DNA of 53,933 nt, taken from Aliihoeflea sp. 40Bstr573 (GTDB lineage Bacteria; Pseudomonadota; Alphaproteobacteria; Rhizobiales; Rhizobiaceae). The stretch is from contig NZ_JAAAMH010000019.1 of assembly GCF_024105655.1 (NCBI RefSeq), positions 1-53,933 of the forward strand, given 5' to 3'. The notes under the pieces are model-generated. The model had not been told where the DNA came from. It worked only from the letters and a program-made list of their open reading frames with translations, and ran no database searches. Made by a program: the position numbers and the translations under genes. Positions 1 to 53,933 of the stretch are shown piece after piece; within the stretch, counting starts at the first letter, position 1; each line of letters begins with the position of its first letter.

Positions 1-255
1 ACGCCGAAAATCGGTGCCCCGCACCAACCCAGATGACCGATGCCGAAGCCGCAGCCACATGTCAGGCCGTGCAGAACTCAAATCGCGGCCCTACGGTCTA
101 CTAAATGCCGGTAGTTCGAAGTGTCCATCTGATTGCAGTTATTCCTGCATCTTGGACTAGAACACTTCACATGCCGGCAGCCGTGATATCGAGCTTCCTT
201 GGTTCGGTAGGCTCTAGTGCTGATCGGCCTAAAAAGGTCTCGCTGAGCAGCGCCA
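1..255. other. No gene recognised at the left edge
   Basis: I see no convincing gene here. Short open frames exist on both strands but none resembles a known protein. An inverted repeat with arms GAAGTGT and ACACTTC lies near 115-170; it may be a hairpin or a chance event. The promoter of the following channel gene should lie in this stretch, but I cannot point to a clear -35/-10 pair. Confidence 0.3.
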
Positions 256-1074
256 GTGCAGCGCTCCAGAGCAAAGGCCAATTCCGTGCAAGACGATACC
301 GATCAGAACCGCCTCACTCCTGCCTCCGAACTGTCCAATCTCAACGAACGCGAAAAGAAGGCCGTAGATCAGCAAAGTCGCCCCAGCGCGGCACTGATCC
401 ACGAGACCATTCGGGCGGAGGGAGAGAGGGAGCTCAACCGCAGCGGTGTGGCGCTGATGCTGTCCGGATTCTCGGCTGGGCTATCGATTGGTTTTTCAGT
501 TGTCGTGCCGGCGATTTTGATGGTGGCACTCCCGGATACCTCTTGGGAGCATCTGTTGACATCGCTCGGCTACACCGTGGGATTCTTGATCGTGGTCCTG
601 GGCCGACAGCAGCTATTCACCGAAAACACGCTCACACCTGTTCTGCCACTTCTCAAGTTTCGTGATCGCCATCACCTGGGCCAAGTGCTTCGTCTTTGGT
701 CCATCGTACTTGTCTCCAACATCGCGGCGACCTGGGTTTTTTCAGCAGTATTGGCTCACACGCCTGTATTCGACCCCCAGATACGAGCTGCGATCGCGGC
801 ATTTTCGCAAACTGCCATCCAGTACGACTTCTGGCCAACTTTTCTCAAGGCCGTGTTCGCGGGCTGGCTCGTCGCCTTGATGGTCTGGCTCATGCCGGCA
901 GCGGGTGATGCCAAGCCCTTGGTGACCTATGTCGTAGCGCTCGCTCACTTGGCGCATATCATTGCTGGATCGGTGGAAGCGTCGTTTCTCGTTCATCTGG
1001 GCGAAGCATCGCTGGCTGATTACGCCTTCCGCTCTTTGTCCCCACGCTGCTCGGCAACACTTTGGGCGGGGTAA
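256..1074 (+). CDS. Formate/nitrite transporter (FNT) family channel, C-terminus frameshifted
   Basis: This is an inner-membrane channel of the FNT family, closest in style to the YfdC-like branch rather than FocA or NirC. The N-terminal ~60 residues are polar, with RPSAALIHETIRAEGE ahead of the first helix, followed by several hydrophobic segments. GRQQLFTENTLTPVLPL is the typical family signature. The frame opens with GTG at 256; another GTG lies about 11 codons in. The final residues of this frame (after ADYAFR) are not FNT-like. The next frame carries the expected ending (FVPTLLGNTLGGVTLVA) and stops at 1145. A one-base loss near 1030-1036 therefore appears to have replaced about the last 37 residues, including the final helix. 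The gene is probably disrupted unless the base is a sequencing error. The transported substrate cannot be told from the sequence. Confidence 0.75.
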   Translation: MQRSRAKANSVQDDTDQNRLTPASELSNLNEREKKAVDQQSRPSAALIHETIRAEGERELNRSGVALMLSGFSAGLSIGFSVVVPAILMVALPDTSWEHLLTSLGYTVGFLIVVLGRQQLFTENTLTPVLPLLKFRDRHHLGQVLRLWSIVLVSNIAATWVFSAVLAHTPVFDPQIRAAIAAFSQTAIQYDFWPTFLKAVFAGWLVALMVWLMPAAGDAKPLVTYVVALAHLAHIIAGSVEASFLVHLGEASLADYAFRSLSPRCSATLWAG

Positions 1075-1251
1075 CCTTGGTCGCCTGCTTGAATTTCGGT
1101 CAGGTGGCCCCCGAGCTTGAACAGGAAAGCAGACCTCGGGATTAAGGTTCAGCCTCGTCCTCGTTGACACAAGGAAGACGCTAACTGATGGAATTTCGAA
1201 ACCAACTCATAGGTGGTGCGTTCGATCAAAGTAGCTCAACGGAGAGACACC

Positions 1252-1338
1252 ATGCTCAAGTTCATCGGCGGGGGAATAGGCTTCATATTTCTCGTGGGGC
1301 TGCTCGTCATCATCGGCATTTTGATGCTGATTTTCTAA
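1252..1338 (+). CDS. 28-residue hydrophobic membrane miniprotein
   Basis: A very short frame starts with ATG at 1252 behind a good ribosome site (GGAGAGAC, ending 3 bases before the ATG) and ends with TAA at 1336-1338. It encodes one membrane-spanning stretch: a short start (MLKFIGGGIG) followed by an almost wholly aliphatic helix ending LMLIF. There is one Lys near the N-terminus and no other charge, as in single-pass small membrane proteins. A possible -35 box TTGACA lies at 1164-1169, but its -10 partner is weak. It is not homologous to anything I can name with certainty. The composition and ribosome site argue for a real gene, but its role is unknown. Confidence 0.5.
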   Translation: MLKFIGGGIGFIFLVGLLVIIGILMLIF

Positions 1339-1378
1339 CTCACCAATCGGCGGCCGCTCGACCGCGGAGCGGTCGCGT

Positions 1379-1545
1379 CTAGCTTGGCAGCATGTGAGGC
1401 GCTTGTGCAAGTGTCGAGTATTCCTGGAGCGAGACGCCTGGATTATCCTCGATGGCGCTCGTCATCTCGGTCGAAACTTCATGAATGATGCGCTCCCGGT
1501 CGGCGGGATTTTCTTTGGCCGCGATCAGCCGTTCCTGAATGGCCT
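1379..1545 (-). pseudogene. Remnant of a small acidic protein, possibly DUF4168-like
   Basis: On the minus strand, 54 codons run from just after an in-frame TAG (near 1548) to the TAG at 1379-1381. They read like a genuine amphipathic protein tail, with AIQERLIAAKENPADRE and then SLQEYSTLAQAP. The ending resembles DUF4168-type proteins, in which a helix is followed by a GlsveeYnxI-like motif. No start codon or in-frame upstream part remains, so I read it as the 3' remnant of a decayed gene. The family call is tentative. Confidence 0.25.
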
Positions 1546-1779
1546 AACCGATCGGCGCGACATCCAGATTGCAACGGCAAATGCGCGGGTGTCAGCGGCA
1601 ATTCCGGAGGCATCGGGAGTTGCAAGAGCCGCCGCGGCCGCCGGTAGGTATTTGACGAGACCGATCCATATCGGTCGCGACGACCTTGAAAGGGGAACAG
1701 CGCGACGGTTCAACCTTCGCGGTGGGATATTTCCGTTGGCTGGAGGAAGCAGAACTCGGCCAGACCAAACTGGATGCCG

Positions 1780-1820
1780 GGCAAACCAGGCTTAGCCGAT
1801 GAGGCCAAGCCTGGTTTGCC
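1780..1820. terminator. Perfect 14-bp hairpin downstream of the hydantoin operon
   Basis: GGCAAACCAGGCTT (1780-1793) and AAGCCTGGTTTGCC (1807-1820) are exact reverse complements separated by 13 bases. The hairpin sits about 70 bp past the stop of the N-carbamoylase gene, the last gene of the minus-strand operon. There is no T tract on that strand. On the plus strand a weak ACCTTTT follows. It may end transcription or stabilise the 3' end of the message. Confidence 0.45.
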
Positions 1821-1890
1821 ACCTTTTCTCAGCACAAGGTCGTGGTCGCTAGGAACTTTGTCGAATGCGCCAGCGAGGTCCGGTCACCAG

Positions 1891-2808
1891 CTACATTCTA
1901 TCGGTGATCTTCTTGTAGTGATGAACTTGCCGGTGCTCTGCGAAGTTGAACATTGCCTTGCGATTGTAGAGGCAGATGTCGAGATCGCATTTCGCCACGA
2001 ACACCTCGTCCCCGGCCGTCGACGCCATGGCGATGATCTCACCGGACGGGGCGACGATGCAGCTGCCAGCAAGGAGGTTTGAACCCTCTTCCTTGCCGGC
2101 CTTGGCCACGCCCACGACATACATGGAGTTTTGGTAGGCCGACGCCTGCATGACGAGGTGGTTATGGAACGCGCTCAGGTGATCGTAGACCGGCTCCCAT
2201 GGAATGTGGGTCGGCGTGTTATAGCCTAGCACCACCACTTCGGCGCCCTGCAAGGCCATGACGCGGTAGGTTTCCGGCCAGCGGCGGTCGTTGCAGATCG
2301 CCATGCCGAACTTGCCGCCCGCGAAATCCCAGCTTCCGAAACCGATGTCGCCAACATCGAAATAGTGCTTCTCGAGATGCTGATAAGGCATGTGCGGACG
2401 GTGGTCGGCGTGGCCGGGCAAATGCACCTTGCGGTATTTGCCGACGATGGCGCCGGTTTTGTCGACCAGGATCGCGGTGTTGTAGTGCTTCGTCCCGCCG
2501 GCTTCCTGCGCCAACTCGGCATAGCCGAGGTAAAATCCGATGCCGAGCCGTTTGGCCGCGTCGAAGAGTGGCTGCGTGGCCGGGTTCGGCATCTCCGTCT
2601 CGAAGAAGGCGTCGATTTCTGCCTGGTCGGTCATCCACCAGCGGGGGAAGAAGCTGGTCAGCGCAAGCTCCGGGAAGACCACGACTTCCGCCCCGCGCTT
2701 GTGGGCATCGTTAAGCAGCGCGATCATGCGTTCCACGACGTGCCGGCGGCTTTCGTCGCGGGCGATGCCGCCGAGCTGTGCACCGGCGATGTTGATGAAG
2801 CGTGCCAT
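1891..2808 (-). CDS. N-carbamoyl-D-amino acid hydrolase (D-carbamoylase, nitrilase superfamily)
   Basis: The enzyme hydrolyses N-carbamoyl-D-amino acids to D-amino acid, CO2 and ammonia (EC 3.5.1.77) in the cytoplasm. At 305 residues it matches the ~304-residue Agrobacterium D-carbamoylases. The nitrilase triad falls at the family's numbered positions: Glu47 in VVFPELALT, Lys127 in KYRKVHLPG and Cys172 in MAICNDRRWPE. Other shared blocks are FFPRWW, YNTPTH and HLEKHYF. The ATG at 2808 lies 9 bp after the stop of HyuB, with the ribosome site AGGAGA overlapping that stop, so it is the last gene of the operon. With HyuA/HyuB and the D-amino acid dehydrogenase it points to D-stereospecific hydantoin use. 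The exact substrate is not readable. Confidence 0.93.
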   Translation of the reverse strand: MARFINIAGAQLGGIARDESRRHVVERMIALLNDAHKRGAEVVVFPELALTSFFPRWWMTDQAEIDAFFETEMPNPATQPLFDAAKRLGIGFYLGYAELAQEAGGTKHYNTAILVDKTGAIVGKYRKVHLPGHADHRPHMPYQHLEKHYFDVGDIGFGSWDFAGGKFGMAICNDRRWPETYRVMALQGAEVVVLGYNTPTHIPWEPVYDHLSAFHNHLVMQASAYQNSMYVVGVAKAGKEEGSNLLAGSCIVAPSGEIIAMASTAGDEVFVAKCDLDICLYNRKAMFNFAEHRQVHHYKKITDRM

Positions 2809-2817
2809 TTGGTTCTC

Positions 2818-4587
2818 CTAGGCTGCGCGCGCGGCGCTGGTGGCGGCGAGGTCGACCTTGCCGTCGGCGACCTTGACGCCGTACTGCGAAAAGGCCTGTT
2901 CGGCGGTGATGTATTCGTCCAGGACGTCGGCGAGCACGGCCTGCGGATCGCGCTCGTGGGGATTGCCGTAGCCGCCCGCACAGGCACGGATGGCGATGAT
3001 GGATTCGCCTTCGCCGAACGGGTGGTGCGGCACCTTCGACGGAAGCTGGATCTCGCTGCCGTCGGCCTTGACGCGGATCAACTGCGAAGGCGTGCCGTCG
3101 GCACCGCCGAACAGACCCTTCGGCGCATATTTGTGGCCTTCGCTCTCGACCGAGGCGCTGCCCGGCGACAGGAACCGCAGATGACGGATGGACCCGATGC
3201 CCCCACGCCAGCGTCCCGCCGCCGCAACGTCCTCGCGAAGTTCATAGCGCTCGATCCTGAGCGGCACATGCGATTCGATGTCCTCGATCGGATTGTTGCG
3301 GGTGTTGGCGTAGAGGACGTCGACCGAATCCATGCCGTCCATCTGCCAGCGGCCGCCATAGCTGCCGGAGAACAACTCTACCTGGAGCCAGAAGTTTTCG
3401 CCCTGCTGGCCAGCCAGCAGAAGCCCGCCACCATTGCCGCAACTGCCGCAGACCTGCCGTGGCACAACCTGGCTCAGCGCCTGCACGACGGCGTTGGAAA
3501 GTTCGATGCCCGGACAGAAGCGGGCGATCACCGGTGCCGGGAAGATCGGGTTGGCCAGGGTGCCTTCGGGAGCGAATATGCGGATCGGCCGCGTCAGGCC
3601 CTCGTTCTGCTGGATTTCTCCATGCACCGCCGAGTCGAGCAGGACCGATCGCACGGACAGCCAGATGGCGCAGTCGACCGTCCCCTTGAACGGCATGTTG
3701 ATCGGACGGTCGGAGACCTGCGGCGCCGTGCCCGTGAGGTCGACATGCATCTCGTCCCCGGAAATCCGGATCGTGACCTTGATCGGCAGGTCGCGGCGTG
3801 CCGGATCCGGGTCGTCCAGGAAGCCGTCAATATAGGTAGTGGCGGAGTATTCGCCGTCCGGCAACTTGGCGATCGCGCTGCGCAGCAGGCGCTCGGAGGC
3901 GTCGAACATGTCCTCCGTCGCGGCAGTTACCGTCTCCAGCCCGTAGCGCTCGATCAGCTCCAGGTGGCGCTGCGCGCCAATGCGGGACGCGGCGATCTGC
4001 GCCTCCATGTCGCCCAGCACGAGATCCGGCAGCCGGATGTTGGTGCGAAGCATGTGCCAGACCTGCTGGTTGCGCCGCCCTTCCTCATAGACCTTGATCG
4101 CCTGGAAGCGCAGGCCCTCTGCGTAGCAGTCGATCGCATCGACGATGCCGCCGCTGCCCGGCGTATGGGCACCGATGTCGAGGTGGTGCGCCGTCGTCAC
4201 CGCATAGCCGGCGAGCATTCCCTCGTGGAAGACCGGCACGATGAAAGCGACGTCCGGCCCGTGCGTTGCGCCGCCATAGGGATCGTTATGCATGATGACG
4301 TCGCCCGGCTTGATCGTTTCGCCGCGCTCTTCGAGCATGCGGAGCATGCCGCGGATATAGCCGGGGATCGGCCCCGACTGGAGCGGCGTGCTCTGCTTGG
4401 CTTCAGCCAGCTGTCGGCAGTCCGCATCGATCAGTGCGGCACCGAAATCTTCGGATTCGCGGATGATCGAGGAGTGGCTCATGCGCATCAGCTTGTAGCC
4501 CATCTCGATGGCAATGTTCTCAAGCGCGCCCTGGATGACCTTTGCGGTGATCGGGTCGATGCGGCCCTGCGTCCCGTGTTTGCTCAT
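2818..4587 (-). CDS. hyuB: Hydantoinase B / oxoprolinase family subunit (HyuB)
   Basis: This is the B subunit of an ATP-dependent hydantoinase or oxoprolinase-type enzyme that opens a cyclic amide ring. It is 589 residues, the normal length. It begins near DPITAKVIQGALENIAIEMG, with the family blocks HNDPYGGATHGPD and HHLDIGAHTPGSGG in the N-terminal half and RWRGGIGSIRHLRFL in the C-terminal half. The start ATG at 4587 overlaps the HyuA stop as ATGA, so the two subunits are translationally coupled. A longer open frame upstream is only read-through of the HyuA region. Substrate range in this family is wide (hydantoins, N-methylhydantoin, 5-oxoproline, acetophenone). The neighbouring D-carbamoylase favours a hydantoin. 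Confidence 0.9.
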   Translation of the reverse strand: MSKHGTQGRIDPITAKVIQGALENIAIEMGYKLMRMSHSSIIRESEDFGAALIDADCRQLAEAKQSTPLQSGPIPGYIRGMLRMLEERGETIKPGDVIMHNDPYGGATHGPDVAFIVPVFHEGMLAGYAVTTAHHLDIGAHTPGSGGIVDAIDCYAEGLRFQAIKVYEEGRRNQQVWHMLRTNIRLPDLVLGDMEAQIAASRIGAQRHLELIERYGLETVTAATEDMFDASERLLRSAIAKLPDGEYSATTYIDGFLDDPDPARRDLPIKVTIRISGDEMHVDLTGTAPQVSDRPINMPFKGTVDCAIWLSVRSVLLDSAVHGEIQQNEGLTRPIRIFAPEGTLANPIFPAPVIARFCPGIELSNAVVQALSQVVPRQVCGSCGNGGGLLLAGQQGENFWLQVELFSGSYGGRWQMDGMDSVDVLYANTRNNPIEDIESHVPLRIERYELREDVAAAGRWRGGIGSIRHLRFLSPGSASVESEGHKYAPKGLFGGADGTPSQLIRVKADGSEIQLPSKVPHHPFGEGESIIAIRACAGGYGNPHERDPQAVLADVLDEYITAEQAFSQYGVKVADGKVDLAATSAARAA

Positions 4588-6662
4588 GATGCGACTCCAG
4601 CGGTGAGGATCAGGTTCCCGTGCGGATCGGCCGTGAACGACCAGTTCGGCGGCACCACGGTGGTGGTGTCCAATTGCAGAATGATCGCTGGACCGGCGAT
4701 CGAGGAGTCGACCGGCAGGTCGGCTCGGCGGTAGAACGCCGTGTCGAAGCTCTGCAGCGTTCCGTCGACCCGGAACTTCGTCTTGGCGGTCTTGACCAGC
4801 GCCTTGTCCCGGCTGCCCTCGCCCTTGGTCTTCGGCCATTCGAGCTGGGGACTGGGAGCCGTGCCGGTCACGCGCACGTTCACGATTTCGATCGGGCTCT
4901 GCGGGAAGGCGTGGCCATACTCGGCCTCGTGGGCGCGGTGGAACTGCTCGAAGGTCCGCTCCATGCTGTCCGCGTCGATTGAGCCGCCTGCAATATCGAC
5001 GCGCAGTTCATAGCCCTGACCGATATATCGTGCATCGGCGAAGCGCATGACCGTGACATCGGCCGCGGCGACGCTGTCTGCCTCGAACTGTCGGTTGATG
5101 TCCTCTTCCATCTGGAGGAAGTCCGCGTTCAGACGTTCGAGATTGAGGGCGTCCGACACCTGGAACTGCGTGCGGATCGAATCATACTTGAGTTCGCTGG
5201 CAAGCAGCCCGAGCGCGGATGTGATGCCCGGATAGGCCGGGACGATCACCTCCGGGATGCCAAGCATATCCGCCACCTCCGCGCCGTGAAGCGGACCGGC
5301 GCCTCCGAACGCCATGAGCGAGAAGTCGCGCGGGTCGATGCCCTTCTGCACGGTGCGCGAACGAATGGCATTGGCCATGTTGCTGTTCAGGATCGTTATG
5401 ATGCCGACCGCGGCCTCGTCGATGTCAAGTCCAAGCGTCTCGGCGATCTCGCCCACGACCTTCTGCGCGCCGGCCCCGTCGAGGCTCATCTCGCCGCCGA
5501 GGAAATTGTCCTTGTCCAGGCGTCCGAGCACGACGTTGGCGTCGGTGACGGTCGGTTCCTGTCCACCACGCGAATAGGCGGCCGGGCCAGGCACCGACCC
5601 GGCGCTGCGCGGACCGACATGGAATGCGCCTCCCGCGTCCACGAAGGCAACGCTGCCGCCGCCCGCGCCGATCGTGTGGATGTCGATCATCGGCACCAGC
5701 ACCGGATAGCCGGCGATGGTGGTGTCGCGCGCGGACGCTTCACTGAACCGGCCTTCGTTGGTGACACCAATGTCGGCGCTGGTGCCACCGACGTCGAAGG
5801 TGATCAGGTTGCGCCGGTCCGACAGCTGGCCGCAAAGAGCGCCTCCCAGCACACCCGCCGCGGGGCCGGACAGCAGGGTCAGAACGGGAAATTCCGAGAT
5901 CGTCGCAGGCGTTGCCACACCGCCGTTCGACCGCATGATGCGCAGTTCCGCCTTCATGCCCGCACCACGCAATGCGTTGTCGAGCTGGCGGATGTAGTTC
6001 CGAACGGGCGGGCCGATATAGGCATTCATGGCCGCGGTCGTGAACCGCTCGAACTCGCGGAACTGCGAGACCACCGAACTGGAGGTCGTCACGAAGGCTT
6101 CGGGATACTCCTCCAGCACGATTGCGCGCGCGCGTGCCTCATGGTCCGGATTGAGATAGGAGAAGAGGAAGCAGATGGCGATCGACTGCACGCCGCTGGC
6201 CTTCAGTTCGCGTGCGGCGACGCGTACCTCGTCCTCGTCCAGCGCAACCAGCACGTCGCCATTGGGTGGCGCCAGCCGCTCTGTCACCACCTTTCGGAAG
6301 CGGCGCTTGACGAGCGGCCGGTTCTGCCAGGGGATTTCCTGCATGATGGAGTAATGCTGCGGCCGTTGGTGGCGGCCGATGTGGATGATGTCGCGAAATC
6401 CCTTTGTGGTGATCATCCCGGCTTCGGCGCCGCGATACTCCAGGATGGCGTTGGTTGCGATCGTAGTGCCGTGGAACACATAGTCGATCTGCGCTGGGTC
6501 GATGCCGTTGCGCTCGCAGAGTTCGATTATGCCTGTCATGACGCCGCGCGAAGGGTCGTCGCCGGTGGTTGGCACTTTGTGGATGATTACCGTCCCGGCG
6601 ACGCTGTCCGAGTACATGACGTCCGTGAACGTGCCGCCGACGTCGACACCAAAAAGTTTCAT
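4584..6662 (-). CDS. hyuA: Hydantoinase A / oxoprolinase family subunit (HyuA)
   Basis: This is the ATP-binding A subunit, partner of HyuB, 692 residues. The N-terminus (MKLFGVDVGGTFTDV) carries the sugar-kinase/actin-like phosphate loop DVGGTFTD. Further family blocks are VFHGTTIATNAILEYRG, LLSGPAAGVLGGA, FDVGGTSADIG and MAFGGAGPLHG. The ATG at 6662 has GGAGA 8 bases upstream and is preferred over an in-frame extension that lacks this. It follows the LivM permease by 31 bp and overlaps hyuB by 4 bp. Together with HyuB it should couple ATP hydrolysis to ring opening of a hydantoin, giving an N-carbamoyl amino acid for the hydrolase two genes on. The substrate is inferred from context only. 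Confidence 0.92.
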   Translation of the reverse strand: MKLFGVDVGGTFTDVMYSDSVAGTVIIHKVPTTGDDPSRGVMTGIIELCERNGIDPAQIDYVFHGTTIATNAILEYRGAEAGMITTKGFRDIIHIGRHQRPQHYSIMQEIPWQNRPLVKRRFRKVVTERLAPPNGDVLVALDEDEVRVAARELKASGVQSIAICFLFSYLNPDHEARARAIVLEEYPEAFVTTSSSVVSQFREFERFTTAAMNAYIGPPVRNYIRQLDNALRGAGMKAELRIMRSNGGVATPATISEFPVLTLLSGPAAGVLGGALCGQLSDRRNLITFDVGGTSADIGVTNEGRFSEASARDTTIAGYPVLVPMIDIHTIGAGGGSVAFVDAGGAFHVGPRSAGSVPGPAAYSRGGQEPTVTDANVVLGRLDKDNFLGGEMSLDGAGAQKVVGEIAETLGLDIDEAAVGIITILNSNMANAIRSRTVQKGIDPRDFSLMAFGGAGPLHGAEVADMLGIPEVIVPAYPGITSALGLLASELKYDSIRTQFQVSDALNLERLNADFLQMEEDINRQFEADSVAAADVTVMRFADARYIGQGYELRVDIAGGSIDADSMERTFEQFHRAHEAEYGHAFPQSPIEIVNVRVTGTAPSPQLEWPKTKGEGSRDKALVKTAKTKFRVDGTLQSFDTAFYRRADLPVDSSIAGPAIILQLDTTTVVPPNWSFTADPHGNLILTAGVAS

Positions 6663-6693
6663 AGTTTTCTCCGGCCAATTCTTGATTGTATGT

Positions 6694-7716
6694 TCATCGC
6701 GACGTTCCCAGTCCGCCGAGCTCACGACCGCCCGTGATCCCTCGGGGTCTGAAGATCAGCGCGAGCAGCATCGCGGCGGACAGTCCCACCTCCTGCAGGC
6801 CGAGCCGCCCACCGACGACGACGAAGCCGAGATCGAAACCGCGCTCCGTCTGGCGCAGCAATTCGGAAAACAGCGTCACGAAGGCAGTTCCGACCACGGC
6901 GCCTGTGAGCGAACGCATGCCGCCAATGACCAGCATCGCCACCGTGATGAAGGTCAGCTTGAGGTAGAACTCGCCTGCAACGACGACGGTGAGGAAATGG
7001 GCATAGAGTGCGCCCGCCATGCCCACGAAGAACGCGCTGATGACGAAAGCGATCAGCCGCTCGCGGCGGATGTCGATGCCGACAGCCCTGGCTGCGATCG
7101 GATCCTCCCGGGAGCCGCGCAGCCTGAAGCCCGCCGCGCTTGCCTGATAGAGTGCCGCCGCCAGGATCGTCAGGGACGCGACGCCTGCCGCGATCGGCAG
7201 GTTGGTGAACGTCGGCAACCCGTAGAGAGAGCCCTGTCCGCCGGTCACCGGTGTCCAGTTGGAAAAAGTCGCGTAAAAGATGACCAGCAGTGCGAACGTG
7301 CCGATCGACGCCGCGATTCCGGCAAGTCGCGTGAGCGGAAGACCGAACAGAAGGGCGACCGCGGAGGCGAGGAGGCCCCCTGCGACGGTCCCCGCTGCGG
7401 GATGGAGCTCCAGCGCGATCAGCCATGCGGGCAAGCCCGGCATCAGCGATGCCTTGATCGAAGGCGAGATTGTCAGCCAGGCGGCCGAATAGGCGCCTAG
7501 CCCGAGAAAGCTGATGTGGCCGAAAGACAGGACGCCGGAGTTTCCGGCGAACATGTACATGCCGACGACGATGGTCAGCTTGATCATCGCGTCGGTCGCG
7601 ACCCGCTGGCTGCCGCCCGACAGTTGCGAACACACGAGCGTTACCACGGCGACGGCGACGATGAGCAGGACCGCAAGCACCAGAGAAGCGGCCTTGGGTG
7701 ACAGGTATCTGGCCAT
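6694..7716 (-). CDS. livM: Branched-chain amino acid-type ABC permease (LivM)
   Basis: One of two inner-membrane permeases of a high-affinity amino acid-type ABC importer, 340 residues. Several hydrophobic helices are visible, with the LivM signatures NSGVLSFGHISFLGLGAYSAA near residue 60 and the cytoplasmic coupling loop REDPIAARAVGIDIRRERL near residue 205. The ATG at 7716 overlaps the LivH stop by one base (TGATG). Given the operon, the transported compound is probably a hydantoin or N-carbamoyl/D-amino acid rather than leucine, but that is inference. Confidence 0.9.
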   Translation of the reverse strand: MARYLSPKAASLVLAVLLIVAVAVVTLVCSQLSGGSQRVATDAMIKLTIVVGMYMFAGNSGVLSFGHISFLGLGAYSAAWLTISPSIKASLMPGLPAWLIALELHPAAGTVAGGLLASAVALLFGLPLTRLAGIAASIGTFALLVIFYATFSNWTPVTGGQGSLYGLPTFTNLPIAAGVASLTILAAALYQASAAGFRLRGSREDPIAARAVGIDIRRERLIAFVISAFFVGMAGALYAHFLTVVVAGEFYLKLTFITVAMLVIGGMRSLTGAVVGTAFVTLFSELLRQTERGFDLGFVVVGGRLGLQEVGLSAAMLLALIFRPRGITGGRELGGLGTSR

Positions 7717-8597
7717 CAGACCCTCTCCTGCATGGCGCGCACGCGCAGCAGGCCGTCGGGCCGCACCACCAGGATGACGAATACCAATCCGAACAGGAAG
7801 GCTTCGCGGAACGGCCGCAAGTCGGCAGGCAGGACTGCGTCGAGCAGCACCGAAATGGCACCGACGACGAAGCCTCCGAGAGCGGCGCCGGGCAGGCTGC
7901 CCAGTCCTCCCAGAATCGTCGCAACGAAGCCGATGATCAGGGGACGGACGCCCATGGCCGGACTGAGCTGTCCGATCTGCGCCGAATAGATCAGTGAGAC
8001 GATCCAGGCCAGCACGGCGCTCATGACGAATGCGAATGCGATGACCCGATTGACCTTGACGCCGGACAGCCGTGCCGTGACCACGTCCTCGGCGGCTGCG
8101 CGCAGCTGGATTCCGAGAGCCGTGCGCTTCAGCAGCGCGGCGACACCGGCCAGCGCGATGATCATCAGCCCGAGCGAGACGAATTGGAGCAGCGGCAGGC
8201 GCAGCCCTGCAACCTCGATGGTTTCGGCAAGTACAGGCGCGAAGGTGAATGGCAGCGGGCGCGCACCGAAGATCATCACCGTCAGGTTCTGCAGGAAGTA
8301 GGAAACGGCGAAGGACGCAACCAGGAGGCTCGCAGGATCCTGACCGCGCAAGGGGCGGAAAGCGGTCTGCTCGATCAGCAGCGCCAGCGCGATGATGAAG
8401 GCCAGCGACAGCACGATCACCAGCGGCCCCGGGAGCGTCGCCAGCAAACCGATGGCGTAGCCGCCGGCCATCACCACTTCACCATGGGCGAAGTTGATCA
8501 GCCGCATGATGCCGAAGATGAGGCCGATACCCAGCGCCATCATGGCGTAGAGTCCGCCGATGTTGATCGCGTCGAGGATGTATTGGAGGGCGATCAA
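7716..8597 (-). CDS. livH: Branched-chain amino acid-type ABC permease (LivH)
   Basis: Second permease of the importer, 293 residues, with LivH signatures LYAMMALGIGLIFGIMRLIN, FAHGEVVMAGGYAI and the coupling loop RAAAEDVVTARLSGVKV. It starts with TTG at 8597. The TTG overlaps the stop of the fused ATPase gene as TTGA, a coupled start with a rare initiation codon. A GGAGG lies further downstream inside the frame, so a later start is not excluded. It pairs with LivM in the inner membrane. Confidence 0.88.
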   Translation of the reverse strand: MIALQYILDAINIGGLYAMMALGIGLIFGIMRLINFAHGEVVMAGGYAIGLLATLPGPLVIVLSLAFIIALALLIEQTAFRPLRGQDPASLLVASFAVSYFLQNLTVMIFGARPLPFTFAPVLAETIEVAGLRLPLLQFVSLGLMIIALAGVAALLKRTALGIQLRAAAEDVVTARLSGVKVNRVIAFAFVMSAVLAWIVSLIYSAQIGQLSPAMGVRPLIIGFVATILGGLGSLPGAALGGFVVGAISVLLDAVLPADLRPFREAFLFGLVFVILVVRPDGLLRVRAMQERV

Positions 8598-10126
8598 TTG
8601 GTGACGACCCCCTCGCGTGTGTCGAAGCCGAAATAGGCACGGTCGAACGCCGGGTCGACCCGCAGAGCGTCGGCCTGACCATCGAGTTCCACCGTGCCGT
8701 GACGAAGCACATAGGCACGGTCGGCGGCCATCAGCGCCCGATTGGCATTCTGTTCCATCAGCAGGATCGTAAGACCGCCCTCGCTCAGCGCGGACAGGGT
8801 CTCATAGACGCTATCGATCATTAGCGGCGCAAGGCCAAGCGACGGCTCGTCGAGGAGAAGCAGCTTCGGCTCCGCCAGAAGGGCGCGGGCGATGGCCAGT
8901 TGCTGCTGCTCGCCGCCCGACAACTTGCCGGCATAGCCCTTGAGCCGAGACCGGAGGACGGGGAAGCGCTCGAGCACGTCTTCGAAGCGCCTTGCAGCGT
9001 CCAGTTCCGAGCGGCGCGTGGTCTGGCCGATGCGCAGGTTCTCCTCGACCGTCAGGTTCGAAAGGATTCGCCGACCTTCCGGCACCAGCGCAATGCCCAT
9101 TTCGACGCGCGCCGCCGTCCGCTCGCTTGCAAGCGGACCACCGTTATAGGAGATCGTGCCGGAGCCGGCGCGGGTCAGACCTGCGATGGCCGACAGGAGC
9201 GTCGACTTGCCGGCGCCATTTGGGCCGATGACGGCAACGAATTCACCGTCGCCGACTGCTATCGAAACGTTCGAAAGGGCACGGACGGAGCCGTAGTCGA
9301 CGACCAGGTCCTCGATTTTCAGCAGCGGCGCGGTATCCTGGATGACCGTCGCTTGCACGCGCTCGCGAACGCGCGTGCCCGTCTGGTGGGTGGCGCCAAG
9401 ATAGGCTTCTCGCACCGTCTGGTCGGTCTGGACCTGTGTCGGACTTCCCTTCGAAATGGTCTTGCCGCGCGCCAAAACCTGGACACGGTCGCAGAGCTTC
9501 ATGATGAGCTGCATGTTGTGCTCGATGACCAGAATCCCGCAGTCATAGCGGTCGCGGATGGCAGTGATCCGGGTCAGGAGATCGGCTGCCTCCTGAGGGC
9601 TGAGGCCAGCTGCCGGTTCGTCGAGCAATAGGTAGCGCGGCGTTATCGCGAGCGCCCGTCCGATGCCGACAAGGCGCTGCTCGCCATAGGCAAGAGCGCT
9701 GGCCGTGACGTGTTGCCGTGCGGCGATGCCAAGGTAGTCCAGGATTTCTGCTGCACCATCGCGGGCCTGCGAACGCGACAGGCCGATCCCGACGCCCGCC
9801 ATTTCGACGTTTTCAAGGACCGTCATGTCGGGGAACAGCCGCGCGGCCTGAAAGGTGCGCCCGAGACCGCGGCGCGGGAACTGGTGCGGCGCCCAGCCGG
9901 TCGTCGGCTGGCCGTCGAGCTCAACGGTGCCCACGCTCGGCTCCTGAAAGCCGCTCAGGACGTTGACCAGCGTCGTCTTGCCGGCACCGTTCGGACCGAT
10001 CAGCCCGAGAATCTCTCCTCGAGCCAGGTCGAGATCAATCCCCTCGAGGGCGCGGAGGCCCTCGAAATGAACGCCGACGCCGCGCGCTGTCAATGAGTTG
10101 CGTGTGTCGCCGGCATTCCGTTCCAT
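8594..10126 (-). CDS. Fused double ABC ATPase (LivG-LivF in one chain)
   Basis: This 510-residue protein contains both ATPases of the Liv importer in a single polypeptide; normally livG and livF are separate genes of ~250 and ~235 codons. The first half has Walker A GPNGAGKTT near residues 44-52, a degenerate signature (AYGEQR) and Walker B LLLDEPAAGL. It resembles LivG, including the long ENVEMAGVG region. The second half has its own GPNGAGKST, a full LSGGEQQQLAIARAL signature and LLLDEPSLGLAPLM, as in LivF. The linker lies around residues 240-270 (RVRERVQATVIQDTAPLLK). It drives the LivHM channel. The ATG at 10126 follows the binding-protein stop by 23 bp. Confidence 0.92.
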   Translation of the reverse strand: MERNAGDTRNSLTARGVGVHFEGLRALEGIDLDLARGEILGLIGPNGAGKTTLVNVLSGFQEPSVGTVELDGQPTTGWAPHQFPRRGLGRTFQAARLFPDMTVLENVEMAGVGIGLSRSQARDGAAEILDYLGIAARQHVTASALAYGEQRLVGIGRALAITPRYLLLDEPAAGLSPQEAADLLTRITAIRDRYDCGILVIEHNMQLIMKLCDRVQVLARGKTISKGSPTQVQTDQTVREAYLGATHQTGTRVRERVQATVIQDTAPLLKIEDLVVDYGSVRALSNVSIAVGDGEFVAVIGPNGAGKSTLLSAIAGLTRAGSGTISYNGGPLASERTAARVEMGIALVPEGRRILSNLTVEENLRIGQTTRRSELDAARRFEDVLERFPVLRSRLKGYAGKLSGGEQQQLAIARALLAEPKLLLLDEPSLGLAPLMIDSVYETLSALSEGGLTILLMEQNANRALMAADRAYVLRHGTVELDGQADALRVDPAFDRAYFGFDTREGVVTN

Positions 10127-10149
10127 GGCCAGATCCTTTCCTGTCGCTC

Positions 10150-11319
10150 TCAGCGGCCTGGAATCTTCTCTGGGGCCCGCAGCTCGACGGCGCTGTGCTT
10201 GCCGTCCTGAACCTGCATGATGACCATGGGGCGCTCGAAGTTGATGTGGGTGTTCTCGTCGAAGCTGGTCGGACCCACCAGCAGCGGTTCGTCCTTGAAC
10301 TTCTCGAACTCCGCCTTGATTGCGTCGGACTCGATCGAGCCTGCCCGCTCGGCCGCGACCTTGATGCCCTGGATCACCGAGTAGCCGGTCAGCGTGTGGG
10401 CGGTCGAGGGATGATTGCCATGCAGGGCGGTGAAGTCATCGATGAACTTCTTGACGTCAGGACGCGGGTCGTCGCCGAAAATTGAGCCCATGGCCGCGAA
10501 GTAGAAGTTCGAAAGGTCGGGCACGCTCTCGAGCCAGTAGTCACCATCCATGTCCTCGCCCGAGAGGATGGGCATGGTGAGACCCGCAGTGCGCAGTTGC
10601 CTCAGAGCACCTGGGCCAGCCGGCGTGAGGGTCGAGAGCAGCAGGACGTCCGGCTGCGGGTCCAGCGCCTTGATGCGCGTGATGTGGGTGGCGATCGACG
10701 CGTCATCCATCGTGAATGTGTCGACACCGACCAGCGCGGCGTCGCCGTTCTGTTCCTTGAACCTCGCCTGAAACGCGGCGCTCACCGACAGATCGTACTG
10801 GATGGTTGTCTGCGTCAGCGCGTAGGCTGTCTTCCAGCCCTTCGCGGTCGCGAACTCGGCCAATACTGTCCCGACCGTGTCGCTGGCGGTCGAAAAGCTG
10901 AAAGCGTAGGGTCCGATCCCCTCGACGCCGAACTTCGGATCTGCAGCGAAGGGCGCGATGGCAACCTTGCCCTGACTGTTGGCGGTGCGCGCGGCGGTAC
11001 CGCCGAAGTCGAAGTCACCGGTTACGATCACGATGTCGGCGCCCTGGTCGAGCACTTCCATCGCCGCGACCGCGCCCTGCGGGATCTCGCTCTTGGTGTC
11101 GGCATAGATGAGCTTGAGGGGACGGCCGAGAACGCCGCCGCCTTCATTGATCTCGTTCACCGCCATTTCGGCAGCTTTGGCCGGATCGGCGTCATACGCT
11201 GCGATGAACCCCGTCTGGGCAATCGCTGCGCCGATAATGATGGGCTTGGTTTCCTGAGCTTGTGCAGCGGACACAAAGCCCGCCATCAGGATTGAACTCG
11301 CCAGATATCTCATTTTCAT
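10150..11319 (-). CDS. Periplasmic substrate-binding protein of Liv-type ABC importer (LivK-like)
   Basis: A 389-residue periplasmic binding protein of the leucine/amide-binding family. It starts with a Sec signal peptide (MKMRYLASSILMAGFVSAAQA, cleavage probably after AQA). The mature start ETKPIIIGAAIAQTGFIAAYD is typical, and the later blocks AVNEINEGGGVLGRPLKLIY and FYFAAMGSIFGDDPRP fit the fold. It is first of the transport genes, just downstream of the dehydrogenase gene and upstream of the fused ATPase, as expected of the most highly expressed component. Its ligand is unknown; hydantoins, N-carbamoyl amino acids or amides are likely from context. Confidence 0.88.
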   Translation of the reverse strand: MKMRYLASSILMAGFVSAAQAQETKPIIIGAAIAQTGFIAAYDADPAKAAEMAVNEINEGGGVLGRPLKLIYADTKSEIPQGAVAAMEVLDQGADIVIVTGDFDFGGTAARTANSQGKVAIAPFAADPKFGVEGIGPYAFSFSTASDTVGTVLAEFATAKGWKTAYALTQTTIQYDLSVSAAFQARFKEQNGDAALVGVDTFTMDDASIATHITRIKALDPQPDVLLLSTLTPAGPGALRQLRTAGLTMPILSGEDMDGDYWLESVPDLSNFYFAAMGSIFGDDPRPDVKKFIDDFTALHGNHPSTAHTLTGYSVIQGIKVAAERAGSIESDAIKAEFEKFKDEPLLVGPTSFDENTHINFERPMVIMQVQDGKHSAVELRAPEKIPGR

Positions 11320-11357
11320 TGTTCACCCCTTTTATTATTTGCTTGCCGAAAAACTCT

Positions 11358-12500
11358 TCATGCACGTCCGCTGCGCAGCCTGACCGGGGAAAGCGTTGCG
11401 CTGCCAACCCCCAGGGAGGCGATGTTTTCGGGCATCGATGCACCGGTGATCAGCGCGGCGGCGGCGCGCGCCAGGGCCGGCGAGGTCTGGATGCCGTAGC
11501 CACCCTGGGCGGCGAGCCAGAAGAAGCCTTCCACCTCGTCGTCGTAACCAACCACAGGCGTCTTGTCGGAGACGAAACTGCGTAGCCCGGCCCATTTGCG
11601 ATCGACAGAGCGCACGGTGAAATCGGCCGCCTGGCTTATCCGGTCGATGGCGATCGCGATGTCGATCTCTTCGGGCTGTGCATCGCAGGGCGCGGACGGG
11701 GTCTCGTCGGCAGGCGATCCCAGCAGCCTTCCGGCATCGGGCTTGAAGTAGAACTTCTCGGAAATGTCGATGACCGTCGGCCAGGCCTCGACCGGCTGCG
11801 GCGGGTCGAAGGAGAAGATGAAGGCGCTGCGGCGCTTCGGCAAAAGTCCGATAGGGCGCGCACCCGCGAGGCCCGCGATCTCGTCGGCCCATGCGCCGGC
11901 GGCGTTGACGACGGCCCCGGCGCCAATCGAGCCGGCGGATGTCTCCACCGTCCAGTCCCCGCCGCGGCTCCTTGCCAACCCCACGACTTCCGCGTTCTGG
12001 ACGACACGGGTCTTGCGCGACCGCGCCCCACGCAGGAAGCCCGAATGGATTGCGTGGACGTCCAGATCGCTGGACGTTTCCTCGAGCAGGCCACCATCGA
12101 CATAGTCGGCCCTCAGCATCGGCGCGCGTTGCAGCACTTCGGCCGCATCCAGCATCCGCAGCGTCGGCACCAGCAGGACAGCCTCATCATAAAGCGCTTG
12201 CAGTTCCGCTCGCTGGTCGCTGCACGCCACCATGATCAACGGCCGTGGCGTCGAGAGAGGGTGCTCGCTGAAGCCGGCGGGAGGATTGGCGAAGAACGAC
12301 CCACTGGCGACCGTTAGTGCCCGGATTGCGGCATTGCCGTAGATCTCGGTAAACACCGCCGCCGAACGCCCCGTCGAATGGTAACCCGGCTGATGCTCGC
12401 GCTCGACCAGCACGACCGAGGCGGTCTTGGACAGTTCGTAGGCGAGCGAAGCGCCCGCTATCCCGGCTCCAATGACGACGAAATCTACCCGCTCGATCAT
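11358..12500 (-). CDS. FAD-dependent D-amino acid dehydrogenase, DauA (D-arginine dehydrogenase)-like
   Basis: A 380-residue flavoprotein of the DAO family that should oxidise a D-amino acid to the 2-oxo (imino) acid. The N-terminus has the Rossmann motif VIGAGIAGASLAYELS followed by LVEREHQPGYHSTGRSAA. That block, and NPPAGFSEHPLSTPRPL, AGLAGARPIGLLPKRRSAF, FYFKPDAGRLLGSPAD and WAGLRSFV, closely match the D-arginine dehydrogenase DauA of Pseudomonas aeruginosa as I know it. The last of these carries a conserved Arg near the active site. No signal peptide is present. It lies between the regulator and the importer on the same strand, so its product probably feeds from the D-carbamoylase reaction. 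Two copies of a putative operator lie just upstream. Confidence 0.88.
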   Translation of the reverse strand: MIERVDFVVIGAGIAGASLAYELSKTASVVLVEREHQPGYHSTGRSAAVFTEIYGNAAIRALTVASGSFFANPPAGFSEHPLSTPRPLIMVACSDQRAELQALYDEAVLLVPTLRMLDAAEVLQRAPMLRADYVDGGLLEETSSDLDVHAIHSGFLRGARSRKTRVVQNAEVVGLARSRGGDWTVETSAGSIGAGAVVNAAGAWADEIAGLAGARPIGLLPKRRSAFIFSFDPPQPVEAWPTVIDISEKFYFKPDAGRLLGSPADETPSAPCDAQPEEIDIAIAIDRISQAADFTVRSVDRKWAGLRSFVSDKTPVVGYDDEVEGFFWLAAQGGYGIQTSPALARAAAALITGASMPENIASLGVGSATLSPVRLRSGRA

Positions 12501-12520
12501 GAACCGATCTGAACAGGGTT

Positions 12521-12535
12521 TTTCCTATGTGACAA
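12521..12535 (+). promoter_or_regulatory. Putative XRE/cupin operator, copy A1
   Basis: TTTCCTATGTGACAA lies 20 bp upstream of the dehydrogenase start. It matches three other non-coding copies (12542-12556 minus, 43717-43731, 44467-44481). Copies A1 and A2 face each other with centres 21 bp apart, about two helical turns, as expected for two dimers on one DNA face. Confidence 0.5.
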
Positions 12536-12541
12536 GCAGAA

Positions 12542-12556
12542 TTTTCATAAAGGAAA
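12542..12556 (-). promoter_or_regulatory. Putative XRE/cupin operator, copy A2
   Basis: Read on the minus strand this is TTTCCTTTATGAAAA, inverted relative to copy A1 with six bases between them. It lies between the regulator gene stop (12590) and the D-amino acid dehydrogenase start (12500). The regulator just upstream is the likely ligand-responsive binder; this is inference. Confidence 0.5.
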
Positions 12557-12589
12557 AAAATGAACTGCCAGCGAGCCAGGCCCTCGCCG

Positions 12590-13258
12590 CTACATCACCA
12601 GCCCGTCTGTCTCGCTGCCAACATGATTGCCTTCCCCGGGCAGCGGATGCCAGCAGACCACGATGAGCCGGGCTTCCACCGCGCCGGTGCTCAGGTATGC
12701 ATGACCGAGGCCGCTGTCGAAATACAGGCTATCGCCCGGCTCCAGCACGCGAGGCGGCTCGCCCTCGATCTGGAAGGTGAGCTGGCCGTCGAGCACGTAG
12801 ACGAACTCTTCGCCGGGATGGTTGATGAAGCGGGTGAATTCCTCGACGCTGTGTGCCTTGATCGTCGCAAAAACCGGCATCATGCGCTTGTGGGTGCGCG
12901 CAGAGCACAGCATGTCCATGATGTAATAGTCGTTCTCGACCGTTTGCGCCTGTCCCTTTCTCTCGACCGTCACGAACTGCGATAGGCCCGGAGACGGCTT
13001 ATCGCTCAGCAGTTCACTCATCTCCATGTCGAAGGCGTAGGCGAGCCGGAGGATACTGTCATAGGTGAGCGCGATCAGGCCACGCTCGGCCTTGGAGATC
13101 GTCGACAGCGCGAGGCCGCTCCGGGCGCTCAGCTCGGCCAGCGTCCAACCGGCTGCCTTGCGTATGCTGCGCACACGCTCCCCGAAACCTGCTCTCTCCC
13201 ATTGTGGTGATGACACGGCTTTGATCTCCCCGGAGATCGGCTCAGGAATTGTCGGCAT
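12590..13258 (-). CDS. XRE-family regulator with C-terminal cupin domain
   Basis: A 222-residue regulator with an HTH_3 DNA-binding domain near residues 25-80 (GFGERVRSIRKAAGWTLAEL, then SGLALSTISKAERG) and a cupin sensor domain near 135-205 (EEFVYVLDGQLTFQIEGE, LEPGDSLYFDSGLGHAYL). This architecture often controls amino acid, polyamine or sugar catabolism, with the cupin binding a small ligand. I chose ATG at 13258 (MPTIPEP). A longer frame adds a tail without clear homology. It heads the hydantoin operon on the same strand. It is a paralogue in design of the regulator at 43831-44460. The TTTCCT motif pairs just downstream are candidate binding sites. Confidence 0.88.
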   Translation of the reverse strand: MPTIPEPISGEIKAVSSPQWERAGFGERVRSIRKAAGWTLAELSARSGLALSTISKAERGLIALTYDSILRLAYAFDMEMSELLSDKPSPGLSQFVTVERKGQAQTVENDYYIMDMLCSARTHKRMMPVFATIKAHSVEEFTRFINHPGEEFVYVLDGQLTFQIEGEPPRVLEPGDSLYFDSGLGHAYLSTGAVEARLIVVCWHPLPGEGNHVGSETDGLVM

Positions 13259-13765
13259 GGTCTGCTTTCCCAGTCGGATTGTCCAATGCTGCGCGTCGGC
13301 TACGCGAAACAAGATGCCTCGACACAAGCTTGTTTAGCCGGACCCGCCCGGCGCGAAGGCGCTAACCAACGACACGTTCCAGTCGGGTTTGGCGCGCGTA
13401 TGAGATCGAGGCGCGAGACGAAGTCGCACCTTGGGCCTCGGAGATCAAGCGTTTAGGATCATTGCAGCGTGCGCGTCACGCTGACTGTGCCGGAGCGGCA
13501 CCGGGCTGTTTCAGGTCGGTATGTTGAGAGACGGACTGGCGAGTCAGCAAGCGCACATAGCGCCCGGATGCGATGGGGAAGCGCGAGTTCGCTTGTCGAA
13601 CTTGCGATGCCGCCCAGCGGGCGGCCAAGCCTGACTGCTGGGCGGTTTTCGCCGTTCCGTGTATCATTTGACATTCCTTTGACGGCTGTTTCACGTTCAG
13701 ACCACTCTCCAAAGGGCAATCTCTCCTGGCTTGCACGAGCAGGCCACCAAATCAGGGAGATTGAA
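13259..13765. other. Intergenic region, no gene supported
   Basis: About 500 bp separates the divergent regulator gene from the small secreted protein. Open frames here on both strands look like noise (Arg- and Ser-rich, no ribosome sites). The promoters of both flanking genes should lie here, but no clear pair of boxes is evident. Confidence 0.4.
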
Positions 13766-14071
13766 ATGACCTACCACCACACCGCCATCAAGCTGGTCGC
13801 GGCTTCGCTCGCCGGCTTCGCGCTTTGCGGATCGGCCGTCAGCCAGGAAGCGCCTTATGTCGCCGGCAAGTACTCGGCCAACACTGAGCGCCTCTGGGAC
13901 CTGGGAATGGAGCCGGTCGAGGCTGCACCGGTGGACCCGGCTATCGACGAGAACGAAACGGCGACGTTCGCCTATGATCGCGAACCGCTGCGGTTCCCGC
14001 GGCCGCGGTTCATCGAGGAGCCCGTGTTTGGAAACTATTCAGCCAACGTACGAGCGCACGATTTGCGTTGA
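13766..14071 (+). CDS. Small secreted protein of unknown function
   Basis: A 101-residue protein with a clear Sec signal peptide: positively charged start (MTYHHTAIK), hydrophobic core (LVAASLAGFALCGSAV) and a likely cleavage site after AVS or SQE. The mature part is acidic and proline-rich. It carries a short repeated motif, AGKYSANT near its start and FGNYSANV near its end, which may be two copies of a binding or interaction element. The start is ATG at 13766 with AGGGAGA upstream. A longer frame extending back to 13469 lacks support. A rho-independent terminator follows, so it is probably monocistronic. I do not recognise the family. Confidence 0.65.
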   Translation: MTYHHTAIKLVAASLAGFALCGSAVSQEAPYVAGKYSANTERLWDLGMEPVEAAPVDPAIDENETATFAYDREPLRFPRPRFIEEPVFGNYSANVRAHDLR

Positions 14072-14132
14072 TCCCGCGGGTAGGGGGAGGTGAAACTCGG
14101 CGAAGACCGGAGCACTGATCTGTGACTTGCGT

Positions 14133-14164
14133 CGCCCGTCGACACCGCGGGCGGCGTTCTTTTT
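14133..14164 (+). terminator. Rho-independent terminator of the small secreted protein gene
   Basis: CGCCCG (14133-14138) pairs with CGGGCG (14148-14153) around a short loop, followed by GCGTTCTTTTT. This is a conventional stem with U-tract about 60 bp past the stop codon at 14071. Confidence 0.7.
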
Positions 14165-14469
14165 GGAGCATCGCGCCGGCTGGATATTTCCGCAGTGTCG
14201 TCAATAGGCGACGGGGAATGGATGGGTTGCTGGCAGCCATTTTTCGGGACTGCCATTCGCCTTTTCAATGCGCCTGTCGGCAAACGTCACCATAACCGCT
14301 GTTGATAAATACTCTGCCGCTCGCCCAGTTCCGAGTCTCGAAGACTCTCGTTCGCAGCCGCTCATCTCGCGCGTCAGTCGGTCGTCACAATCATCGGACC
14401 GAAGTTTTCGTTCAAAAAGGTGCTATTCTCTATCAGGCGCTTTACAATGATGCTTCTGGAGGTGCTGTC

Positions 14470-16227
14470 GTGGAGGCGACCAAGTCCCTCAAGATGTCTC
14501 TTCTGGGTCCATTCTCCCTGCTCGACGCGGAAGGACGGGAGATTGCGCCGCGTGGCCGCAAGGCGTGCGCCATTCTCGCCATGCTAGCGACGGGCCCGCA
14601 GGCCCGGCGCAGTCGTAAATGGCTGCAGGACCGGCTTTGGAGCGATCGCGACGGAGCACAAGGCGCCGCGAGCTTGCGACATGCGCTCTACGAGATACGC
14701 CAATCGCTGGGAGATCACCGGGACCTTCTTGAGGCCGACACCTTCGTTGTCAGCTTGGATACCACGCGCCTCCTGATCGATGTAAACCTGGACGACGCAT
14801 TGGAGCAATTTGCCGGCGAACCTCCAGAATTCCTGGAGGGCATAGATATCAGAGACGACGAATTCGAAGAATGGTTGCGCGAGCAGAGGGAGTACTGGCG
14901 CGACCGTTTGCGCGACAAGTCCCAGCGCGCCCGCGCCGAATTACGCCTGCATAGTGGCATCCACTCGGTTGCGGAGCTCGAGCCGTCCCGAACGGTATCG
15001 CTGCCGCAGACTGACGACTTTCTCGACACGATCATTGCGAGACTCAGTGACCCGGTTTTGCGGCGACTGGCTGTTGCAGTCTTGCCGTTCCAGAACAAGA
15101 CTGGCAACGCTGACTTGGCGTACTTCACGGATGGGTTGTCGGAAGACCTCGTTGAGCGCCTGTCGCGCGTGCGTTGGTTGCCGGTCATCGCTCGCAGTTC
15201 ATCGTTCACCGTCGCGGGCATCGCTAACAGTCACGCTACCATGTCGCAGCGGCTGGGGGCCCGTTACCTCATCGACGGAAGCGTCTCGATGCAGGGCGAC
15301 CGTTACGTATTGCGAGTCGATCTCAACAATGCTGAAGCCGGCGTCGTACTATCGTCCAGCACCTTCGATCTCCCAGTCGCCATCGATACAGATGCGCTTG
15401 AAGAAGTGCTGGCAGACATTGTCGGGCGCATAGAGACGAATATCGACTTTTGTGAACAGCGACGCGCCATAGAAGGCGCACGGCTAGGCAGTCCGTATGA
15501 CGAGCATGTCTGGCGGGGTCGCTGGCACCTGAACAAGTTGACCAGAAGAGATGCCGAGATCGCGCGGCACTACTTTGATCTTGCTTTGTTGACCAACCCA
15601 GAAGCTCCCGAGGCGTTGATCCAAAGTGGACTCTGGCACTTGTGGCATATCTGGACCCTTCGTGGCAGTCAGGAAGACGTCAAAACCATCATGCCGGACT
15701 TGAAGCGCGCGTATCAAGCTGACACGAGTGACGCACGCGGCTACACCTTGATGGCGATCGCACAGTCATGGTTGCGCAACCAGGAGCAGGCCATCGGCAA
15801 CCTGAGTCAGGCGATCGAGATCAATCCCAGCCTGGTCAAGGCCTATCAGCAAATCGGCACCTGCCATTATCTCGTCGACGAGCCCGAAAAGGCCATTCCG
15901 CATCTGGAGATGTCGATACGGCTCAGCCCGAGTGATCCGCACCTGTTCGTCTCCTTCGGCGAGCTTGCGATGGCGCATCTGATGCTCGGGCAGCACATCG
16001 AAGCCATGAATTTCGCGGCGCGTGCCCTCACATATCGACCGCACTACTGGTACGCGCACGTGGTGAGGCTCGCCTCGATCGAGCGGTCGGGCGATCGGGG
16101 CGCGCTGGAGGCGGCCCGCCGCGTCTTCGCGGATTCCGGCATCAGACTCACCGAGCGAGATTTCGAATGGGTACCGTTCAAGGACCAGAAATGGGTAGCA
16201 GAACTTAAGAGACACGCCGCGCTTTGA
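14470..16227 (+). CDS. Winged-helix (SARP/BTAD-type) regulator with TolB-like domain and TPR repeats
   Basis: A 585-residue probable transcription regulator. Residues ~8-100 form an OmpR/SARP-type DNA-binding winged helix (KMSLLGPFSLLDAEGREI, ASLRHALYEIRQSLGD). A helical BTAD-like region with EEWLREQREYWRDRL follows. A TolB/FlgO-like segment around residues 200-320 contains VAVLPFQNKTGNADLAYFTDGLSEDL and YLIDGSVSMQGDRYVLRVDL. The C-terminal ~220 residues are TPR repeats (AIGNLSQAIEINPSLVKAY and following). This layout is common in CadC- and adenylate-cyclase-like one-component regulators. The GTG at 14470 has GGAGG 7 bases upstream. An ATG at 14506 is the alternative. Its end overlaps or abuts the P450-peroxidase gene, so it probably controls or senses for that enzyme. 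The signal is unknown. Confidence 0.8.
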   Translation: MEATKSLKMSLLGPFSLLDAEGREIAPRGRKACAILAMLATGPQARRSRKWLQDRLWSDRDGAQGAASLRHALYEIRQSLGDHRDLLEADTFVVSLDTTRLLIDVNLDDALEQFAGEPPEFLEGIDIRDDEFEEWLREQREYWRDRLRDKSQRARAELRLHSGIHSVAELEPSRTVSLPQTDDFLDTIIARLSDPVLRRLAVAVLPFQNKTGNADLAYFTDGLSEDLVERLSRVRWLPVIARSSSFTVAGIANSHATMSQRLGARYLIDGSVSMQGDRYVLRVDLNNAEAGVVLSSSTFDLPVAIDTDALEEVLADIVGRIETNIDFCEQRRAIEGARLGSPYDEHVWRGRWHLNKLTRRDAEIARHYFDLALLTNPEAPEALIQSGLWHLWHIWTLRGSQEDVKTIMPDLKRAYQADTSDARGYTLMAIAQSWLRNQEQAIGNLSQAIEINPSLVKAYQQIGTCHYLVDEPEKAIPHLEMSIRLSPSDPHLFVSFGELAMAHLMLGQHIEAMNFAARALTYRPHYWYAHVVRLASIERSGDRGALEAARRVFADSGIRLTERDFEWVPFKDQKWVAELKRHAAL

Positions 16228-16271
16228 TTGCAGAGGCAGCCAGTCGGCAGCCATCATCTCGGGAGGGGTCA

Positions 16272-19200
16272 TTGGCTTCGAAATACGATGGGGGCGTCAA
16301 AGACGAAATAAGGCAGATCAAGGAACTGCAGGCTGACGCCACGTTCGATTTCGAACGCATCGTTGCCAGCCGGCTCGGCGCCATGGGTGGGGTGCTGATA
16401 GCGGCCTATCTGCGGTTAGCCGCCGCGATCGCCCGAAGAACCGGACTTGGACGGTTTCCCCTGATCCCGTTTACGATTCTTGCCAGCAAGAAGGAGGTCG
16501 CGGCGGCGTTCAGCAAGGCACAGATATTCTCGGTTCCTTTCGGCCCGGAGATGCAAGCCTTGGCTGGACCGGTGACTTTCGCCCTCGGCCTCGATGACGA
16601 CGAGCATCGGCGGCAGCGAGAGGTGATGGCGAGCTTTACCGCGAAGGATCCGATAACCCACGATCAGGCGGCATTGGACCGAATCCGCATGATGACCAAC
16701 GCAATCCTGGATGATTGCGGCGGGCGGATCGACGTTGTCAGCGAGTTGTTCGTTCCGGTCATCTCGAAGACCTGCATTCGCCATTTCGGATTGAAGTGCA
16801 AGGATCCTGTGGCATTCGCGCAGTGGAACATGGCGGTCAGCTACCAACTGTTCGGTAGACCGCAAGGCTCTTCCGAAGACGAACTCGAGTTGGTGGCCGC
16901 AGCATCCCGGAACCTCAACAGCTGCATCGAAGCATCGATGGAGGCCAAGATCGCAGAGCTGAGGGCAGCGCACGCGACTTCCGATACGACACTGATCGGG
17001 CATCTCTTCGGTCTGCGTGATCCGGGTCATACTCTGCATGATGGGACCGTGTTGGCCAGCTATCTCACTGATGACAGGATCAGGGCTATCATGGCCGGCA
17101 TGTCGAGCGGCTTCGTGCCAACGACAATCCTGGCCGCCGGCAATTTGCTCACCGCGCTCGTCGGCAGACGCCAGAGGTACGGGGCGCTTGCCCACGCCGC
17201 GGCGGCAGGCGATCGCGCAGCCGTGCGCGATATCGTGATGGAGGCGGCGCGGTTCCGGCCCGCCGGCGCCCCCGGCCATTTCAGGGTGGTGACCAAAGAC
17301 TTCCAGTTCCCAGGTTCTGGCCAGAGGGCTCGCCGTTTTCAGGCAGGAGAACTCGTTCTGCTCGCCACTGGCGCAGCCATGATGGATGTCTCCGCGCGCA
17401 AGGACCCCCACGACTTCAAGCCCGGGTGCCCGGCCAAGCCAAACTTCATGTTCGGCCACGACCATCATTCCTGTCTCGGCAGAGACATGGCAACGGATGT
17501 CATTACCGAGATTTTTCTTGCCCTCTTCGCGCGGCCCGGTCTGGCACGCAGATCGCTTCTCATGCGGCGCGCCGGGCCCTTCCCGTGGCATTTCCACATG
17601 GCGTTCGACCCGCCCGTAGCGCCACAGCAGTCAATGTTGACGATTGCTGTTCCCCTTGACCCCGCGGCCACGAAGAGGATCGATGAGCTGCTCAAGACAA
17701 GCTTCGGCAATCCGGCTCATCGAGGCACGCCTATGCACGATGCGCTTGAGGCCACCGGCATTGTCCACAATGCCACCATGTGCATTGCCTGGCTGACCAG
17801 CGAGGGACACAAGCGACCAACACTGCTCTTCGAACTAAACGCCGACGGAACACCTGAGCAGATCTACGCGGCGCTCGAAAAACACGCACCGTCGGACCTG
17901 GGGAACCTCATGACCCTCGCGGGGAAGAAGTCTGGCGTGGGACTGCCGACCTTTCTGGCGCGCCATCAGGTCAGGCTGCACGCCAAGCCGTGGAACAACA
18001 TTGGCCTCAACTTCAACGGCCTCGGCGATTTTTCAGTCCGACAGATCGCGGAAGAGCAGAAGCTGTATGAGGCGGTCGCGCCAATCGTCCACGACGCGGC
18101 CGCGAGAAACCTCACAGTTGGTGACATGGCCGACGTAACGATCGAAAAAGTGCGAGATCTCATGTGCGGCGATCGCCCTCCTTTCCGCTCCGGTGACATG
18201 GAGACAGGTGGCAGCCCCGAAGTGGAAGGACCTGCCGAGCAGAATCTTGCAGCGCTGCGCTCACTGGAGCCCCTCTTGTACCGCCCGCCGGGACGCGTTC
18301 CGAAGATAGCCGATCACACCGATAAGTCGCTCGCCACCGCCATCCTGACCCATATCAAGCGGCCGAAGCAGCTACTGATCATGTCTGCGCCCTTGTGGCT
18401 GGCCATCATTGCCGCATTCTCAGCGTTCCACCTTGGATGGCGACCGGCCGAACCAGCAAGCGCGCTGTCAAACCTGATTTCCTTCCTCGCGGTGTTCACT
18501 GCGCTCCTCATTTCTATGGTTGTCGTTGTCGTGCTTGCCGTTGCCGCACTGGTGGCTCTGCTCCGGCATAGGGAGCGCACCGATACGGAAGATCTGAATC
18601 TCACGCCGCCGGATGAGGTCGCGACGATCGAAGCCTATGAAGATAATCCTGGCTGGATTCAGAACCAGATGACCTCGGTCAACACACTCAAGCCCGGGCG
18701 CTTGCGCATCTGCTTGCTCGCGCTCGCCTTGTTCGGGATCGGATGGCAGGTTCGCCATTGGTTTAGGTCGGGGTTCGTCGTCGATATCGGCACGATCCGG
18801 CACGCGAAATGGTTTCGGGTGAAAGGTACTGACCAACTGGTCTTTCAGGCCAATTTTGACGGGAGCTGGGAGGCCTACTTGGAGGATTTCGCCAACAAGG
18901 CTTACCGAGGACAAAATGCCGTATGGAGCCATTGTGAAGGCTTCATAAGGACGCGCTTCATGGTCCTGGACGGTGCTCGCAACGCCGACCAGTTCAAGCG
19001 TTGGGTGCGCGGCAAGCAAATCGTCACGCCGTTCTGGTACAGCCGCTTTCCCGAACTGTCCAACACGCAAATCCGCATCAACGCTCTGGTGCGCGACGGG
19101 TTGGCGAAGGCTCGGACGCAGTCCGAGGCGCGCGCCTGGATCAGCTTCTTTGGATCGAAGCCTCGGCCGGGAACCTCGTTGGAGACGGACGAAATCCAGT

Positions 19201-20819
19201 CCCTCATCTTCAACGCGCAGAAATGTCTAAAGCATTCCGCATGCATAGCCCTGCAGTTCACCGGCGACAAAAACGACGCACGCTTGATGGTAGAACGCCG
19301 CAGGTTTGTCAGCATGCTGGCAGGAAAGGTCGCGCCGGCGACCCAACGGTGGGCGGAAGAGCAGAATTTGCCCCACCAGACCGATATCCCCGCGGTGGGT
19401 TTCGGCGACGTGCAGTATGAGAAGGATGCGCTGTTCGTTGCTTTCTCCCATGAGGGTCTGGCCCGCCTGGGATTGCAGGCGGCCAGACGTAATTTGGAAC
19501 TGGACAGCTTTTCGGCTGCATTCATCTCGGGAATGGGCGTGCGCGCGCGCGCGCTCGGCGACGAAGGCAAGAATTCGCCCGATGGCTGGGACTGGTACGA
19601 CCGACGGGAAGGAGACCCCGATGATGGTCGCACGGACATGCTTCTTCTGCCTATGGCCAGGAATGCCGACGAACTCCAAGGGCTCATCCGTGCGTTAAGT
19701 GCTGCATGGAGCGACTGCGCCGTCAGCGTCGCCAAAGTAATGACCGGGCTGGTCGAACCTGACGGCACAACCTGCGACAGGGGGAACGGACATGTCAGTG
19801 ATCCACTCGGCTTCAAGGACGGTATCTCTCAGCCTGTGTTGAGGGGAACTTTTCGATCCACGCTTCCAGCTCCTTGGCACGACCGTGTCGAGCCTGGCGA
19901 AATCATCCTGGGCTACCGCGACAATCGTGATGTCTTCCCGCCCAGCCCGAGCATCGCGGCCGCTCGCGATCCTGCGGCCGAACTGCCGGAATTGCCCGAG
20001 CGGATGCCGCACACCTATCCCGCCTTTGGCGTAGGAAATGATGCGCTGCGCGATCTCGGGCGCAACGGCACCTACATTGCTGTCCGCCAGATCGAGCTCG
20101 ATGAAAGGGGCTTTAATCGACAGCTGGATGAGAAAGCGCAAGCTCTGGGCAACCTCATCACAGCTCCGGCACTCGCGGCAAAGATCATGGGGCGCTGGCG
20201 CAACGGGGCGCCGTTGGTTCGCTACCCGGCGACGGGACGGGCAGGCTCTTACGATCGGCACGAGGACGGCTTTCTCTATGGCCAGGAAGACCCGCAAGGA
20301 ATCCGGTGCCCCTTCGGCTCGCACATACGTCGGGCAAACCCACGCGATTCCTTCGGTCCGAATACAAAGGTGGAGATGGAAATCACCAACAGACACCGCA
20401 TCCTGCGCCGCGGGCGCAGCTATCGCGGTGTCGATCTGAGGGATGGTCGCGCCCAAGTTCCCGCTGGCGACGGCGAAGGGCCGGAAGCGACAGACGGGCC
20501 TGCAGAAGGCCTCTTGTTCATCGCGATGAACGCCAGCATCGAGCGGCAGTTCGAATTCGTCCAACAGACTTGGATCAACGCGTCAAGCTTCCACGGACTA
20601 CGCAACGAACCTGACCCGCTGCTCCATTCCGGCGAAGTCGGCAGTTTCACCATTCCCACCGCCAATGGACCAGTGGTGTTGACCGGCCTGTCGACCTTTG
20701 CCCGGGTTCGCGGCGGCGGGTACTTTTTCATGCCGGGCAGGTCTTTGCTTCGTTTCCTTGGAGACAATGCCAAGCTGGTCCCGCGCTCCGAGAACTCAAT
20801 GAAGATGCGCCGGGCCTGA
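16272..20819 (+). CDS. Giant cytochrome P450 - DyP-type peroxidase fusion with membrane segments
   Basis: About 1515 residues, far larger than either family alone. Residues ~30-460 are a P450: ExxR as E324-A-A-R327, and a heme loop FMFGHDHHSCLGRDMA with the thiolate Cys401. The I-helix reads AGMSSGFVPTT and lacks the usual acid-Thr pair. Next come two related alpha/beta segments, TLLFELNADG (~517) and QLVFQANFDG (~855). They flank hydrophobic helices near 700-722, 733-760 and 809-828. The C-terminal ~430 residues are a DyP peroxidase: GFKDG with Asp1183, probable proximal His1351 in FGSHIRRANPRD, and arginines at 1376-1380. TTG at 16272 has GGGAGGGG upstream; an earlier in-frame TTG at 16224 overlaps the regulator stop (TTGA). 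The two heme centres could pass a peroxide or radical intermediate; the reaction is unknown. Confidence 0.88.
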   Translation: MASKYDGGVKDEIRQIKELQADATFDFERIVASRLGAMGGVLIAAYLRLAAAIARRTGLGRFPLIPFTILASKKEVAAAFSKAQIFSVPFGPEMQALAGPVTFALGLDDDEHRRQREVMASFTAKDPITHDQAALDRIRMMTNAILDDCGGRIDVVSELFVPVISKTCIRHFGLKCKDPVAFAQWNMAVSYQLFGRPQGSSEDELELVAAASRNLNSCIEASMEAKIAELRAAHATSDTTLIGHLFGLRDPGHTLHDGTVLASYLTDDRIRAIMAGMSSGFVPTTILAAGNLLTALVGRRQRYGALAHAAAAGDRAAVRDIVMEAARFRPAGAPGHFRVVTKDFQFPGSGQRARRFQAGELVLLATGAAMMDVSARKDPHDFKPGCPAKPNFMFGHDHHSCLGRDMATDVITEIFLALFARPGLARRSLLMRRAGPFPWHFHMAFDPPVAPQQSMLTIAVPLDPAATKRIDELLKTSFGNPAHRGTPMHDALEATGIVHNATMCIAWLTSEGHKRPTLLFELNADGTPEQIYAALEKHAPSDLGNLMTLAGKKSGVGLPTFLARHQVRLHAKPWNNIGLNFNGLGDFSVRQIAEEQKLYEAVAPIVHDAAARNLTVGDMADVTIEKVRDLMCGDRPPFRSGDMETGGSPEVEGPAEQNLAALRSLEPLLYRPPGRVPKIADHTDKSLATAILTHIKRPKQLLIMSAPLWLAIIAAFSAFHLGWRPAEPASALSNLISFLAVFTALLISMVVVVVLAVAALVALLRHRERTDTEDLNLTPPDEVATIEAYEDNPGWIQNQMTSVNTLKPGRLRICLLALALFGIGWQVRHWFRSGFVVDIGTIRHAKWFRVKGTDQLVFQANFDGSWEAYLEDFANKAYRGQNAVWSHCEGFIRTRFMVLDGARNADQFKRWVRGKQIVTPFWYSRFPELSNTQIRINALVRDGLAKARTQSEARAWISFFGSKPRPGTSLETDEIQSLIFNAQKCLKHSACIALQFTGDKNDARLMVERRRFVSMLAGKVAPATQRWAEEQNLPHQTDIPAVGFGDVQYEKDALFVAFSHEGLARLGLQAARRNLELDSFSAAFISGMGVRARALGDEGKNSPDGWDWYDRREGDPDDGRTDMLLLPMARNADELQGLIRALSAAWSDCAVSVAKVMTGLVEPDGTTCDRGNGHVSDPLGFKDGISQPVLRGTFRSTLPAPWHDRVEPGEIILGYRDNRDVFPPSPSIAAARDPAAELPELPERMPHTYPAFGVGNDALRDLGRNGTYIAVRQIELDERGFNRQLDEKAQALGNLITAPALAAKIMGRWRNGAPLVRYPATGRAGSYDRHEDGFLYGQEDPQGIRCPFGSHIRRANPRDSFGPNTKVEMEITNRHRILRRGRSYRGVDLRDGRAQVPAGDGEGPEATDGPAEGLLFIAMNASIERQFEFVQQTWINASSFHGLRNEPDPLLHSGEVGSFTIPTANGPVVLTGLSTFARVRGGGYFFMPGRSLLRFLGDNAKLVPRSENSMKMRRA

Positions 20820-20844
20820 ACGGATCACCGGAGGCATGTCATTG

Positions 20845-21744
20845 ATGCGGCAAGGTGCGCCGCTAGGGAGCAATCGCCATGCGCTTCAAGCGCTGTTCAT
20901 TCATTCGGCCCGCTGTCATGACGGGCTGATGCTTCAGGCAGGGCTGGCGCTGATCGCCGCGGCGCATCCGGACCTGACCGTCCTGACGCGCGACGTCGAG
21001 CTTCCGGTCACCGAAGCCGCACAGGCGTTGATCGCCCGGAACCGGCCGACCGAACTCTCCGGCATCCGGCTCGCAGCCGAGGTCTTTGCGCGGGAGCATT
21101 ACAAAGCCGACCTTGTCATCGTCGACGAGGCGCGGCGCTATGCCGTCGTCTGCGACGTCAAGCGGTCGATCGCTTCCTACAACGCCGCCAAGCTCTGGCG
21201 GCTGAAGGCGCCGCTTTTTGTCTGTGCCGTCGTCGCTCCGGACCTTCTGCGCACCCGTCACCAGATCGACGGGGGGCGGACCTACCATGCGGCCATCCTT
21301 GATCTGTCGGGTCAAGCGGAGCTTTCCGACCCGGATGTGTTCGGCATTAATGCTCTCGACGCCTTCCTGCGCATCGATGGGGCAGGGGCGGCGCTGCGAG
21401 ATCTGAAGCCCCGCTTCGGCGTTGCGGTGCAGGCGGTGCTGGTCGACCGTCTGCGGGCGGCGTATCCGACACCCATCGCCCGAGTTCAGAGATGGACGCC
21501 GCGACGGCTGCCAATCGCGATGACGGGCCTGACGACGTCGTGGCCGATGTTGGCGGAGCTGATCGACGCTAAAACCGGCATCGATGCGGACACGGTCCTG
21601 AGCGCCGCGGCAACCTACCCGATGGACCTCGCGGCCCTGACGCGCGACGGCTTCATGTCGGCGGCGAGGTCGCCGGCCTCTTCTGTCTGGGCTATCCATT
21701 CCACCCGCCGGCCAAGCCGGATCATTTGCGCACGGCGCATCTGA
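20845..21744 (+). CDS. Unknown protein with possible PD-(D/E)XK nuclease-like core, 3' end fused to a scar
   Basis: About 300 residues. The central part KADLVIVDEARRYAVVCDVKR has the spacing of a PD-(D/E)XK nuclease core (Asp, then D-V-K after a hydrophobic strand), but I would not claim catalysis. The N-terminal half (SARCHDGLMLQAGLALIAAA, LTRDVELPVTEAAQALI) is well-formed protein. After about DLAALTRDGF (~21650) the frame turns Ser/Arg-rich because it runs out of frame through a hydrolase remnant, so the native C-terminus seems lost. GGAGG at 20830-20834 best serves TTG 20842 or ATG 20845. It follows the P450-peroxidase gene by ~25 bp and may be cotranscribed. Confidence 0.5.
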   Translation: MRQGAPLGSNRHALQALFIHSARCHDGLMLQAGLALIAAAHPDLTVLTRDVELPVTEAAQALIARNRPTELSGIRLAAEVFAREHYKADLVIVDEARRYAVVCDVKRSIASYNAAKLWRLKAPLFVCAVVAPDLLRTRHQIDGGRTYHAAILDLSGQAELSDPDVFGINALDAFLRIDGAGAALRDLKPRFGVAVQAVLVDRLRAAYPTPIARVQRWTPRRLPIAMTGLTTSWPMLAELIDAKTGIDADTVLSAAATYPMDLAALTRDGFMSAARSPASSVWAIHSTRRPSRIICARRI

Positions 21745-21974
21745 GGGATCTGAGGACGCCGGCGCTCATCTGCCAGGGCACACGCGATCCGTTCGGCACG
21801 CAGGACGAGGTCGCCGGCTACGACCTGCCCGCATCCATCGAAATCCGTTGGCTCGAGGATGGCGACCATGATCTCAAACCGCGCAAGTCGATCTCCGGCT
21901 TCACCCACGCCGATCACCTTGCAACCATGGCCGAGGCTGCGGCTGCCTGGGCGCGCCGGATCATCGCCCGGTGA
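21645..21974 (+). pseudogene. 3' remnant of an alpha/beta-hydrolase gene (KANL3/Tex30-like)
   Basis: In a different frame from the preceding gene, the sequence reads LHVGGEVAGLFCLGYPFHPP, then HLRDLRTPALICQGTRDPFG and IRWLEDGDHDLKPRKS. This is the C-terminal half of the small dienelactone-hydrolase-like family, with the catalytic Asp region (RDPFG) and His (DGDHDLKP). The N-terminal half, including the nucleophile elbow, is absent. The join to the upstream gene near 21645-21660 marks a deletion. The stop codon at 21972-21974 overlaps the GTG of the xthA remnant. Confidence 0.7.
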
Positions 21975-22054
21975 AGATCGCCGCCTTCAACATCAATGGC
22001 GTCAACAAACGGCTGGACAATCTGCTCGCCGGGCTCGCGGAAACGCGGCCGCCA
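21971..22054 (+). pseudogene. 5' fragment of exodeoxyribonuclease III gene (xthA-like)
   Basis: The frame opens with GTG at 21971 and reads MKIAAFNINGVNKRLDNLL followed by AGLAETRP, the N-terminus of exonuclease III (AP endonuclease family, FNINGVNKR being characteristic). After about residue 28 homology stops and unrelated sequence follows. The rest of this ~260-residue DNA-repair enzyme is missing, so this is a truncated copy. GTGA coupling with the upstream hydrolase suggests they were once an operon. Confidence 0.7.
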
Positions 22055-22059
22055 GCTTG

Positions 22060-22175
22060 TGAGGGCGGCGGGGTTGCGTTGGCGAATGGTCCACCGTTTT
22101 CGGCGACCCAAGATGACCGCACTGCCCGAGCGCTGCACCGGCACCACGGAGGTTCGAGCCACTGACAACCAATAC
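22060..22175 (+). mobile_element. Degenerate 3' end of an IS21-family istB
   Basis: One frame reads GEWSTVFGDPR and, after a shift, the next frame reads PKMTALPERC and ends TDNQYR. This pattern matches the IstB ending (EW-TVFGD-KMTTALLDRLTHH...ETGN-SYRF) with several indels. It abuts the broken xthA, so the insertion is the probable cause of the truncation. It is not a copy of the intact IS21 element at 37-39.6 kb. Moderate confidence only. Confidence 0.45.
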
Positions 22176-22182
22176 CGCCGGA

Positions 22183-23043
22183 TTAGCCAGTGCCCGTATT
22201 TCCAGCGGCGCGCACAATCTGCCTTTGCGTTCCTAGACCCACGATAGACGATTCCATCGTTGCGCCGGACTTCAGGTAGACCGGCGGTTTTTTGCCCATT
22301 CCGACCCCGGGCGGCGTTCCTGTTGTGATAACATCACCCGGGATCAATTCGATGAACTTGCTGATATAGGAAACCAAGTATGGAACGTCGAAGATCATGG
22401 TTTTCGTCGAGCCCGACTGCATCGTCTTGCCGTCCACCTTCAATTCCATGGGCAGGTTACCGACATCACCGATCTCGTCTCGCGTTACCAGCCACGGTCC
22501 GAGAGGACCGAAGGTTGGTGCGCTCTTTCCTTTAAGCCACTGTCCCGTCCCCTCGATTTGCCAAGCACGCTCGGAGATATCGTTGCAAATGCAGAAGCCT
22601 GCGACATGCGACATGGCATCCGAATTCTGCACGTTGTGGGCTTTCTTTCCGATCACCAAAGCAAGTTCGATCTCCCAATCAAGTTTTGCCGATCCGGCCG
22701 GTGCGACGACATCGTCATTTGGCCCCACGATGCAGTTGGGGGCCTTGGAGAACAGGATCGGCTCGGCCGGGATTGCCATGCCGGATTCTTCCGCGTGGTC
22801 CGCGTAGTTCAGGCCAACCGCGATGAAGTTCGTAGGCGTCGAAACGCAGGCCCCGATCCGACCCCCGCGGGGCAGTTCGGGAAGCCGAGTCAAATCAGTC
22901 ATCCGAATGCGCTCTATCGTTGCGTCATCGAGATGGATGCCCCCGATATCCGGCACAACCCCGGACAAATCCCTGACAATGCCATCGTTATCCAGGATGG
23001 CTGGCTTTTCAGAACCTACGTCCCCGTATCTTAGCAATTTCAT
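22183..23043 (-). CDS. Fumarylacetoacetate hydrolase (FAH) family enzyme
   Basis: A 286-residue cytoplasmic enzyme of the FAH superfamily (acylpyruvase, 2-keto-4-pentenoate hydratase, oxaloacetate decarboxylase and relatives). The C-terminal catalytic domain carries the metal ligands Glu124 and Glu126 in DWEIELALVIGK and Asp155 in CICNDISERAWQ. It also has FIAVGLNYADHA and DVITTGTPPGVGMG. The N-terminal ~65 residues are the small cap domain. The ATG is at 23043. It runs downstream of the CoA ligase on the same strand after a 214-bp gap, so it may belong to that transcript or have its own promoter. Its substrate in the pathway is unclear; C-C cleavage of an acylpyruvate-type compound is the family norm. 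Confidence 0.88.
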   Translation of the reverse strand: MKLLRYGDVGSEKPAILDNDGIVRDLSGVVPDIGGIHLDDATIERIRMTDLTRLPELPRGGRIGACVSTPTNFIAVGLNYADHAEESGMAIPAEPILFSKAPNCIVGPNDDVVAPAGSAKLDWEIELALVIGKKAHNVQNSDAMSHVAGFCICNDISERAWQIEGTGQWLKGKSAPTFGPLGPWLVTRDEIGDVGNLPMELKVDGKTMQSGSTKTMIFDVPYLVSYISKFIELIPGDVITTGTPPGVGMGKKPPVYLKSGATMESSIVGLGTQRQIVRAAGNTGTG

Positions 23044-23257
23044 TTAGTATCCTTTCCCAAGAGGGTTGGCTTGACAGATCTCATCCGCAGTTGCTTCTCC
23101 AGTGATGGTCTCGCGTCGGAAACGACCTCACTCTTCACCGCTGGGAGGCAGTCGACAGGCAACTTCTGGATGAGTTTTATTCCAGGTTCATTTTTTCGAT
23201 CGATGGATGGGGCAAGGTGCGTCATCCTGTAATTTTGTGTGCAATGTGCCTTGGACA

Positions 23258-24805
23258 TTAGGCCCGCTGCCGCAGCTCCGGATGACTGCCATCGGACAAT
23301 TCGTAGCGGGCGAGCACCGCGTCGCGCACGCGCGACCGGACGATTTTCCCCATAGCGTTGCGCGGCATCTCGTCCAGAACGGCAAAGAGGCGCGGGCGCT
23401 TGTAGGGCGTCATCTGCGCGGCCGCCTCCGCAAGATGGTTCAACTCACCCGCGCCGGGCGCAATCAGAACCGCCGTCACCACCTCTCCCCAATAGGCGGA
23501 AGGAAGGCCCACGACTACGAATTCGCAGGTGGGAAGCTTGCTGCCAAGGCTGGCTTCGACTTCTTCCGGGCTGAGCCGATAGCCGCCCGTCTTGATGAGG
23601 TCGGATTCCCGCCCCACCAGATGCAGCCGCCCGTGCATGTCGAGAAAACCGACATCACCCGTGCGGTGGAAGGTGTCGGCGGGGTGGGGCGTGAACCTGC
23701 CGTCGACCATTAGGCCGGCGAACTGGTGGCGGGCGCGCAGCATGACGGGCCCCACGGGAGTGTCGGCCCCGTCTGCCTCGTTCTCCTCATCCGCGATGGC
23801 TATTTCAATGCCGCTGGCCGGCCAGCCGACGCAGGTCGTGCGCGCCGCGGCATCGTCCGCATACCACGCATCGGTTTCCGAAGGCGTCAATATGGTGATG
23901 GGATTGAAAGTCTCCGATTTGCCGTAGGTAATCCGAACGACAGGACCGAAACACGCACGGACACGGTCGTAAAGCTGCGGAGACAGGGAAGCGGTGCCGC
24001 AGAAGATGGTGTGGATCGATTCGATCCGCGTCCCGTCGAGCCGGGTCATCAGCTTGGCGAGGACGGTTGGCGGCGCGAAAAGCTGGCCGACCTGCCCGTT
24101 CTTCAGTATGGCTTCCACCTTGTCGACGTCCACGCCGTCCAGCAGTGTTACCTGCGCGCCTCCATCAAGATAGGCATAGGTGATGAGCGAGGCCCCGTGG
24201 GAGAACGGCGTCAGAAGCAGTACGTCCATCCCGGGAGCGGGCGCGACCGGAAGGCTGGCGCGCAACAGGATGTTGGCGAGCCAGCGACCCCGATGCGTGT
24301 AGACAACTCCCTTCGGACGCCCGGTCGTTCCCGAGGTGAAGATGATCTTGCCATGCGCCTCGGATTCGGCCGAAAAGCCGGCCAGCCCCGTCGTGCAGCC
24401 GCTTTCGATATCATCGATCGCGACGATCTCAAGACCGGGGATCGTCTGCCGCAGCGAAGCGAGCCCGTCGATGCGTGCGCGGCTTGTCAGCAGCAGTCTG
24501 GTGCCGCAGGTCTCGATGCAGTGGGCCACGTCGTCGGCAACGAGCATGGGGTTGATCGAGGCTTCCGCGATGCCGGCTGCGATCGCCCCGTAGCTGACCC
24601 ATACGGCCTGGCGGGAGTTTGCAATATAGGTCGCGACCGGAGTGCCCGGGGGCAGGTCTCGCTTCCGCAGCAGATTGGCCAATCCGGCGGCGCGGGAAAA
24701 CAACTCCTGATAGGACATTGTTCCCTCGTCGTCGGTGACCGCGACGCGCCCAGCATAGCGCTGCGACAACGACGAGAACTCCCGCCCCCACGCTATCCGA
24801 TCCAA
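23258..24805 (-). CDS. Acyl-CoA synthetase (AMP-forming)
   Basis: A ~515-residue class I adenylate-forming enzyme that activates a carboxylic acid to its CoA thioester through an acyl-AMP. The P-loop-like motif is IIFTSGTTGRPKGVVYTHRG. ITYGKSET and FHRTGDVGFLDMHGRLHLVGRESD form the hinge region, and the catalytic Lys lies near the end in EMPRNAMGKIVRSR. I place the start at TTG 24805, because CGGAGG sits 8 bases upstream. The frame extends further back without a better start. A perfect palindrome (24826-24839) lies just upstream of its ribosome site. It faces the CoA-transferase operon divergently. Confidence 0.88.
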   Translation of the reverse strand: MDRIAWGREFSSLSQRYAGRVAVTDDEGTMSYQELFSRAAGLANLLRKRDLPPGTPVATYIANSRQAVWVSYGAIAAGIAEASINPMLVADDVAHCIETCGTRLLLTSRARIDGLASLRQTIPGLEIVAIDDIESGCTTGLAGFSAESEAHGKIIFTSGTTGRPKGVVYTHRGRWLANILLRASLPVAPAPGMDVLLLTPFSHGASLITYAYLDGGAQVTLLDGVDVDKVEAILKNGQVGQLFAPPTVLAKLMTRLDGTRIESIHTIFCGTASLSPQLYDRVRACFGPVVRITYGKSETFNPITILTPSETDAWYADDAAARTTCVGWPASGIEIAIADEENEADGADTPVGPVMLRARHQFAGLMVDGRFTPHPADTFHRTGDVGFLDMHGRLHLVGRESDLIKTGGYRLSPEEVEASLGSKLPTCEFVVVGLPSAYWGEVVTAVLIAPGAGELNHLAEAAAQMTPYKRPRLFAVLDEMPRNAMGKIVRSRVRDAVLARYELSDGSHPELRQRA

Positions 24806-24825
24806 ATCTCTATCCTCCGATTTCG

Positions 24826-24839
24826 AGAAAACGTTTTCT
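24826..24839. promoter_or_regulatory. LacI-family operator in divergent promoter region
   Basis: AGAAAACGTTTTCT is a perfect 14-bp palindrome with a central CG, the hallmark of LacI/GalR-family operators. It sits 21 bp upstream of the CoA ligase TTG and about 58 bp upstream of the CoA-transferase start. The only LacI-type regulator in the window (33467-34507) closes the same gene cluster, so it is the obvious binder. Confidence 0.7.
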
Positions 24840-24896
24840 TGACATGCCGACAATCCCACAATAGCGTTTCCCTGACAACAGCACGAGGGAAGTGAC

Positions 24897-26051
24897 TTGG
24901 GAATCATGCAGCGACCGCAGCCACTTTCAGGAATTACCGTGTACGAACTAGGCCATAGCATCGCCGCACCATATGCGGGGCTGGTTCTTGCTGATCTGGG
25001 CGCGCGGGTGGTGAAGGTGGAAAATCCGTCTGGTGGCGACTATGCGCGGGGATGGGGCCCGCCTTTCTGGAACGATGCGGCAACGACGTTTCTCGCTATG
25101 AACAGGGGAAAAGAGAGCATTTCTGTAGATTTTTCTGACCCAACCCAGGCGGAGGGGTTGCGGAGACGGATAGTCGCGGAGGCCGATGCCGTCATCCAAA
25201 ACCTGCGCCCCGGTATTCTCGATCGCTACGGCCTGAGCCCGCATCGCCTCAGCGATGAAGCGCCCGAGTTGGTCTGGTGCGATATCGGCGCCTTCGGTTC
25301 GCAGGGCCCGCTGGCCGGTCGTCCGGGATACGATCCCCTTATGCAGGCCTTTTCGGGTGTCATGAGCGTGACGGGAGAGGGCGGGCGTCCTCCGATCCGC
25401 GTCGGGGTCTCGGTCATGGATATGGCCGCGGGAATGTGGGCGGTGATTGCCATACTCACGGCGTTGATCGAGCGCGGCAAAACCGGTCGGGGCGCACAGG
25501 TCTCGACTTCTCTCTACGAGACGGGGCTGGCCTGGATGACGGGGCATCTTGCCGGCTACTGTGCCTCTGGCGAGGTACGCATGCCTTTCGGCTCGGGTGT
25601 GGCCGAGATCGTACCATACCAGGCCTTCAGCACCGCCGACGGCTGGCTGATGGTGGCGGCCGGCAACGACAACCTCTTCCGCAAGCTTTGCGGGGCGATC
25701 GGCCGGGAAGATCTCGCAGCCGATCCCACCTACGCCACGAATGCGGGCCGCGTCGCCCGTCGGGGAGAGCTTCTGAGCGAAATCGAGGCGAGTGCGCGAG
25801 CCCATGATACGGAGACGCTCGCGGCCCTCCTAGATGCGGCCGGTGTTCCCAACGCGCCGATCCAGACCGTGGACCAGGTGATGGACCACCCTCAGACCAA
25901 GGCTTTGCGCATGGTCGAGCCGGTGGAGGGCGATACGCTGCCGCTCATGGGCATTCCGATATCGTTCGACGGCGCGCGTCCGCGAAACATGCGTCCCGCG
26001 CCGCTCTTGGGGGAAAGCGATGACCGGAGGAGCAGTCATGCTGCAGGATAG
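24897..26051 (+). CDS. Class III (CaiB/BaiF, Frc family) CoA-transferase
   Basis: A 384-residue CoA-transferase that moves CoA between carboxylic acids. Typical blocks are PLSGITVYELGHSIAAPYAG near the N-terminus, ARVVKVENPSGGDYAR, and AMNRGKESISVDFSDPTQ. The conserved catalytic Asp of the family falls in SVMDMAAGMWAV. The TTG at 24897 has GAGGG at a good distance; the ATG at 24906 is the alternative. It opens a plus-strand operon whose next start (26038) lies inside its 3' end. It is likely to prime a dicarboxylate or branched acid for the beta-oxidation-like steps encoded downstream. Confidence 0.88.
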   Translation: MGIMQRPQPLSGITVYELGHSIAAPYAGLVLADLGARVVKVENPSGGDYARGWGPPFWNDAATTFLAMNRGKESISVDFSDPTQAEGLRRRIVAEADAVIQNLRPGILDRYGLSPHRLSDEAPELVWCDIGAFGSQGPLAGRPGYDPLMQAFSGVMSVTGEGGRPPIRVGVSVMDMAAGMWAVIAILTALIERGKTGRGAQVSTSLYETGLAWMTGHLAGYCASGEVRMPFGSGVAEIVPYQAFSTADGWLMVAAGNDNLFRKLCGAIGREDLAADPTYATNAGRVARRGELLSEIEASARAHDTETLAALLDAAGVPNAPIQTVDQVMDHPQTKALRMVEPVEGDTLPLMGIPISFDGARPRNMRPAPLLGESDDRRSSHAAG

Positions 26052-26835
26052 CTATGAAACGATCACGTTGGAGTGGCGCGACGCGCATGTGCTGATCGTC
26101 ACGCTCGACCGTGCCGATGTCTCGAATGCCATGAACACGCAGATGGGGCACGACCTCATGCATGTGTTCGAGACGCTGGCGCTGGACCCGCAAGGCGCGC
26201 GTGCAGTGGTTCTGACCGGGCGCGGAGAAAAGGCGTTCTGCGGGGGGGGCGATCTCAAGCAGCGTCGGGGCATGAGCGACGACGAATGGGGCGCGCAGCA
26301 TCTCGTGTTCGAACGCATGCTGCGCGCGCTCCTCTTCTGCCCGCTTCCCGTCCTCGCCTCGGTCAACGGGGCGGCGTTCGCAGGCGGGTGTGAGATCGCG
26401 GCTGCCTGCGACTTCATCTACGCAGCGCCGCAGGCCCGCTTCGCGCTGACGGAGGTCACGCTCGGGATCATGCCCGGCGCGGGTGGAACGCAGAACCTGC
26501 CGCGCGCGATCGGCGAACGCCGTGCCAAGGAGCTCATTCTCACAGGCAGGCCTTTTTCGGCGGAAGAAGCGCTCGACTGGGGGTTCGTCAACAGGATCGT
26601 CGAACGCGATGACCTGCTGGAGGAAACCGTGGCGGTTGCGCGACATATCGCCGGTAACGCGCCGCTGTCGGTGCGCCAGGCCAAGCAGTCGATCGCAAGA
26701 GGCCTTCAGATGTCGCTCGCCGATGGGCTGGCCTTCGAAATCGAGGCCTACAACCGGCTGGTGTCGACAAAGGACCGGCGCGAGGGCGTGCTGGCCTACA
26801 ACGAAAAGCGCCGGCCGGTCTTCGAAGGGCGCTAG
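26038..26835 (+). CDS. Enoyl-CoA hydratase/isomerase family (crotonase) protein
   Basis: A 265-residue crotonase-fold enzyme. Both catalytic glutamates of true hydratases are present 20 residues apart: one in FAGGCEIAAACDF and one in RFALTEVTLGIMPGAGGTQN. The oxyanion-hole region AFCGGGDLKQ is also intact. The ATG at 26038 has GGAGG 7 bases upstream and is preferred over ATG 26020. The start lies within the CoA-transferase gene (14-bp overlap). In context it could be a methylglutaconyl-CoA hydratase-type enzyme making HMG-CoA for the next gene. That is inference, since crotonase substrate cannot be read from motifs. Confidence 0.9.
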   Translation: MLQDSYETITLEWRDAHVLIVTLDRADVSNAMNTQMGHDLMHVFETLALDPQGARAVVLTGRGEKAFCGGGDLKQRRGMSDDEWGAQHLVFERMLRALLFCPLPVLASVNGAAFAGGCEIAAACDFIYAAPQARFALTEVTLGIMPGAGGTQNLPRAIGERRAKELILTGRPFSAEEALDWGFVNRIVERDDLLEETVAVARHIAGNAPLSVRQAKQSIARGLQMSLADGLAFEIEAYNRLVSTKDRREGVLAYNEKRRPVFEGR

Positions 26836-26866
26836 GCGTTGCCGGTGCAATATCAGGGAGGAAGAG

Positions 26867-27805
26867 ATGACTGAACGTGCCTATGTCCGCGAGGTGGGCC
26901 TGCGCGACGGTTTGCAGATGGTTAAGACGGTGCTGTCGTCAGACCGCAAGCTCGAATGGTGCTGCGGCGCGCTCGACGCAGGAATCAGCGAAATCGAGCT
27001 GACTTCCTTCGTGCCGGCGAAAATAGTCCCTCAGTTCGCCGACAGTGATGAGGTGTTCCGGCGGGCGAACGAGACGAGGACGAACGGCACGCTGTCCGCG
27101 CTCGTTCCCAACTTGAGGGGCGCCCAGCGAGGCATGGAACTGGGCGTCGGAAAGCTGAACTACGTTCTTTCGGCGTCGGAAGAACACAACATGGCGAATG
27201 TGCGTCGGTCCACCGACGAGTCGATAGCCGATTTCGGTCGCATCGTCCAATTGCGCGATGCCGCCACGGGCGTCGGTGTGCGGCTTGGCGCAGGGATTGC
27301 AACCTCTTTCGGCTGTACCATTTCGGGCGCCGTTTCCGAGCGGAGGGTCGTCGCGATCGCCGAGCGACTGGCCGCCCTTGGCGCCGACGAAATCATCGTG
27401 GCGGATACAGTCGGCTATGGCGACCCCGCCCAAGTAAAGCGCCTAATGAGCGCGGTCGTGCGCGCCGTCGCGCCACTGCCGGTCGCGGCGCACTTCCATG
27501 ACACGCGAGGGCTTGGCTTGGCCAACGTCGCTGCCGCGCTGGACGCAGGCGTCCGCGCCTTCGACGCGTCGCTCGGCGGGCTCGGCGGCTGCCCGTTCGC
27601 GCCCGGCGCAACGGGCAATATCGATACCGAAGATACCGTCTTCATGCTCGAGGCCATGGGCTTCGATACCGGCATCGACATCGAGAGGCTGATTGCTTTG
27701 CGCGCCAAGGTCGAACGCTGGCTGCCCGGGGAGAAGATGGGAGGCGCCATTGCGCGCGCTGGCGTCCCCAAGACCTTCCGCATGCCAGTGGAAAAGGCGG
27801 CCTGA
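26867..27805 (+). CDS. Hydroxymethylglutaryl-CoA lyase
   Basis: A 312-residue HMG-CoA lyase-like TIM barrel: cleaves (3S)-HMG-CoA to acetyl-CoA and acetoacetate. Signature residues are present: Arg13-Asp14 and Gln17 in VGLRDGLQ (cation and acyl binding), His209 and His211 in AHFHDTRGLGLAN (metal), Cys242 in GGLGGCPFAPGATGN, and Asn251. The ATG at 26867 has GGGAGG upstream. It sits between the hydratase and the acyl-CoA dehydrogenase in one operon. Related lyases act on citramalyl-CoA or other 3-hydroxyacyl-CoAs, so the assignment of HMG-CoA is strong but not certain. Confidence 0.87.
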   Translation: MTERAYVREVGLRDGLQMVKTVLSSDRKLEWCCGALDAGISEIELTSFVPAKIVPQFADSDEVFRRANETRTNGTLSALVPNLRGAQRGMELGVGKLNYVLSASEEHNMANVRRSTDESIADFGRIVQLRDAATGVGVRLGAGIATSFGCTISGAVSERRVVAIAERLAALGADEIIVADTVGYGDPAQVKRLMSAVVRAVAPLPVAAHFHDTRGLGLANVAAALDAGVRAFDASLGGLGGCPFAPGATGNIDTEDTVFMLEAMGFDTGIDIERLIALRAKVERWLPGEKMGGAIARAGVPKTFRMPVEKAA

Positions 27806-27835
27806 TCCTGAAATCTCTGCGAGGGAGGAATAGTC

Positions 27836-29047
27836 GTGAGTGCTGCAAACCAGGCCTTAGCCAGGGAAATGGAAGAGAACGAAGTCTTTGTCACCCTAGG
27901 CGAGGACTATCCCGAACTGCGTGAAGCGGTGCGCCGCATCTGCGTGCGCTATCCTTCGGAATACTGGCGCAAGCTGGAGAGCGAAAGCGGATATCCCAGC
28001 GAGTTCGTCGACGAACTTACGAAAGCCGGGTTTCTCGGTGCCCTCATTCCCGAAACTTATGGCGGGTCCGGCCTGCCACTTCGTGCTGCGGCGGTCATTC
28101 TTGAGGAGATCAACGCGTCGGGATGTACCGCGAGCCCCGCGCACGCGCAGATGTACATCATGGGAACGCTTCTTCGACACGGCAGCGAGGCGCAAAAGCG
28201 AACGTACCTGCCCGCTATCGCGAGGGGCGAGTTGCGCTTGCAGGCGTTCGGAGTGACCGAGCCTACCACGGGCTCGGACACCACCAAACTCAAGACGCGC
28301 GCTGAACGGCGCGGCGATACCTATGTCATCAACGGCCAGAAAGTGTGGACATCGCGCGCGCGCCATTCGGACCTGATGCTTCTTCTCGCTCGCACAACTC
28401 CTCTTGAGGAGGTGAAGCGCAAGACAGAGGGCCTGTCTGTTTTTCTGGTCGACATGCGCGAGGTCCTCGGCAAGGGACTGACGATCAATCCCATCGACGC
28501 CCTCATCAACCACAACACGACTGAAGTTTTCTTCGACGATATGACAATTCCCGCCGATAGCCTCATTGGCGAGGAAGGAAAGGGTTTCCGCTACATTCTC
28601 GACGGGATGAATGCCGAGCGCATTCTTGTCGCGACGGAAGCGCTGGGCGATGGGCGATGGCTCCTGAAGAAGGCGAAGGAGTACGCTGGCTCACGTGAGG
28701 TTTTTGGTCGCCCGATCGGCGCCAATCAGGGCGTACAGTTCCCCCTTGCGCGCTGCTTCACGGAGTTGGAAGCCGCCGACATGATGTGCCGCCGCGCAGC
28801 CGCACTCTTCGATGCGGGATGCGAGTGCGGAGCGGATGCGAACATCGCCAAGCTAATGGCGTCCGAAGCGACATGGAACGCGGCGGAGGCGGCGATGCAG
28901 ACCCATGGCGGCTTCGCCTTCGCCAAGGAATACGACATCGAGCGCAAATGGCGTGAGGCGCGGCTTTATCAGATCGCTCCCATCTCGACCAATCTGATCC
29001 TCGCTTATGTCGGCCAGCACGTGCTCGGTCTGCCGCGATCCTATTGA
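27836..29047 (+). CDS. Acyl-CoA dehydrogenase, isovaleryl-CoA dehydrogenase-like active site
   Basis: A 403-residue FAD enzyme introducing an alpha-beta double bond into an acyl-CoA. Family blocks are FGVTEPTTGSDTTKLKTRAE and INGQKVWTSRARHSD (FAD and substrate binding), EGKGFRYILDGMNAER and QTHGGFAFAKEYDIER. The usual C-terminal catalytic Glu (QIYEGTS in medium-chain enzymes) is replaced, because the sequence reads QIAPISTNL. A Glu is present instead at residue 261 in GMNAERILVA, the helix-G position used by isovaleryl- and long-chain acyl-CoA dehydrogenases. This hints at a 3-methyl-branched substrate. It starts with GTG at 27836 behind GGGAGGAA. Confidence 0.88.
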   Translation: MSAANQALAREMEENEVFVTLGEDYPELREAVRRICVRYPSEYWRKLESESGYPSEFVDELTKAGFLGALIPETYGGSGLPLRAAAVILEEINASGCTASPAHAQMYIMGTLLRHGSEAQKRTYLPAIARGELRLQAFGVTEPTTGSDTTKLKTRAERRGDTYVINGQKVWTSRARHSDLMLLLARTTPLEEVKRKTEGLSVFLVDMREVLGKGLTINPIDALINHNTTEVFFDDMTIPADSLIGEEGKGFRYILDGMNAERILVATEALGDGRWLLKKAKEYAGSREVFGRPIGANQGVQFPLARCFTELEAADMMCRRAAALFDAGCECGADANIAKLMASEATWNAAEAAMQTHGGFAFAKEYDIERKWREARLYQIAPISTNLILAYVGQHVLGLPRSY

Positions 29048-29084
29048 AAGGGCATTGGCTACACTGCGTCCGGGAGGGAAAAAT

Positions 29085-30446
29085 TTGACTGGGTTGACCA
29101 TGAACATTGCGGCGTTCGTCTCCGGGCTTTCGACGCAAGATATCCCCGCGCGTTGCTTGGACGCGGCGCGGATCGGCATGCGTGACTGCGTGGCGGTCAT
29201 GATCGCCGGCCGCAACGAACCCGCACCCCGGCTCGTCGCCGACACGGTTCACGAAACGCGTGCCAATGACGGCGTTCCAGAGATCCCACTGGGCCGGTGG
29301 CTCTCCCCCGCAGATGCGGCCCTTGTCAACGGCGTTGCCGGTCATGTGCTCGATTACGACGATGTCGGGCTCGATGGTCATCCGAGCGTTGCCATGACAC
29401 CTGCCATCCTGGCGGAGGGCTGGGCGCTCGATGTTGGTGGTGCCGAGGCGCTGGCGGCCTATGTCGCTGGGTATGAAGTGTGGGCGCTTCTCGAAAATCT
29501 GGAGCCCGGCGCAATGCATGAGCGCGGATTTCATCCGACTGCGGTCTCCGGTACGCTCGCCAGCGCAGCCGCCTGCGCCTATCTCAACCGGCTCGATGAC
29601 GAGACGACCGGCCATGCGCTCGCGATCGCAGCGTCACTTGCATCCGGCCTCGTCGCCAATTTCGGCACCATGACGAAATCGCTCCACGCCGGACGCGCAG
29701 CGCAAGCGGGCGTGATGGCGGCACGTCTGGCGAAGGCGGGATTCACCGGTTCTTCCGATGCGCTCGAACACCGCACAGGCTTCCTGCGCGCTCATTCGGC
29801 CAGCGGCTCGCCTGATTTGGCGCGAGGGTATTTGGGTTTGGGACAAGAGTGGCGACTTGAGGAGCAGGGCGTTCACATCAAACGCTACCCGATTTGCTAT
29901 GCGACGCACCGCTCTATCGATGCCATGATCGATCTTGCCGAAGGCCATGACCTTCGTCCCGACGAAGTGGAGGAAATTCACGTCGAGACGGGACGTACCC
30001 AGCGCCTGATGCTGCGCAATGTCGCGCCGAAAACCGGCCTGGAGGCGAAGTTCTCGATGGAGTTCGCGATGGCGTCGGCGCTCGTAGAGCGCAAGGTCGG
30101 GCTGAGCGAACTCACCGACGATTTCGTGGGCCGCAGCGACGTTGTCGCGGCAATGCGCAAGGTGACCTGTACCACGACCGATGAAACCATGCCTGGGTTG
30201 CCATTCGCACCCTCGGACACCGTCAGTGTACGGTTGCGCGATGGGCGGCGTGTGGCTCACGCCCCTGTCGTTCATGCCAGGGGAAGCTGGCAAAGCCCCA
30301 TGAGCGAGGATGAACTCGAGGAAAAATTCCTGGATTGCTGCCATGCGCATCTGTCAGACGATCATGCAGCACGGCTGTTCCGGTCACTGGGAGACATGCC
30401 GAACCTTGTCTCAGTTCGGGAGGTGCCATTGACGGTAAACCCATGA
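29085..30446 (+). CDS. MmgE/PrpD family protein
   Basis: A 453-residue member of the MmgE/PrpD superfamily, which includes 2-methylcitrate dehydratase, cis-aconitate decarboxylase and immune-responsive gene 1. Family blocks are ARIGMRDCVAVMIAGRNEPA, HVLDYDDVGLDGHPS, AYVAGYEVWALL, ERGFHPTAVSGTLASAAA, KSLHAGRAAQAGVMAARLA and IKRYPICYATHRSIDA. The best start is TTG 29085, since CGGGAGG lies 7 bases upstream; ATG 29100 is the alternative. The role in this pathway is unclear: a dehydratase or decarboxylase for a branched dicarboxylic or tricarboxylic acid is plausible. Confidence 0.88.
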   Translation: MTGLTMNIAAFVSGLSTQDIPARCLDAARIGMRDCVAVMIAGRNEPAPRLVADTVHETRANDGVPEIPLGRWLSPADAALVNGVAGHVLDYDDVGLDGHPSVAMTPAILAEGWALDVGGAEALAAYVAGYEVWALLENLEPGAMHERGFHPTAVSGTLASAAACAYLNRLDDETTGHALAIAASLASGLVANFGTMTKSLHAGRAAQAGVMAARLAKAGFTGSSDALEHRTGFLRAHSASGSPDLARGYLGLGQEWRLEEQGVHIKRYPICYATHRSIDAMIDLAEGHDLRPDEVEEIHVETGRTQRLMLRNVAPKTGLEAKFSMEFAMASALVERKVGLSELTDDFVGRSDVVAAMRKVTCTTTDETMPGLPFAPSDTVSVRLRDGRRVAHAPVVHARGSWQSPMSEDELEEKFLDCCHAHLSDDHAARLFRSLGDMPNLVSVREVPLTVNP

Positions 30447-30536
30447 CGGTTTGGGGAGGAGAGCCCGGAACGCGTGGGGATCGGCCATAAGTATTTCCGC
30501 AAGTAAGACGATTCAAAAGCTAGGAGGAGAAACATC

Positions 30537-31577
30537 ATGCCATACCGGTTGAACTGGAAAATGCAGGCCTCGGCACTTGCTGCTACGGCGCTTGTTTCGC
30601 TGACAGGAGCAGGCCTCGTCGAGGCGGCCGAGCGGCTGCGCATCTCGCTCGACACAAATCCGAGCCACGTGCGAAACGAAGGGGTTGAGCTTTTCGTGGA
30701 GGCTTTGCGCGAACGTGTCGGTGACGAAATGGTCATTGAGGTTTACCCGAGCGCGCAGCTCTACCGTGACCGCGACGTCGGACGTGCCCTGCGTCAGGGA
30801 AGTGTGGAGATGGCCGTCCCAGGGACCTGGGTTCTGGATGGCATGGTGCCTGCAATGGCACTCACGTCCTTGCCCGCATTCTATGGGGTTCCGCAAGAGG
30901 TCACTCTGGATTTGATCGACGGCGAACTTGGCGAGGCTATCAACGCGCAAGCCGAGGAGCGAATGCGCGTCAAAGTCCTGGGCCCTTGGATGAGCCTCGG
31001 CATGTCGCACTATTATTCGACGAGCCGTCCTCTCAATGCGCACGACGATCTCGCAGGCATGCGTATTCGCATATCGGGGGGGACGTCGAACGCCAAACGG
31101 GTCGAGGATATGGGTGGCGTGCCCAACCTCATCGCCTGGCCCGATGTGCCGCTCGCTCTGTCGACTGATGTCGTCGACGCCGTTTCTTCCACGCACGAAA
31201 GCATCGCATCGGCGCAGCTTTGGGATGCGGGATTGCGCTTTGCCTTCGAGGACAACCAGTGGTTCGGCCAATATGTGCCGATGGTTTCGCAGCGCTTCTG
31301 GGACGACTTGAGCCCGCATCTGCAGGAGGCGATGACCCAAGCGTGGGCCGAGGTGATTGAGGAGACCCGCCGCCTTGCCGATGAAGCTCAGCTCGAAGCG
31401 CGCGAGAAGGTTGCAGCCAGCGGAATCGCGATCGTGACGGCGACAGAGGAGCAGCTTGCGGCAGCTCGCACAAAGCTCATGAGCAGCCAGGATGGGCTGG
31501 CTTCCTCCATCGGCATCGACCAGGATTTGGTCGACATGGCGTTGGAGGAACTTGAGGAGCGAGGATATGGGGATTGA
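30537..31577 (+). CDS. TRAP transporter solute-binding protein (DctP family)
   Basis: A 346-residue periplasmic binding protein with a Sec signal peptide: MPYRLNWKMQASALAATALV followed by SLTGAGLVEAAE. DctP-type blocks are VYPSAQLYRDRDVGRALRQG, GTWVLDGMVPAMALTSLPAF and LAGMRIRISGGTSNAKRVE. The last contains the conserved Arg (RIRISG) that normally salt-bridges a carboxylate ligand. The ATG at 30537 follows AGGAGGAGA. With the two permeases next to it this makes a sodium- or proton-driven importer, probably for the organic acid degraded by this cluster. Confidence 0.9.
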   Translation: MPYRLNWKMQASALAATALVSLTGAGLVEAAERLRISLDTNPSHVRNEGVELFVEALRERVGDEMVIEVYPSAQLYRDRDVGRALRQGSVEMAVPGTWVLDGMVPAMALTSLPAFYGVPQEVTLDLIDGELGEAINAQAEERMRVKVLGPWMSLGMSHYYSTSRPLNAHDDLAGMRIRISGGTSNAKRVEDMGGVPNLIAWPDVPLALSTDVVDAVSSTHESIASAQLWDAGLRFAFEDNQWFGQYVPMVSQRFWDDLSPHLQEAMTQAWAEVIEETRRLADEAQLEAREKVAASGIAIVTATEEQLAAARTKLMSSQDGLASSIGIDQDLVDMALEELEERGYGD

Positions 31578-32136
31578 GACCGCCTCGGCGCCTTCAGACG
31601 AATTGCGTCGTTCTTCCGCGCTGCGGGGCCGGTTCGATCTGTGGCGTGCACGCGTAGAAACGATCGTCATCGGCGGGTTGATGGGCGCGGCAATGGCGCT
31701 TGTCTTTTACACAGTACTGATGCGCTATGTCTCACCGGCAAATGCTCCGCGCTTCACCGATGAGATCGTCGTCTATGCGGTCATGTGGGCCGTTATGCTC
31801 GCATGGGGAGGCGTGAGCCGTTCACGCAATCACGTGCGCGCCGACCTGGTCCTGCATGTCATGCCGCCGCGCCTTCGCCATTTGAGCGAAATCGCTGCCA
31901 ATGTCGTGGGATTTGCCTTCGCGTTGTTCCTCGGATGGTTCGGCTATCTGGTCGCCTATGAGGCCTGGGATTTCGGTGATTTGTCGCCGACCAATATCCG
32001 TTTTCCGCTCTGGGTCTACTATTCCGCCCTGCCAATTGGCGCGCTTCTGATGGCCCTTGGGCATGCCAGAGCCGCAATGGAAATGATCGTCGACGGTCCT
32101 ACGGACGAAAAACCGCAAATCGGCGAGGAGATCTAA
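31567..32136 (+). CDS. TRAP transporter small permease (DctQ family)
   Basis: A 189-residue small membrane subunit with four hydrophobic segments, including VETIVIGGLMGAAMALVFYT and IVVYAVMWAVMLAWGGVS. The cytoplasmic motif SRSRNHVRADLVLHV is typical for DctQ. The ATG at 31567 lies within the end of the binding-protein gene (11-bp overlap), implying coupled translation. It bridges the binding protein and the large permease. Confidence 0.88.
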   Translation: MGIETASAPSDELRRSSALRGRFDLWRARVETIVIGGLMGAAMALVFYTVLMRYVSPANAPRFTDEIVVYAVMWAVMLAWGGVSRSRNHVRADLVLHVMPPRLRHLSEIAANVVGFAFALFLGWFGYLVAYEAWDFGDLSPTNIRFPLWVYYSALPIGALLMALGHARAAMEMIVDGPTDEKPQIGEEI

Positions 32137-32139
32137 GCC

Positions 32140-33417
32140 ATGGCTGGAGGTATTTTCGCCGGGATGTTCGGCAGCCTGATGGCTCTCGGATTTCCCATAT
32201 ATCTCGTTCTGGGCCTGACGGCTGCAGCATTGTTGTGGATGGACGCGACACCGATGGTGTCCGTTACGCAGAAGATCGTCGACGAGTTGAATTCCCAGAC
32301 GCTGATCGCATTGCCCTTTTTCGTCGTGGCAGCCGTCTTCATGGAGCGCGGGGGCATTGCGCGCGCGCTCATCGAAGCCGCGATGAGCTGGGTTGGACGT
32401 GTTCGTGGCGGTCTCGGCCTCGTCTGCGTAATTGCCTGCATGCTCTTTTCCGCAATGGCTGGTTCGAGCGTTGCGACCGCGTTGGCTATGGGAACAATTC
32501 TGGTCCCTGCCATGCTGCGGCAGGGATATGATCGCCATTTTGCTGCGGGCGTGGTTGGGGCGTCGGGCACGCTCGGCATTCTGATCCCGCCAAGCCTTGC
32601 AATGGTCGTCTATGGCGTATTGGCCGACGAATCCATCCCCCGGCTTTTTCTGGCTGGCGTCATTCCCGGTCTGCTACAGGCGACGCTCCTGGGAGGGTGG
32701 GCAATTTATTATGCCAATCGGCGCGGATATCCGCGAACCGAGAAGGCGACGATGGACGAATTCGTACGGCTCAACGTGCGGGCTCTGCCGGCTTTTGCGC
32801 TACCAGCGATCGTCCTGGGCGGCATTTATGGCGGGCTCACCACGGTTACCGAGGCCGCAGCGCTTTCGGCCGTCGCTGCACTGCTGATTTCGCTGTTCGT
32901 GTATCGGACGGTCACGCTTTCCGATGTTGTTCCGCTTCTGGCAAGCGCCTCTTATAAGGCCGCCTCCATCATGATCATCATTGTGGTCGCGCTGGTCTTC
33001 GGCCACTGGGTAACCGAGAGCGGAGTAGCATCGGCGATCGTCCAGTTCGTGCAAGCGCATGACCTCAAACCTTGGCACTTTCTCGTCGTGGTCTCGGTCA
33101 TGCTGTTCCTTCTGGGCATGTTCCTCGAGGTCTTCTCGGTGATGCTTATCGCCCTGCCGCTGCTGATCCCGCTTCTGGAGCCATTCGGTATCGATCCAGT
33201 CCACTTCGGCATCATCGTCGTCATCAATATGGAGATTGCGCTGCTGACGCCGCCCGTGGGGCTCAACCTTTTCGTGCTCGCGTCTATCACGAAAGCGCCG
33301 CTGTGGGATGTGATCAAGGGTACGACGCCTTTCGTCGTCTTAATGTTTCTGCTTCTTGTGCTGGTCATGGTATTCCCGCAACTGTCCTTGTGGTTGCCGA
33401 ATGCCATTCTCAATTGA
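32140..33417 (+). CDS. TRAP transporter large permease (DctM family)
   Basis: A 425-residue transport subunit with about 12 hydrophobic segments. DctM hallmarks are PFFVVAAVFMERGGIARALI, FSAMAGSSVATALAMGTILV, GASGTLGILIPPSLAMVVYG and LLTPPVGLNLFVLASIT. It starts 3 bp after the DctQ stop. The TRAP system as a whole favours import of dicarboxylates or other organic acids. Confidence 0.92.
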   Translation: MAGGIFAGMFGSLMALGFPIYLVLGLTAAALLWMDATPMVSVTQKIVDELNSQTLIALPFFVVAAVFMERGGIARALIEAAMSWVGRVRGGLGLVCVIACMLFSAMAGSSVATALAMGTILVPAMLRQGYDRHFAAGVVGASGTLGILIPPSLAMVVYGVLADESIPRLFLAGVIPGLLQATLLGGWAIYYANRRGYPRTEKATMDEFVRLNVRALPAFALPAIVLGGIYGGLTTVTEAAALSAVAALLISLFVYRTVTLSDVVPLLASASYKAASIMIIIVVALVFGHWVTESGVASAIVQFVQAHDLKPWHFLVVVSVMLFLLGMFLEVFSVMLIALPLLIPLLEPFGIDPVHFGIIVVINMEIALLTPPVGLNLFVLASITKAPLWDVIKGTTPFVVLMFLLLVLVMVFPQLSLWLPNAILN

Positions 33418-33427
33418 ACGGAAGCGC

Positions 33428-33451
33428 GATTGCGGGCGGCCGCCCGCAATC
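33428..33451. other. Perfect 24-bp GC-rich palindrome between dctM and lacI-type gene
   Basis: GATTGCGGGCGG is followed directly by its reverse complement. It lies 11 bp after the dctM stop and 15 bp before the regulator ATG. There is no T tract, so it is not a typical terminator. It could form a hairpin that tunes expression between the two genes, or a palindromic protein site. Confidence 0.45.
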
Positions 33452-33466
33452 AGGGAAGAGAGACGA

Positions 33467-34507
33467 ATGTCCAGCACTGTGACGATCAGAGATGTGGCGG
33501 CCGCGGCAGGCGTCGGGATTTCCACCGTGTCGCGCGTCGTCCACCGGCATCCGTCGGTGGCCCAGGAACTGCGCGAGCGCGTGGAGACGGCCATGCGCGA
33601 GCTGGGCTATGAGCCAGACGCCTCCGCGCAATCCATGCGGATGCGCGCGACGCACCAGATCGCCTGCGCCATTCGCGACAGTTCGATCCCCGAATTCGCG
33701 GCGTTCGTGCGGGCTGCAGAAGCGGTCATCCGCCAGGCAGAGTATACTCTACTTTTGACCAATATCGACGAGAGCTCCGAGCAGGAGCGGGATCTCGCCC
33801 GCATGCTCGGCCGGCGTCGTGTCGACGGTCTCATGATGACGCGTAGCGCCGATGGCGACAAGCGCGTCGACGAAGCCTTGACCAAGCTAGGCATTCCTGT
33901 CGTCTACATCGACCGCGACGCCTCGCCGATTGCCGACACGGTCGTCATCGATCACCGCCATGGCATCCGGGCGGCCGTCCATCATTTGGCTGCGCTGGGT
34001 CACAGCCGGATCGCATTTCTGACGGGACGCCCGACGATGCGTCCGGCACGCGAGCGACTATTGGCCTTTGAGGAAGCTATGGCCGAACGGGGATTGCCGA
34101 TCGATCCGCGGCTCGTGTCGGCGCAGAGCTTCTACGCGGAACAGGCATTCCAGCACGCCTCGCTCGTGCTGACGTCGGAGCCGCGCCCGTCGGCGATCAT
34201 CGCTGGGGGGATGTCGCTTCTGCCGGCGGTTCTGCGGGCTGCCCGGATGCACAATCTCCAGATCGGGAAGGATGTCTCGGTCATAGCCGGCTGCAATTCC
34301 GATCTCGCCGAACTTTCCGTGCCGCCAGTAACAGCTATACGCTGGGACGTCCCAGCATGGGGACGTATTTGCGCACAACTCCTGCTGGATCGAATCTCGG
34401 CCCCCCCTGAGAGTGCCGGGGGGCGCGAGATCATATTGCCCACCGAACTCGTCATCCGCGACTCGTGCGGATCGCTTGTCCGATATCCGGACCGCTCAAC
34501 GGGGTGA
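33467..34507 (+). CDS. LacI-family transcriptional regulator
   Basis: A 346-residue repressor-type regulator. The N-terminal HTH is VTIRDVAAAAGVGISTVSRV followed by the hinge ELGYEPDASAQSMR. The remaining ~280 residues are a periplasmic-binding-protein-like sensor domain (FLTGRPTMRPARERLLAFEE, PSAIIAGGMSLLPAVL). The ATG at 33467 follows GGGAAGAG. A longer frame reaching 33356 lies inside dctM. It is last in the catabolic operon and probably controls it through the palindrome at 24826-24839. The inducer would be the imported acid or its CoA ester. Confidence 0.9.
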   Translation: MSSTVTIRDVAAAAGVGISTVSRVVHRHPSVAQELRERVETAMRELGYEPDASAQSMRMRATHQIACAIRDSSIPEFAAFVRAAEAVIRQAEYTLLLTNIDESSEQERDLARMLGRRRVDGLMMTRSADGDKRVDEALTKLGIPVVYIDRDASPIADTVVIDHRHGIRAAVHHLAALGHSRIAFLTGRPTMRPARERLLAFEEAMAERGLPIDPRLVSAQSFYAEQAFQHASLVLTSEPRPSAIIAGGMSLLPAVLRAARMHNLQIGKDVSVIAGCNSDLAELSVPPVTAIRWDVPAWGRICAQLLLDRISAPPESAGGREIILPTELVIRDSCGSLVRYPDRSTG

Positions 34508-34597
34508 GCAGTCAGAGGCAAATCCGGGGCCGGTTGCCGACCGTCCGCTGCTGGTTTCGAGAATCGAATAGCTGCCGGGACGACCTTCCAGGCGGAA

Positions 34598-34834
34598 TTG
34601 GGCGCATTCCTCGGTCAGGCCGCATTGCAAAAGCCCCATCCAATCCGCGAGCCCGGACTGACGCCTGCCGAGGCGATATTGCTCGACATCGTTGCGGAGG
34701 GGCTCGACAACCGGGCGATCGCATTGCGGCTTGGTAAGTGCGAGAAGACGGTGCGCAACCAGCTATCCATCATTTTCCAGCAAGCTTGGCGTCCACAGCG
34801 GCGCCAAGCAATCGCCAAAAGCTTCTACCCCTAG
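34598..34834 (+). pseudogene. LuxR-type HTH fragment with frameshift
   Basis: The frame contains LTPAEAILLDIVAEGLDNRA followed by the recognition helix CEKTVRNQLSIIF, a GerE/LuxR DNA-binding domain. The expected continuation (SKLGVHSGA) appears in the next frame. The original frame then resumes with RRQAIAKS. Two small indels therefore break the domain's C-terminal helix. The N-terminal sensor part is missing. This is a decayed 3' end of a regulator gene. Confidence 0.65.
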
Positions 34835-35482
34835 ACTAGGCTTAGATGAGTGCTGGGATGGTGGCTCCGCGAATGGCTGATTCTCCACTTCCGTACGCAG
34901 AAGCAGACAGGCAGGAACCCACCCCATTGCCGAAATTGAAACATGGTCCGAACAGCATTGAGCGGAAGTCAATTTCCGTCTTGGTTTGCGCCGGATTCGG
35001 ACGGGCTCCTTTGAGCGAACTCTCAGCGGTAAGCTGCCGTTCTGGGTTGCCTGATCGGGTATGGTTTGCCTTCCCGCCTCCGCCCCCTACGGCTGACATT
35101 GCTCGATCTACTAAAATCCAGAAACAGCCGATCCGTGCGTCCATGAAGACGGCGCGGATCAGTGTGGTCGCAAATCTCGTTTGAGCTGCCTTCGACGAGC
35201 CTGTAACGCTTTTTACGGCTCCTGTGGCAACGTTTTCCCGGCCGGCGTTCCCAATCAGTCAGTGTAATCAGTTTTCCGCAAATCATCGGTTGAATGACGG
35301 CCGCATCGCGGGGATCGTTTCGAATAGGCGGTGTGCACGCGGAACGGCGCTGGTGCGTGGCAGATCGATTGGCCGGCCATTCCTTAACCAATTATTAATC
35401 AGTTTGTTTACGTCGCAAAATTCAGTCTATATTGTCGATCCCAAACAGGTAGGGGACCGGTCGTCGGTTTTTGGGGGTGTCC
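34835..35482. other. Intergenic region ahead of a LuxR response regulator
   Basis: I see no gene with support in this ~650 bp. Frames on both strands are of poor quality. The last ~80 bp are AT-rich relative to the surroundings and carry the probable promoter of the next gene. Confidence 0.45.
35404..35433 (+). promoter_or_regulatory. Sigma-70-like promoter
   Basis: A -35 box TTGTTT (35404-35409) and a -10 box TATATT (35428-35433) are separated by 18 bp, in an AT-rich island about 50 bp upstream of the response regulator start. Confidence 0.5.
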
Positions 35483-36157
35483 GTGCGTACAAGTCTATCA
35501 TTTGTCGAGCCTTACCCAATAGTCGCTCGCGGAATCATCGGATGCTTGGCTGAGATCGAGACGATCGACCTTGTCGCGAATGGTGTGACTTGTGCCGACG
35601 CGATCATGATCGCATCAAGCAAGAGTCCGGCTGTGATGATTATCGACATCGCTGCCAAGGGCGATGCATTTGCCACAATTGCGGAAATGCGTCGGCTCAA
35701 TCCTGCGGGCAAGATTCTGGTCTATACCGCCGTCACTGAAGTCGACTCGGCCGTCAAGTCGCTGGAATCTGGCGCCAATGGCTATATTTTGAAATCGGCC
35801 CCTGTGAACGAACTCGTGAGCGGCATCGCATGCGTTCTTTCCGGCGAGACATTCATCACGCCGAGTTTCGCAATGAGCGTCATCACGGCCCTTCGGGCCG
35901 CCTCCCTGCGGAAGGTCGCGTCGCGTGCCGCGCAGTTCAGTTCACGCGAAGATCAGGTCGTCAAGCTTTTGCTGCATGGCAAGACCAACAAGGAGATCGC
36001 GCTCAGTTTGGCGATCAGCGAAAAAACGGTTAAGCATTACATGACTTTGCTGATGCAAAAACTTAACGCGCGAAATCGGATTGAGGTTGTTCTCGCGGCC
36101 CAAAAGCTTGAGGCCAATGGGCTTCAGCATGCACGCACCATTCGCTGGGGGCACTAA
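35483..36157 (+). CDS. LuxR/NarL-type response regulator, orphan, atypical receiver
   Basis: 224 residues: an N-terminal receiver domain (~1-120) and a C-terminal GerE/LuxR HTH (SSREDQVVKLLLHGKTNKEI, then SEKTVKHYMTLLMQKL). The phospho-acceptor Asp is in AVMIIDIAAKGD and the conserved Lys in GYILKSAPVNEL. The first acidic pocket, usually DDH, reads EPYP, so only one acidic residue remains. This may weaken metal binding. The start is uncertain: GTG 35483 follows GGGGGTG, while TTG 35471 is four codons earlier. No histidine kinase is beside it. Confidence 0.85.
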   Translation: MRTSLSFVEPYPIVARGIIGCLAEIETIDLVANGVTCADAIMIASSKSPAVMIIDIAAKGDAFATIAEMRRLNPAGKILVYTAVTEVDSAVKSLESGANGYILKSAPVNELVSGIACVLSGETFITPSFAMSVITALRAASLRKVASRAAQFSSREDQVVKLLLHGKTNKEIALSLAISEKTVKHYMTLLMQKLNARNRIEVVLAAQKLEANGLQHARTIRWGH

Positions 36158-36206
36158 AGCCCTCCAGAATTGCGCACAATGTGTATGAATCCGCTGACCG
36201 AGCCGC

Positions 36207-36839
36207 TCATTGCCATTCGCGGCGTGCTACGTTTGTTGCCTCGACCCGGTTACGAACATTGAGTTTGCGCAGCAGTCGCGACATGTGGAACTTGACTGTC
36301 TTCTCCAGGATTCCGAGTTGGAGCGCCACCTCGCGGTTGCTCAGACCTTGAGACACCAGCTTGAGAACTTTGATCTCCTGGCTGGAGAGGACCGACAGCG
36401 CGTTGGGCCGGCTGCGGGTGTTCATGCCTGCAAATACCTTGGCGGCCAGATTTGGCGAGACGAACGTTTCCCCTTTAGCGATCCGGCGAAGCGCTTCTAC
36501 AAGTTCAGATGCGCCTATGCCCTTTAGCAAATAGCCTACAGCTCCAGCTTCCAGTGCGCTGACGATATCGTCATCTTCTTCGGACACCGTCAGCATGACC
36601 ACGCGCGTTCGGCAGCCGGCGTCGCGGATGGCGGCCGCGGCATCGATGCCGTTTCCCGGCATGGAGATGTCGAGCAGTGCTATGTCCGGTTCGAGTTCCT
36701 TGACTTTGCGCAGCGCATCCGTGCCAGTCGCGCCTTCTCCGACGACTTGAAGGTCTGGTTGCGCGTCGACGCAACTGACCACTCCAGAGCGAAACAGCGC
36801 ATGGTCATCGATGACGACGATGGAGACAGTGTCAGACAT
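36207..36839 (-). CDS. NarL/FixJ-type response regulator
   Basis: 210 residues with a canonical receiver: acidic pair in IVVIDDHALFRSG, phospho-acceptor in DIALLDISMPG, Thr in VVMLTVSEEDDD and Lys in GYLLKGIGASEL. It ends with a LuxR-type HTH (LSSQEIKVLKLVSQGLSNRE, then EKTVKFHMSRLLRKL). The ATG at 36839 overlaps the end of the histidine kinase fragment upstream by 8 bases (ATGTCTGA), so the two were one operon. With the kinase truncated, the regulator has lost its partner and perhaps its promoter. Confidence 0.9.
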   Translation of the reverse strand: MSDTVSIVVIDDHALFRSGVVSCVDAQPDLQVVGEGATGTDALRKVKELEPDIALLDISMPGNGIDAAAAIRDAGCRTRVVMLTVSEEDDDIVSALEAGAVGYLLKGIGASELVEALRRIAKGETFVSPNLAAKVFAGMNTRSRPNALSVLSSQEIKVLKLVSQGLSNREVALQLGILEKTVKFHMSRLLRKLNVRNRVEATNVARREWQ

Positions 36840-37086
36840 CACGTTTAGCTCCGCCAAGTCCAATGGACATAGTGAGTGTGGTGCCATCGACCTCGCGACA
36901 CATGTCGAGGCTACCGCCAAGTGCTTCGATCCGTTCGCGCAATCCCACCAGACCAAGGCCGCGGTCGGGTTCAGCTTGCAGCATTTGCGCCAAACGTGGC
37001 GGCCCGCCGTGGTCGCGGATAGCTATCGTAAGCCTGCGCTCTTCCAGTGCGCAGGCAACCTGAGAACGGCGGTGGAAAACTAGACC
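36832..37086 (-). pseudogene. 3' fragment of a sensor histidine kinase
   Basis: The minus-strand frame reads LTIAIRDHGGPPRLAQML and then RGLGLVGLRERIEALGGSLD, the N-G1 and G2 ATP-binding boxes of a NarX-type (HisKA_3) kinase. It ends TLTMSIGLGGAKRDV at a TGA overlapping the response regulator start. All upstream sensor and dimerisation parts are missing. The fragment stops at the left end of the IS21-family element. No matching part is found on the other side of that element. Confidence 0.8.
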
Positions 37087-37182
37087 ACGGTAGCGGCGGG
37101 ATTGTCCGGCTGCGGGCGGCGTAAAAGTCGTCCACTTTTTCCCTTTTCTGCGTGGCGTAGGGAGGGAATAGGGATCTACACC

Positions 37183-38676
37183 GTGGAATTATATCTGAAG
37201 GTTCGCGTGGCTTGCGACGGAGGCATGAGCCAGCGCGAGGCAGCAAGGCATTTCGGCATCTCGCGCGACACGGTTCGCAAGATGATGGCGTATTCGGTTC
37301 CGCCGGGCTATCGGCGGCAGGCTCCGGTTCGGCGTCCGAAGCTGGACGCGTTCATCGCGGTCATCGATCGGTGGCTTGATGCGGACCGTGCGGTCCCGCG
37401 CAAGCAGCGCCATACGGCCAAGCGGGTGTTCGACCGGCTGCGCGACGAGCACGGGTTTGCCGGCGGCTACACGATCATCAAGGACTATATGCGCAAGCGG
37501 GATCTGCGCGGCCAGGAGATGTTCGTGCCGCTGGCGCACCCGGCGGGGCACGCACAGGCCGACTTCGGGGAGGCTGTCGTTGTCATCGGCGGCGTTGAGC
37601 AGAAGGCGCACTTCTTCGTGCTCGATCTGCCGCACAGCGATGCCTGCTATGTGCGCGCCTATCCTGCGGCGGTGGCCGAAGCGTGGGTGGACGGCCATAT
37701 CCATGCGTTCGCCTTCTTCGGCGCCGTGCCGCAGTCGATTGTCTACGACAACGACCGCTGCCTGGTGGCGAAGATCCTGCCCGACGGCACGCGCAAGCGG
37801 GCAACGCTGTTCAGCGGCTTCCTGTCCCACTATCTGATCCGGGATCGTTACGGCCGCCCCGGCAAGGGCAATGACAAGGGCAGCGTCGAAGGTCTGGTCG
37901 GCTATGTGCGCCGCAACTTCATGGTGCCGATTCCGCACTTTGCATCGTGGGACGAGTTCAATCTGTGGCTCGAGGAGCAGTGCCGCAAGCGCCAGGGTGA
38001 CCGGCTGCGCGGCGAGAGCGAGACGATCGGCGAACGCTTGCTGCGCGATCTGGTGGCGATGCGCCCACTGCCGGCATCACCCTTCGATGCTTGCGACCAT
38101 GCCAGCGGTCGGGTCACTTCGCAGGCGCTGGTGCGCTACAGGACCAACGACTACTCCGTCCCGGTCGCCTACGGCCACCAGGACGTCTGGATCCGTGGCT
38201 ATGTCGGCGAGGTGGTGATTGGCTGTGGCGGGGGGATCATTGCCCGTCATCCGCGCAGCTATGAGCGCGAGGAGGTTGTCTTCGATCCACTGCATTACCT
38301 GCCGCTGATCGAGCAGAAGATCAACGCGCTCGACCAGGCGGCACCGCTACAGGGCTGGGAATTGCCGGAGGCGTTCACGACACTGCGCCGCCTCATGGAA
38401 GCACGGATGGGCAAGCAGGGCCGGCGCGCCTATGTGCAGGTGCTGCGCCTGATGGAAAGCTTCGATCTGGCCGATCTGCACGCAGCCGTGAAGCAGGCGC
38501 TGCATCTGGGCGCCATCAGCTTCGACGCCGTGAAGCACCTCGTCCTGTGCCGGGCCGAACGCAGGCCACCAAAGCTGGACCTCGACATCTATCCCTATCT
38601 GCCCAGAGCCACTGTCGAGAAGACGTCGGCCAAGGCCTATATGCGCCTGCTGGACCGTAAGGAGGAACCGGCATGA
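37183..38676 (+). CDS. istA: IS21-family transposase IstA
   Basis: The DDE transposase of the element, ~498 residues. The N-terminal HTH is SQREAARHFGISRDTVRKMM. The rve catalytic core has Asp in HAQADFGEAVVV, Asp in SIVYDNDRCLVA and Glu in GNDKGSVEGLVGYVRRNF. Homologues usually start three codons earlier as MYTVELYLKVR, but here that codon is ATC. The nearest standard start is GTG 37183, and the open frame continues upstream to 37102. It overlaps istB as ATGA. Confidence 0.92.
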   Translation: MELYLKVRVACDGGMSQREAARHFGISRDTVRKMMAYSVPPGYRRQAPVRRPKLDAFIAVIDRWLDADRAVPRKQRHTAKRVFDRLRDEHGFAGGYTIIKDYMRKRDLRGQEMFVPLAHPAGHAQADFGEAVVVIGGVEQKAHFFVLDLPHSDACYVRAYPAAVAEAWVDGHIHAFAFFGAVPQSIVYDNDRCLVAKILPDGTRKRATLFSGFLSHYLIRDRYGRPGKGNDKGSVEGLVGYVRRNFMVPIPHFASWDEFNLWLEEQCRKRQGDRLRGESETIGERLLRDLVAMRPLPASPFDACDHASGRVTSQALVRYRTNDYSVPVAYGHQDVWIRGYVGEVVIGCGGGIIARHPRSYEREEVVFDPLHYLPLIEQKINALDQAAPLQGWELPEAFTTLRRLMEARMGKQGRRAYVQVLRLMESFDLADLHAAVKQALHLGAISFDAVKHLVLCRAERRPPKLDLDIYPYLPRATVEKTSAKAYMRLLDRKEEPA

Positions 38677-39443
38677 GCAGCGATGCTCCAGAACTCCTGC
38701 TCGCCCACCACCTCAAGACCTTGAAGCTGCCGACCTTCCTGCGTGAGCACCACAAACTTGCCCGGCAATGTGCGGTCGAGGGCGTGGATCATGTCCGCTA
38801 CCTTGCCCGGCTGGTCGAGCTGGAACTGATCGATCGGGAACGGCGGATGGTCGAACGCCGCATCAAGGCGGCAAAGTTCCCCGCCGCAAAAAGCCTCGAC
38901 AGCTTCGACTTCGCCGCCATCCCGAAGCTCAACAAGATGCTGGTGCTGGAACTGGCGCGGTGCGAATGGATCGAGCGCCGCGAGAACGTCATCGCGCTCG
39001 GCCCCAGCGGCACGGGCAAGACCCACGTCGCGATCGGCCTCGGCCTGGCGGCCTGCCAGAAGGGATTGTCCGTCGGCTTCACCACAGCGGCCGCGCTCGT
39101 CAGCGAGATGATGGAGGCGCGCGACGAACGCCGTCTTCTGCGCTTCCAGAAGCAGATGGCGGGCTACAAGCTGCTCATCATCGACGAGCTGGGCTTCGTG
39201 CCGCTCTCCAAAACCGGCGCCGAGCTGTTGTTCGAGCTGATCTCGCAGCGTTACGAGCGTGGCTCCACCCTGATCACCAGCAATCTGCCCTTCGACGAAT
39301 GGACCCAAACCTTCGGTTCCGAGCGCCTCACAGGCGCACTCCTCGACCGGCTGACCCACCACGTCAGCATCCTCGAGATGAACGGCGACAGCTATCGCCT
39401 CGCGCAAAGCCGGGCACGAAAAACCCCCAACCCTCACCAATAA
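38673..39443 (+). CDS. istB: IS21-family helper ATPase IstB
   Basis: A 256-residue AAA+ ATPase that assists IstA in target selection. Walker A is GPSGTGKTHVAIGLG, Walker B is KLLIIDELGFVPLS, and the C-terminal part has TGALLDRLTHHVSILEMNGD. The ATG at 38673 overlaps the istA stop. Frame and motifs are intact, so the element may be active. Confidence 0.94.
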   Translation: MSSDAPELLLAHHLKTLKLPTFLREHHKLARQCAVEGVDHVRYLARLVELELIDRERRMVERRIKAAKFPAAKSLDSFDFAAIPKLNKMLVLELARCEWIERRENVIALGPSGTGKTHVAIGLGLAACQKGLSVGFTTAAALVSEMMEARDERRLLRFQKQMAGYKLLIIDELGFVPLSKTGAELLFELISQRYERGSTLITSNLPFDEWTQTFGSERLTGALLDRLTHHVSILEMNGDSYRLAQSRARKTPNPHQ

Positions 39444-39568
39444 GATCGCCGCTGCTGCGAGCGGAAAACTCTGGTCGGGCTACGCCCTCCCGACGTTCCC
39501 CGCTCGCAGCAGCGCCAGTGGCCTGGTTTTGCGCCGCCCAATGGCCGGTTTTTGCTCCGCCGTTGACA

Positions 39569-39888
39569 CAGCCGAGATATGCTTAAGGCCATAAGGCCCT
39601 ACTGCGAGCACACCAGCCTCCGGTCGTAGAATCGGCCCTTTGATGGCGGGGAATCGACGATGGTAACCCAAATGTCTGTAAAGGGGTCAACAGTCGCCCG
39701 TACGCTCTTAGTATCCACTTCTTTTGGACAAGCTCATCCTTGGTGACCAGCGCGCCAGGTCGCTCTACGTGCGATGGTCCTTTGGGATGACCCCGGATGG
39801 CATTGAGATGCCGATCCAGGGTCAACTTTGCGCGCCGATTGACGCCATGCATGCAAGGATCGGTGCCCGACCTTGCAGCCTAAATGCT
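39569..39888 (-). pseudogene. Region with a possible winged-helix regulator remnant
   Basis: There is no intact gene. On the minus strand a frame (39583-39852) contains RPGALVTKDELVQKKW, which resembles the recognition region of CadC/OmpR-type winged-helix domains (RPG-LVTKDEL---VW). It then runs into unrelated sequence. I take it as a short remnant of a regulator destroyed near the IS21 element. Confidence 0.25.
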
Positions 39889-40896
39889 TCAGCTTCCCCA
39901 TATCTGCTTGTAGACCCGGACCCAGTTGCCGCCCAGGATCTTCTTGATGTCCGCTTCGCTGAAATTGCGGCGAAGGAGGCCCTCCGTGAGATTGGGGAAA
40001 CCTGCGGGGGTCTCGATGCCTTCCGGATAGGTGTAGGGCGGCGGCGGATAGCTCGCAGGGCTCCAAGCTCCCGAACCGATGAGTTCGTCATACTGTTTGC
40101 GCGCCGCCGGAAGCTCGGCGATCGGGTCCTGGCCGAGGAAATAGTCGATGCCAAGCGCGACATGGTCGCTGCCAACGAGATCGACCATATAGGCGATGTG
40201 ATCGATGAAGTCGTCCATCGTGGCCTTTGGCTTCTTTGAGACGAAAGCCGGATAGCCGACTGCGCCGACCAGCCCGCCCGTACGAGCGATCGCCTGAATC
40301 TGATCGTCACGCACGTTGCGCGGAGTGTCGTGAACCGCCTTCGGATTTGCGTGCGAGATCACAACCGGTACGGTCGACGCCTCGATGGCGTCCATCGTCG
40401 TGCGATACCCGGTATGCGAGCAGTCCACAATGACTTTGGCCTTGTTCATACGCTCGATAAGCTTGACCCCGAAACGGCTCAACCCAGAATCGGTGCGCTC
40501 CTCGCAGCCGTCGCCGACGCGGTTCTTCACATTGTAGGCAAGCTGAATGATGCCCACACCCAGCGCCTTGTAGGCATCGACCAGATCGACGCTGTCCTCC
40601 AGCGGCTCGGTGCCTTGGAAGTGAAGGATGATGCCGAGCTTGCCTTCGGCTTTGGCCTTCTCGACGTCAGCGCCGCTGCGGATTAGCAACAGATCATCGC
40701 GGTCTTCGATCAATCGAAGCCAGCGGCCCAACGTGCGGAACGTGACGGCCGCGCCTTCTGAACCGCCAACGGTGGGCGCAACGGCCGTCGCACCGCCTTT
40801 TCTGTAAAGCTCGAGATGGACGGGGTCCTGCAGAAGCGGACAGACGGCATCTATGACGATGGCGTCGTTATGAAGCGAGGTGGGCTGAGTGGTCAC
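39889..40896 (-). CDS. Peptidase M19 (membrane dipeptidase) family protein with altered metal site
   Basis: A 335-residue TIM-barrel protein of the renal-dipeptidase family, which cleaves dipeptides including those with a C-terminal D-residue. Two of the conserved metal-site histidines are kept: His161 in IVDCSHTGYRT and His182 in VISHANPKAVHD. Asp251 in GIDYFLG is also kept. The N-terminal HxD ligand pair is absent (VIDAVCPLL instead of the usual IDGHND), and the bridging Glu is Gln94 in LHFQGTEPL. The protein may bind one metal, use another chemistry or be inactive. It is last in a three-gene minus-strand operon with an FAD oxidase and an amidohydrolase. Confidence 0.83.
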   Translation of the reverse strand: MTTQPTSLHNDAIVIDAVCPLLQDPVHLELYRKGGATAVAPTVGGSEGAAVTFRTLGRWLRLIEDRDDLLLIRSGADVEKAKAEGKLGIILHFQGTEPLEDSVDLVDAYKALGVGIIQLAYNVKNRVGDGCEERTDSGLSRFGVKLIERMNKAKVIVDCSHTGYRTTMDAIEASTVPVVISHANPKAVHDTPRNVRDDQIQAIARTGGLVGAVGYPAFVSKKPKATMDDFIDHIAYMVDLVGSDHVALGIDYFLGQDPIAELPAARKQYDELIGSGAWSPASYPPPPYTYPEGIETPAGFPNLTEGLLRRNFSEADIKKILGGNWVRVYKQIWGS

Positions 40897-40917
40897 GGTC
40901 GTCTCCTTCTTATGCGT

Positions 40918-42180
40918 TCAAATGAAGCGGTCGGGTCGAAACGGGCGCGCGTCGACGGGCGGGGCAGTGTCGGTGGCAAGATCCGCCACCAGCCGGCCGG
41001 TGGTGGCAGCCAGCGTCAGCCCCAGGTGGCCGTGCCCGAACGCGAAATACGCATTGGCATGGCTCGGGGATCGGCCAATGACGGGCATCGAGTCGGGCAT
41101 GGAAGGCCGAAATCCCATCCACTCCTTGCCGCCCGCATCATCGACACCGGGCAAGGCGTCCTTGCACAGGGTGACGAGCTTGCGCGCCCGGGTGAAATCC
41201 GGCAGCGCCTCGAGGCCGGCCAGTTCGACTGTCCCGCCGACCCGCAGCCCCATCGACATCGGCGTCATGACATAGCTCTGCTCTGCGACGCAGACCGGCC
41301 GCGAAAGCAGGACGCCGGGCTCGGGAAGGGTCGTGTTGTAGCCGCGCTCCGTTTCGAGCGGGACTCGGGAGCCGAGGGCCGCCGCCAGCTTCCTTGACCA
41401 GGCGCCGCCGCAGATAACGACCTCGTCGAACGCGACCGGTTCGCCCCTCGAGAGGCGGGCCGATGACGGTCGTTCGCCGGCAAAGTCAAAGCCGGTGACC
41501 TCGTCCCGCAGGAAGGCGCCGCCCCTCGCGGTGAAGTGCGAGAAGAGCCCGGTCACGATCTCGAACGGGTCGACCGTGTGCGCCCAGTCGGTAACGAAGT
41601 AGCCGCTGGCAAAACGGCTCGACAGGGCTGGCTCCAGGTCGGCGATCTGCTCGCGGTCGACCTGTTCCATGCGTACGCCATTTTCAGCGCGTAGGCGCCA
41701 TTCATAGGCGCTTGCCGCGAGTGCCTTTTCGCTCGAATAGACGAAGAGCGCGCCGTTTCGACGAACGAGATGGTCCAGTGCCGCGCCCCGCAGGAGCGGA
41801 TCGTAGTCGCTCCAGACACGTTTCATTAGCGTCGAGAGAGAGGCGGTAATCTCGTCGACGCGGGCGCGTCGGCCAGCCAAGATGAACCGCAACAGCCAGG
41901 GCGCCAGGTGGGGAAGGTGTCGCCAGCGGATAGCCAGCGGCCCAAGCGGATCAAGGAGCATGCCCGGGACTTTCAGCGGCAGGCCGGGCATGGAGATCGG
42001 TGTGATCTCGGCGGTGGCGAAGCAGCCGGCATTGCCGAACGATGTCGCAGTGCCGGCATCCTGCCTGTCGATCAAAGTGACCTTGCGACCACGCTCCTGC
42101 AGGGCGAGCGCGCAGGCGACGCCAACGATGCCGGCGCCAATGATGAGGGTATGCTTTGCGTTGCTGGCGGGACCGGTCAT
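40918..42180 (-). CDS. FAD-dependent D-amino acid dehydrogenase (DadA-like)
   Basis: A 420-residue DAO-family flavoprotein. The N-terminal dinucleotide-binding motif is TLIIGAGIVGVACALALQER, followed by VTLIDRQDAGTATSFGNAG and FATAEITPISMPGLPLKVPG, both typical of the DadA small subunit family. C-terminal blocks are EWMGFRPSMPDSMPVIGRSP and FGHGHLGLTLAATTGRLVAD. It should oxidise D-amino acids (or related secondary amines) and pass electrons to the respiratory chain. The ATG at 42180 comes 16 bp after the amidohydrolase stop. It is distinct from the DauA-like enzyme at 11.4 kb. Confidence 0.87.
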   Translation of the reverse strand: MTGPASNAKHTLIIGAGIVGVACALALQERGRKVTLIDRQDAGTATSFGNAGCFATAEITPISMPGLPLKVPGMLLDPLGPLAIRWRHLPHLAPWLLRFILAGRRARVDEITASLSTLMKRVWSDYDPLLRGAALDHLVRRNGALFVYSSEKALAASAYEWRLRAENGVRMEQVDREQIADLEPALSSRFASGYFVTDWAHTVDPFEIVTGLFSHFTARGGAFLRDEVTGFDFAGERPSSARLSRGEPVAFDEVVICGGAWSRKLAAALGSRVPLETERGYNTTLPEPGVLLSRPVCVAEQSYVMTPMSMGLRVGGTVELAGLEALPDFTRARKLVTLCKDALPGVDDAGGKEWMGFRPSMPDSMPVIGRSPSHANAYFAFGHGHLGLTLAATTGRLVADLATDTAPPVDARPFRPDRFI

Positions 42181-42196
42181 GGCAGCAGGTTCGATG

Positions 42197-43666
42197 TCAC
42201 GAAAACACCGGCTTCGTCGTCCGGTAGAAGGGTTCTTGCAGCGGCCCGTATTTCGCCGTGAGGCCGCGATGCGTGGCGATGTCCGGACGGTGCGAGGCGG
42301 GAACCAGAGGCTCGTATTGGGTGTCGGCGATCTCCTTGCGGAAAGTGCGCTGCGCGTCCTCGACAACGGCTGGGTCGCCCATGCAGTCGATGACGGCTCC
42401 GGCGAGTACCTTCGCGCCGGCGAGCGCCCCGCGATGGGTGATCGACGTCGTCAGCGGCACGCCGCCGCTCCAGTGATGAAAGACGGTGCCCGGCACCGTT
42501 CCCGGCCACCATACTCGTCCCATGGGCACCTTCCACGAGATGTCACCGCAATCATTCGAGGCGGCGAGTGGCTCGAACCGCGGTCCTCGAAGCGGGTTGA
42601 TCTCGGCATTCAGCCCGATGCTGGGCTTGCCGATCGTCTCCTGCAGCGACTTGGCGAACGCCTGCTCTTCTTCAGTCCATGCCGGCATGCCGACGATGTC
42701 CATGTTCGACTGGAGAAGCCGAGCCAGCGTTTCATTGCAACGGACGGGCCACACCGCGCTGCGGAGCCTTATCGTCAGTTCGGTGTCGGTCATCATCGCC
42801 GCACCCTGGCCGATCCGTTTGGCGCGCTCGAACACCTCCCGGACGCCGGACGCCGTCGGGTCGCGGAAGCACCACCAGGCAGATGCGCGGTTCGGAATCA
42901 CATTGGGCTGCTCGCCGCCGTTCGTAATGACCCTGTGAGCGCGCATCTGCGGCTTCATGTGCTCGCGATACTGTGCGATCCCGGCATCCATCAGGACGAC
43001 GGCATCGAGTGCGTCGCACCCTTCCCATGGCGAGATGCCGGCATGGGCGGACGTACCCGCGAACTCGAAATCGGCCGACAGGGCGGAAATCTGCGCCAGC
43101 CCGTACTCGGTCGAGAACTCGGCGCCGATATGGTTGTGAAAAGCGGCGTCCACGTCGTCGAAATATCCGTCACGGACAAAATAGGGGCGACTGAGCGTCA
43201 GTTCCTCGGCGGGAGCACCAAAAACCTTGAGCGTGCCTTGGACATGGCCCTCGTCCATGGCGCGCTTCACTGCAATCGCAGCAGCCACCATCACGGCGCC
43301 GTTGCCGTTGTGGCCCTCGCAATGGCCGGGAGCGCCTTCGACCATCTCCTCGCGGTGAAGGACACCGGGCCGCTGAGAATTCTGCGGGCAGGCGTCATAC
43401 TCGGCATGCAGGGCTATGACCGGACCGCCTTCTCCCCGGACGGCCATGAAGCCGGTTGGAAAGCCGGAGATTCCCCTTTCCACCACGAAGCCTTCTTCTT
43501 CCAGAAGCTCCGCGAGAAGGGCGGACGACTGGTGCTCCTCGAGGCTCGGCTCGGCGAAATAAAATAATGCGTCGCTAAGCTCGCCAAGCGCCGTTGCGTT
43601 GCGATCGAGAAAATCGAAAGCCGAGGCCTTGCCGGCGCTGGTTCCGTGTAACCGGGAACGAGACAT
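42197..43666 (-). CDS. M20-family amidohydrolase (AbgB-like)
   Basis: A 489-residue zinc amidohydrolase resembling the aminobenzoyl-glutamate hydrolase subunit AbgB and other M20D enzymes. The metal-site region reads IALHAEYDACPQNSQRPG and GAPGHCEGHNGNGAVMVAAA, then FGAPAEELTLSRPYFV with the catalytic Glu pair region. A small lid domain follows (TSAHAGISPWEGCDALDAVV), then NDCGDISWKVP near the end. ATG 43666 is chosen; TTG 43678 is in frame. The gene faces away from the XRE/cupin regulator, and a copy of the shared operator lies 51 bp upstream. It likely removes an acyl or amide group from an amino acid derivative. Confidence 0.85.
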   Translation of the reverse strand: MSRSRLHGTSAGKASAFDFLDRNATALGELSDALFYFAEPSLEEHQSSALLAELLEEEGFVVERGISGFPTGFMAVRGEGGPVIALHAEYDACPQNSQRPGVLHREEMVEGAPGHCEGHNGNGAVMVAAAIAVKRAMDEGHVQGTLKVFGAPAEELTLSRPYFVRDGYFDDVDAAFHNHIGAEFSTEYGLAQISALSADFEFAGTSAHAGISPWEGCDALDAVVLMDAGIAQYREHMKPQMRAHRVITNGGEQPNVIPNRASAWWCFRDPTASGVREVFERAKRIGQGAAMMTDTELTIRLRSAVWPVRCNETLARLLQSNMDIVGMPAWTEEEQAFAKSLQETIGKPSIGLNAEINPLRGPRFEPLAASNDCGDISWKVPMGRVWWPGTVPGTVFHHWSGGVPLTTSITHRGALAGAKVLAGAVIDCMGDPAVVEDAQRTFRKEIADTQYEPLVPASHRPDIATHRGLTAKYGPLQEPFYRTTKPVFS

Positions 43667-43716
43667 GACAGCCAGCAACCCCCAATGAAGCAGAAGCGGC
43701 CAAACTAGGCAGAATT

Positions 43717-43731
43717 TTTCCTTTTGTCAAA
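43717..43731 (+). promoter_or_regulatory. Putative XRE/cupin operator, copy B
   Basis: TTTCCTTTTGTCAAA lies in the 164-bp gap between the amidohydrolase start (43666) and the stop of the second XRE/cupin gene (43831). It matches the copies near 12.5 kb and at 44467. Confidence 0.5.
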
Positions 43732-43830
43732 TTTATTTCTTATCCGATTGTCAGGCTTGTCGCGCACGCAGATCGCAGACGCGCGGCGCGCGCCGACATT
43801 AGGATCCGTGGGGAAAGCGCTCTTACGACT

Positions 43831-44460
43831 TCATTCGGACAAGGGAGCGGTCACGCGGGAGCAGACCCAGATGACCTGGGCCTCCTCCTCGCTGGTGGAT
43901 ACCAGGGCATGTCCCATATTGCTGTCGAAATAACAGCTGTCGCCGCTCGTCAGGCTGAGCGGCTTGTACTGATCCGTATAGACGTCAACCGAGCCAGACA
44001 ACACATAGACGAATTCCTCGCCTGCATGCCGAAGAAGTTCCGGAGGCGTGCCGGTCGGCCGGCCCTTGATCACGGTAATCAGCGGTATGAAATGCTTTTT
44101 GGATAAGTCGGCACACAGCATCTCATAGTCATATTGAGGAGAGTCGTGCTTCACACCCTCGCCGCGACGCGTGACGCTTCGCCGGCCCGAAGCCATGGCA
44201 TTCGACTGCTGATTGAACAGTTCGGCGACATCGACCCCAAGTCCATCGGCCAGCCGCAGCAGATTCTCGTAGGACGGCGATATCTGATTATTCTCGACCT
44301 TAGAGATCGTCGACGCGGCGAGACCGGAGCGTTCGGCCACTTGCTGCATAGTTAGGGCCTGCCCCAGCCGGAGCCGACGCAAGCGCAATCCGAAGGAGCC
44401 GTCTATCTTGCCGGACTCCCGGACTGCGAGTTGTCCATGAGCGCGTCCCACTGCAGCCAC
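43831..44460 (-). CDS. XRE-family regulator with cupin domain (second copy)
   Basis: A 209-residue regulator with the same design as the one at 12590-13258. The HTH is near residues 24-80 (LGQALTMQQVAERSGLAAST, then ISKVENNQISPSYENLLRLA). The cupin is near 140-200 (EEFVYVLSGSVDVYTD, LTSGDSCYFDSNMGHALVST). It starts with GTG at 44460. A palindromic operator copy (44467-44481) begins 7 bp upstream of this GTG, which suggests autoregulation. It diverges from the Dpp-type importer and shares its direction with the amidohydrolase operon. Confidence 0.87.
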   Translation of the reverse strand: MAAVGRAHGQLAVRESGKIDGSFGLRLRRLRLGQALTMQQVAERSGLAASTISKVENNQISPSYENLLRLADGLGVDVAELFNQQSNAMASGRRSVTRRGEGVKHDSPQYDYEMLCADLSKKHFIPLITVIKGRPTGTPPELLRHAGEEFVYVLSGSVDVYTDQYKPLSLTSGDSCYFDSNMGHALVSTSEEEAQVIWVCSRVTAPLSE

Positions 44461-44466
44461 TCAAAA

Positions 44467-44481
44467 TTTCCTATTGGAAAA
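44467..44481. promoter_or_regulatory. Putative XRE/cupin operator, copy C (palindromic)
   Basis: TTTCCTATTGGAAAA contains TTTCC and GGAAA arms around four bases. It sits in the 118-bp divergent region between the regulator (GTG 44460) and the peptide-binding protein gene (ATG 44579), where it could control both. Confidence 0.55.
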
Positions 44482-44578
44482 ATAATTTCTCATATTATAG
44501 TCCTGTCACAAGACACGTCAATAGCTGTCTCGATTGCCCGCCTCGGTCCGAAAGGCGGCAACAAAGAAGGGGAATATC

Positions 44579-46093
44579 ATGATACGCAGATTGCTCATCA
44601 GCACCCTTGTCGCAACCGCCTGCTGGGCGGGCGCGGCCAACGCCGGTAAAGACGACAACACCTTGAATGTGGCATTCACGAACGAGATCGCCACGCTCGA
44701 CAACTACCAGGAATCGGGACGTGAGGGCCTCATCCTTGCGCGCCTTCTCTACGACAACCTTGTCTCCAAAAACCTTGAGACCGGCGAATTCGAGCCCGAG
44801 CTCGCCGAATCCTACGAACTGATCTCGGACGACGTCATCGAGTTCAAAATCCGCCAGGGTGTGAAATTCCATAATGGTGAGACGCTGACGGCTGACGACG
44901 TTGCCTACACGCTCAACCTCGTGTCGTCGCCGGAATACAATGCCCGATATCAGATCGCGGTCGAGTGGATCGATTCCGTGGAGAAGGTGGATGAGAACAC
45001 CGTCAGGCTGAAGATGACGCATCCTTATCCGCTGGCTCTGGAGATGCTGGCGGGTAATCTGCCGATCTATCCGAAGGCCTATTACGAGGAAGCCGGCCCA
45101 AGCGGCATGGCGACCAAGCCGATCGGAAGCGGTCCTTACAAACTCGTCGAGCAGACGCAGGGCGTCCGTTTCGTGTTGGAAAAATTCGAGGATTACTTCG
45201 AGGACAGTCCCAAGGGGATGCCATCTATAGACCGCATCGTCGTGCGTATTCTCCCGGAAGCCAACACTCAGTATGCTGAACTGCTGAACGGCAGCCTCGA
45301 CTGGATCTGGCGCGTGCCCCCGGACGATGCCGCGAATCTGGAGCGCCAGCCTTCACTGGAGGTCAAGAGCGCCGAGATCATGCGCTTTGCCTATATGAGC
45401 TTCAATCCGCAGTTCAATGGCGGCGACACGCCGATCGCCGATGCTCGAGTTCGCCGGGCGATCAATCATGCCATTAACCGCACCGCCATCAAGGACGCTC
45501 TCGTAGGCGGCGCCTCCCAGATCATCAACTCGGCCTGCAATCCGATCCAATTCGGCTGCGCCACAGATGTCACGGAATATGAATACGATCCGGACAAGGC
45601 GCGCGCCCTGCTTGCCGAAGCCGGATACGAGTCCGGGTTTACGATGGACCTGATGATCGCAAGCCTGCCGACCGTGCAAGCCGAGGCAATCGCGGCCGAC
45701 CTTGCCCGCGTCGGTATCACGCTCAACCTGAATCCCCAGCAATACGGATCTGCCGTCACAACTTGGCGTGAGAACCGTGCTCCGCTGTTCCTCCTCAACT
45801 GGGGATCCTACGGCGTGGGCGATGTCGGTCTTAGCACGAGCCAGTTTTTTGGCGGCACGGGCGACGACGTGGTGAAGAACCCGGAACTGATCAAGATACT
45901 CCAGGAGGCTGACACCTCGATGGACCGTGATCGCCGGGCGGAACTCTACGCGGATGCACTGGAGATAATCGCCGACGAAGCCTACTGGGTGCCGCTTTGG
46001 ACCTACAGCGTCTTCACCGCGCAGAATGCCGATCTCGAACTGTCGCTTCAGCCGGACGAGTTCGTGCAAATCTACAGCGCAAGCTGGAAATAG
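44579..46093 (+). CDS. Peptide/nickel-type ABC importer, substrate-binding protein (family 5)
   Basis: A 504-residue periplasmic binding protein with a signal peptide (MIRRLLISTLVATACWAGAA, cleavage after ANA). Family-5 signature blocks are LYDNLVSKNLETGEFEPELA, FKIRQGVKFHNGETLTADDV, PIGSGPYKLVE, DARVRRAINHAINRTAIKDA and EYDPDKARALLAEAGY. The ATG at 44579 follows AGAAGGGG. It is the first gene of a five-gene importer operon. The ligand may be a peptide, an opine-like compound or an amide of an amino acid, given the neighbouring enzymes. Confidence 0.92.
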   Translation: MIRRLLISTLVATACWAGAANAGKDDNTLNVAFTNEIATLDNYQESGREGLILARLLYDNLVSKNLETGEFEPELAESYELISDDVIEFKIRQGVKFHNGETLTADDVAYTLNLVSSPEYNARYQIAVEWIDSVEKVDENTVRLKMTHPYPLALEMLAGNLPIYPKAYYEEAGPSGMATKPIGSGPYKLVEQTQGVRFVLEKFEDYFEDSPKGMPSIDRIVVRILPEANTQYAELLNGSLDWIWRVPPDDAANLERQPSLEVKSAEIMRFAYMSFNPQFNGGDTPIADARVRRAINHAINRTAIKDALVGGASQIINSACNPIQFGCATDVTEYEYDPDKARALLAEAGYESGFTMDLMIASLPTVQAEAIAADLARVGITLNLNPQQYGSAVTTWRENRAPLFLLNWGSYGVGDVGLSTSQFFGGTGDDVVKNPELIKILQEADTSMDRDRRAELYADALEIIADEAYWVPLWTYSVFTAQNADLELSLQPDEFVQIYSASWK

Positions 46094-46108
46094 TGACGGA
46101 AGCGCCCC

Positions 46109-47026
46109 ATGCTCCAGTACACGTTGCGTCGGTTGGCTTCGGCCGTGATACTGATGCTGTTCGTATCCTTTGTCGCCTTCGCGCTCGTGTTCACGGCGGG
46201 GGATCCCGCGGCTAGCATCGCCGGTGAAGGTGGTACGGCCGCGGACGCCGAACGCATCCGGTCCGTATACGGCTTCGACCGTCCCCTCGTTCTGCAGTAC
46301 GCGTCCTGGCTCGGGCGCGTATTGCAGGGTGACCTCGGGCAGAGCATCTATTTCAACCAGCCGGTGACCTCTATCCTCATCGAACGCTTCCAGGCCACGA
46401 TGCTGCTCGGCGTGCTTGCGCTTTGCTTCGCGCTGCTCCTCGCCATCCCGCTCGGCATTGCTGCCGGCCGCTGGCCGAACAGCATCGTCGATCGCGTCGC
46501 ACTTCTGTTCGCGGTCGTGGGGCAGGCGATGCCGACTTTCTGGTTCGCCCTGCTTCTCATCATTCTCTTCAGCGTCACGTTCCCCATCCTGCCGACATCG
46601 GGCGGCGAGACGTGGCGGCATATGATCCTGCCGACGATTGTGCTCGGCTACTTTGCGGCACCCGCCATAATGCGGCTGACCCGATCGGGCATGATCGCGG
46701 CACTTGAAACCGACTTCATCCGCACTGCACGTGCCATGGGAATTCCTTCGTCGAAGATCCTGTCCAGCTACGCGCTCCGAAATGCGCTGTTGCCAGTGGT
46801 GAGCCTCGCAGCCGCCCAGTTCGGTTTTATGCTGGCGGGCTCCGTCGTGGTTGAGAGCGTCTTCGCCATTCACGGTGCCGGGCGGCTCGTCTGGGAAAGC
46901 ATCCTGCGAAGCGATTTGCCGACAATCCAGGCACTCGTGCTGTGTTTCTCAATGTTTTACGTCGTGCTGACCCTGGTCGCCGACATCATCAACGCCTGGC
47001 TCGATCCAAGGATTCGCGACGCATGA
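46109..47026 (+). CDS. Peptide-type ABC permease (DppB family)
   Basis: A 305-residue inner-membrane permease. The N-terminus MLQYTLRRLASAVILMLFVS is typical. The EAA loop reads DFIRTARAMGIPSSKILSSY. LPVVSLAAAQFGFMLAGSVV and ESVFAIHGAGRLVWESI are further DppB hallmarks. It starts 15 bp after the binding-protein stop and its TGA overlaps the next ATG. Confidence 0.93.
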   Translation: MLQYTLRRLASAVILMLFVSFVAFALVFTAGDPAASIAGEGGTAADAERIRSVYGFDRPLVLQYASWLGRVLQGDLGQSIYFNQPVTSILIERFQATMLLGVLALCFALLLAIPLGIAAGRWPNSIVDRVALLFAVVGQAMPTFWFALLLIILFSVTFPILPTSGGETWRHMILPTIVLGYFAAPAIMRLTRSGMIAALETDFIRTARAMGIPSSKILSSYALRNALLPVVSLAAAQFGFMLAGSVVVESVFAIHGAGRLVWESILRSDLPTIQALVLCFSMFYVVLTLVADIINAWLDPRIRDA

Positions 47027-47915
47027 GCGACCAAACACTTGAGTATCGCTTGGCCGATATTGCGCCGCCGCGGCGCAACTACAGGCGCTGGCTGACCCAC
47101 ACCGGTCTCATCCTCGGCGGAACGATCCTTGGAATCATCCTGATCATGGCGGTGCTTGCACCGTTCATCGCGCCATTCAATCCTTACGAGCAGAACCTGC
47201 TTGTCCGCATCGTCCCGCCAGTCTGGATGGACGGTGGTAGCTGGGAGCATCCGCTGGGCACCGACCATCTGGGGCGCGATTACCTCTCGCGCCTCCTCTA
47301 CGGCGCGCAGGTATCCCTGCTGATTGGTGTCGGCACGGCACTGATCTCAGGCGTTATCGGAACTACGCTTGGTATTCTCGCCGGCTACTTCGGAGGCAAG
47401 GTCGACACAGTCATCACATTCATCATTACGGCCCGGCTGTCGATGCCGGTTATCCTCGTCGCTCTGGCCGTCGTGGCGCTTGCTGGATCCTCGCTGATGA
47501 TTGTGATGACGGTGCTTGGTCTTCTATTGTGGGACCGCTTCGCACTGGTCATTCGAGCGGCTACGCAGCAGATTCGCAACGCGGATTTTGTGACGGCCTC
47601 GCAGGTGCAGGGCTGCTCCGTCTTCCAGACGTTGCGTTACGAGATACTGCCCAACCTCATGAACAGTCTGGTGGTGGTCGCAACGCTGGAAATGGCGCAA
47701 GCCATCGTTCTGGAAGCCGCCTTGTCGTTCCTTGGCTTGGGCGTGCCGGCACCGTTGCCTTCCTGGGGACTGATGATCGCCGAAGGAAAGTCCTTTATCC
47801 TGTTCGATCCTTGGCTGATCACGATCCCGGGAGTCCTCCTCTTCGCACTCGTACTGGGGACCAATTTGCTTGGCGACGGCCTGCGCGACGTTACCGCTCC
47901 GGAGGCCAGAAACTG

Positions 47916-47916
<1 letters not shown>
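47023..47916 (+). CDS. Peptide-type ABC permease (DppC family)
   Basis: A 297-residue permease partner with an N-terminal helix (GLILGGTILGIILIMAVLAP). It has the DppC block HPLGTDHLGRDYLSRLLYGA and the coupling loop DFVTASQVQGCSVFQTLRYE. The sequence LEAALSFLGLGVPAPLPSWG lies near the end. The ATG overlaps the stop of the upstream permease (ATGA). It overlaps the next gene by one base. Confidence 0.93.
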
Positions 47917-48924
<1,008 letters not shown>

Positions 48925-48932
<8 letters not shown>

Positions 48933-49794
48933 AGTCGTTCTCAACGTCTCCAACATTTCCCATTTCTATCGCGCGGCAAGCGGGTTCTGGGGACGCAGGA
49001 GCGTGCGCGCCCTCGACGACGTCTCGCTCAAGATTCACCGTGGGGAGATCGTCGGCATCGTCGGTGAATCCGGCTCCGGAAAGACGACGATATCGAAAAT
49101 TATGATGGGGCTACTGACGCCGACATCGGGTACGGTCGAACTCGACGGCAGGTCGATTTCGGAGCAGTCGCGCCGCGATATCGCACGTCGCATCCAGTTC
49201 GTCTTCCAGGATCCATACGCCTCCCTGAATCCGCGCCAATCCATCGGCCGCATCATCAGCCAGCCGCTCAAGGTCCACGGCATCGGTACCTCGGTGGAGC
49301 AAGCGAAGGCGGCGCGCGAGGCGCTCGACGTGGTGGGGCTCTCCAGCCGCATCTTCGACGCCTATCCAAACCAGCTTTCGGGAGGGCAGCGCCAGCGTGT
49401 CGCGATCGCTCGCGCGCTGATTCTCAAACCTGATATCCTGATCTGCGACGAGCCGACTTCGGCTCTCGACGTATCGGTCCAGTCGCAGGTTCTCAATCTG
49501 CTTCTCGACCTGCGCAAAGAGTTCGACCTGACCTATGTCATGGTCAGTCACAACCTGTCGGTGATTGAGCACATGGCAAGCCGGGTAGCAGTCATGTATC
49601 TTGGCCGGATCGTCGAACTGAACGTTTCCGAGGCGATATTCTCCGCTCCTGTTCATCCTTACACGAAGCTTCTGCTCGATTCGGCCATGACGGTCGCGCC
49701 CGGAGCCGGAATACCGGATATGCGGATCACGGAAGAGCTGCGCGAGAACTTGCGCCAACATCCGCCAGCAATCACATCCTTCACGCCGGCGTAG
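48925..49794 (+). CDS. Peptide-type ABC ATPase (DppF family)
   Basis: A 289-residue second ATPase with Walker A GESGSGKTTISKIMMG, signature LSGGQRQRVAIARAL and Walker B ILICDEPTSALDVSVQ. QFVFQDPYASLNPRQSIG is the usual Q-loop region. The ATG overlaps the upstream gene by 8 bases. It is shorter than average at the C-terminus and lacks the long cysteine-containing tail, which is common for DppF. Confidence 0.93.
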
Positions 49795-49810
49795 CGGCAG
49801 CGCATTCTCC

Positions 49811-49838
49811 CCGTGGCCATTCACATACCGCGCCACGG
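49811..49838. other. Inverted repeat between dppF-type gene and OCD-family gene
   Basis: CCGTGGC (49811-49817) and GCCACGG (49832-49838) form a 7-bp stem with a 14-base loop in the 74-bp gap. There is no T tract. It may attenuate the downstream gene or protect the importer message. Confidence 0.3.
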
Positions 49839-49868
49839 TACCCTACCCATTGCTGACTGGAGTTGACG

Positions 49869-50825
49869 ATGAAATTGCTGAGCGGTGCCGAGGTGCGAGA
49901 CCTGCTCGACTGGCCCTCCGTGATCGAGGCACTTGAGGAGATTTTCAGGACCGGGTGCGTTACGCCAGTCCGACATCACCATAATGTCCACGTTTCCAGC
50001 GAACCCGATGCGACGATGCTGCTGATGCCGGCGTGGACGTCGGAGTTCCTCGGAGTAAAAATCGCGAACGTCTTTCCCGGTAACGGCCGACGGGACCTGC
50101 CGGCCGTGATGGCGACGTACCTCCTGAGCTCCGCGAAAACCGGTCTGCCGCTGGCCCTCGTGGACGGTGGGGAACTGACGGCGCGGCGCACCGCCGGCGC
50201 CTCGGCGCTCGCAGCGAAATATCTCGCGCGTCAGGATGCAAAACGCCTGCTGCTGGTAGGAACCGGCAGGGTCGCCGCCAACCTGGCGCATGCCCATTCG
50301 GCTGTCCGGCCGATCGAGAATATCCGCGTGTGGGGCCGCAGCCTGACCAATGCTGAAAAGCTCGCCGCTACATTGCGCAATGAAGGACTTTCCGCGACTG
50401 CCGTGGATGATCTCGCCGGTGAAGTAGCGGCCGCCGACATCGTTAGCTGCGCGACACTCAGCACGTCTCCGCTGGTCCGGGGCGAGTGGCTTCGTGAGGG
50501 GGTCCATCTCGACCTCGTCGGGGGCTTCACGCCGGGGATGCGCGAGGCGGACGACGAGGCAATCAGGCGCGCATCACTGTTCGTCGATACGCGCGCGGGT
50601 GCAACGGTCGAGGCCGGCGACGTCGTGGCACCGCTGCAATCGGGCGTTCTGGCGCACGAGGATATCCGGGCTGAGTTGAGCGACTTCGCCCATGGCCGCC
50701 ACCTCGGCCGCTTGGCCGATACCGAGATCACGCTCTTCAAGTCGGTCGGCGCGTCGCTTGAGGATTTGGCAGCCGCGATCCTTGCCTACAGGCGGGCTGA
50801 GGAACGGGAGAAGGACGCGGCCTGA
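49869..50825 (+). CDS. Ornithine cyclodeaminase / mu-crystallin family protein
   Basis: A 318-residue NAD(P)-binding enzyme. The family includes ornithine cyclodeaminase, alanine dehydrogenase and ketimine (delta-1-pyrroline-2-carboxylate) reductase. Blocks are GVKIANVFPGNGRRDLPAVM, ALVDGGELTARRTAGASALA, the Rossmann motif LLLVGTGRVAANLAHAH, and ADIVSCATLSTSPLV. The TARRT-A-SALA region holds the usual substrate Arg/Lys cluster. ATG 49869 is preferred over TTG 49863. Following an importer and near D-amino acid oxidases, a reductase for cyclic imino acids made by oxidation is a reasonable role, but not proven. Confidence 0.87.
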   Translation: MKLLSGAEVRDLLDWPSVIEALEEIFRTGCVTPVRHHHNVHVSSEPDATMLLMPAWTSEFLGVKIANVFPGNGRRDLPAVMATYLLSSAKTGLPLALVDGGELTARRTAGASALAAKYLARQDAKRLLLVGTGRVAANLAHAHSAVRPIENIRVWGRSLTNAEKLAATLRNEGLSATAVDDLAGEVAAADIVSCATLSTSPLVRGEWLREGVHLDLVGGFTPGMREADDEAIRRASLFVDTRAGATVEAGDVVAPLQSGVLAHEDIRAELSDFAHGRHLGRLADTEITLFKSVGASLEDLAAAILAYRRAEEREKDAA

Positions 50826-50880
50826 CGCTGCGGAGCATTGCCTCCTTTCCTGAGCTTGCGCATGCTTGCTCGATATCCAC

Positions 50881-50923
50881 AGCGGAACGTCGCGCGACCC
50901 GGCAGGGTGCGCGACGTTCCGCT
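50881..50923. terminator. Bidirectional terminator-like hairpin between convergent genes
   Basis: AGCGGAACGTCGCGC (50881-50895) and GCGCGACGTTCCGCT (50909-50923) are a perfect 15-bp stem. The loop can pair further (ACCC with GGGT). It lies between the convergent OCD-family gene and isochorismatase-family gene, where it would stop transcription from both sides. Confidence 0.65.
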
Positions 50924-50941
50924 GTCGGCGGGAGCCGTCGA

Positions 50942-51652
50942 TCAGGCGTTCCTGCCGACCGTTTCCAGATAGGTGACGCATTCGTCGGTAGAACAGACGT
51001 CGCCGAACTTCGCGTCGATGTCGAACAGGTTCCAGGCGACGGCTCCGGGTATGCGGTCGCCAATCGCTTCCCTTACGGCGATCGGCCGGAAACCATCCGC
51101 CAAGCCATCGCAGATCGTCTGGCGCACACAACAGCACGCGGTGACGCCGGTTACTAGGATCGTATCGATGTCGTTGGCGCGCAGGATGCCGGCGAGTTCG
51201 GTGCCGTGGAAAGCCGACGCCCGCTTCTTCATCAACGTGTATTCGCCCTGCCTGGGAGCGATGCGGCTGTCGATCGCCCATAGTTCGGGCTTCGAAAGGT
51301 CGAGAACGCTGGCCGGAATCTTGGCGTTCCAGATGCCCATGTCGGTGAATGTTGCGTTCTCGTCAACAATCTCGAAGGCGGTCGTCACATGGATCACCGG
51401 ATGTCCATGGGCGCGGCAGGCCTCGAGAAGGCGCTGCATGGCCGGGATGATCTCGTTGTCCATCTTCTCTTGGTCGCAGGTGAACGGATTTCCGGGGCGC
51501 GTCCAGGCATTGGCAAGGTCCACGCTGATCAGAGCGGGGCGCTTCCCGAATCCGAGGCGGCGCTGAAAGCCCCGCTCGCGATAAAGGCTGGCGGCGATGT
51601 CGAACGCCTCGCTCAGTTTGCGGTCGACTTCCTTGGAGTTCAGGTCGGTCAT
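50942..51652 (-). CDS. Isochorismatase-family amidohydrolase (N-carbamoylsarcosine amidase-like)
   Basis: A 236-residue cysteine hydrolase. The catalytic triad of the family is visible: Asp45 in ALISVDLANAWT, Lys142 or Lys143 in YTLMKKRASAFHGT, and Cys175 in GVTACCCVRQTICDG (the Cys directly before VRQT). The N-terminal extension and WTRPGNPF resemble N-carbamoylsarcosine amidase, which releases ammonia and CO2 from N-carbamoyl amino acids. Ureidoacrylate- or nicotinamide-type hydrolysis cannot be excluded. The unusual Cys-Cys-Cys run is notable. The ATG at 51652 is divergent from the LysR regulator, with an inverted repeat between them. Confidence 0.82.
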   Translation of the reverse strand: MTDLNSKEVDRKLSEAFDIAASLYRERGFQRRLGFGKRPALISVDLANAWTRPGNPFTCDQEKMDNEIIPAMQRLLEACRAHGHPVIHVTTAFEIVDENATFTDMGIWNAKIPASVLDLSKPELWAIDSRIAPRQGEYTLMKKRASAFHGTELAGILRANDIDTILVTGVTACCCVRQTICDGLADGFRPIAVREAIGDRIPGAVAWNLFDIDAKFGDVCSTDECVTYLETVGRNA

Positions 51653-51758
51653 CGTCAGTTCTCCATGTTTTTTGACAGGATTTATGCGCAGCCGCCGGGC
51701 CGTCTTCCGGAAATATTCGCAAAGACGCGAGGCATGGAGAATTGACATCTCGACATGG

Positions 51759-51781
51759 ATTGATGTGATTCAGGCATCAAT
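51759..51781. promoter_or_regulatory. LysR-type operator candidate
   Basis: ATTGATG (51759-51765) and CATCAAT (51775-51781) form an inverted repeat with a 9-bp spacer in the divergent region between the amidase (51652) and the LysR gene (51801). This is the usual place for a LysR-family recognition site. Confidence 0.5.
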
Positions 51782-51800
51782 TGAATTTGCGAGCGCATCC

Positions 51801-52676
51801 ATGCCCAACGCCGCTGGACTTGATGTCGTCCACACCTTCCTCGTGCTGGCGGAGGAACTTAATTTCCGCAACTGCGCATCGCGCCTGAACATCGACCAGT
51901 CGGCGGTCACGCGGCGCATCCAGAAACTGGAGCATGCGCTCTCGGTGCGGCTGCTCGATCGCACAACGAGATATGTCCGGCTGACGGCAGCCGGCAGCGC
52001 ATTTTACAGGGACAACATCCATCTGGTCGGCGAGTACGACGAATCCGTTCGCCGCGCGCGGCGCATCGCACAGGGCAAGTCTGGATCGATCAGTGTCGGT
52101 TACATGACCTTCGCCGGGGCGGAAACCGTTCCCGCGCATGTGGCGCGATTCCGAGCGGCGCGGCCAGACGTTCACGTCACGCTGGCCTATATGCGCAGCG
52201 CGGCCCAGAAACAGGCACTGGCGAATGGCGAGATCGATCTCGGCTACATGCTGGGCCGATTCGAGCATCCCGATTTCCGCACGCGGGCGCTGAAACCGGA
52301 AAGGCTGTTCCTTGTGGCGCGCCCCGACAATCCCCTGATGAGGATGGACGCTCCCGCGTTGTCTGATATTGCCGAAGCACGGCTGGTAACCGGAGATCAA
52401 GCGGAATGGGGAGACTACAACCTCTATCTCGACGAGTTGTTCGGCGGAGAGGGCCTAGCGGTGGAGCGGGCCTTCGAGACCGCCAACATACAGGCGCAGT
52501 TCGGCCTGATCCGCGGCGGCCTCGGTGTCGGCATCTATCCCGAAGGACTGGCACTTTCAGCACCACGAGATCTTCATGCTCGGCCAGTTGACAATCCACG
52601 TTTCGTTGTGTTCCAGACGATCGCTTGGAAAAGCAGGGCCCCCAGCGTCTTTGTCACGGAATTCGTCGCCGACTAG
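51801..52676 (+). CDS. LysR-family transcriptional regulator
   Basis: A 291-residue regulator with a canonical N-terminal winged HTH (FLVLAEELNFRNCASRLNID, then QSAVTRRIQKLEHALSVRLL) and a C-terminal effector domain of the periplasmic-binding fold (GSISVGYMTFAGAETVPAHV, IQAQFGLIRGGLGVGIYPE). The ATG at 51801 matches family starts; the frame extends back without support. It probably controls the divergent isochorismatase-family gene through the inverted repeat at 51759-51781. The effector is unknown. Confidence 0.88.
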   Translation: MPNAAGLDVVHTFLVLAEELNFRNCASRLNIDQSAVTRRIQKLEHALSVRLLDRTTRYVRLTAAGSAFYRDNIHLVGEYDESVRRARRIAQGKSGSISVGYMTFAGAETVPAHVARFRAARPDVHVTLAYMRSAAQKQALANGEIDLGYMLGRFEHPDFRTRALKPERLFLVARPDNPLMRMDAPALSDIAEARLVTGDQAEWGDYNLYLDELFGGEGLAVERAFETANIQAQFGLIRGGLGVGIYPEGLALSAPRDLHARPVDNPRFVVFQTIAWKSRAPSVFVTEFVAD

Positions 52677-52685
52677 CCAAGGCGG

Positions 52686-52879
52686 GAGGGTGCGCTGCCT
52701 GGTCGCAGATAAGGGCTACGATGCCAACGCGCTGCGCAGGCGTCTAAATGCTAAAGGTGCCGAGGCCGTCATTCCTGAGCGCGAACCGGAAGATTCCTAT
52801 CGACTACGATTAGGTCCGCTACAAGGGCCGTTGGCGCATCGAGGCCGCCTCCTGCAGACTTAAGGACTTCTGGTCTGCT
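52686..52879 (+). mobile_element. IS5-family transposase fragment
   Basis: Starting right after the LysR stop, the sequence encodes CLVADKGYDANALRRRLNAK, the DKGYD block of IS5-type DDE transposases. After a frame change it encodes RYKGRWRIEAASCRLKDFW, the C-terminal YREK-like region, with an in-frame TAG. Both frames belong to one broken gene, and about 60 codons remain. The sequence ends at the border of the IS3 remnant. Confidence 0.7.
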
Positions 52880-53102
52880 GCCGGTTTTTCGGACTCCAGG
52901 TTAAGCTAGCATAGCTTTGTCCTCGAACTCGACGGGGCTCATATAGCCCAGTGTCGAGTGCCGTCGCCGGGGATTGTAGAAGCGCTCGCTGTAGTCGAAC
53001 ACATCGGCCCTGGCGTCATCCCTCGTCCTGTAGACCTTGCGGGCTGTCCGCTCGGTTTTCAGCGACGAGAAGAAGCTCTCCGTTGCAGTGGCCGAGTGGT
53101 GA
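52876..53102 (-). mobile_element. IS3-family transposase (OrfB) 3' remnant
   Basis: On the minus strand the frame reads TESFFSSLKTERTARKVYRT followed by FYNPRRRHSTLGYMSPVEFE and a TAA at 52901-52903. This is the C-terminal end of IS3-family OrfB, including the last catalytic Glu (the E of TESFF). A likely terminal repeat TGCTGCCGGTTTTTCGG starts at 52876. All sequence upstream of the SFFSS block is missing. The element is cut into the integrase remnant next to it. Confidence 0.75.
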
Positions 53103-53610
53103 GTTTTCGACGGCACCGGCCTCAAGCGTGCGCAAAGCCATGCGCAAAGCTCCGGCAATCTGCGCTACCGGATTGTCGCCTGGAAACAGGAGATCAGGTT
53201 CGAAGTGGGGGGCGCCAATCCGAGCGAGATACGCGTCGTGCGTCTTGCGGTCTAAATCGAAGGGCGCTTCGGAATCGACACCACTCATATTTTGCACCGT
53301 TGCCAATTTGTCGAACTCGACTCGCGCGATCGACGCCAGCCGATCGGCGTACATACGGGCGCGCTGTTTGGGTATCGGTCCCAGACTGATCCGGACGGGT
53401 CGCGATCCGCGCCCGCCGCCGATCTCCTTGGGCAGCTTAATCTGAAAAAGGGTAGCTCCTTCCAGACTGGACGAGATAGGGCCCCGCGCCGCGGCGCTTG
53501 ACGGCCTTCTGCGACGCGGCGGACTGCGCGTCATTTTGTGATACCCGCGACGATACCCCGTGCGATACCCGATTTTCTTCCATCGTGCCGAACCCTTCGA
53601 ATGGGGTCGG
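53103..53610 (-). pseudogene. Truncated, frameshifted N-terminus of a tyrosine recombinase (integrase-like)
   Basis: Two minus-strand frames make one protein start. One ends KAVKRRGAGPYLVQSGRSY. After a one-base excess in a C/T run (near 53450) the next frame continues TLFQIKLPKEIGGGRGSRPV and RISLGPIPKQRARMYADRLA. The pattern (XLFQIKLPKEIGG...RISLG, then an Arg-rich helix) is that of the N-terminal arm-binding part of rhizobial site-specific integrases. Homology stops where the IS3 remnant begins, so the catalytic domain is lost. The family call is from recognition only. Confidence 0.55.
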
Positions 53611-53611
53611 A

Positions 53612-53805
53612 TCGGGGCGGGCCGTGGATTTTGCAGAAGTACTCAAGCCAATCTGGCTGTCCAAGCCAGAGACGGCGTCGCGTGTGCGGCAACGCTGCGA
53701 CAGTGTAATGAAGTGGTGTGCCGCTCACGATTATGTCGTGGCTAGTCCTGTAGGTGTGGTCACGAAACTGCTTGCAAAGCAGCCGGGCAAGCGTGAACGG
53801 GTTGC
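53612..53805 (+). pseudogene. Internal fragment of a P4-type phage integrase
   Basis: The plus-strand frame contains AVDFAEVLKPIWLSKPETAS followed by RVRQRCDSVMKWCAAHDYVV and LLAKQPGKRERV. This is the core-binding region of P4-family integrases (V---L-PIW--K-ETASRVR-RI). Neither the N-terminal domain nor the RHRY catalytic domain is present. It lies on the opposite strand to the other integrase remnant, so two separate integration modules have decayed here. Confidence 0.65.
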
Positions 53806-53889
53806 GTGTTCGGGATCAGCGCCTATGGCACAGAGTTGAGGGTGTGATTTAAGGAGTGTTCGGTTCTCGTCGAAGACGAAGGAACGAAC

Positions 53890-53933
53890 ATGAATACGAA
53901 GACGACTGGCGGCAAACGCTCCGCCGAGCATTT
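53890..53933 (+). CDS. Start of an unidentified gene cut by the window edge
   Basis: An ATG at 53890 follows GAAGGAACGAAC and opens a frame (MNTKTTGGKRSAEH) that runs off the end. The context of broken mobile elements suggests another transposase, but 14 codons do not allow a call. Confidence 0.3.
   Translation, partial: MNTKTTGGKRSAEH

Follow-up and report, generated by a model that had tools for sequence, protein, structure and literature searches.

The cytochrome P450–DyP peroxidase fusion encoded in the window (the whole 53,933 nts of Aliihoeflea sp. 40Bstr573 DNA analysed) is a member of a real and conserved two-heme family. With the gene of a TPR partner protein, the middle part of which we take to be TolB-like, it very probably constitutes a cassette that functions as a unit. 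Of the 80 best named loci, 79 have P450, a second ferredoxin-like domain and DyP in one frame and in the same order, and fusion loci come from Alpha-, Beta- and Gammaproteobacteria. Conserved P450–DyP order was what the preliminary description had proposed to look for in homologues. Neither of the outcomes it named as fatal, homologues split with the join only here and loss of heme binding in either domain, proved true, though split versions exist too. Being conserved and nearly always accompanied by a dedicated regulator, the family seems to be a previously undescribed bacterial equivalent of fungal oxidised-lipid-signal enzymes.

Among 20 further contexts, 12 have P450 either joined to DyP or encoded close to it, with both orders represented; bacterial DyP-first fusions and neighbouring separate P450 and DyP genes are among the arrangements that exist. 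Class-level sampling gave matches in 12 of 289 genomes, and plasmid records in one search numbered 89, with the surrounding region inspected in twelve. A full-length match, L128 (G281), is interrupted by an internal stop. Weaker matches occur, for instance, in G331, G151, G442:C15, G498, G524, G520, G598, G628 and G560.

The fusion protein and its two heme sites

The open reading frame occupies 16224–20819 on the + strand (1531 codons). A TTG at 16272, giving 1515 residues, is a start consistent with the N-termini of homologues. Residues are numbered here from 16224, which adds 16 to the numbers of the preliminary description, so that Cys401, Asp1183 and His1351 of the 1515-residue protein are C417, D1199 and H1367 of the 1531-residue one. 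The domain order is P450, ferredoxin-like, two-helix membrane hairpin, second ferredoxin-like and DyP peroxidase, the structure having been predicted as two separate parts.

16261–16268, + strand: GGGAGGGG, candidate ribosome-binding site for the 16272 start, from the sequence
16272–20819, + strand: P450–DyP membrane fusion protein, 1515 residues (1531 from TTG 16224), from the open reading frame and homologues
16401–17603, + strand: P450 domain, about residues 60–460
17070–17162, + strand: P450 I helix, residues 283–313, GxxxGFVPTT with invariant Pro-Thr and no acid, from the predicted model and homologues
17472–17474, + strand: codon of the heme-ligating Cys417
17625–18143, + strand: first ferredoxin-like domain, about residues 468–640, strand-helix-strand-strand-helix in both models
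18363–18581, + strand: two-helix membrane hairpin, residues 714–786
18660–19178, + strand: second ferredoxin-like domain with the conserved motif NFDGSWEAYLEDF, about residues 813–985, from the model
19179–20768, + strand: DyP peroxidase domain
19818–19820, + strand: codon of the distal Asp1199 in GFKDG
20322–20324, + strand: codon of the proximal His1367

The preliminary description had read the protein as a P450 with intact heme loop and ExxR motif, membrane helices and a DyP-type peroxidase with its GFKDG aspartate and proximal histidine, and all of this is borne out, both folds by prediction. Pfam scores for the window sequence alone are below cut-off (p450 14.9 bits against 22.8; DyP_N 16 of 27.5; Dyp_perox_C 12.8 of 20), and An_peroxidase has no Pfam match in the protein at E 1. 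The P450 profile matches EryK with E 5.9e-34, and the best Foldseek match of the P450 model (pLDDT 86) has E 5.2e-13 and TMt 0.73. For the DyP half, the profile matches Deinococcus radiodurans DyP with E 6.5e-78, and the model has 8re3 as its best Foldseek match (E 3.9e-23, TMt 0.74). C417 of the heme loop FxxGxxxCxG, and both E340 and R343 of the K helix ExxR, are present in 80 of 80 sequences, the window and 79 homologues. On the peroxidase side H1367 is present in 79 of 79 (one further sequence stops short of the site), and the GxxDG aspartate, D1199, in 79 of 80, with Glu in L093. Three arginines, R1390 and R1395 (each 79/79) and R1392 (78/79), are candidates for the distal Arg, none being singled out.

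In the P450 I helix P299 and T300 are kept in 79 of 79, preceded by V, I, G, A or T, and the acid of the acid-alcohol pair of O2-dependent P450 monooxygenases is absent from the helix in both alignment registers. When aligned to relatives with Asp-Thr or Glu-Thr, the proline falls at the acid site and the threonine is kept, whereas profile alignment to EryK puts the proline at the threonine site. Simple retention of the I-helix threonine is accordingly a softened statement, dependent on register. Loss of the acid is no proof of peroxide use since EryK, a named hydroxylase, is also without it at the same place (AGHIT). A ferredoxin gene does not recur near the fusions in a 5-kb pattern search of 79 loci: ferredoxin-like patterns occurred at 9 of the 79, against 19 of 79 in a reversed-sequence control. 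The pattern does pick up the ferredoxin of the Methylorubrum operon.

The membrane helices are predicted in the model at about residues 714–738 and 747–786, and two hydrophobic windows are found in 76 of 80 sequences. Positive charge density is higher outside the hairpin loop in all 80.

The partner gene and its exchangeable output half

14302–16227, + strand: SARP/EmbR-type winged helix–TolB-like–TPR partner, 641 codons from TTG 14302 (TPR_1 44.8 bits; orthologues upstream); the start is uncertain and perhaps nearer 14470
14482–14721, + strand, approximate: its winged-helix DNA-binding domain
15529–16056, + strand, approximate: its TPR region (Pfam TPR_1 and TPR_2 over cut-off)

A profile of the partner N-terminus built from 15 homologues matches EmbR (1.7e-5), AfsR (0.002) and a ToxR-type activator (0.002), the single-sequence Pfam value for Trans_reg_C being E 0.032. 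The NCBIfam HilA/EilA model matches the partner far under its cut-off.

The fusion had been described as directly downstream of, or overlapping, a winged-helix/TolB/TPR regulator. The genes are adjacent, since the partner ends 44 nts before the 16272 start; an overlap would require translation from 16224. A TolB-like/TPR partner is directly upstream in 76 of the 77 loci having upstream sequence, but in 54 of 80 loci its output half is not the winged helix found in the window but a class III cyclase. At L041 the partner was not detected in the 10 kb upstream, and a CRP gene is present. At L023 (a second copy in G036) no partner was detected, and two upstream open reading frames gave no Pfam matches.

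Among the cyclase-type loci, 52 of 54 have an adjacent convergent CRP-family gene (L050 has the cyclase partner without it). At winged-helix-type loci CRP was found in none of the 13 with at least 2 kb downstream, nor in any of the 17 overall, by a search with one query at E 1e-4 that could miss remote CRPs. Independent annotation gives cyclase / fusion / Crp-Fnr in Pararhizobium and SARP regulator / fusion in Novosphingobium. The partner type switched once on the tree, and within the fusion family the cyclase–CRP link is therefore close to one event; the CRP label needs three changes. The correlation is not used here as repeated evidence, and significance is out of reach of an independent-pairs test. 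PF00211 cyclases are absent from the genome of the window, and there are two each in G025, G029 and G034, one of each pair being the partner. Cyclase-AAA-TPR proteins also adjoin four differently organised P450 and DyP loci (G051, G136, G201 and G555).

Likeness to known systems

The fungal DOX-CYP enzymes (PpoA / linoleate diol synthase, CYP6001–6005) likewise have a peroxidase-type heme enzyme and a heme-thiolate P450 in one chain. The fungal peroxidase half belongs to the peroxidase-cyclooxygenase superfamily, where the window has DyP, and it precedes the P450; in the window and the 79 one-frame loci the P450 comes first. The fungal enzymes are not known to have a membrane hairpin or to be paired with a dedicated regulator gene. 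According to the part of PMC13049297 available, the fungal P450 needs no redox partner and has HxCxG in its Cys pocket, a feature shared by the window (HSCLG). The contrast in domain order made in the preliminary description is correct for the fungal enzymes but is not general: apart from the bacterial DyP-first fusions, oomycete CYP5619 fusions have the P450 first, as in the window, and a C-terminal heme peroxidase/dioxygenase (PMC5919972, in its available portion). These are eukaryotic; the paper does not mention DyP, and that portion describes no paired signalling gene.

The nearest solved DyP is that of D. radiodurans (8re2/8re3), with 27% identity in structural alignment; it is a chain of 442–445 residues without P450 or hairpin, and the accessible part of PMC10820274 reports it to be inactive at physiological pH. 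HilA/EilA and SARP-type regulators have a winged helix and TPRs, as does the window partner (its Novosphingobium orthologue is annotated ‘SARP family’), but the partner is paired with a heme enzyme and in the sister clade the winged helix is swapped for the class III cyclase. CYP152 enzymes are stand-alone; in them Arg245 takes part in the acid-alcohol site and is followed by proline, giving Arg-Pro where the window family has V/I/G/A/T-Pro-Thr. The part of PMC10988616 available gives Arg245 for these peroxygenases (OleT, P450BSbeta) and describes them as heme-thiolate, peroxide-using and without the acid-alcohol pair; the window P450 is also heme-thiolate, lacks the acid of that pair and probably uses peroxide.

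No report of a bacterial P450–DyP fusion was found among titles and the starts of abstracts in the open-licence literature, preprints excluded. P450 surveys of alphaproteobacteria (PMC8197338) and proteobacteria (PMC9148083) do not mention fusion, fused or peroxidase, and a DyP review (PMC8197335) does not mention P450 or fusion.

A possible role and its alternatives

We infer a two-heme enzyme that is independent of a redox partner, uses peroxide on a hydrophobic substrate and is coupled to a swappable output. The membrane-anchored oxidase would provide the enzymatic part of a dedicated signalling cassette, its two heme domains lying on the cytoplasmic side and tethered to the membrane through the hairpin. 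Its P450 is probably driven by peroxide rather than by O2 and ferredoxin, acting as a peroxygenase or hydroperoxide isomerase, and the DyP may produce, consume or remove a peroxide of that kind. A hydrophobic substrate would be expected, with a fatty acyl chain as the likeliest, and therefore the two sites may pass oxidised lipid between them. The TolB/TPR part of the partner may sense product, substrate or the state of the enzyme, with the response being either direct DNA binding, as in the window, or a change in cyclic nucleotide that the CRP encoded nearby would detect. In 5 of the 20 further contexts a lipid-type enzyme adjoins or is fused to the DyP relative, and in the other 15 none was seen (raw counts); the fusion gene of the window itself has no such neighbour. 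Lipases, thioesterases and catalase-like genes are neighbours of some of the differently organised loci. As a whole, the peroxide, lipid and signalling reading has about an even chance of being right, and any exact reaction falls short of that.

Detoxification, in which the fusion clears lipid peroxides or xenobiotics, with a TolB/TPR regulator that merely induces its own operon, is somewhat unlikely but would fit the short intergenic gap, the catalase or catalase-family annotated genes near DyP relatives (Methylorubrum, Sphingobium/Shinella, Terrarubrum, Sphingomonas) and the patchy presence of the fusion, which is absent from all four same-genus genomes searched. A cyclase with its own CRP gene is more than a local on-switch calls for, though CRP could still act only on the operon. 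With a lower probability again, the fusion could act chiefly as a heme sensor responding to redox state, peroxide or gas, with the partner as effector and catalysis secondary. Near-invariant pairing with a partner whose output half is interchangeable, and membrane anchoring, are as such a sensor would have them, but both halves retain catalytic residues and relatives occur as independent enzymes, encoded near other enzymes of metabolism.

Aromatic or lignin catabolism is the usual reading of bacterial DyPs, and the DyP fold together with the FAA hydrolase and AMP-binding enzyme downstream in the window would suit it. However, those two genes run on the opposite strand, and neither family occurs among the seven scanned neighbour-cluster representatives. 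An N-terminal hydrophobic segment or Tat pattern is present in none of the 80 sequences and the hairpin would orient both domains to the cytoplasm, so a polymer substrate is a poor fit; with no export signal, this role was rejected as first choice and is highly improbable. The chance of an assembly artefact or decayed gene, for which the sub-threshold single-sequence Pfam scores are the sole argument, is negligible, as the former is excluded by 79 one-frame fusions among the 80 best named loci and the latter by the conserved heme ligands in homologues; third-position GC (0.71 versus 0.63 and 0.47) weakly agrees.

The peroxide, lipid and signalling reading can be extended to a bacterial oxylipin-type relay evolved from a DyP independently of the fungal one, though this joint statement is itself rather unlikely. 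Fatty-acyl chains of the membrane would be oxidised with peroxide handed between the two hemes, the product would be the ligand of the TolB/TPR sensor with DNA binding or cyclic nucleotide and CRP as output, and the need to couple the two reactions would have led to repeated joining of P450 and DyP, in either order. If so, bacteria evolved peroxidase–P450 fusions independently, with a different peroxidase fold, and many rhizobia and sphingomonads have linked them to signalling by cyclic nucleotides or by direct control of transcription. The long-standing question of the natural role of DyP peroxidases would have a testable non-lignin answer, the P450s would be candidates for freedom from redox partners, and oxidised lipids could be considered as bacterial signals for which a receptor can be named.

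The fusion protein and its conservation

The cassette in the window, a P450-DyP fusion directly preceded by a TolB-like/TPR regulator (the partner), is real and conserved. The genes concerned, and others noted in the window, are:

14302-16227, + strand: partner, TolB-like/TPR regulator
16224-20819, + strand: P450-DyP fusion, 1531 codons
20836-21744, + strand: 302-residue ORF, 16 bp past the fusion end, without a Pfam match at cut-off
8594-13327, − strand: FAD-dependent oxidoreductase (DAO) gene and HTH-cupin regulator, adjoined by ABC transporter and periplasmic-binding-protein genes
37102-38676, + strand: protein whose C-terminal domain is of the Mu transposase type, perhaps a mobile element

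Residues are counted from the TTG at 16224. A TTG start at 16272, with GGGAGGGG just before it, gives 1515 residues and agrees with where homologues begin, so the numbering of the preliminary description is the present one minus 16. Two AlphaFold2 models, each from a 41-sequence alignment (A3, residues 17-700, mean pLDDT 86.1; A4, residues 468-1531, mean pLDDT 79.6, pTM 0.74), give the order P450, ferredoxin-like domain, two membrane helices (~714-738 and ~747-786), second ferredoxin-like domain, DyP, the label 'ferredoxin-like' being read from strand and helix order with no database match behind it. Foldseek matches A3 to P450s (best E 5.2e-13) and A4 to DyPs (D. radiodurans DyP, E 3.9e-23). 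On the single window sequence both halves score under the Pfam cut-offs, and an annotation pipeline could therefore overlook the fusion. By hydropathy, 76 of 80 sequences have two membrane windows and none of the 80 has an N-terminal hydrophobic segment, and positive charge is denser outside the hairpin loop in all 80; the P450 and DyP domains are thus probably both cytoplasmic.

From 201 relatives in named genomes the best 80 (loci L029-L108) were analysed, a ranking that prefers full-length matches and is therefore no census of fused against unfused forms. Among these best 80, the P450-then-DyP order that the preliminary description wished to see in full-length homologues is conserved: P450, second ferredoxin-like domain and DyP share a single ORF in 79, and L040, located at a contig start, has two ORFs. 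Contig ends clip L091 (N-terminal side) and L105 (C-terminal side), and the first ferredoxin-like domain is without a BLAST match in a few of the 80. The heme residues noted earlier in both halves are conserved across the window and 79 homologues: the P450 heme cysteine C417 and the ExxR residues E340 and R343 are each present in 80/80, the DyP proximal H1367 in 79/79 and the distal D1199 in 79/80. The hosts of the best 80 are 78 Alphaproteobacteria (70 Hyphomicrobiales, 7 Sphingomonadales, 1 unplaced), one Betaproteobacterium and one Gammaproteobacterium.

Full fusions occur in five of 60 related genomes (G023, G025, G029, G034 and, in two copies, G036; the G023 and G036 contigs recur in the named-genome set as L031 and L032), and P450 and DyP are adjacent genes in two more (G051, G059). 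Four same-genus genomes gave weak P450 matches only. The C-terminal two-thirds is matched at E 1e-20 in 12 of 289 genomes sampled from the class and 28 of 397 from the phylum; seven of the 28, the window's own counted, hold whole-length matches in a frame of at least 1428 codons (one frame with an internal TGA).

The upstream partner and the exchange of its output

A partner homologue lies at −1 on the same strand in 74 of 79 fusion loci by gene picking, and BLAST adds L042 and L046 to make 76; the three that remain are L065 and L091, where upstream sequence is missing, and L041, where 10 kb upstream show no partner match. At the second G036 copy (L023) the scanned ORFs likewise include no partner. 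Partner and fusion are separated by no more than 139 bp everywhere but in L045 (297 bp), and in some loci their ORFs overlap. A TPR protein also precedes the fusion in Sulfitobacter and in genomes G635 and G553 (553 and 583 residues, respectively).

In six aligned partners the C-terminal half is alignable throughout and the N-terminal half is of two types. In 17 of 80 loci that half is a winged helix like the window's, whose profile matches EmbR, AfsR and a ToxR-type activator; in 54 it is a class III cyclase. The L036 partner matches both queries, and L034, clipped at a contig start, and L066 match neither. The dedicated winged-helix/TolB/TPR regulator first proposed thus stands as to adjacency, and fails as a general rule as to the winged helix. 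Guanylate_cyc is above its Pfam cut-off in all three cyclase-type partners scanned (from related genomes), and all three class III patterns of our own writing match in 44 of 55 partners (the 54 and L036), fewer in the other 11.

A convergent gene is at +1 in 55 of 79 fusion loci, and the only member scanned, from L043, is CRP-family (PF00027 and PF13545 over cut-off). CRP matches occur in 53 of the 54 cyclase-type loci and are adjacent in 52: that of L050 is distant (23%), hence not scored as adjacent, and L090, without a match, has only 1.1 kb of downstream sequence. The CRP gene is present in none of the 17 winged-helix loci, 13 of which extend 2 kb or more downstream. In a tree of 45 rows the two partner types fall on opposite sides of one well-supported branch, so that essentially one switch, not many, is required; the CRP label requires three changes. 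Independent annotation agrees, with cyclase, fusion and Crp/Fnr in Pararhizobium qamdonense, and SARP regulator and fusion, with no CRP in the gene list out to 6 kb, in Novosphingobium pNL2. PF00211 has no copy in the window's genome and two each in G025, G029 and G034, one being the partner; by our own arithmetic a cyclase gene would lie next to the fusion by chance in roughly one genome per thousand. Genes at +2 and +3 also form clusters of 14 loci each, and the scanned member, L062:15544-20737, encodes a 1225-residue subtilase and a metallo-beta-lactamase-fold protein.

Other arrangements of P450 and DyP

In 12 of 20 further contexts of relatives, picked as strong matches or long frames with near-identical islands taken as one, P450 is fused to DyP or at most two genes away (G051, G059, G066, G136, G188, G201, G215, G348, G442, G555, Skermanella, Methylorubrum). 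The order contrast drawn earlier with fungal fusions holds for the P450-first window and does not extend to all bacterial fusions, since G136, G201, G215 and G442 are DyP-first. Pfam calls no P450 in G136, G201 or G442, where that half is read from the heme-loop cysteine; ExxR is seen only in G136 and G215. In other Alphaproteobacteria, fusions with DyP first and P450 last, the fungal order, are at L126:713-3733, L125:5688-9614 and L127:6926-10531, two of the three adjoined by a cyclase-AAA-TPR protein. L158:392-5152 is a 1587-residue chain of ferredoxin-like, DyP and P450-like parts (Cys loop present, ExxR not clear) and a GDSL-like C-terminus below the Pfam cut-off.

One TAG is counted in G051, so its split may be a stop inside a formerly joined gene. 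As translations read, Skermanella, G406 and G638 encode the segment between P450 and DyP in a gene of its own, and the fusion may accordingly have arisen by joining a P450 onto a membrane-protein/DyP pair that already existed. Four of the twelve have a cyclase-AAA-TPR protein next door: G051, G136, G201 and G555, whose genomes contain 4, 4, 12 and 18 PF00211 matches. The cyclase link is accordingly suggestive for G051 and G136 and weaker for G201 and G555.

No P450 was seen among annotated genes or scanned ORFs in the other eight (G272, G406, G638, Sphingobium/Shinella, Terrarubrum, Sphingomonas, Sinorhizobium and the Rhizobium pair L113/L114). Near DyP, G406 has a catalase-like protein (28% identity to the Sphingobium 'catalase family protein', E 4e-37) and G638 an animal-type heme peroxidase (PF03098). 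The DyP relatives of L156 and L157 have in their vicinity either a GMC oxidoreductase with a catalase-like gene or an animal-type heme peroxidase of 1008 residues. Those of L113 and L114 (Rhizobium plasmids) and L130, with no P450 seen nearby, are beside endonuclease-type genes, the first two also by heparin lyase or CHAT proteins, a different neighbourhood that is suggestive of a further role for the pair.

Peroxide, redox partners and lipid

The best account, in our judgement about evenly poised between right and wrong, is a two-heme oxidase that uses peroxide, is directed at lipid and is coupled to a TolB/TPR sensor whose output can be exchanged. Its observed parts are the architecture, the heme ligands, the adjacency and the output exchange. 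Beyond these, the substrate would be a lipid, the fusion would use peroxide and the two hemes would be coupled; any direction of signalling between fusion and sensor is putative. By analogy the fusion may resemble the fungal DOX-CYP family in its working, the P450 of which is self-sufficient with a hydroperoxide as substrate (PMC13049297). However, its peroxidase superfamily and domain order are different, and it is therefore not a member.

Most sequences have GxxxGFxPT[N/T] in the I helix, and P299 and T300 occur in 79/79. Aligned by the upstream glycine, Pro replaces the catalytic Thr; aligned with the G066 (Asp-Thr) or Methylorubrum (Glu-Thr) relatives, it replaces the acid, which is absent under both registers. 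P450 peroxygenases are likewise without the acid (PMC10988616), and yet, because of EryK, the P450 that is the best profile match, acid loss by itself is no proof of peroxide use. The operon of the Methylorubrum relative includes a ferredoxin and an FAD oxidoreductase. A scan for ferredoxin-like sequence patterns in ORFs 45-180 residues long, up to 5 kb from the fusion, recovered this ferredoxin as positive control and gave 9 of 79 loci, versus 19 of 79 in a reversed-sequence control. Within that distance the fusion thus has no recurrent ferredoxin neighbour; one encoded elsewhere in the genome could be the supplier.

Lipid-type enzymes were not seen among annotated genes or scanned ORFs in 15 of the 20 further contexts, and adjoin or are fused with DyP in five, a hint of lipid chemistry. 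These are an LCAT-like enzyme beside DyP in G066, a patatin 0.8 kb away in G215, a GDSL-like domain in the same chain in G442 (27.0 bits, short of the 32.9 cut-off), a thioesterase and patatin in Sphingomonas AAP5, and the island common to Sphingobium cloacae and Shinella plasmids (L163, L164). This island comprises a catalase-family protein, a small hypothetical protein and DyP, and divergent from it are oleate hydratase, 3-hydroxyacyl-CoA dehydrogenase, thioesterase and TetR genes.
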